Source: a virus
Virus record (IMG/VR): IMGVR_UViG_3300032213_002477
Span: 1 to 24,997 of that record
Length of the DNA: 24,997 nucleotides
Strand: one strand, 5' to 3'
The translations under genes were made by a program, and so were the position numbers. This document shows positions 1 to 24,997 of the stretch, piece after piece. Each line of letters starts with the position of its first letter. The first letter of the stretch is position 1. Below the pieces are notes generated by a model. The model did no database searches. It was given only the letters and a program-made list of their open reading frames with translations, and was not told where the DNA came from.

Positions 1-324
1 AATAGAGCCGCAATAGACCACGAAGTTATTCAAGCGGATAGTGTGGGTGATTCTTATAAGAAAGTCCAAACTGCAGACTTTATAATGTCGGTAAGTAGGA
101 AAACAAAAGATAAGTTATCAAACACAGGTCGTATTCACATTGTAAAGAATAGATTTGGTCCTGACGGAATGACATTCCCTGCAAAGATTGATACATTTAC
201 TGGTATTATGGATGTATTTGCCGCCAATTCGGTTGACGGAATGACATCTACAAAAGATAGTAAAAATGGAGAAGGATTAGAGAAAAAATTACTACATAAG
301 AAGTATGTAGAGAATATGGGATAA
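1..324 (+). CDS. gp41: Replicative DNA helicase, DnaB/T4 gp41-like (3' end only)
   Basis: The 5' part lies outside the window; the frame is open from base 1 and 107 C-terminal residues are visible. It reads NRAAIDHEVIQADSVG, then KKVQTADFIMSVSRK and IHIVKNRFGPDGMTFPAKID. This is the end of a RecA-fold replicative helicase: the Q/NR segment, the aspartate-containing strand near residues 25-32 of the visible part, and the KNRFGPDG arginine-finger-like stretch typical of DnaB and gp41 hexameric helicases. Such enzymes unwind DNA 5' to 3' ahead of the phage polymerase. Walker A and B motifs are upstream and cannot be checked. An internal GTG at 43 is not the start because the homologous sequence continues upstream. 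The last residues (EKKLLHKKYVENMG) are basic. Family assignment is good; gp41 rather than another DnaB-type phage helicase is inferred from the replisome context. Confidence 0.8.
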   Translation, partial: NRAAIDHEVIQADSVGDSYKKVQTADFIMSVSRKTKDKLSNTGRIHIVKNRFGPDGMTFPAKIDTFTGIMDVFAANSVDGMTSTKDSKNGEGLEKKLLHKKYVENMG

Positions 325-487
325 GTATTAAAAAATTAAAAAAAGTGTTAATAAATATTTTTCAACAAAACCTAAAATTAACTAAAGAAAACGGGGTATA
401 ATGCTGCTAGACCAGATATATATCTTTACATTTCCCACTTTTTTAGGGAAAATATTTACTAACGAAAATTAAAAATTTACAAACAAA
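325..487. other. 163-nt intergenic leader of nrdJ with weak stem-loop
   Basis: This is the longest gap in the window, very A/T-rich. A 6-bp inverted repeat TTTCCC (431-436) / GGGAAA (446-451) encloses a 9-nt T-rich loop. A TATAAT-like hexamer lies at 397-402, but no TTTG box sits 19-21 nt upstream of it, and the promoter found elsewhere in the window is absent. I see no cobalamin-riboswitch B12 box, although the downstream gene is B12-dependent. The gap may hold a promoter or a processing site, since transcription probably restarts here before nrdJ, but no element is convincing. The last bases form the AACAAA-ATG start context shared with three other genes. Confidence 0.4.
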
Positions 488-2344
488 ATGGACATTTCAA
501 ACAAAATCTTATCTGAAATTACGGTTTATATGAAGTACGCAAAGTACAGACCAGAATTACAAAGAAGAGAAACATGGTATGAGTTGGTTACGAGAAATAT
601 GGAAATGCATATTAAAAAGTATCCAGAATTAGAACAAGAAATTAGAGACAACTATCAATTTGTATATGATAAAAAGGTATTACCATCAATGCGTTCAATG
701 CAGTTCGCAGGTAAACCAATTGAAATGTCACCAAATAGAATTTACAATTGTGCATTTGCACCGATTGATGATTGGAGAGTATTCTCCGAAATCATGTTCT
801 TACTTTTGGGTGGAACCGGTGTTGGTTATTCAGTTCAAAAACATCACGTAGATGCATTACCTGAAATTAGAAAACCAAATGCAGACAAAACTCGTAGATT
901 CCTTATCGGAGATTCTATTGAAGGATGGGCAGATTCGATTTCAGTATTAGTGAAGTCGTATTTTTTTGGTGGAAGTAAACCACAATTTGACTTTAGAGAT
1001 ATTAGACAAAAAGGTGCAAGATTGATTACATCGGGTGGTAAGGCTCCAGGCCCTCAACCTCTAAAAGAATGTCTTATCAAATTAGAAGGTATATTAGATT
1101 CTAAAAAGAATGGTGATAAGTTAACACCAATCGAAGTTCATGATATGGTTTGTCATATTGCAGATGCAGTATTGGCGGGTGGTATTAGAAGAGCTGCATT
1201 AATTTCTTTGTTCTCTGCAAATGACGAACAAATGATTAGTTGTAAGAGTGGTGCATGGTGGGAAACAAATCCACAAAGAGGTAGAGCAAATAACTCAGCA
1301 GTATTGATGAGACATAAAATTGACAAACCTTACTTTATGGACTTATGGAAAAGAATTGAAGCAAGTGGAGCAGGTGAGCCTGGCATCTACTTATCAAACG
1401 ATAAAGATTGGGGAACTAACCCATGTTGTGAGATTGCATTAAGACCTTTCCAATTCTGTAATTTATGTGAAGTAAACGTAAGTGATGTAGTAGACCAGGA
1501 TGATTTGAATGCAAGAGTAAAAGCAGCATCATTCATCGGAACATTACAAGCAGGATATACCGATTTCCATTACCTTCGTCCAATCTGGCAAAGAACAACT
1601 GAAAAGGACGCACTTATTGGTGTATCTATGACAGGTATCGGAAGTGGTGCAGTTTTAAAAATGAATATGAAAGAAGCAGCTAAGGTTGTTAAAGTTGAAA
1701 ATGCAAGAGTAGCTGAAGTGTTAGGTATCAATGTATCCGCAAGAACTACAACAGTTAAACCTGCCGGAACAACATCATTGACATTAGGAACATCATCAGG
1801 TATTCATGCATGGCATAATGATTACTATATTCGTAGAGTAAGAGTAGGTAAGAACGAAGCAATTTATTCTCACTTATTAGTAAATCATCCGGAATTAGTA
1901 GAAGATGAATATTTTAGACCACACGATACGGCAGTAATTGGTATTCCACAAAAGGCACCTGAAACTGCAATCTTTAGAACTGAGTCTCCAATTCAATTAT
2001 TAGAGAGAGTTAAGAAAGTACATGGTGAGTGGATTAAACCTGGTCATAGAACTGGTAACAACACACACAACGTATCTGCAACAGTTTCAATTAGAGAACA
2101 TGAGTGGGATGCAGTTGGAGAGTGGATGTGGGAGAATAAAGAATTCTATAATGGACTTTCAGTATTACCTTACGATGGTGGAACTTATATTCAAGCTCCA
2201 TTTGAAGATTGTACAAAAGAAAAGTACGAAGAATTAATGAAAACACTTAATGAAGTAGACTTAAGCAAGGTTATTGAAATCGAAGATAATACAGATTTAT
2301 CAGGTGAGGTAGCTTGTGCAGGAGGTGCGTGTGAAGTTAAATAA
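488..2344 (+). CDS. nrdJ: Adenosylcobalamin-dependent (class II) ribonucleotide reductase
   Basis: This 618-residue monomeric class II reductase converts ribonucleotides to deoxyribonucleotides with an AdoCbl-generated thiyl radical, so no NrdB partner is needed. The catalytic loop NPCCEIAL is at 311-318: N311, C313 (thiyl) and E315 match the Asn-x-Cys-x-Glu of Lactobacillus RTPR, and C324 lies 11 residues after the thiyl Cys, as in that enzyme. C88 in RIYNCAF is the N-terminal partner of the active-site disulfide. The C-terminal tail CAGGAC (C610, C615) is the shuttle pair re-reduced by thioredoxin, which is encoded two genes downstream. The protein is shorter than the roughly 740-residue RTPR; no obvious ATP-cone is seen. 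The ATG at 488 has the AACAAA context and precedes the family-typical SNKILSEITVY opening. It presumably needs host- or environment-supplied B12. RTPR rather than diphosphate specificity is inferred from the monomeric architecture. Confidence 0.95.
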   Translation: MDISNKILSEITVYMKYAKYRPELQRRETWYELVTRNMEMHIKKYPELEQEIRDNYQFVYDKKVLPSMRSMQFAGKPIEMSPNRIYNCAFAPIDDWRVFSEIMFLLLGGTGVGYSVQKHHVDALPEIRKPNADKTRRFLIGDSIEGWADSISVLVKSYFFGGSKPQFDFRDIRQKGARLITSGGKAPGPQPLKECLIKLEGILDSKKNGDKLTPIEVHDMVCHIADAVLAGGIRRAALISLFSANDEQMISCKSGAWWETNPQRGRANNSAVLMRHKIDKPYFMDLWKRIEASGAGEPGIYLSNDKDWGTNPCCEIALRPFQFCNLCEVNVSDVVDQDDLNARVKAASFIGTLQAGYTDFHYLRPIWQRTTEKDALIGVSMTGIGSGAVLKMNMKEAAKVVKVENARVAEVLGINVSARTTTVKPAGTTSLTLGTSSGIHAWHNDYYIRRVRVGKNEAIYSHLLVNHPELVEDEYFRPHDTAVIGIPQKAPETAIFRTESPIQLLERVKKVHGEWIKPGHRTGNNTHNVSATVSIREHEWDAVGEWMWENKEFYNGLSVLPYDGGTYIQAPFEDCTKEKYEELMKTLNEVDLSKVIEIEDNTDLSGEVACAGGACEVK

Positions 2345-2513
2345 AGATGATAAGGAATTATATTATTTGGAAAATGGTAAAGTGGTGTTCACTCCTGAGT
2401 ATCACCTTAAACGAGGTGATTGCTGTGGGAGTGGGTGCCGCCATTGTCCTTATATTCCAGTAGGTATAAAAGGAAATAAAAACACAAAACAAAAACAAAA
2501 TGGTAACAGTTAA
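2331..2513 (+). CDS. Small Cys-rich DUF5522-like protein
   Basis: This 60-residue protein is built around LYYLENGKVVFTPEYHL and GDCCGSGCRHCPY (C31, C32, C36, C39). The pattern matches my recollection of DUF5522, a small family common in Bacteroidota with no known function. The four closely spaced cysteines could bind a metal or a cluster, but that is inference. I choose the GTG at 2331 because AGGAGG lies at 2320-2325 with 5-nt spacing; GTG codons at 2316 and 2325 in the same frame are alternatives. It overlaps the end of nrdJ by 14 nt and the start of the thioredoxin gene by 14 nt, so all three are probably translated together. Its position suggests a role tied to ribonucleotide reduction or redox. 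The last 15 residues (Lys/Asn/Gln-rich) also encode the upstream context of the next start. Confidence 0.7.
   Translation: MKLNKDDKELYYLENGKVVFTPEYHLKRGDCCGSGCRHCPYIPVGIKGNKNTKQKQNGNS
2401..2420 (+). other. Perfect 7-bp hairpin within the DUF5522-like gene
   Basis: ATCACCT (2401-2407) and AGGTGAT (2414-2420) pair perfectly around the 6-nt loop TAAACG. There is no U-tract after it, so it is not a classical intrinsic terminator. It could be an RNA stability or processing element between nrdJ and the thioredoxin gene, or chance. Confidence 0.3.
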
Positions 2514-2763
2514 AAAATTCTCAGCAGTATGGTGTGGCCCTTGTAGAGTCTTAGCACCGGTAATGAATGAAATCAAAGGTCAATTTTCAAATGTAAAGTT
2601 TGAAGAATATGATATTGATGAATATAGTGATGTAACGGAACAATATGGAGTCCGTTCAGTTCCAACGGTAATCATTGAAAAAAACGGAGTAGAATTACAA
2701 AGATTTTCAGGACTTTCATCTAAAATGGCATATGTCAACGCAATCAATGAAGCAGTAAAGTAA
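2500..2763 (+). CDS. trxA: Thioredoxin
   Basis: This 87-residue thioredoxin-fold protein has the classical WCGPC active site at residues 11-15 and the cis-proline in SVPT (P55). It lacks an N-terminal extension and is shorter than bacterial thioredoxin (about 105-110 residues), as is usual for phage versions. It most likely re-reduces the CxxxxC tail of the class II reductase encoded just upstream; T4 similarly encodes its own thioredoxin for its reductase. The start ATG has the AACAAA context and overlaps the previous gene by 14 nt. A promoter begins 1 nt after its stop codon, so this gene ends the nrdJ transcription block. Confidence 0.93.
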   Translation: MVTVKKFSAVWCGPCRVLAPVMNEIKGQFSNVKFEEYDIDEYSDVTEQYGVRSVPTVIIEKNGVELQRFSGLSSKMAYVNAINEAVK

Positions 2764-2764
2764 A

Positions 2765-2796
2765 TTTGGTATTGTGAAAAAAATTAGTTATATTAG
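2765..2796 (+). promoter_or_regulatory. Bacteroidota-type promoter for the HTH-mom operon
   Basis: TTTGGTA at 2765-2771 and TTATATTAG at 2788-2796 are separated by 16 nt. Read as TTTG-N20-TATATTAG it fits the -33 TTTG / -7 TAnnTTTG consensus of Bacteroidota primary-sigma promoters with one -7 mismatch. Identical spacing occurs at 4532, 9032 and 13402. The ATG of the next gene is only 4 nt beyond the -7 box, so the transcript should be leaderless or nearly so. Confidence 0.75.
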
Positions 2797-2800
2797 AGTT

Positions 2801-3001
2801 ATGTTAAGAGGTGAATCACATCCAATGCATAAACTGACAGAAGAACAGATATTGCAAATTAGGGAACTATACAAAATAGGTCATAGAAATATCAATGTTA
2901 TAGCTAGGAACTATGGAGTATCACCTGCAAACATTAAAAAAATAGTTACAAACGAAACGTGGAAACACATGGTTAAGTGGCCATATGAAAGTACAAGATA
3001 A
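2801..3001 (+). CDS. Small helix-turn-helix DNA-binding protein
   Basis: This 66-residue protein starts MLRGESHPMHKLTEEQ and continues IARNYGVSPANIKKIVTNET. The pattern 'KLTEEQ...IRELY...IA..YGVS...I..I....TW' is the helix-turn-helix found at the end of many phage HNH homing endonucleases and in stand-alone small regulators. No HNH residues are present, so it is either a free regulator or a remnant. The ATG at 2801 is chosen over an upstream in-frame GTG (2774) because the promoter's -7 box ends at 2796. Its 3' end overlaps the first Mom-family gene by 17 nt, suggesting translational coupling. A regulatory role on the adjacent mom genes is inference. Confidence 0.65.
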   Translation: MLRGESHPMHKLTEEQILQIRELYKIGHRNINVIARNYGVSPANIKKIVTNETWKHMVKWPYESTR

Positions 3002-3752
3002 ACAATATTGTGATACTTCCAAGTTTAGTGTAAGGTTAATTGAAAAGTCGGTTGCAAAGAATATAATAGTAAAACATCACTATTCCAAACAATGGACAAA
3101 AGTTAGTTACGCATTAGGTTTGTTCTACGAAAACGACACCGAACATAAATTCTTTGGTGGAGTTAATCAGGAACTAATTGGTGTCATTTGTTATGGTGAC
3201 CCGATTGGTAGACATTGTGGAGCATCTATAAGTGAAACATTAGATAGAACGGAAGTGATGGAATTAGTAAGACTTTTTGTATTTGACGGATATGGTTGTA
3301 ACATTGAAAGTTGGTTTGTCGGAAAGTCTTTTGAATGGTTAAAAGAAAACGCAAAACAAATAAGAGCATTGATATCATACTCTGACCCTGTGCAAGGACA
3401 TAAAGGACAAATATATCAGGCAACAAATTGGTTATATCAAGGAACAAGTATTAGACCCAATGACACATGGTCTTTTCGTTTTGAAGAAGGTGGTAAATGG
3501 ATACATGGTAGAACTATGGCACCTTATTGGGGAACAACCTCACCTTTCAAATTACAAGAACTTATTGATAAACCATTTTGGGTAAAAAGAGAACCAAAGA
3601 AACATAGGTATATCTACATTTTGGGCAAGGATAAAAAAGATAAAAAGGAATTGTTGAAAAACATAAAACATCCTTTATATCCGTATCCAAAAACATTAGA
3701 AAAACATACCGAAGAAATATTAAAATTAGAACCAATTGAAAGAGTTAAATAA
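2985..3752 (+). CDS. Mom-family (GNAT-like) putative DNA adenine modification protein, copy 1
   Basis: This 255-residue protein shows the pattern of phage proteins annotated as Mom-family adenine methylcarbamoylation enzymes. The blocks are IIVKHHYSKQWT (27-38), LIGVICYGDP (64-73), MELVRLF (92-98), ISYSDPVQGHKGQIYQATNW (130-149), WIHGRT (172-177) and KHRYIYILG (206-214). The founding member, Mu Mom, places a carbamoylmethyl-type group on adenine N6 and protects phage DNA from restriction. No transmembrane or signal segment is seen. The C-terminal tail is Lys-rich and could contact DNA. The gene overlaps the preceding HTH gene by 17 nt and is followed by a paralogue with the same blocks. Enzymatic activity and the exact adduct are inferred from the family. 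Confidence 0.75.
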   Translation: MKVQDKQYCDTSKFSVRLIEKSVAKNIIVKHHYSKQWTKVSYALGLFYENDTEHKFFGGVNQELIGVICYGDPIGRHCGASISETLDRTEVMELVRLFVFDGYGCNIESWFVGKSFEWLKENAKQIRALISYSDPVQGHKGQIYQATNWLYQGTSIRPNDTWSFRFEEGGKWIHGRTMAPYWGTTSPFKLQELIDKPFWVKREPKKHRYIYILGKDKKDKKELLKNIKHPLYPYPKTLEKHTEEILKLEPIERVK

Positions 3753-4539
3753 GTTATATTGTGATACGAGTAGAGTATCAGTTAGAGAAATAAGCAGTTC
3801 AGTTGCAAAAGAAATTATAGTTAAAAAACACTATACCCATGCATGGACTGCGTGTAGATATTCATTAGGTATCTTTTACAAAACCGATGAGTCAAATGCA
3901 TTGGGAGATAGTGATAAACTTATAGGATGTTTGGTTTATGGTTTCCCAGTTGGTGCAAGAGCTGCAAATTCAGTTTCGGATTCAATTACAAAAGATAACA
4001 TTTTAGAATTGACAAGATTGTATTGTGATGATGGTTATGGTTCAAATATTGAGTCTTATGCATTAGGACAATCGTTCAAATGGTTTAAAGAGAACGATAA
4101 AGCAATCAAAGTTTTAATATCATACGCAGATAACGGACAAGAGCATTTAGGAGGAATATATCAGGCAACCAATTGGATTTATCAAGGAATGAATACTGAT
4201 ATTGCATTGATGCCAAATTATGGTATTTCATTATCCGATAACCCGTTCAAATGGATTCATAGTAGAACTGTGTTTTCAATGTGGGGTAGTGGTAATTTGG
4301 AACATCTTAGAAGAGAAATAGGAAAACAAGGATATAAACAATTTTGGAGAAGAGAAGAACCACCAAAACATAGATACATACAGGTATTGGGTGCAGATAA
4401 AAAAGAAAAAAGAGAATTACTTAAAACTTTAAAACACGACCCTAAAAGTTATCCAAAAGATACAAGAGAATTTAATAAGGATATAGAAGTCCATACTACA
4501 ATTGCACCTGAAACCGAATTGGCAAGTAAGTTTTGGTAA
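3736..4539 (+). CDS. Mom-family (GNAT-like) putative DNA adenine modification protein, copy 2
   Basis: A 267-residue paralogue of the preceding gene. Its blocks are VAKEIIVKKHYTHAWT (23-38), LIGCLVYGFPVG (62-73), ELTRLYCDDGYG (91-102), ISYADNGQEHLGGIYQATNW (128-147), WIHSRT (173-178) and KHRYIQVLG (211-219). The start is a TTG: the N-terminus MKELNKLYCDTSRVSV aligns residue for residue with copy 1 (MKVQDKQYCDTSKFSV), and no closer ATG exists. It overlaps copy 1 by 17 nt, exactly as copy 1 overlaps the HTH gene. Differences such as Asp to Asn in the SYxD.G segment and a longer C-terminus suggest the copies have specialised. The TTTGGTA of the next promoter overlaps its last codons. Function is inferred from the Mom family. 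Confidence 0.73.
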   Translation: MKELNKLYCDTSRVSVREISSSVAKEIIVKKHYTHAWTACRYSLGIFYKTDESNALGDSDKLIGCLVYGFPVGARAANSVSDSITKDNILELTRLYCDDGYGSNIESYALGQSFKWFKENDKAIKVLISYADNGQEHLGGIYQATNWIYQGMNTDIALMPNYGISLSDNPFKWIHSRTVFSMWGSGNLEHLRREIGKQGYKQFWRREEPPKHRYIQVLGADKKEKRELLKTLKHDPKSYPKDTREFNKDIEVHTTIAPETELASKFW

Positions 4540-4563
4540 TTTCGATAATTTTTAGTATATTAC
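4532..4563 (+). promoter_or_regulatory. Bacteroidota-type promoter for the DruA-like gene
   Basis: TTTGGTA at 4532-4538 and GTATATTAC at 4555-4563 have the same 16-nt spacer as three other sites in the window. The -35-like half overlaps the final codons and stop of the second mom gene. The next ATG is 4 nt after the -7 box, again predicting a near-leaderless mRNA. Confidence 0.65.
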
Positions 4564-4567
4564 ATAT

Positions 4568-5737
4568 ATGAATAAATTTTGGGATACAGGCAAAGATACA
4601 ACGACATTTGACTTTGAAGGTAATAAAAAAGAATTAGTAAATAATTTGGATTATATATCTGCAATGTCCGTTGAAGAACAAACTCTATATAAAAAGTGGA
4701 TAGAATGGAATCAGGATTTACATGCAAGTATGAAAAAATTACCTGTAATACAATCTTATTATGATTTATTATGGACTCCAACTGATTTGACAAACTATGA
4801 TTTAACAATTAAAGAAATACAATCTTTAGAACCATATGTCGAAATAGTAGAAGACCCGAAAGAATCGACAAAATGGTCTGATATTCGTAAACTAATTCAC
4901 ACAATGGATTTTACAGCAAACCCTGGCCGTAATGTTAAGATTTATGTTAAAGATAAATTGACTAACAAAATATTAGGTTTAATTAGTTTGGGTAGTGATA
5001 TTACCTCTTTGGGTGTAAGAGATGAATTTATCGGTTGGGGAAAGGAAGATAAATTTGTAAATGGTAAATTAAACAATACTACAATTGCAACTACGATAGT
5101 ATCGGTTCAACCATTCGGATATAATATGTTAGGTGGTAAGTTAATTGCAACTATGACCACATCTCCTGTCATTAGAGACTATTGGTATAAGAAGTATAAT
5201 AATATATTAGTAGGTGTAGGAACGACTGCATTGTATGGTGCATCGTCAATGTATAATGGTATTCCACATTTCAAAACATTGGGTGAATCAAAAGGAATGA
5301 TTAGTATTAAACCTGATGACAAATACTACGATGTTTGGCACCAATACATTAAAGTTAAGTATCCAGAAAAATACGATAAAGCAATTAACTCAACGGGCCC
5401 TAAACAAAATGTATTAAATTTAATTTTTAGAGAGTTAGATATTAAAACCAATCATTACAATCATGGTTTTAAACGAGGTGTGTATTTTGCACAAATGTAT
5501 GAAAATGGTAATGCATATTTATGTAGTAAAATAGGTGAGACAGAATTAAAGTTAAACGATAGATTTGCAAAAGGTGATGAATATAGTGTTCAATGGTGGA
5601 AAGATAAGGCGGTAAAGAGATATACAACATTATATAATGATAATAGAATCAAACCTGAGATACTTTTCTATTCGGATGTAATAGGAATGACATGGGAACA
5701 ATGTAAAGAAAAATACTTAAAAGAAGTGGGGAGATAA
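4568..5737 (+). CDS. DUF4338 / DruA-like protein
   Basis: This 389-residue protein has a central region (about 104-250) resembling DUF4338, the domain of Druantia protein DruA. It has IRKLIHTMDF (106-115), an IYV strand, ILGLISLGSD (135-144), VRDEFIGW (150-157; DruA has RD-x-FIGW), a conserved-looking N-rich stretch, and SMYNGIPHFKTLGESKG (227-243), corresponding to the family's Y-A-A-N-W...G-x-T-x-G. The N-terminal ~100 residues and C-terminal ~140 residues are unrecognised. DruA is part of a bacterial anti-phage system, but no DruE-like helicase is encoded here, so this is a stand-alone phage version. Its molecular activity is unknown. Adjacency to the Mom-like genes suggests a shared role in DNA modification or counter-defence. 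The start is fixed by the promoter 4 nt upstream. Confidence 0.6.
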   Translation: MNKFWDTGKDTTTFDFEGNKKELVNNLDYISAMSVEEQTLYKKWIEWNQDLHASMKKLPVIQSYYDLLWTPTDLTNYDLTIKEIQSLEPYVEIVEDPKESTKWSDIRKLIHTMDFTANPGRNVKIYVKDKLTNKILGLISLGSDITSLGVRDEFIGWGKEDKFVNGKLNNTTIATTIVSVQPFGYNMLGGKLIATMTTSPVIRDYWYKKYNNILVGVGTTALYGASSMYNGIPHFKTLGESKGMISIKPDDKYYDVWHQYIKVKYPEKYDKAINSTGPKQNVLNLIFRELDIKTNHYNHGFKRGVYFAQMYENGNAYLCSKIGETELKLNDRFAKGDEYSVQWWKDKAVKRYTTLYNDNRIKPEILFYSDVIGMTWEQCKEKYLKEVGR

Positions 5738-5738
5738 T

Positions 5739-8294
5739 ATGTACCAGAATATATTTTACGAAAGAGCAAAAAACTTAATACATCTTTGGGATGACAAGAG
5801 TGGATATCAAACAATGCCATATAGGAAGTATGCATATAAGAAAGACCCATATGGACAATATCATTCAATGTATGGTGACAAACTAACCCGTATTTCAAAA
5901 TGGGATAAGGATGAAAGTGATGACCTATTTGAGAGTGATGTTCCAGAAACGACAAGAGTATTAGTAGACATATACGATAATGATATTCCCTCAACAGGAC
6001 ATAGAGTATTGACTTTTGACATTGAGGTCGAAATGATATCAGGACTCCCAAACACAAAAGAAGCACAAAACGAAATTACGGCAATTGCTGCACATGATGG
6101 TGCAACCAAATTGTATGATGTATTCGTATTAGACAAAGACAAAATAGTTAAAAATAATGCCAAAAACTTTAGCAAAGATGGGAGAGAAGTTACTCTCCAC
6201 ATTTTCGATAACGAGAAAAATCTCTTACTTGCTTTCCTTAATTATTACCAGGAAGTTGACCCGACTATTCTTACAGGATGGAATATAGATTTCTTTGATA
6301 TTCCCTATTTGTATAATAGACTTAAAAATGTATGTGGTGAGAGTCATGCAAAAAGACTATCTAGAATAGGACAAGCATATTGGTCACCATATAGAGAGAA
6401 ATTTAGTTTCGGTGGTGTATCTGTTTTAGATTATATCAAATTATATAAAAACTACAACTATGGTTTGGAGAGTTCATATACACTAAATCATATCGCAACA
6501 AAAGAGTTAGGTAGAGGTAAAGTAGAGTATGAGGGAAGTTTGGATGATTTGTTCGTAAACGATTTAGAAAAGTTTATTGAATATAACATTGTCGATGTGG
6601 ACTTAGTTGTGGCAATGGATGAGAAGTTAAAGTTTATTGATTTATGTCGTGCGATATGTCATGCAGGATTTGTTCCATATGAAGACTACATATATTCATC
6701 AAAATTCTTAGAGGGAGCATGTTTGGCATACCTTAAAACAAAAGGTATGGTTGCAACAAACAAACCAAAAGATAGGAATGAAAGAATGCAGGCATTGAGA
6801 GATAATAATGAGGAAAAATTCATAGGTGCATATGTAAAAGAACCAATCGTTGGAAAGTATGATTGGATTTATGATTTGGATTTAACATCTCTATACCCAT
6901 CAATCATTATGACACTAAATATCAGTCCTGAAACAAAGATTGGTAAAATTGAAAATTGGGATGCAGAAAAATATATCAAAGGTGGTGAAACCGATTATAG
7001 ATTGATTGGAAAAGATGGTGAAATATACGATTACACAAAACAGGAATTAGAAGAAGTTATCAAAGATAGTAATTTAGGAGTTGCATCAAATGGTGTACTA
7101 TACTCACAAGATACTCCTGGTTTGATTGCAGATATTTTGGACACATGGTTTAAACAACGTGTAGAATTCAGAAAATTAGAAAAGAAATATGGTGAAGCAG
7201 GTGATACCGAAAAATATGAGTTCTATGGTAAAAGACAATTGGTTCAGAAAATCCTTTTGAACTCAATGTATGGTGTATTGGGTTTACCGGCATTCCGTTT
7301 CTATGATGTGGATAACGCGGAGGCAGTAACCTTAACAGGACAAGTCGTAATTAAAAAGACGGCTGAAATGGCAAATAGAAAATATTGGAAAGAATTAGGA
7401 ACAACCGATGACTACAATGTTTATATTGATACGGATTCAATTTATATGATGGCAGAACCTTTGGTAAAACATAGATACCCAGAATATAAGGAGTTTGATG
7501 AAAAGAGAATGGCACAGGAAGTAAATGTAATTGCAGACGAAACCCAAACATTCTTAAACTCATTCTATGATTTATTGGCAGAGAGATTTTTCTTTATTGC
7601 AAAAGAGAAACATCGTTTTGAAATTAAAAAAGAATATATCAGTAAAGCGGGATTTTGGGTAGCAAAGAAACGATACGCACAATGGATGATTTTGAAAAAC
7701 GGAATCCCATGTGATAAGTTGGATGTGAAAGGATTGGATGTAGTTAGAAGTTCATTTCCAAAAGCATTCCAAAAGTTTATGTCTACAATGTTAAAAGATA
7801 TTTTAATGGGTAAAGATAATGATTATATCGATGATACATTGCTTACCTTTAAGAAAAGTTTACCAACACTTCCTGTAAATCTAATTGCAAAAGGTGGAGC
7901 AATTAAAGAATTAAGTAAATATGATAATGGTAGTTGGAAAACAGGTTCATCAATTGCTAGTTTTGAAAAAGGAACACCTGCACACGTTAAAGCAGGAATT
8001 GCATATAATAGATTATTAAAATTCTTTAACGCTCCTTTCAAAAATGAACCAATTAGAGATGGTGATAAAGTTAAATGGGTGTATCTTAAAAATAATCCAT
8101 TAGGTTTAGAAACACTTGCATTCAAAGATTATAATGACCCAAAAGAAATTATGGACTTTGTAGAACAATATATTGATAGAGATAAGATATTTGAGGCAGA
8201 ATTAGAAAACAAATTGGATGATTTTTATAACGCATTAAAGTGGGATAAAGTCACAGCAGATACAAAAACAGCTAAAAAGTTTTTTGCATTTTAA
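5739..8294 (+). CDS. gp43: DNA polymerase family B, T4 gp43-like
   Basis: This is the phage replicative polymerase with proofreading, 851 residues (T4 gp43 is about 900). The 3'-5' exonuclease motifs are FDIEVE (93-98; D94, E96), WNIDFFDIPY (181-190) and YNIVDVDLV (282-290; Y282, D286). The polymerase motifs are DLTSLYPSIIM (381-391; catalytic D381), with NISPET just after as in T4 gp43, KILLNSMYGVLG (504-515) and YIDTDSIYM (562-570; D564, D566). All catalytic residues are present and the frame is intact, with no intein or intron. The tail TAKKFFAF resembles the C-terminal clamp-binding peptide of T4-type polymerases. The gene starts 1 nt after the stop of the DruA-like gene and probably shares its transcript. 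Confidence 0.97.
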   Translation: MYQNIFYERAKNLIHLWDDKSGYQTMPYRKYAYKKDPYGQYHSMYGDKLTRISKWDKDESDDLFESDVPETTRVLVDIYDNDIPSTGHRVLTFDIEVEMISGLPNTKEAQNEITAIAAHDGATKLYDVFVLDKDKIVKNNAKNFSKDGREVTLHIFDNEKNLLLAFLNYYQEVDPTILTGWNIDFFDIPYLYNRLKNVCGESHAKRLSRIGQAYWSPYREKFSFGGVSVLDYIKLYKNYNYGLESSYTLNHIATKELGRGKVEYEGSLDDLFVNDLEKFIEYNIVDVDLVVAMDEKLKFIDLCRAICHAGFVPYEDYIYSSKFLEGACLAYLKTKGMVATNKPKDRNERMQALRDNNEEKFIGAYVKEPIVGKYDWIYDLDLTSLYPSIIMTLNISPETKIGKIENWDAEKYIKGGETDYRLIGKDGEIYDYTKQELEEVIKDSNLGVASNGVLYSQDTPGLIADILDTWFKQRVEFRKLEKKYGEAGDTEKYEFYGKRQLVQKILLNSMYGVLGLPAFRFYDVDNAEAVTLTGQVVIKKTAEMANRKYWKELGTTDDYNVYIDTDSIYMMAEPLVKHRYPEYKEFDEKRMAQEVNVIADETQTFLNSFYDLLAERFFFIAKEKHRFEIKKEYISKAGFWVAKKRYAQWMILKNGIPCDKLDVKGLDVVRSSFPKAFQKFMSTMLKDILMGKDNDYIDDTLLTFKKSLPTLPVNLIAKGGAIKELSKYDNGSWKTGSSIASFEKGTPAHVKAGIAYNRLLKFFNAPFKNEPIRDGDKVKWVYLKNNPLGLETLAFKDYNDPKEIMDFVEQYIDRDKIFEAELENKLDDFYNALKWDKVTADTKTAKKFFAF

Positions 8295-8296
8295 TT

Positions 8297-9052
8297 ATGA
8301 AAAGTTTAAAATATTGGAAGCCACTCTATTTTGATGTGACTTCATATAAGTGGTTATTAAAAGAAAGAAAAGGAACTAGTTTTAAAGGTTCCGGTTCTGA
8401 TTATGGTAATAAAAATACTTACACTTATAATGAATATGGATTTAGAGGAGATTCTACACTAAAAACAGGATTTAAAATCATGTCAATTGGTAGTTCATAT
8501 ACCGAAGGCATTGGAGTAAATGATGATGAAACTTATTCACATTATCTTTCAAAAATGATACCAAATGGTGTAGATTTAAATTTTGGATATAGTGGAAGAA
8601 GTAACGATTATATGTGTAGAGCATTGATTACATTTTTTGATAAAATTAATCCAGATTTTGTTAATATAATGTATACATATCCAAATCATAGAGAATATTA
8701 TACAAAAAATATAGGAATCGAACCATACGCACCCAATCCTTGGGGATATTACAAAGAACACCCGGATGGAAAAAGAGAATTTGAAGCTTTAAGTTATGCA
8801 TCAAATGATGAGGATGATTTTATAAATTGGTATAAAAATCATTTATTAATTACCAATTTTTTAAAAGTAAAAAATATTCCATTTACTTGGAATGGCACAT
8901 TTTTACAAACACAATATGTTGATGACAATAGATTCGATGGCAATTATCCATATTTTAAAGATGATAGTAAATATGTAAAACCAATTGAAAATAAAAAATA
9001 TGCAGAAAATTTGCATAATCATATGAAAAAAATTGGTATTATCAAAAATTAG
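8297..9052 (+). CDS. SGNH/GDSL-type hydrolase-like protein
   Basis: This 251-residue protein has IMSIGSSYTEGIGV (61-74), a GDSL block I variant with S67 as predicted nucleophile, then FGYSGRSNDYM (97-107), fitting the Gly and Asn oxyanion blocks. YPNH (128-131) could be block III. A clear C-terminal DxxH dyad is not visible; H240 or H242 may serve. SGNH enzymes remove acetyl or other ester groups, often from glycans. No signal peptide is seen, so a cytoplasmic role is expected. The gene starts 2 nt after the polymerase stop and is unusually A/T-rich next to its replication neighbours, suggesting an inserted accessory gene. The sliding-clamp promoter overlaps its 3' end. Activity is inferred and the substrate unknown. 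Confidence 0.65.
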   Translation: MKSLKYWKPLYFDVTSYKWLLKERKGTSFKGSGSDYGNKNTYTYNEYGFRGDSTLKTGFKIMSIGSSYTEGIGVNDDETYSHYLSKMIPNGVDLNFGYSGRSNDYMCRALITFFDKINPDFVNIMYTYPNHREYYTKNIGIEPYAPNPWGYYKEHPDGKREFEALSYASNDEDDFINWYKNHLLITNFLKVKNIPFTWNGTFLQTQYVDDNRFDGNYPYFKDDSKYVKPIENKKYAENLHNHMKKIGIIKN

Positions 9053-9063
9053 TCTTATATTAG
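9032..9063 (+). promoter_or_regulatory. Bacteroidota-type promoter for the sliding clamp
   Basis: ATTGGTA at 9032-9038 and TTATATTAG at 9055-9063 have the same 16-nt spacing as the other three sites; only the first T of TTTG is replaced by A. The -35-like half lies inside the SGNH gene. The clamp ATG is 17 nt beyond the -7 box, leaving a short A-rich leader. It would allow separate expression of the clamp and downstream replication genes. Confidence 0.65.
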
Positions 9064-9080
9064 TAAAACAAACATAAAAC

Positions 9081-9794
9081 ATGAACAAAAACAATTTATT
9101 AAAATTCATTCAAAAGTATTCACTAGGTGGACTTATTGAATCAGTAGCGTGGAACGCAGAAGGAACAAAGTTATCAGTTAGATTTATCTCAGATGACAAA
9201 ACATTATTAGGTGAGGTTGAGTATAATGCTTATACTTCTACTCAAATGAATGTGGGTATTTATACAACATCATTATTAAAAAATATGATTGGTGTATTAG
9301 ACAACGACTTAACATTGAAAGTTGATAAAGCAGGTGACAAATCGGTATCATTAAAATTATCATCTGACGAAACTGAAACATCTTATCAATTGGCAGATTT
9401 AGGAGTTATTCCACCTGTACCAGATTTGAAAACATTACCTGATTTCGGTATTTCAATTGATATGGCATCTAATATGATTGACAAGTTTATCAAAGCAAAG
9501 GGTGCATTGACCGATATAGATACTTTTACAATCTTTACCGAAGGTAGTGATTTAAAAATGGCAATTGGTTATTCGGCAATATCAACAAATAGAGTTACAT
9601 TTACTGTACAAAAAGATTACGCAGAAACGGTAAAACCAATTTCCTTCTCAGCAAAGTATTTGAAAGAAATCTTAACGGCAAACAAAGAAGCAACATCAGC
9701 AAAATTAAAAGTTTCAACCGATGGTCTATCAAATGTTGAATTCCAAATTGATGATTTTGTATGTAAATATTATTTAGTAGAAATTTCAAATTAA
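9081..9794 (+). CDS. gp45: DNA polymerase sliding clamp (PCNA-type, T4 gp45-like)
   Basis: This 237-residue protein is close in length to T4 gp45 (228). It starts MNKNNLLKFIQKYSLGGLIE and ends FQIDDFVCKYYLVEIS, the usual final strand of gp45/PCNA-type clamps. The sequence alternates strands as expected of two clamp domains, with a connector around LGVIPPVPDLKTLPD. It should form a trimeric ring that tethers gp43 and, in T4, activates late transcription. It has its own promoter and an A-rich start context (AAAACATG). The clamp loader genes lie 0.7-2.4 kb downstream. Assignment rests on overall pattern plus context rather than a single motif. Confidence 0.87.
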   Translation: MNKNNLLKFIQKYSLGGLIESVAWNAEGTKLSVRFISDDKTLLGEVEYNAYTSTQMNVGIYTTSLLKNMIGVLDNDLTLKVDKAGDKSVSLKLSSDETETSYQLADLGVIPPVPDLKTLPDFGISIDMASNMIDKFIKAKGALTDIDTFTIFTEGSDLKMAIGYSAISTNRVTFTVQKDYAETVKPISFSAKYLKEILTANKEATSAKLKVSTDGLSNVEFQIDDFVCKYYLVEISN

Positions 9795-9799
9795 TAAAA

Positions 9800-10120
9800 A
9801 TGAGTGAACAATTAGAATTATTCCCAACAGAAGTTGGTTATGAATTATCCCCACAAGAAGAAGTAAATATTCCAGAAGCACAACCAATTAAAGATGCGGA
9901 ATGGTGTTTTCAATTCTTTAACAATGAACCAATTGTATTTGCATGGTCAAACGAAGGTGAAGAACCCGCTCCTTTGATTTTACAATTACAACCTGTGGAA
10001 AATGAAGGATTAAACTTCCAACAAAACGGAATGACTTTTAGAGTATTCCCAAGAGAAATTAGTGAAGAAACAAAACAACAAAGAGCAGAACAAAATGCAA
10101 GTCAAAATAAAGAAAATTAG
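9800..10120 (+). CDS. Uncharacterised 106-residue protein with N-terminal QLELF clamp-binding-like peptide
   Basis: The family is not recognised. The N-terminus MSEQLELFPTE contains QLELF, which fits the bacterial beta-clamp binding motif QL(S/D)LF. A middle segment with alternating hydrophobics (WCFQFFNNEPIVFAWS, LILQLQPVE, MTFRVFP) suggests a small beta-rich domain, followed by a charged Glu/Gln/Asn tail. The gene lies 5 nt after the clamp gene and overlaps dUTPase by 26 nt. In T4, genes next to gene 45 encode transcription- or replication-linked clamp partners; a clamp-binding role here is a hypothesis. It could bind the phage clamp or host DnaN. Confidence 0.6.
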   Translation: MSEQLELFPTEVGYELSPQEEVNIPEAQPIKDAEWCFQFFNNEPIVFAWSNEGEEPAPLILQLQPVENEGLNFQQNGMTFRVFPREISEETKQQRAEQNASQNKEN

Positions 10121-10520
10121 TCCTAATGCAGTAATTCCAACTTATGCAAAAGATGGTGATGCAGGAATGGATTTAGTTGCAACAACGATTGTAAATGAAG
10201 AAACATTTCAAATTACATATGGATTGGGTGTAGGAATGGAAATTCCTTATGGATTTGTGGGATTAGTATTTCCTCGTTCATCAATTAGAAAAACTGATTT
10301 AAGTTTAACAAATTCAGTTGGTGTAATTGATAGTGGATATAGAGGAGAACTACAAGCCACATTTAGAAAAGAAAGAGGAGTTGCATCTAAAAAATATGAA
10401 GTAGGCGATAGAGTTCTACAACTTATGATTATCCCACATCCAACAATTGAATTTAACGAAGTAAACGAATTATCTAACACCGAAAGAGGCGAAGGCGGAT
10501 TCGGTTCAACTGGAAAATAA
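10095..10520 (+). CDS. dut: dUTPase (dUTP diphosphatase)
   Basis: This 141-residue trimeric-type dUTPase hydrolyses dUTP to dUMP and PPi, keeping uracil out of DNA and supplying dTMP precursor. All five motifs are present: DAGMDL (22-27), PRSSIRKT (60-67), GVIDSGYRGEL (76-86, with the catalytic Asp and Tyr), GDRVLQL (104-110) and ERGEGGFGSTG (130-140). The ATG at 10095 has the AACAAA context seen at three other genes; an in-frame GTG at 10062 would add an unconserved Lys/Asn/Gln leader and is rejected. It overlaps the preceding gene by 26 nt and lies within the replication operon, complementing the upstream ribonucleotide reductase. Confidence 0.96.
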   Translation: MQVKIKKISPNAVIPTYAKDGDAGMDLVATTIVNEETFQITYGLGVGMEIPYGFVGLVFPRSSIRKTDLSLTNSVGVIDSGYRGELQATFRKERGVASKKYEVGDRVLQLMIIPHPTIEFNEVNELSNTERGEGGFGSTGK

Positions 10521-10521
10521 T

Positions 10522-11469
10522 ATGAGTTTTTTCGCAAACGATATAAACAAAAGAGAACATAGTTTGTGGGTGGAGAAATACCGTCCACAAACCCTTGCTG
10601 ACTACGTTGGTAATGAAACCATCAAAGAAACAATTCAGCAATATTTAGATGCAAACGACATACCACATTTGTTGTTATACGGAAAAGCGGGTACGGGTAA
10701 AACCACACTTGCTAAATTAATCGTAAACACAATCAAATGTGACTTTATGATTATCAACGCATCGGATGAAAACAATGTGGATACTGTTAGAACAAAAGTT
10801 AAGAACTTCGCATCATCGGTAGGTTTTGCAGGTTTCAAAGTAATCATCTTAGATGAGTTTGATTATATGACACCGGGAGCTCAGGCGATTTTGAGAAACT
10901 TAATGGAAACATTCAGTAAGCATTGTAGATTTATCTTAACTTGTAACTACATTGAGAAAATCATTGACCCTATTCAAAGTAGATGTCAATCTTTCGCAAT
11001 CACTCCTCCGACTAAAAAGGATGTAGCAGTTCAGGTAGCAAAGATATTAGAAACTGAAAAGATTAAGTTTGAACCAAAGAATATGGCAGATGTGATTAAT
11101 TCATATTACCCAGATATTAGAAGAATACTTAATACCTGTCAATTACAATCAGCAAAGGGTGAATTGAAAGTAGACCATAGAGTAATGGTTGAAGCAAACT
11201 TTGCAAGTAAACTTATTGAATTGTTAAAGGAATCCGATGACAAGAGAAATATGTTTATGAAAATTAGACAGGCAGTAGCAGACAACAAATTAAACGACTA
11301 TTCAGAAATGTATACAATGTTATACGACAAAGTAGATGAATACGCAACTGGAAATGTTGCAAATGTGATTCTAACTATTGCAGATGGTCTTTCAAAAGAT
11401 GCATTAGTAGTAGACAAAGAAATCGTATTTATGTCAACAATTATACAAATATTAAACATTATAAAATAA
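10522..11469 (+). CDS. gp44: Clamp loader large subunit, T4 gp44-like AAA+ ATPase
   Basis: This 315-residue protein (T4 gp44 is 319) has the RFC-small-subunit order. WVEKYRPQTLADYVGN (16-31) is the RFC-type N-terminal box. Walker A is GKAGTGKTT (54-62) and Walker B is VIILDEFD (107-114; D111, E112). Sensor-1 is ILTCN (138-142), and the arginine-finger motif SRC is at 153-155. Four copies with one gp62 should load the sliding clamp onto primer-template junctions at the cost of ATP. It starts 1 nt after the dut stop. The C-terminal collar region (KLIELLKESDDKRN onward) is helical and less conserved. Confidence 0.96.
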   Translation: MSFFANDINKREHSLWVEKYRPQTLADYVGNETIKETIQQYLDANDIPHLLLYGKAGTGKTTLAKLIVNTIKCDFMIINASDENNVDTVRTKVKNFASSVGFAGFKVIILDEFDYMTPGAQAILRNLMETFSKHCRFILTCNYIEKIIDPIQSRCQSFAITPPTKKDVAVQVAKILETEKIKFEPKNMADVINSYYPDIRRILNTCQLQSAKGELKVDHRVMVEANFASKLIELLKESDDKRNMFMKIRQAVADNKLNDYSEMYTMLYDKVDEYATGNVANVILTIADGLSKDALVVDKEIVFMSTIIQILNIIK

Positions 11470-11474
11470 ACAAA

Positions 11475-11717
11475 ATGGAACAAGGACAAGGACAATTACC
11501 AATGAATTTTAATTTAAACGATGCAAGAGATATGAATTGTGAGTGTGGTGGAAAGATTTTCTTACCAGCATATAGATTCAAAAAGATATCTCGTTTATTA
11601 ACAGGCCAACCAAAAGATTCGGTAATGCCAATTGAATTATATGTATGTGCAAGTTGTGGAGCTCCATTAAATGAGTTATTACCACAGGAGTTACAAGAAA
11701 CAAAAATTGCAGAATAA
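11475..11717 (+). CDS. Small zinc-ribbon-like protein between clamp loader genes
   Basis: This 80-residue protein has two cysteine pairs, CEC at 22-24 and CASC at 58-61, spaced like a zinc ribbon with a basic segment between (YRFKKISRLL). It opens MEQGQGQLPMNFNLND. The function is not recognised. Its location between the gp44- and gp62-like genes, sharing the 1-nt stop/start overlap with gp62, suggests a role at the replication fork or in clamp-linked transcription. The ATG has the AACAAA context. Metal binding is inferred from the Cys spacing. CEC rather than CxxC in the first pair is slightly unusual, though other zinc ribbons share it. Confidence 0.7.
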   Translation: MEQGQGQLPMNFNLNDARDMNCECGGKIFLPAYRFKKISRLLTGQPKDSVMPIELYVCASCGAPLNELLPQELQETKIAE

Positions 11718-12169
11718 TGGCAACTAAAAAGTTATTTGACCATCTTAATGCAATTACTTCTGAACAAGACCCAAATTATTTTGATAAATTGTCAGAAGAA
11801 GATTTGAAATCATGGAGTAACTTTATGGTAAATCGTTTCCTTTCTATGAAACCAGAATGGGTAGAATTGATTGCAACTTTACTTCCATTGAGTCAAACTT
11901 TGTCTCCAAAAGAAATGTATAGTTTGTATATCAATGTGATTCCAAAGGGTAAATATTTTTTAAAATATATTAAAGGTAAATCGGAAGATAAGTATGAAAG
12001 ATTTTTAATTGATTTAATAAAAAAAGAATTTTTAGTTTCAGAAACACACGCAATTGAATATATTGAAATTTTATACTCAATGAGAGAAGGTAGAGAAAAT
12101 ATTAAATATATTTGTGAAAAATATGGTATAGAAAAAAAAGAAATAACAAAATTAAAATTAAAAATATAA
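11717..12169 (+). CDS. gp62: Clamp loader small subunit, T4 gp62-like
   Basis: This 150-residue protein (T4 gp62 is 187) has the blocks I associate with gp62 of T4-like phages and cyanophages: LFDHLNAIT (6-14), FMVNRFLSMKPEWVELI (36-52), LSPKEMYSLYINVIPKGKYF (62-81) and LKYIKGK (82-88). It forms the A position of the clamp loader collar with four gp44 subunits and has no ATPase site of its own. It overlaps the zinc-ribbon gene by 1 nt (TAATG) and the radical SAM gene by 1 nt. The C-terminus is Lys/Ile-rich and probably tapers off. Assignment rests on block pattern and synteny. Confidence 0.85.
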   Translation: MATKKLFDHLNAITSEQDPNYFDKLSEEDLKSWSNFMVNRFLSMKPEWVELIATLLPLSQTLSPKEMYSLYINVIPKGKYFLKYIKGKSEDKYERFLIDLIKKEFLVSETHAIEYIEILYSMREGRENIKYICEKYGIEKKEITKLKLKI

Positions 12170-13401
12170 TGAATAAGAGTTTTTGTATATTACCCTTTAT
12201 ACATCTTAATGGTTATATGGATGGAACGGCAAAACCATGTTGTGACTCACAAAAACAATTTACAGATATTGATTTGAAATCTACAAATATTGATGATGCA
12301 TTCAATTCCGATGAGTATAAAAAATTAAGGATGGATATGCTTAATGGTGTAGAAAGTGATTATTGTAAAGCTTGTTATGATTTAGAAAAACAAGATATAA
12401 AATCATCTAGAAATAAATGGAATGAACATCACTCGGATAAAACAAAAAAATTAGAAAAAAAATATTTTAGTAAAAAGAAATTTAAAGGACATATAGAACC
12501 AGATTTCATTTCATTAGATTTAAGACCTTCAAATATATGCAACTTTAAATGCAGAACTTGTAATGATGGTTTTTCTACAAAATGGCAAGAGGAAAAAGCA
12601 GATTTTTACGAAACAAATGAAAACGTTTTATATTTTGGTAAAGAAAAACTGAGTGGTGTTAATAAAGTTAATTTTAAATTAAATGAAGATTCTATAAAGA
12701 ATATTGAAGTTTTATATTTCGCAGGTGGAGAACCTTTTGTATTGGAAGAACATTTTGAATTATTGGAATCTATTAAAGATAAAAAACACATATCAATAAT
12801 GTATAATACAAATTTCAGTATTTTAAAATACAAAGGAAAAACTATATTTGAGCATTTAAAAGATTTTAGAAATGTTCATTTTTCAATTTCAATAGATGGT
12901 TTAAATGAAATTGGGGAATTTGTTAGAACAGGATTTGATACAAAAATATTTAAAAAAAATCTTTTAGTATTAAAATGGGCAATTGACCATTACAAAAATA
13001 TATCATATGATTTTCAATATACCTGTTCTGTTTTAAATTCATTTAACTTTTTTGAATTTTTAGAAGAATTAGATGAAGAACAAGAACTTGTTAATTTTCA
13101 TTATGTACAGTATCCATTTTGGTACAATACCATAAATTTTGATATGGCTAAAAATAATACAATAGAATTATTTGAAAATAATTTGAAAAATATAAAATCG
13201 GAAAAACTTAAAAATTCAATATTAAAATATTTAGAGTATTTAAAAAATTCAAAAGTAAGTGATTGGGATAAGATAAATGCTCAAAAATATTTAAGAGGAA
13301 ATGTAGCACATACTTTATTATTTAATGATATAGACTTACCAGAAAAAATGGTTGTTGTAAATAAACTAATTAATACAAAAATTGATAAAAAACTATTATA
13401 A
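12169..13401 (+). CDS. Radical SAM protein with N-terminal twitch-like Cys cluster
   Basis: This 410-residue protein has the radical SAM motif CNFKCRTC (C124, C128, C131), which binds the 4Fe-4S cluster that cleaves SAM, followed by FAGGEP (184-189). Upstream are C6 (FCILPF), PCC (C24, C25) and CKAC (C66, C69), an N-terminal auxiliary-cluster arrangement like the family annotated as 'twitch domain-containing radical SAM protein'. The C-terminal ~150 residues are Lys/Asn/Ile-rich and unrecognised. No precursor peptide gene is evident nearby, so peptide modification is unsupported; sugar or nucleotide chemistry is possible. The gene is strikingly A/T-rich compared with the replication genes before it, suggesting a separate origin. 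It overlaps gp62 by 1 nt and may be read from the clamp promoter. Confidence 0.88.
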   Translation: MNKSFCILPFIHLNGYMDGTAKPCCDSQKQFTDIDLKSTNIDDAFNSDEYKKLRMDMLNGVESDYCKACYDLEKQDIKSSRNKWNEHHSDKTKKLEKKYFSKKKFKGHIEPDFISLDLRPSNICNFKCRTCNDGFSTKWQEEKADFYETNENVLYFGKEKLSGVNKVNFKLNEDSIKNIEVLYFAGGEPFVLEEHFELLESIKDKKHISIMYNTNFSILKYKGKTIFEHLKDFRNVHFSISIDGLNEIGEFVRTGFDTKIFKKNLLVLKWAIDHYKNISYDFQYTCSVLNSFNFFEFLEELDEEQELVNFHYVQYPFWYNTINFDMAKNNTIELFENNLKNIKSEKLKNSILKYLEYLKNSKVSDWDKINAQKYLRGNVAHTLLFNDIDLPEKMVVVNKLINTKIDKKLL

Positions 13402-13433
13402 TTTGGTAAATCCAATTATTTGTCTTATATTAG
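13402..13433 (+). promoter_or_regulatory. Bacteroidota-type promoter for the PD-(D/E)XK nuclease
   Basis: TTTGGTA at 13402-13408 and TTATATTAG at 13425-13433 are separated by 16 nt, identical to the site at 2765 in both boxes. It is located in the 39-nt gap after the radical SAM gene. The nuclease ATG at 13441 is 7 nt beyond the -7 box, so the leader should be extremely short or absent. Confidence 0.78.
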
Positions 13434-13440
13434 ACTTATT

Positions 13441-14325
13441 ATGGCAAGAGTATCATTTTCACAATATAGCATGTGGCATAATTGTCCACAACAATACAAA
13501 TTAGCATACATAGATAAGTTGGGGGAAAACTCCTCTAACATACATTCAATCTTTGGAACTGCAATGCACGAAACACTTCAAAACTATTTGGAGAAATGTT
13601 TAAGAATATCAAAGTCACAAGCTGATAAGATGATTGACTTAAATGAGTATCTAAAAGAAAGAATGAAAGATGCGTATCTTAAAGAAACCGAAGGGGAAAT
13701 AGGAAATACTACAATATGCACCAAAGAAGAAATGGTGGAGTTTTTAGAAGATGGAAATGTCTTATTAGATTGGTTTCAAAAACCCAAAAACTTTAACAAA
13801 TTCTTTTCGTTAAAACACGATGAGTTGGTAGCAATTGAACAACCTATAAACACAAAGATTTCAGAGAATGTAAATTTTATGGGTTTCATAGATTTGATTA
13901 TCAGAGATACATTTACAGGTAGATACAGAATTATTGACTTTAAAACTTCTACAAGAGGTTGGAGTAAGTATCAAAAATCAGACCCAGTTAAAAGTGCACA
14001 AATCCTTTTATACAAAAAGTTCTATGCTGAATTACTAAACATTTCCGAAGATGTGATTGATGTTGAGTTTATCATTTTGAAAAGAAAGGTGGAGGTAAGA
14101 GAGGATATCCCAACACATAGAATGAGTAAGCATGTACCTGCAAATGGTAAAGTATCAGTGAATAAAGCCTGGAAGGGTTTTACGGAGTTTGTAGAGAGTG
14201 TATTTGACAAAGATGGTAATTATAGAATGGATATAGAATTCCCAAAGAACGCAACCAAACTATGTGAATGGTGTGAGTTTTTTGATAGAGGAATATGTGA
14301 TAGAGGATTAAAAAATTTAAATTAA
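13441..14325 (+). CDS. PD-(D/E)XK nuclease, Cas4/AddB-like with probable Fe-S cluster
   Basis: This 294-residue protein starts MARVSFSQYSMWHNCPQQYK, the typical opening of RecB-family nucleases. Visible active-site elements are H43 in GTAMHE (39-44), D151 in GFIDLII (148-154), IIDFKTS (164-170; D166, K168) and the Q-Y motif SAQILLY (185-191; Q187, Y191). C15 plus the C-terminal cysteines C275, C278 and C286 reproduce the one-plus-three pattern that holds a 4Fe-4S cluster in AddB and Cas4. It likely degrades or resects DNA 5'-3' during recombination or host DNA breakdown. T4 exonuclease roles differ, so the precise pathway is unknown. The ATG at 13441 is fixed by the promoter; the in-frame TTG at 13420 is inside that promoter. 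Confidence 0.88.
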   Translation: MARVSFSQYSMWHNCPQQYKLAYIDKLGENSSNIHSIFGTAMHETLQNYLEKCLRISKSQADKMIDLNEYLKERMKDAYLKETEGEIGNTTICTKEEMVEFLEDGNVLLDWFQKPKNFNKFFSLKHDELVAIEQPINTKISENVNFMGFIDLIIRDTFTGRYRIIDFKTSTRGWSKYQKSDPVKSAQILLYKKFYAELLNISEDVIDVEFIILKRKVEVREDIPTHRMSKHVPANGKVSVNKAWKGFTEFVESVFDKDGNYRMDIEFPKNATKLCEWCEFFDRGICDRGLKNLN

Positions 14326-14350
14326 ACAATATATATTTTAAAAATAAGTT

Positions 14351-15733
14351 ATGGCAAAAAAGAAGATTCTGTTATTATCAGATGATTTAAGAATGGCAAG
14401 TGGTATTGCCAATGTTTCCAAACAATTAGTATTAGGAACTGTTGATAAGTATGATTGGGTTCAATTAGGAGCCGCAATCAAACATCCAGAAGCCGGTAAG
14501 GTTTTAGATTTAAACGATAGTGTTAGAGAACAAACAGGTGTAAAAGATGCAAGTGTAAAAATTTATCCATCGGATGGTTATGGTAATGCCGATATAATTA
14601 GAAGATTATTGATGGTTGAAAAACCTGATGCAATCTTACACTTTACCGACCCGAGATATTGGATTTGGTTATATGAGATGGAACACGAAGTTCGTCAATC
14701 AGTTCCTTTATTCTTTTATCATATTTGGGATGATTTACCAGACCCAAAATATAATAGAGATTACTACGAAAGTTGTGATTGGATTGGGTGTATTTCAAAA
14801 CAAACGTATGGTATTACTAAAAGAGTATATAGTTGGGATAAAGAAAAACATTGGACTAAACCTGAAGCTTGGCAAGTAAGTTATGTACCACATGGTATCA
14901 ATTCGGATTTATATAAACCAGTAGAAGTTCCAAAAGATTTTAAAGAAAGTATATTTGGAGACAAAGAATATGATTTCGTATTATATTGGAATAATAGAAA
15001 CATTAGAAGAAAACAACCAATTGATGTTATATTAGCATTTGATAAATTTGTAGAAGCATTAAGACCTGAAGAAAGAAGTAAAGTATGTTTATTAATGCAC
15101 ACTGCTCCTGTTGAAGAACATGGAACGGATTTACCAAGAACAATTGCAGAATGTTGTTCACCTGAAACAAATGTAATATTTGCACCAAATAGATATTCCG
15201 AAGAACAATTGAACTATCTTTATAATATAGGTGATGTGACAATCAATGTAGCATCAAACGAAGGATTTGGATTAGCAACGGCAGAGTCAGTAATGGCAGG
15301 AACACCAATTATAGTAACGGTTACAGGTGGTTTACAAGACCAATGTGGATTTAGAGAAAGAGGTACGGGTAAATTAATAACTGCAGAAGATTATGTTGAA
15401 ATTGGTTCATTACATGATAGACACAAAAAAGCAGGTGTAGTTTGGGGAGATTGGGTTAAACCAATTTGGCCAGTTAGGTCAACAACAGGTTCAGTTCCTA
15501 CTCCATATATTTTTGATGATAGAGTTGACTTTGAAGATATCACTCCTTTAATTATGGATTGGTATAAAATGCCAAAAGAAGATAGAGAAGCTGCTGGATT
15601 AAAAGGTAGAAAACATTTCTTAGGAGAAGGTGGATTGAGTAGAGAAGCTATGTGTAATGCATTAGTTGAAGGTATGGAAGGTGCATTTGAAAATTGGAAA
15701 CCAAAACAAAAATTTAGATTAATAGAGTTATAA
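14351..15733 (+). CDS. GT-B fold glycosyltransferase (GT4-like)
   Basis: This 460-residue protein opens KKILLLSDDLRMASGIANVSKQL (N-terminal Rossmann half with a GIANV glycine loop). YVPHGIN (178-184) is the interdomain segment. The C-terminal nucleotide-sugar binding site is NEGFGLATAESVMAGTPII (303-321) with the E-x7-E pair (E304, E312). GT4-like enzymes transfer sugar from an NDP donor, here in the cytoplasm since no signal or membrane segment is seen. Related GT-B enzymes are common in large phages. It is the first gene of the glycan island, separated from the nuclease by a 25-nt A/T-rich gap. Donor and acceptor are unknown. Confidence 0.9.
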   Translation: MAKKKILLLSDDLRMASGIANVSKQLVLGTVDKYDWVQLGAAIKHPEAGKVLDLNDSVREQTGVKDASVKIYPSDGYGNADIIRRLLMVEKPDAILHFTDPRYWIWLYEMEHEVRQSVPLFFYHIWDDLPDPKYNRDYYESCDWIGCISKQTYGITKRVYSWDKEKHWTKPEAWQVSYVPHGINSDLYKPVEVPKDFKESIFGDKEYDFVLYWNNRNIRRKQPIDVILAFDKFVEALRPEERSKVCLLMHTAPVEEHGTDLPRTIAECCSPETNVIFAPNRYSEEQLNYLYNIGDVTINVASNEGFGLATAESVMAGTPIIVTVTGGLQDQCGFRERGTGKLITAEDYVEIGSLHDRHKKAGVVWGDWVKPIWPVRSTTGSVPTPYIFDDRVDFEDITPLIMDWYKMPKEDREAAGLKGRKHFLGEGGLSREAMCNALVEGMEGAFENWKPKQKFRLIEL

Positions 15734-15734
15734 T

Positions 15735-17003
15735 ATGAAACCAACATTAGTATTTCAAGCACCAGTAGCAACAAGAAGTGGGTATGGTGACCACGCAAGA
15801 GATTTATTACATTCTCTTTATAAATTAGACAAATTTGATATCAAAGTTATTAGTACTCGTTGGGGAAATACTCCAATGGATGCATTAAACTATGACAATC
15901 CATTTCATAAGTTTGTAGTGGATAATATTATTCCAAAAATTGACCAAAAACCTGACATCTATATTCAGGTAACAGTTCCAAATGAATTTCAACCATTGGG
16001 ATTTTATAACATTGGAATTACAGCTGCAATTGAAACTACACATTGTGCATTAGATTGGGTACACGGATGTAATAGAATGGACTTAATTATAGTACCATCC
16101 GAACATTCAAAAGATAGTTTAGTAAAGACAATTTATAACGAACAAGACAAAAATAGTGGTCAATTGATTACACAACATAAAATTCAGAAACCAATTGAGA
16201 TTCTTTTTGAAGGATTCGATGAGATGGATTTTGGAACGGAAACTGTTGCACATATTACCGAATTGGATTCAATCAAAGAAGATTTTGCATTCTTATTTGT
16301 AGGACATTGGTTAAGAGGTGATTTGGGTGAAGATAGAAAGAATGTAGGAATGATGATTAAAACATTTGCAATGGCTTTCAAAAATGAAAAGGTTAAACCT
16401 GCATTAGTTCTTAAAACCAGTTCAGCTGGATTTAGTGTAATGGATAGAGAAACTACTATTAAAAAAATTAGAGAGGTATTGGGAAAGGATTATAAGTTAG
16501 TTCCAATTTACCTTTTACATGGTGATTTGACTCCATCGGAAATGAATGGATTATACGAACATCCAAAAGTAAAGGCAATGTTAAACTTTACAAAAGGTGA
16601 AGGATTCGGTAGACCCCTATTAGAGTTCAGCTTGACAGGAAAACCTGTAATTGTTTCTAATTGGAGTGGCCACATTGATTTCTTAAAACAAGGTGCGGTA
16701 TTACTGGAAGGTGAATTAAAACCGGTACATGAATCTGCAGCTGACCAATTCTTATTAAAAGAATCACAATGGTTTAATGTTAATATTTCAAAAGCATTGA
16801 CTACAATCAAAGATGTTTATAAAAATTATGACAAATACAAAGTTGAATCATTTCAATTAGGTAAACAAAATAAACAAAATTTTGGATTAGAAAAAATGAC
16901 CAAATTGTTTGATGTAATTTTAAATCAATATGGTATTTATACTAAAATACAACCAAAATTCCAACAGTTACAATTACCAAAATTGAAAATGTTAAATAAA
17001 TAA
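15735..17003 (+). CDS. GT-B fold glycosyltransferase (second)
   Basis: This 422-residue protein has an N-terminal APVATRSGYGDHARDL stretch (9-24), a phage-common GT-B opening. IVPSEHSKDSLV follows at 119-130 and FVGHWLRGDLGEDRKN at 188-203. The donor-binding KGEGFGRPLLEFSLTGKPVI is at 287-306 with the E-x7-E pair (E289, E297). It starts 1 nt after the preceding glycosyltransferase and resembles it only in general plan, so the two probably act on successive sugars. No membrane segment is seen. Specificity cannot be read from sequence. Confidence 0.9.
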   Translation: MKPTLVFQAPVATRSGYGDHARDLLHSLYKLDKFDIKVISTRWGNTPMDALNYDNPFHKFVVDNIIPKIDQKPDIYIQVTVPNEFQPLGFYNIGITAAIETTHCALDWVHGCNRMDLIIVPSEHSKDSLVKTIYNEQDKNSGQLITQHKIQKPIEILFEGFDEMDFGTETVAHITELDSIKEDFAFLFVGHWLRGDLGEDRKNVGMMIKTFAMAFKNEKVKPALVLKTSSAGFSVMDRETTIKKIREVLGKDYKLVPIYLLHGDLTPSEMNGLYEHPKVKAMLNFTKGEGFGRPLLEFSLTGKPVIVSNWSGHIDFLKQGAVLLEGELKPVHESAADQFLLKESQWFNVNISKALTTIKDVYKNYDKYKVESFQLGKQNKQNFGLEKMTKLFDVILNQYGIYTKIQPKFQQLQLPKLKMLNK

Positions 17004-17590
17004 TGGCCATAGATACCAATTATACTAAAATATATAAAAGATATACTTCAAATCCAATACTGATAACGAACGCCAATAGTAAAATGGTGAGAGGCCAATT
17101 TTATCAAATATTGGAATATAAATATATTGACGAAGAGGACGATTCAAAATCTTGGTCAGGAACAACCGCACCAATCGTTTATGTATTATACATCTCAGGT
17201 AAAGATGATTTGGTTCATTGTATAAAATTATCAAACATAAATCCACTTACTGTCAAACAATTATTTAAAAAATTGGTAGATGAATTGGACGCGGAAATTG
17301 ACCCTGGAAAAGACGCAAGAAGTTTTTATAATAACAAAATGAAAAACATGTCATTTTTTGCAAAGAATTTTTATAGAACTTATAAATTGTCTGGCATTTT
17401 AAGATGTGTATCTTTAGATATGGACACCACTAAGTTAATTCCAAAATCTATGGTTCAAAGTGGTATTGCAAGTATGGGTTATAAGACTTATGGTAGACGA
17501 GGTAAAATTACAAATATAGATGTTGATGTAAAAGATAACAAATATTCAAAATACCAAGACCAACAACCAAAAATTAAAAAAAATAAATAG
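17003..17590 (+). CDS. Uncharacterised phage protein (195 aa)
   Basis: The family is not recognised. It begins MAIDTNYTKIYKRYTSNPIL, then a moderately acidic middle (YIDEEDDSKSW) leading to APIVYVLYISGKDDLVHCIK and FYRTYKLSGILRCVSLDMD. The C-terminus is very basic and Lys/Asn/Gln-rich, with YKTYGRRGKI. No membrane segments, signal peptide or Cys motifs are visible. It overlaps the preceding glycosyltransferase by 1 nt (TAATG) and is co-directional with the glycan genes. A nucleic acid- or structural-protein contact through the basic tail is conceivable, but nothing supports a function. Confidence 0.7.
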   Translation: MAIDTNYTKIYKRYTSNPILITNANSKMVRGQFYQILEYKYIDEEDDSKSWSGTTAPIVYVLYISGKDDLVHCIKLSNINPLTVKQLFKKLVDELDAEIDPGKDARSFYNNKMKNMSFFAKNFYRTYKLSGILRCVSLDMDTTKLIPKSMVQSGIASMGYKTYGRRGKITNIDVDVKDNKYSKYQDQQPKIKKNK

Positions 17591-17592
17591 TT

Positions 17593-17991
17593 ATGACATC
17601 AAAAGAATTTGTCCTTTGGTTAAAAGGATTTACGGAAGGAGTGCATGAATTTAACATTACTCCAAAACAATGGGACACACTAAAAGAAAAGTTGGCAGAA
17701 GTGGATGACAATACAATCCCTATGGGTGGAGTAATTGTAGACGATAATACATTTAGAGTTCCAAATGACCAACTATTTTATCCAAACCATACCGGAACAA
17801 CATCAAAAGGTATATTCACAACAACACCTGGTACTACCGGATTTATTACAATTTCAAATCCAAACATAGCATCATTTGGTACGGGTTCAGTTGGAACTAT
17901 TACAACAAACAATCCATCAACATCAACTACATACGGATATCCAAGTGGTTCTACATGGAGTTATACAACATCAAACGAAAGAATATTTTAA
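17593..17991 (+). CDS. Uncharacterised phage protein with Thr/Ser-rich C-terminus (132 aa)
   Basis: The N-terminal ~40 residues (MTSKEFVLWLKGFTEGVHE, then TPKQWDTLKEKLAEV) form a helical module I have seen at the start of many small phage proteins, without known function. From about residue 65 the sequence is low-complexity, rich in Thr, Gly, Ser and Asn (TTTPGTTGFITISNP, SVGTITTNNPSTSTTYGYP). Such Ser/Thr-rich surfaces are typical acceptors for O-glycosylation or of structural appendages; in a glycosyltransferase cluster this is suggestive but unproven. It starts 2 nt after the previous stop and overlaps the next gene by 1 nt. Confidence 0.7.
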   Translation: MTSKEFVLWLKGFTEGVHEFNITPKQWDTLKEKLAEVDDNTIPMGGVIVDDNTFRVPNDQLFYPNHTGTTSKGIFTTTPGTTGFITISNPNIASFGTGSVGTITTNNPSTSTTYGYPSGSTWSYTTSNERIF

Positions 17992-18614
17992 TGAAATTAA
18001 GTTACGCAATAACGGCTTGTAATGAAGTCGAAGAAACGATTAGATTAGTAGGACAATTATTAAACTACAAAGAAGAAAATTCGGAAATAGTAGTCCTATT
18101 AGATACACCCAAAGCACCTACTGAATTAGTAGAGTATTTGGAATTACAAGCAAACGCTGACCACATCACACTTATAGAATCAGAATTTGATAATGATTTT
18201 GCACAATGGAAAAATCTATTAAACTCACAATGTAAAGGTGAGTGGATATTTCAATTAGATGCCGATGAATATCTTATGCCTGATTTGATTGTAAATATGG
18301 AAGCATTGTTAGATAGTAATACCGATAAGGATATGATTGTTGTTCCTAGAATCAATACAGTTGAAGGATTAACCGACACACATATTAAAAAATGGGGTTG
18401 GAATGTAAATGAAAAAGGTTGGGTAAATTTCCCAGATGTTCAAACTCGTATTTATAAAAACTCTGACAAAATTGGATGGAGTGGTAAAGTGCACGAAAGA
18501 ATAGTTGGATTTGAATCTTATACCAATTTCCCTGCAGATGAAATATATTGTATCAGGCATCCTAAGACAATAGACAGACAAGAAAGACAAAATAATTATT
18601 ACGATACTTTATAA
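17991..18614 (+). CDS. Family 2 (GT-A) glycosyltransferase
   Basis: This 207-residue protein begins MKLSYAITACNEVEETIR, a GT2 N-terminal strand with the CNE loop. FQLDADEYLMP (87-97) carries the metal-binding DxD (D90, D92). VHER (167-170) lies in the usual acceptor-side position. Small GT2 enzymes of this size transfer one sugar from an NDP donor. I use the ATG at 17991, which overlaps the previous stop (TAATG), because an upstream in-frame start would add a poorly conserved 12-residue leader within that gene. It ends with a 1-nt overlap with the next gene. No membrane segment is seen. Confidence 0.88.
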   Translation: MKLSYAITACNEVEETIRLVGQLLNYKEENSEIVVLLDTPKAPTELVEYLELQANADHITLIESEFDNDFAQWKNLLNSQCKGEWIFQLDADEYLMPDLIVNMEALLDSNTDKDMIVVPRINTVEGLTDTHIKKWGWNVNEKGWVNFPDVQTRIYKNSDKIGWSGKVHERIVGFESYTNFPADEIYCIRHPKTIDRQERQNNYYDTL

Positions 18615-19279
18615 TGGTTCACATATATTATCACATATATGCAATTGATGGTGTCGAATCTATAATAGATGAACAACTTTCTTTAATAAAAAAACATTTT
18701 AATTTTCCATATAAATTAAATATAGGTATTTCAATCCCTCATGATAATAAATCTATAACTAATATATTGAATATAATTGATAAATCAAATATTAGAGATA
18801 TAAGAGCAAAAGGACATGAGTTTATAACATTAGATTTAATAGAAAAAGATAAGGAAAAATTTGGTGATTCCGATTATATTTTGTATCTTCATACAAAGGG
18901 AGCATCTAAATTAGATGATATAGATTATTCAAATATAAAAACTTGGAGAGAATTGATGAATTATTTTAATATAGAAAAATGTAATAATGTTCTAAAAATT
19001 TTTGAAAAAAGTGAATATAATACATATGGTGTTTTACTGGGAAACATAGGAAAATGGCAATTATATTCCGGTAATTTTTGGTGGGCAAAATCATCTTATT
19101 TAAAAACAATCAATATAGATGGTATAATGAAAACCAGATTTGATGCAGAATGTAAATATATCCAAATGGGTGAGAATTGGAAACCATATTCTCCGTATAA
19201 TAGACCAGGTGATTATGAAGAACATTATCGAATAAATCATTACGATATAATGTTTAAAAGAAAAGAATATGCAAAATAA
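18614..19279 (+). CDS. Glycosyltransferase-like protein with YLHTKG and SGNFWW motifs
   Basis: This 221-residue protein carries ILYLHTKGAS (89-98), TWRELMNYF (110-118) and YSGNFWWAKSSYL (151-163). I associate these with glycosyltransferase-like proteins of polysaccharide clusters, some labelled rhamnan-synthesis-like. A GT-A-like fold is probable, but no canonical DxD is visible; GDSD at 84-87 is the nearest candidate. The gene is noticeably A/T-rich, with AAAA and ATAT runs, unlike the earlier replication genes. It overlaps the next gene by 11 nt. Function as glycan assembly enzyme is inferred from motif and neighbours. Confidence 0.7.
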   Translation: MVHIYYHIYAIDGVESIIDEQLSLIKKHFNFPYKLNIGISIPHDNKSITNILNIIDKSNIRDIRAKGHEFITLDLIEKDKEKFGDSDYILYLHTKGASKLDDIDYSNIKTWRELMNYFNIEKCNNVLKIFEKSEYNTYGVLLGNIGKWQLYSGNFWWAKSSYLKTINIDGIMKTRFDAECKYIQMGENWKPYSPYNRPGDYEEHYRINHYDIMFKRKEYAK

Positions 19280-20141
19280 AATAACATTTATATTCGATTA
19301 TAGAGGTGAAGAATGGTCAATGCCATTGGCACTTATGAATGAGTTTAAAGAAAGAGGTTGGGAAACTGAAATAGTTTCTATACCAAATGGTGATGATTCC
19401 CAATTACAACTATGGATTCAACAAGATACTCCAACTGATATTGTTATGTTTTTAGATTGGGGAAGATTTGATTCTAAATGGTTGGATAAAAGCTTAAAAC
19501 CAAACGCATTTTGGATACAAGAAAGTGGAGATGACCCACAAAATTTTGAAAGAAATTATCCAAAAGCAAATCGTTTTCATTATACAATTACGCCTGACAA
19601 ACAATCGGCAATTGAATATAAAAATAGAGGAATAAATGCAGAATGGATAAACCACTTTGCAGATACTAAAGTTCAGTTTCCTATGAATTTAGAACCAAAA
19701 TATACGGCAGTTACAAGTAGAGGTAAAGGTGGTTCGGAATTTTTAGATTATCTTACAAATTGGTCAGAAGGTGCAATTGGAAATCGTAACGGCATGAATG
19801 CAAAAGAACATACTGAATTTTTAAATAGTGGTTTAGTTGTTATTCAAAATAGTAGATGGCAAGAAATTACCCGTAGGATTTTTGAAGGAATGGCTTGTGG
19901 AAAATTAGTTATCACAGATAGGTTGCCTGATATTAGAGGATTGGATGAAGTATTTGTAGAAGGTCAAGAAATTATTTTATACAATGATATGTTTGATTGT
20001 ATTGAAAAAATAAACTACTATATCGAAAACGAAGAAGAGAGAGAAAGAATTGCACACAATGGAATGATAAGGGTATTACATAATTATACACAAGTACAAG
20101 TTGTAGATAAATTAATAGAAAAATTTAAAAATAATAAATAA
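19269..20141 (+). CDS. CgeB-like GT-B glycosyltransferase
   Basis: This 290-residue protein has IQNSRWQEITRRIFEGMACG (192-211) followed by KLVITDRL, matching the C-terminal donor-binding signature 'E..RR.FE.mAcG..vitdr' of CgeB/Glyco_trans_1-type enzymes. The N-terminal half (ITFIFDYRGEEWSMPLAL, IVMFLDWGRFD) looks like a reduced first Rossmann domain. It is smaller than typical GT-B proteins, as in several phage versions. It overlaps its upstream neighbour by 11 nt and its downstream neighbour by 1 nt. Donor and acceptor are unknown. Confidence 0.83.
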   Translation: MQNKITFIFDYRGEEWSMPLALMNEFKERGWETEIVSIPNGDDSQLQLWIQQDTPTDIVMFLDWGRFDSKWLDKSLKPNAFWIQESGDDPQNFERNYPKANRFHYTITPDKQSAIEYKNRGINAEWINHFADTKVQFPMNLEPKYTAVTSRGKGGSEFLDYLTNWSEGAIGNRNGMNAKEHTEFLNSGLVVIQNSRWQEITRRIFEGMACGKLVITDRLPDIRGLDEVFVEGQEIILYNDMFDCIEKINYYIENEEERERIAHNGMIRVLHNYTQVQVVDKLIEKFKNNK

Positions 20142-20707
20142 TGACATTTTCAGAGTTTTACGAAACATCCGATTTTAAAAGTGATAAGGGAACTACGCAT
20201 GATTATATAAACGGATATTATTCGAATGAGTTTACATCAAAAAGGAATGATAAATTAAAAATATTAGAAATAGGAGTACATGAAGGTCGCTCTATAAAAT
20301 TATTAAGAGAATGGTTTGTAAATTCGGAAATAAATGGTATAGACCCTTTTGGAAATGGTTTACCAGATAATATATCAGATGAAATTAAAAAAATGGGAGA
20401 TATCAATATTATAGAAGATGACGCCTATACTCAAAATGTTTTAGATATGTTTGAAGATAATTCAATAGATTATTTAATTGATGACGGGCCACATACTTTG
20501 AAATCTCAATTGTTTTCAATAGAATACTGGTTTAAAAAAGTAAAAATAGGTGGAATTATGATTATAGAAGATATACAGAATTTAGATAAAGAAAAACAGG
20601 AAATAGATGATTTGTGTTTTAAATTGGGAATAACGTATGAAATAATAGATTTAAGAAACAATAAGAATAGATATGATGATATACTTTTAACATTTCAAAA
20701 AAAATAA
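20141..20707 (+). CDS. Class I SAM-dependent methyltransferase (first of three)
   Basis: This 188-residue protein begins with a conserved-looking FYETSDFKSDKGTTHDYING segment. The SAM-binding motif I is ILEIGVHEGRS (41-51), followed by the acidic strand-2 end GIDPFG (66-71). IDDGPHTLKSQ (113-123) carries the DDGxH block and GGIMIIEDI (137-145) a later strand. The pattern fits methyltransferases of the cephalosporin-hydroxylase/macrocin O-methyltransferase type, which methylate sugars or small molecules. Among glycosyltransferases a sugar O-methyltransferase is the simplest reading; DNA or protein substrates cannot be excluded. Confidence 0.85.
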   Translation: MTFSEFYETSDFKSDKGTTHDYINGYYSNEFTSKRNDKLKILEIGVHEGRSIKLLREWFVNSEINGIDPFGNGLPDNISDEIKKMGDINIIEDDAYTQNVLDMFEDNSIDYLIDDGPHTLKSQLFSIEYWFKKVKIGGIMIIEDIQNLDKEKQEIDDLCFKLGITYEIIDLRNNKNRYDDILLTFQKK

Positions 20708-20710
20708 AAA

Positions 20711-21286
20711 ATGGATTTACAAAAAACTTATGATGAAAACAATGTAGGAAAATGGGATGGGTGGTATAAAAATTTACCAGACACTCCTGGGTCATTTCAA
20801 TATGGTGATACTTTAACCTATGAATTGGCAGCTAAATTTTTAGAAGATTGTAAAGAAGTAGAAGACTGGGGTGTTGGTGGTGGAGGGTTTTTACGATATA
20901 GACCCGATGCAATTGGTGTGGATGGTAGTGATACTAAATTTGCACAAAAAAAATACATTGATTTAAGAAAATATACTACTAATGTAGAAGGTATACATAT
21001 TAGACATATATTTGAACATAATTACAATTGGAAAGATATTTTAGAAAATGCAGTTAAATCGGCTACTAAAAAATTAGCAATTACTATGTTTATTCCTTTG
21101 ATTAACGAAGATAGTAAAGAATTAGCACATAATGCAAAACATGGTGTAGATGTACCTGATATGGCTATAAATGAAAAAGAATTTATGGATGTAATTACAA
21201 AAATGAAACCTACTAATATACATAGAGAAATATTTAGTACCGATACTGGATATAGTAAAGAAGAAATTATTTTTATTACATTTTAA
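20711..21286 (+). CDS. Class I SAM methyltransferase-like protein (second)
   Basis: This 191-residue protein has VEDWGVGGGGF (50-60) as a glycine-rich SAM loop, IGVDGSD (68-74) ending the second strand, and IRHIFEHNYNW (97-107) in the position of motif IV. It is unlike the previous methyltransferase in detail, with a double-Gly loop and no DDGxH, so it is probably a different family. The NVGKWDGWYKNLPDT N-terminus resembles phage methyltransferases with unknown acceptors. It starts 3 nt after the previous gene. The function is inferred from fold motifs only. Confidence 0.7.
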   Translation: MDLQKTYDENNVGKWDGWYKNLPDTPGSFQYGDTLTYELAAKFLEDCKEVEDWGVGGGGFLRYRPDAIGVDGSDTKFAQKKYIDLRKYTTNVEGIHIRHIFEHNYNWKDILENAVKSATKKLAITMFIPLINEDSKELAHNAKHGVDVPDMAINEKEFMDVITKMKPTNIHREIFSTDTGYSKEEIIFITF

Positions 21287-21292
21287 GAATCA

Positions 21293-21976
21293 ATGGAATC
21301 TACCGCTAAAAAAATAAAAATAGTTTCCGCTAACTTTGGCATGGAAAACAACATAGATTGTATAGATATGCCACAACAAGTTGGTGAGTCATTTTATTAT
21401 AAAACTTATAATTATAACGATAATAATTATCCTTTAAGAGATAAATCATTGAGTCCTAGATTAAAAGGAAAAATACCCAAAATGTTAGAATGGATACATG
21501 ATGATGCCGATTACTATATATGGTTGGATAGTCCATTCGAAATAATATCTGATAAATTTATACAGAATACACTAAACGCAATTGGGGATAACGATTTATG
21601 TTTATGTAAACACAATAGTGTTCGTTCTTCGATTCGAGAAGAACTCGAATATATGAAAAAAGAAATGCAATTTGATAATGGATATTTAATAAGTAGATAT
21701 TCCGGTGAAGATATGGATAAACAAGTTAGTATATATTTGGAAGATAAATCATTTACTGATAATAATTTATTTGAAATGGGATTTTTCATATATTCAAAAA
21801 AATTAGTAGAAAATAAAAATTATAATTTAATGACTGATTGGTTTCTACATAATTCTTTATACTCAATACAAGACCAATTATCAATACCATATTTATTACA
21901 CAAACATAATGTGAAATATACTACGTTTGATTTTAATGTATTTAGTAATCCTGATTTGAAATATAACTTTAAGTAA
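21293..21976 (+). CDS. DUF616/TOD1-like putative glycosyltransferase
   Basis: This 227-residue protein carries LSPRLKGKIPKMLEW (53-67) and DADYYIWLDSPFEI (71-84), matching the PR-x-KIpK and YxIWLD-x blocks of the DUF616 (TOD1/MUCI70-type) glycosyltransferase family, which has a GT-A-like fold. The YIWLDS aspartate probably takes the role of a DxD. It is shorter than the plant proteins but close to bacterial and phage members. A pair of overlapping inverted repeats lies within it at 21624-21650. It starts 6 nt after the preceding gene and 2 nt separate it from the next. Confidence 0.72.
   Translation: MESTAKKIKIVSANFGMENNIDCIDMPQQVGESFYYKTYNYNDNNYPLRDKSLSPRLKGKIPKMLEWIHDDADYYIWLDSPFEIISDKFIQNTLNAIGDNDLCLCKHNSVRSSIREELEYMKKEMQFDNGYLISRYSGEDMDKQVSIYLEDKSFTDNNLFEMGFFIYSKKLVENKNYNLMTDWFLHNSLYSIQDQLSIPYLLHKHNVKYTTFDFNVFSNPDLKYNFK
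21624..21650 (+). other. Overlapping, mutually exclusive hairpins inside the DUF616-like gene
   Basis: GTTCTTC (21624-21630) pairs perfectly with GAAGAAC (21638-21644) around a 7-nt loop. ATTCGAG (21632-21638) also pairs perfectly with CTCGAAT (21644-21650) around a 5-nt loop. The two 7-bp stems share sequence and cannot form together. They lie in coding sequence, so coding constraint may explain them, but the density of perfect complementarity is high for this A/T-rich region. Confidence 0.35.
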
Positions 21977-21978
21977 TT

Positions 21979-22626
21979 ATGAACAAATATACCATAATAA
22001 TACCAACACTTTGGAAGTCAAATAGAATACATAAATTACTTTTTGATTTGATTAAATGTGAATATGTATCTGAAATTATTTTAATAGATAATGCAGGTAA
22101 ATATTTTGAATATTATGAAGCATTGGATAAAGTAAAATTAGTACAGGTAGAAGAAAACATTTATGTTAACCCTGCTTGGAATTTGGGAATTAAGATTGCT
22201 AAAAATAATTGTATAGCATTATTAAACGATGATATAAACTTTAATCCAAATATATTCGAAGTCATAACCGAAGATATATTAAATCAATTTGGTATAATTG
22301 GGATGGGTGAGGGTAATTATAAATCATTAAATATAGAAGGTGACCCTATATTAGAAGTATGGCAACCTGGTGTAAATGATTGGGGTTGGGGATGTTTTAT
22401 TATGTTTGATAAAAAGAATTGGATTGATATTCCAGATAACATTAAAATATGGTATGGTGATAATTTTATCAAAGATGTAAACCCGGCACCAAAATCATGT
22501 TTAAGGAACTTTAAAGTCGAAACAGAAATGTCAACAACATCGGATGATGATGAATGGAATGATAGAAAAAAAGAAGACCATATTAATTTTATAAATTATT
22601 TAAGACATGGAAAAATTACCAATTAG
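21979..22626 (+). CDS. Family 2 (GT-A) glycosyltransferase, second
   Basis: This 215-residue protein begins KYTIIIPTLWKSNRI, a GT2 first strand. ILIDNAG (34-40) marks the second strand and NPAWNLGI (64-71) is the donor-binding helix. LLNDDINFNP (81-90) carries an acidic DD-x-N motif in the DxD position. WGWGCFIMFDK (135-145) and IWYGDNFI (157-164) fit the acceptor-side region of GT2 enzymes. It starts 2 nt after the previous stop and its end overlaps the next gene by 20 nt. No transmembrane segment is visible. Substrate is unknown. Confidence 0.87.
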   Translation: MNKYTIIIPTLWKSNRIHKLLFDLIKCEYVSEIILIDNAGKYFEYYEALDKVKLVQVEENIYVNPAWNLGIKIAKNNCIALLNDDINFNPNIFEVITEDILNQFGIIGMGEGNYKSLNIEGDPILEVWQPGVNDWGWGCFIMFDKKNWIDIPDNIKIWYGDNFIKDVNPAPKSCLRNFKVETEMSTTSDDDEWNDRKKEDHINFINYLRHGKITN

Positions 22627-23350
22627 TATAGGAATATTATCCTGGCATAGTGGACAAGTATTAGTAGATACTTTAACAACTTATCATAACAATGGATTAT
22701 TTGATATGGTAAACGATGTCACTATTTTATTTCAGGAAGTAACTGAACAAGATATTCAAATTGCAACACACTTTGGATTAGACTTTATAGGACTACAAAA
22801 GAACATAGGTATTGGCCAAGCGTTTATTAGATTAACCGAAAATGCACAACAAGATTATGTTTTAGTATTAGAACATGATTGGAATTTAATTGAAGATAAA
22901 CAAACTACATACGATAGATTAAAAAGAAGTTATCAAGCAATCGAAATGGGATTGGATGTTGTTCGTTTAAGACATAGAGCAAATCCTGGTAATCCACATT
23001 TTTCATTTAGACATAAAGGTAAAGAATTGACTTATTATGATGATGAAATTGGTTGCCAATCTCCACACTTATTAGATTCATTACATTGGTTAGACCCATC
23101 GGTTGAATTTCCAGAATTTATTAAAAAAACAGAGGATATGTTTTGGACTACATCTCGATATGGTAATTGGACAAATAACCCATGTCTTTATAAGAAACAA
23201 TTTTATTTAGATACGGTTAAACCATTTGCAGGTGAAGGAATTTCATTGGAAGGAAACATTAGTAAATGGTGGTCACAACAAGAATATAAAGTAGGACACA
23301 ACGAAGGTTTATTCATGCATAACGATTGGGCAAAATACGGAAGAAGATAA
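22607..23350 (+). CDS. GT-A type glycosyltransferase-like protein
   Basis: This 247-residue protein begins LPISIGILSWHSGQVLVDTL, typical of a GT-A first strand and helix. VLVLEHDWNLI (85-95) is likely the metal-binding segment, with E-x-D in place of DxD. RLRHRANPGNPHFSF and NPCLYKKQFYLD follow, the latter similar to acceptor-loop sequences in phage and bacterial GT2-like enzymes. The ATG at 22607 overlaps the preceding gene by 20 nt. The exact family is uncertain; GT2-like is my best match. Confidence 0.78.
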   Translation: MEKLPISIGILSWHSGQVLVDTLTTYHNNGLFDMVNDVTILFQEVTEQDIQIATHFGLDFIGLQKNIGIGQAFIRLTENAQQDYVLVLEHDWNLIEDKQTTYDRLKRSYQAIEMGLDVVRLRHRANPGNPHFSFRHKGKELTYYDDEIGCQSPHLLDSLHWLDPSVEFPEFIKKTEDMFWTTSRYGNWTNNPCLYKKQFYLDTVKPFAGEGISLEGNISKWWSQQEYKVGHNEGLFMHNDWAKYGRR

Positions 23351-23397
23351 AATGGTTGATTATTTAAAAAATTTAGAAATAATAAAAAACATATAAT

Positions 23398-23982
23398 ATG
23401 AAATTAGAAGAATTAATTGATAAATATGGTAGTGATAAAAACACAAGTAAATACACAGAATCCTATGTTCATTTTTTTGAACCAATTAAAAATGATGTTT
23501 CTAGTATATTAGAAATTGGTTTAGGTACGATAATACCTGGAGCCAAAAGTTCTATGCACGATTGGAAAACATCCCACATATCTGATTACAAACCGGGAGC
23601 ATCTTTAAGAGTTTGGCAAGATTACTTTCCAAATGCAAATGTGTATGGTGGTGATATACAAAAAGATACACAATTTACAGACAATAGAATAAAAACATTC
23701 TTATTTAATTCACAATCGGGAATAGAATGTAATGAAGCTTTGAAAGATTTAACATTTGATATTATAATAGATGATGGTGACCATGATGCTATTTCACAAA
23801 TAAAAACAATATTTAATTTAATTGGTAGAGTTAAGCCAAATGGATTTTATGTTATTGAAGATATAACTCCTGGAAATTCAGAAATTGTATTAGAATATAT
23901 AAATCCATTAATACACACTTTGCAACTGGAACCATATTTGGTAAATCCAGAAAAAAATATATTAATTTTAAAGTTTAAATAG
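23398..23982 (+). CDS. Class I SAM-dependent methyltransferase (third)
   Basis: This 194-residue protein starts LEELIDKYGSDKNTSKY, the DKYGSDK opening seen in methyltransferases of the cephalosporin-hydroxylase/macrocin type. Motif I is ILEIGLGTIIPG (37-48). DIIIDDGDH (121-129) matches the DDGxH block of the first methyltransferase in this island, and KPNGFYVIEDI (146-156) the later strand. It is a distant relative of the 20141 gene, so the island carries two versions of the same fold. The 47-nt gap upstream contains only a 14-codon AUG reading frame that I do not call. The stop overlaps the next GTG start (TAGTG). Confidence 0.85.
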   Translation: MKLEELIDKYGSDKNTSKYTESYVHFFEPIKNDVSSILEIGLGTIIPGAKSSMHDWKTSHISDYKPGASLRVWQDYFPNANVYGGDIQKDTQFTDNRIKTFLFNSQSGIECNEALKDLTFDIIIDDGDHDAISQIKTIFNLIGRVKPNGFYVIEDITPGNSEIVLEYINPLIHTLQLEPYLVNPEKNILILKFK

Positions 23983-24773
23983 TGAAATATACAATAATAG
24001 GTTGCATAACAAAATATGGTGTAGAACAAATTAGACCATTCGTTGAATCAATTGAACAAAGTGGATTTACTGGTGATAAATTAATGTTGGTCTATGAAAT
24101 TACACAAGATACCATTGATTATCTTAAAAATAAAGGATGGTTATTGATACAATCAGAACCACAACAGCATATTATATTACAAAGATTTAGAGATATGTAT
24201 CAGGTACTACATCAATATGAAACCGATGTAGTTATTTGGGTAGATGTTAAAGATATAATATTTCAAAAAGACCCAACTGAATGGTTAAATAAATGGATGC
24301 GTAGAGATATTCTCGCATTTAGTGAATCTCTAAAATTTGGAGATGAAGCTTGGGCAAGATTAAATGCTGGAACATCATTTCCTATGGAATGGGAATGGTT
24401 ACAAAACGAAGAAATACATTGTGCAGGAACCATTGTTGGTAAACGAGATGCAATAAGAGATTTATTTATTAATATTTATAGATGGAGTTTAACCACATCT
24501 AATCCAGAACAATTGGCAGACCAGGCAGCATACAATATTCTTATTCATTTGCATCAATTTAAAGATAAAGTACAATTTGTAAAACAACAAGAAGGTTTTG
24601 CAGCTCAATTGCATTTAAAATTAAAAAAAGGAGATACTTTACCATATACTGAAATATTACCTAACATAAATGGTATTGAAGTAAAAAATGAAAAAGGTGA
24701 ATTATACACATTAGTTCATCAATACGATAGAAACGAAGAACTTAAACAATTAATAGAAAACAAATACAAATGA
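23982..24773 (+). CDS. GT-A type glycosyltransferase-like protein with GTG start
   Basis: This 263-residue protein begins KYTIIGCITKYGVEQIRPFV. VIWVDVKDIIFQKDP (84-98) resembles the metal-binding segment of GT-A enzymes whose substrate is a nucleotide sugar (D88, D91). Later RDIL, AGTIVGKRDAI and QAAYNIL fit the acceptor half of GT-A proteins. The GTG start is chosen because it overlaps the preceding stop and gives the expected first strand. It is unlike the GT2 genes upstream, so another sub-family is likely. The family is only inferred. Confidence 0.68.
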   Translation: MKYTIIGCITKYGVEQIRPFVESIEQSGFTGDKLMLVYEITQDTIDYLKNKGWLLIQSEPQQHIILQRFRDMYQVLHQYETDVVIWVDVKDIIFQKDPTEWLNKWMRRDILAFSESLKFGDEAWARLNAGTSFPMEWEWLQNEEIHCAGTIVGKRDAIRDLFINIYRWSLTTSNPEQLADQAAYNILIHLHQFKDKVQFVKQQEGFAAQLHLKLKKGDTLPYTEILPNINGIEVKNEKGELYTLVHQYDRNEELKQLIENKYK

Positions 24774-24997
24774 AAAAAATAGTTATTACATCATTCGTAA
24801 TGCCACATGAGTTGGATGATTTAGAAAGAGTATTGGTAGATTTAAATAAAGCATCTAAATTTATAGATGGAGTGAATTATGAATTTTATATTTCATTTTC
24901 AGCTGATGATTATTTATTTGATTGGGAAAATTCAAAAGTAGATAAACAATTTTTTATAGATAGATTTAATTCACTAAAACCATTAACAAATTGGGCA
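24770..24997 (+). CDS. Probable glycosyltransferase, 5' part only
   Basis: The gene starts with ATG overlapping the previous stop (ATGA) and runs off the right edge after 76 codons. The visible protein reads MKKIVITSFVMPHELDDLER, then VNYEFYISFSADDYLFDW, with a first strand, a helix and a second strand like the beginning of a GT-A enzyme. The DxD region, normally near residue 90, is outside the window, so the family cannot be confirmed. Its presence shows that the glycan island continues to the right. Confidence 0.5.
   Translation, partial: MKKIVITSFVMPHELDDLERVLVDLNKASKFIDGVNYEFYISFSADDYLFDWENSKVDKQFFIDRFNSLKPLTNWA

What the first reader, a model, noticed from the sequence alone, without database searches (positions are those of the whole stretch)
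4568..5737. Stand-alone DUF4338/DruA-like protein in a phage
VRDEFIGW and the following Y...G-x-x-x-G pattern resemble the domain of DruA, a core component of the Druantia anti-phage system. Here it sits without a DruE helicase, in a phage, next to Mom-like genes and under its own promoter. It might be a counter-defence mimic, a component of a DNA modification system, or an ancestor-like enzyme whose activity would explain DruA.
Basis: partly seen in the sequence, partly recalled or inferred. Interest (0 to 1): 0.6.

Follow-up and report, generated by a model that had tools for sequence, protein, structure and literature searches.

The report
Mom-related DruA-like phage enzyme
A gene in a T4-like aquatic phage encodes a stand-alone relative of DruA, a bacterial defence protein of unknown activity; its predicted shape is closest to the phage DNA-modifying enzyme Mom, so it is probably a DNA-protecting enzyme and gives a testable clue to what DruA does.

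Summary
ORF 4568-5737 (+, 389 aa) matches Pfam DruA/DUF4338 (PF14236, E 4.7e-21, 75.6 bits, cut-off 27). It sits after two genes of the Mom family (PF25680) and directly before the T4-type DNA polymerase. No DruE-type helicase domain is found in the window or in 18 large contigs with the same gene. A confident model (pLDDT 93) has the GNAT acyltransferase fold; its best solved match is phage Mu Mom (Z 10.0, other GNATs 8.8 or less). Compact DUF4338 proteins link the families by sequence: hhalign E 1.8e-33 to the phage proteins and 1.2e-8 to Mom. Mom occurs in 14 of 18 related contigs over 100 kb, but in none of four isolated phages that carry the gene. Near-identical phages carry DruA-like alleles only 61-70% alike, between Mom genes 84-99% and a polymerase 88-93% identical, which indicates allele replacement. 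Druantia DruA falls within the largely viral full-length clade. Best reading: a Mom-related acyltransferase-type enzyme that modifies phage DNA during replication to evade host nucleases; chemistry and substrate are inferred. Already published: DUF4338 as a GNAT domain, and DruA-like proteins in cyanophages.

The parts
4568..5737 (+). DruA-like (DUF4338, PF14236) stand-alone gene, 389 aa
   Evidence: PF14236 E 4.7e-21; PADLOC DruA 6e-23; AF2 pLDDT 93.1, pTM 0.89; dN/dS about 0.05 within its allele group
4811..5530 (+). GNAT-fold core, residues 82-321, region aligned to Mu Mom 8bv8
   Evidence: VIA-align Z 10.0, 167 residues, 3.9 A
5015..5038 (+). VRDEFIGW motif, residues 150-157, family signature (R151 invariant, D152, G156 and W157 nearly so, in 78 rows)
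5108..5143 (+). QPFGYNMLGGKL, residues 181-192: beta4-alpha3 loop where GNATs hold the acyl-CoA pyrophosphate (role inferred)
   Evidence: Q181, P182, G184, G190, K191, L192 invariant in 78 sequences; position from DSSP
5222..5254 (+). TTALYGASSMY, residues 219-229, end of beta5 and following loop; Y229 aligns with the conserved Tyr of compact DUF4338 and Mom
   Evidence: T219, T220, L222, G224, Y229 invariant; HH alignments
4533..4561 (+). promoter-like TTGGTA-17-TATATT, most of it in the 28-bp gap before the gene
   Evidence: consensus match, not above chance in the region; TATATT box recurrent in relatives
2985..3752 (+). Mom-family gene 1, 255 aa, keeps NIES and GKS serines
   Evidence: PF25680 E 1.7e-43; 8bv8 phmmer E 5.1e-7
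3736..4539 (+). Mom-family gene 2, 267 aa, keeps NIES and GQS serines
   Evidence: PF25680 E 1e-42; 8bv8 alignment
2774..3001 (+). small HTH protein, 75 aa, overlapping the start of Mom gene 1 by 17 nt
   Evidence: PF02796 HTH_7 E 2.2e-5; coordinates
5739..8294 (+). family B DNA polymerase (T4 gp43 type), 1 nt after the DruA-like gene
   Evidence: phrog_262 E 1.9e-182
9081..9794 (+). sliding clamp (gp45 type)
   Evidence: PCNA_C E 0.0038, phrog_12062; inferred from profile and position
10522..11469 (+). clamp loader large subunit (gp44 type)
   Evidence: phrog_168 E 1.1e-84
11717..12169 (+). clamp loader A subunit (gp62 type)
   Evidence: PF16790 E 1.1e-10

Best explanation
The gene encodes an enzyme of the GNAT acyltransferase fold from the DUF4338/DruA family, a sister family of the phage DNA-modifying enzyme Mom. 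It probably transfers an acyl or carbamoyl-type group from a CoA-like donor onto bases of replicating phage DNA, together with or beside two Mom enzymes, so that host nucleases no longer recognise the DNA. Shown here: family, predicted fold, kinship to Mom, gene order, purifying selection and allele replacement. Inferred: that it is catalytic, that DNA is the substrate, and that the benefit is protection from restriction.
For: DruA profile E 4.7e-21. AF2 model pLDDT 93.1 whose top solved match is Mu Mom 8bv8, Z 10.0 over 167 residues, other GNATs 8.8 or less. Compact DUF4338 profile against the phage DruA-like profile: hhalign prob 99.9, E 1.8e-33; against Mom prob 95.6, E 1.2e-8; score 62.8 against at most 21.1 in 60 column shuffles and 13.8 reversed. 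One transposase-fused DUF4338 protein, L205, hits PF14236 (1e-35) and PF25680 Mom (7.7e-6) over the same residues. Invariant QPxGxN..GGKL-type loop between beta4 and alpha3. Two Mom genes with their serines directly upstream. Mom in 14 of 18 related contigs over 100 kb against 319 of 50,697 phage records; several different Mom/DruA-like gene orders. Polymerase, clamp or clamp loader within four genes in 35 of 63 clusters. Allele replacement with flanks conserved. DUF4338 called a GNAT domain in PMC10853773.
Against: The serine mutated in the inactive Mom S124A structure has no counterpart here: the equivalent segment QPFGYNMLGGKLIATM holds no Ser, so the chemistry may differ from Mom's. A direct hhalign of the phage DruA-like profile against Mom gives nothing; kinship rests on the compact intermediates and the fold. 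Mom is absent from the four isolated phages tested that carry the gene, so Mom is not an obligate partner. Foldseek alone gives only E about 5e-3 to PDB chains. No modification of DNA has been measured, and GNAT enzymes often act on proteins or small molecules.
Confidence: 0.5

Rival explanations
1. It is a protein acyltransferase that acts on the replisome or on a host protein (as the GNAT Rac of phiKMV-like phages acts on RNA polymerase), not on DNA.
For: GNAT fold is generic. The gene sits among gp43/gp44/gp45/gp62 genes across distant phages, between gp44 and gp62 in cyanophages. Rac precedent is described in PMC7824862.
Against: The nearest solved structure is Mom, standing 1.2 Z above other GNATs, and a sequence bridge to Mom exists. 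Mom genes co-occur in 14 of 18 large contigs. Replacement by divergent alleles fits a DNA-specificity role better than an essential replisome modification.
Confidence: 0.22
2. It is a counter-defence protein that blocks Druantia by mimicking or poisoning DruA (decoy subunit), without catalysis.
For: Homology to DruA over nearly the whole profile; best listed plasmid match by E-value is the DruA of a real Druantia I operon, 26% identity, E 7e-14.
Against: The conserved core is kept invariant and dN/dS is about 0.05, which a decoy would not need. Only 15 of 299 sampled genomes of one phylum carry PF14236 over cut-off, several of them transposon-linked, so a Druantia-specific decoy in hundreds of phage contigs is unlikely.
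Confidence: 0.08
3. It is a weapon or exclusion factor against competing phages or mobile elements, working like the still unknown DruA activity but without DruE.
For: Druantia DruA and the phage proteins form one clade; DUF4338 also occurs fused to transposases; allele replacement fits a conflict gene.
Against: It lacks the DruE helicase, and its place in the replication module fits a role in the phage's own DNA synthesis. The activity of DruA itself is not established in the papers found.
Confidence: 0.1

Closest known systems
DruA of Druantia type I (PF14236, PADLOC PDLC00002); e.g. Nitrosococcus watsonii plasmid pNWAT01
   Same: Same Pfam family over nearly full profile length, similar size (about 400 aa), shared RD.IGW, GGKL(I/V)A and TT....S..Y blocks; one clade with 100 SH-aLRT
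   Different: 26% identity; no DruE found with it; lies in a phage replication module next to Mom genes
Mom of phage Mu (PDB 8bv8; PF25680)
   Same: GNAT fold, best solved match Z 10.0; homologous through compact DUF4338 proteins; adjacent genes in this phage
   Different: No PF25680 hit; longer N- and C-terminal helical parts; no serine equivalent to the S124 of Mom; substrate unknown
DruA-like proteins of Synechococcus phages such as S-PRM1 (Phold paper, PMC12774648)
   Same: Same phage protein family; homologues at 26-32% local identity, beside clamp-loader genes in the two cyanophages looked at
   Different: The two cyanophages and two pelagiphages tested carry no Mom gene; the paper reports structural similarity to DruA but, in the passages read, no mechanism
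DUF4338-transposase fusions of bacteria (with DDE_Tnp_1 or DDE_5 domains)
   Same: Same domain family; compact form links it to Mom
   Different: Short domain of about 200 aa fused to DDE transposases, probably insertion sequences

Membership tests
DruA / DUF4338 (PF14236) | Whole-protein score above the curated cut-off | tested here: met
   75.6 bits against 27
DruA / DUF4338 (PF14236) | Family motifs RD.IGW, GGKL, TT....S..Y | tested here: met
   R151, G190, K191, L192, T219, T220, Y229 invariant in 78 sequences; D152, G156, W157, G189, S227 at least 90%; same blocks in bacterial DruA
Druantia defence system | DruE helicase (MZB domain PF09369) encoded with DruA | tested here: not met
   No match in the window or in 18 related contigs at E up to 10; 10 of 14 control genomes match
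Druantia defence system | DruB, DruC, DruD genes alongside | tested here: inconclusive
   No PADLOC Dru hit in the two Mom neighbours or in the two other window genes scanned, and no other Dru-like Pfam hit nearby; not all window genes were scanned with PADLOC
Mom family (PF25680) | Profile match over cut-off | tested here: not met
   Only PF14236 reported for the protein at E up to 10
Mom family (PF25680) | Fold of Mu Mom | tested here: met
   Z 10.0, 167 residues, 3.9 A, top of 997 chains aligned
Mom family (PF25680) | Serine required for activity (S124 of Mu Mom) | tested here: not met
   No Ser in the aligned segment, Gly instead; exact register uncertain by a residue or two
GNAT superfamily | GNAT fold | tested here: met
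   Nearly all listed top matches are GNAT-fold enzymes, Z 8 to 10; DUF4338 called GNAT in PMC10853773
GNAT superfamily | Q/RxxGxG/A acyl-CoA loop after beta4 | tested here: inconclusive
   Q181xxG184xN186 at the right place; last position Asn instead of Gly/Ala
GNAT superfamily | Binds acyl-CoA and transfers the group | not testable with these tools
   needs biochemistry

The most novel reading that the evidence does not exclude
The DruA family as a whole are DNA-base-modifying acyltransferases related to Mom: phages use and recombine divergent alleles as a changeable DNA modification made during replication, and bacteria recruited one lineage, with a DruE helicase, to make the Druantia defence system.
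Probability: 0.28. Interest if true: 0.8.

Novelty: new variant of a known kind. Interest (0 to 1): 0.55.

Why it matters
In the papers searched, the activity of DruA in Druantia type I is given as unknown. Placing DruA next to Mom by sequence and fold, and finding a stand-alone form beside Mom genes in many phage contigs, makes one question testable: is DruA a nucleic-acid acyltransferase? If so, it would join a phage DNA-modification enzyme, a transposon-borne domain and a bacterial defence system in one family, and would point to a DNA modification that phages can change by swapping alleles of one gene.

Tried and rejected
Sequence search of PDB with the protein: no hit. Direct hhalign of the DruA-like profile against Mom: no signal; the link appeared only through compact DUF4338 proteins. 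First AF2 model from close homologues (pLDDT 78.5) gave GNAT matches with Mom tied to others; the diverse alignment (78 rows) raised pLDDT to 93 and put Mom first. Foldseek alone stays at E about 5e-3 for PDB and is not relied on. Sigma-70 promoter counts equal shuffles, so the promoter claim is kept weak. A first idea that Mom is an obligate partner was dropped: isolated pelagiphages and cyanophages with the gene lack Mom. Exact mapping of Mu Mom S124 onto the chain sequence is ambiguous between two Ala positions of the mutant chain; both face Ser in the window's Mom proteins and neither has a Ser in the DruA-like protein. Papers joining DruA with Mom or GNAT: none beyond PMC10853773 (DUF4338 as GNAT) and PMC12774648 (DruA-like in phages).

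Full report
Observation. The ORF at 4568-5737 (+, 389 aa) is real and correctly placed. Pfam gives a single family, DruA PF14236, E 4.7e-21, 75.6 bits (cut-off 27), over profile positions 47-294 of 297; PADLOC DruA agrees; PHROGs gives phrog_19197 of unknown function. Upstream lie two genes of the Mom family PF25680 (2985-3752 and 3736-4539), a 75-aa HTH gene and thioredoxin; downstream the T4-type DNA polymerase starts one base after the stop codon, followed by clamp, dUTPase and clamp loader genes. The record is a 24,997-base virus fragment.

Distribution. The gene is tied to the replication module: of 63 clusters at 90% identity, 35 have polymerase, clamp or clamp loader within four genes and 20 have a Mom gene there. 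Gene orders differ: Mom-Mom-DruA-like-polymerase (window type), polymerase-Mom-clamp-DruA-like-clamp loader, DruA-like-Mom, polymerase-clamp-Mom-x-Mom-x-DruA-like, and others, so the association is not one frozen arrangement. Among 18 contigs over 100 kb, 14 have at least one Mom gene, sometimes far from the DruA-like gene; in the phage collection as a whole 319 of 50,697 records match Mom. Four isolated phages with the gene (Mosig, HTVC008M, S-SCSM2R, S-SM2) have no Mom, so the co-occurrence is limited to part of the family. No DruE-type MZB domain was found in the window or in 18 large contigs.

Fold. An AF2 model from 78 diverse relatives has mean pLDDT 93.1 and pTM 0.89. Among the 997 chains that Foldseek ranks highest and VIA-align compared, the best is phage Mu Mom, 8bv8, Z 10.0, 3.9 A over 167 residues, 14% identity; all other GNATs score 8.8 or less. 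Model residues 82-335 are covered; the N-terminal helices (about 1-80) and C-terminal helices were barely tested. That DUF4338 is a GNAT domain was already stated for DndF fusions (PMC10853773), and DruA-like proteins in six Synechococcus phages were reported from structure prediction (PMC12774648).

Link to Mom by sequence. Profiles of the phage DruA-like proteins and of Mom do not align directly. But compact DUF4338 proteins (about 200-240 aa; second copies in the phage loci L032, L071, L166 and L172, and domains fused to bacterial DDE transposases) align with both: hhalign prob 99.9, E 1.8e-33 with the phage DruA-like profile, and prob 95.6, E 1.2e-8 with Mom. The Mom score, 62.8, is far above 60 column-shuffled controls (best 21.1), reversed profiles (13.8 for reversed Mom) and unrelated phage profiles. 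One caution: the four phage compact forms are members of both the compact profile and, by score, the DruA-like set, so the compact-to-DruA-like E-value is partly built in; the compact-to-Mom value is not. Independently, the transposase-fused protein L205 scores PF14236 at 1e-35 and PF25680 at 7.7e-6 over the same residues; that second score, 26.1 bits, is just under the Mom cut-off of 27.1.

Active site. Fifteen residues are invariant in 78 sequences, mostly in three blocks: R151 of RD.IGW, Q181 P182 G184 ... G190 K191 L192, and T219 T220 L222 G224 Y229. The second block lies after beta4, at the start of alpha3, where GNAT enzymes hold the pyrophosphate of acyl-CoA (position; the role is inferred). 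The serine whose mutation inactivates Mu Mom (8bv8 is titled 'inactive mutant S124A') maps to a segment in which both window Mom proteins keep their serines, compact DUF4338 has Ser or Thr, and the DruA-like protein has Gly and no Ser. So it works like a GNAT enzyme of the Mom branch at most; it is not a Mom, and its chemistry may differ.

Allele replacement. Loci that match the window at 95-99% in ribonucleotide reductase, 97-99% in Mom gene 1 and 84-97% in Mom gene 2 carry DruA-like genes of 70% (L010-L013) or 63% (L055, L056, L058) identity; L014, L039 and L109 (69%, 64%, 61%) agree as far as they extend. Others (L005-L007) have 95%. In three loci aligned from 2500 on (L010, L055, L058), nucleotide identity falls from about 92% to about 67% at the start of the gene and recovers at its end; L039 shows the same drop at the start. 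dN/dS within the window's allele group is about 0.05, and synonymous divergence between alleles (1.1-1.3) far exceeds that of Mom gene 1 (about 0.15) or polymerase (about 0.6). This indicates exchange of whole functional alleles, as expected of a gene under conflict. In relatives further away, other genes are inserted at this spot: weak glycosyltransferase-like proteins of about 370 aa, and GmrSD_N-like proteins.

Relation to Druantia. The Nitrosococcus plasmid DruA (26% identity, E 7e-14) sits in a genuine Druantia I operon, with DruA 2e-217, DruD 1e-147 and a DruE fragment 2e-107. In a tree rooted on Mom, transposase-linked compact forms branch first, phage compact forms next, and full-length phage proteins with Druantia DruA form one clade (SH-aLRT 100) in which the four bacterial DruA are a single branch (97). 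This is compatible with Druantia having recruited a virus- or transposon-borne enzyme, but sampling is small, the support is SH-aLRT only, and the order inside the clade is unresolved.

Verdict. Most likely a Mom-related GNAT enzyme that modifies phage DNA (or a nucleotide) during replication and so protects it from host nucleases; about even odds for the full statement, and much higher confidence for family, fold and Mom kinship. Rivals: a protein acyltransferase acting on replication or host proteins; a Druantia decoy; an exclusion factor. The decisive tests are mass spectrometry of phage DNA with and without the gene, and the same assay on Druantia DruA.

Noticed in passing
L209 873-2237, L213 628-2025, L215 652-2028, L184 33-2051, L205 103-2043: Bacterial DUF4338 domains fused to DDE transposases (DDE_Tnp_1 with DDE_Tnp_1_assoc, Tnp_DNA_bind, DDE_5); genome G359 holds several closely scoring copies. 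A label 'Druantia protein DruA' on such proteins may be misleading.
   Followed up: partly
L032 4438-5166, L071 9496-10194, L166 3540-4286, L172 10082-10846: Some phages carry a second, compact DruA-like gene besides the full-length one; these compact forms bridge DruA and Mom.
   Followed up: yes
L016 7226-8338, L031 7326-8867 and 8871-9983, L046 7359-8852, L025 3362-4873: Cassettes inserted between Mom, DruA-like and polymerase genes in relatives: glycosyltransferase-like proteins of about 370 aa and GmrSD_N-like or DGQHR-containing proteins, possibly further DNA modification or restriction parts.
   Followed up: partly
BFVD hits A0A3G4ZXG3 (Faunusvirus), A0A5K0UAJ3 (Yasminevirus), A0A3G4ZRA1 (Dasosvirus): Proteins of giant viruses resemble the DruA-like model (16-23% identity, TM-score up to 0.64 by query length).
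   Followed up: no
window 12169-13401: Radical SAM protein with a weak SPASM match directly after the clamp-loader A subunit; weak PADLOC match to prokaryotic viperin (E 3e-9), probably only the shared radical SAM core.
   Followed up: no
window 2774-3001: Small HTH gene overlapping the start of Mom gene 1 by 17 nt, reminiscent of the com-mom arrangement of phage Mu.
   Followed up: no
window 8297-9052: Gene of 251 aa (weak GDSL hit) that is 54-57% identical or not detected in relatives whose flanking genes are about 90% identical or more: another variable slot.
   Followed up: no
L152 5947-8203, L092 2280-4708, L094 969-3478: Tandem pairs of full-length DruA-like genes.
   Followed up: no
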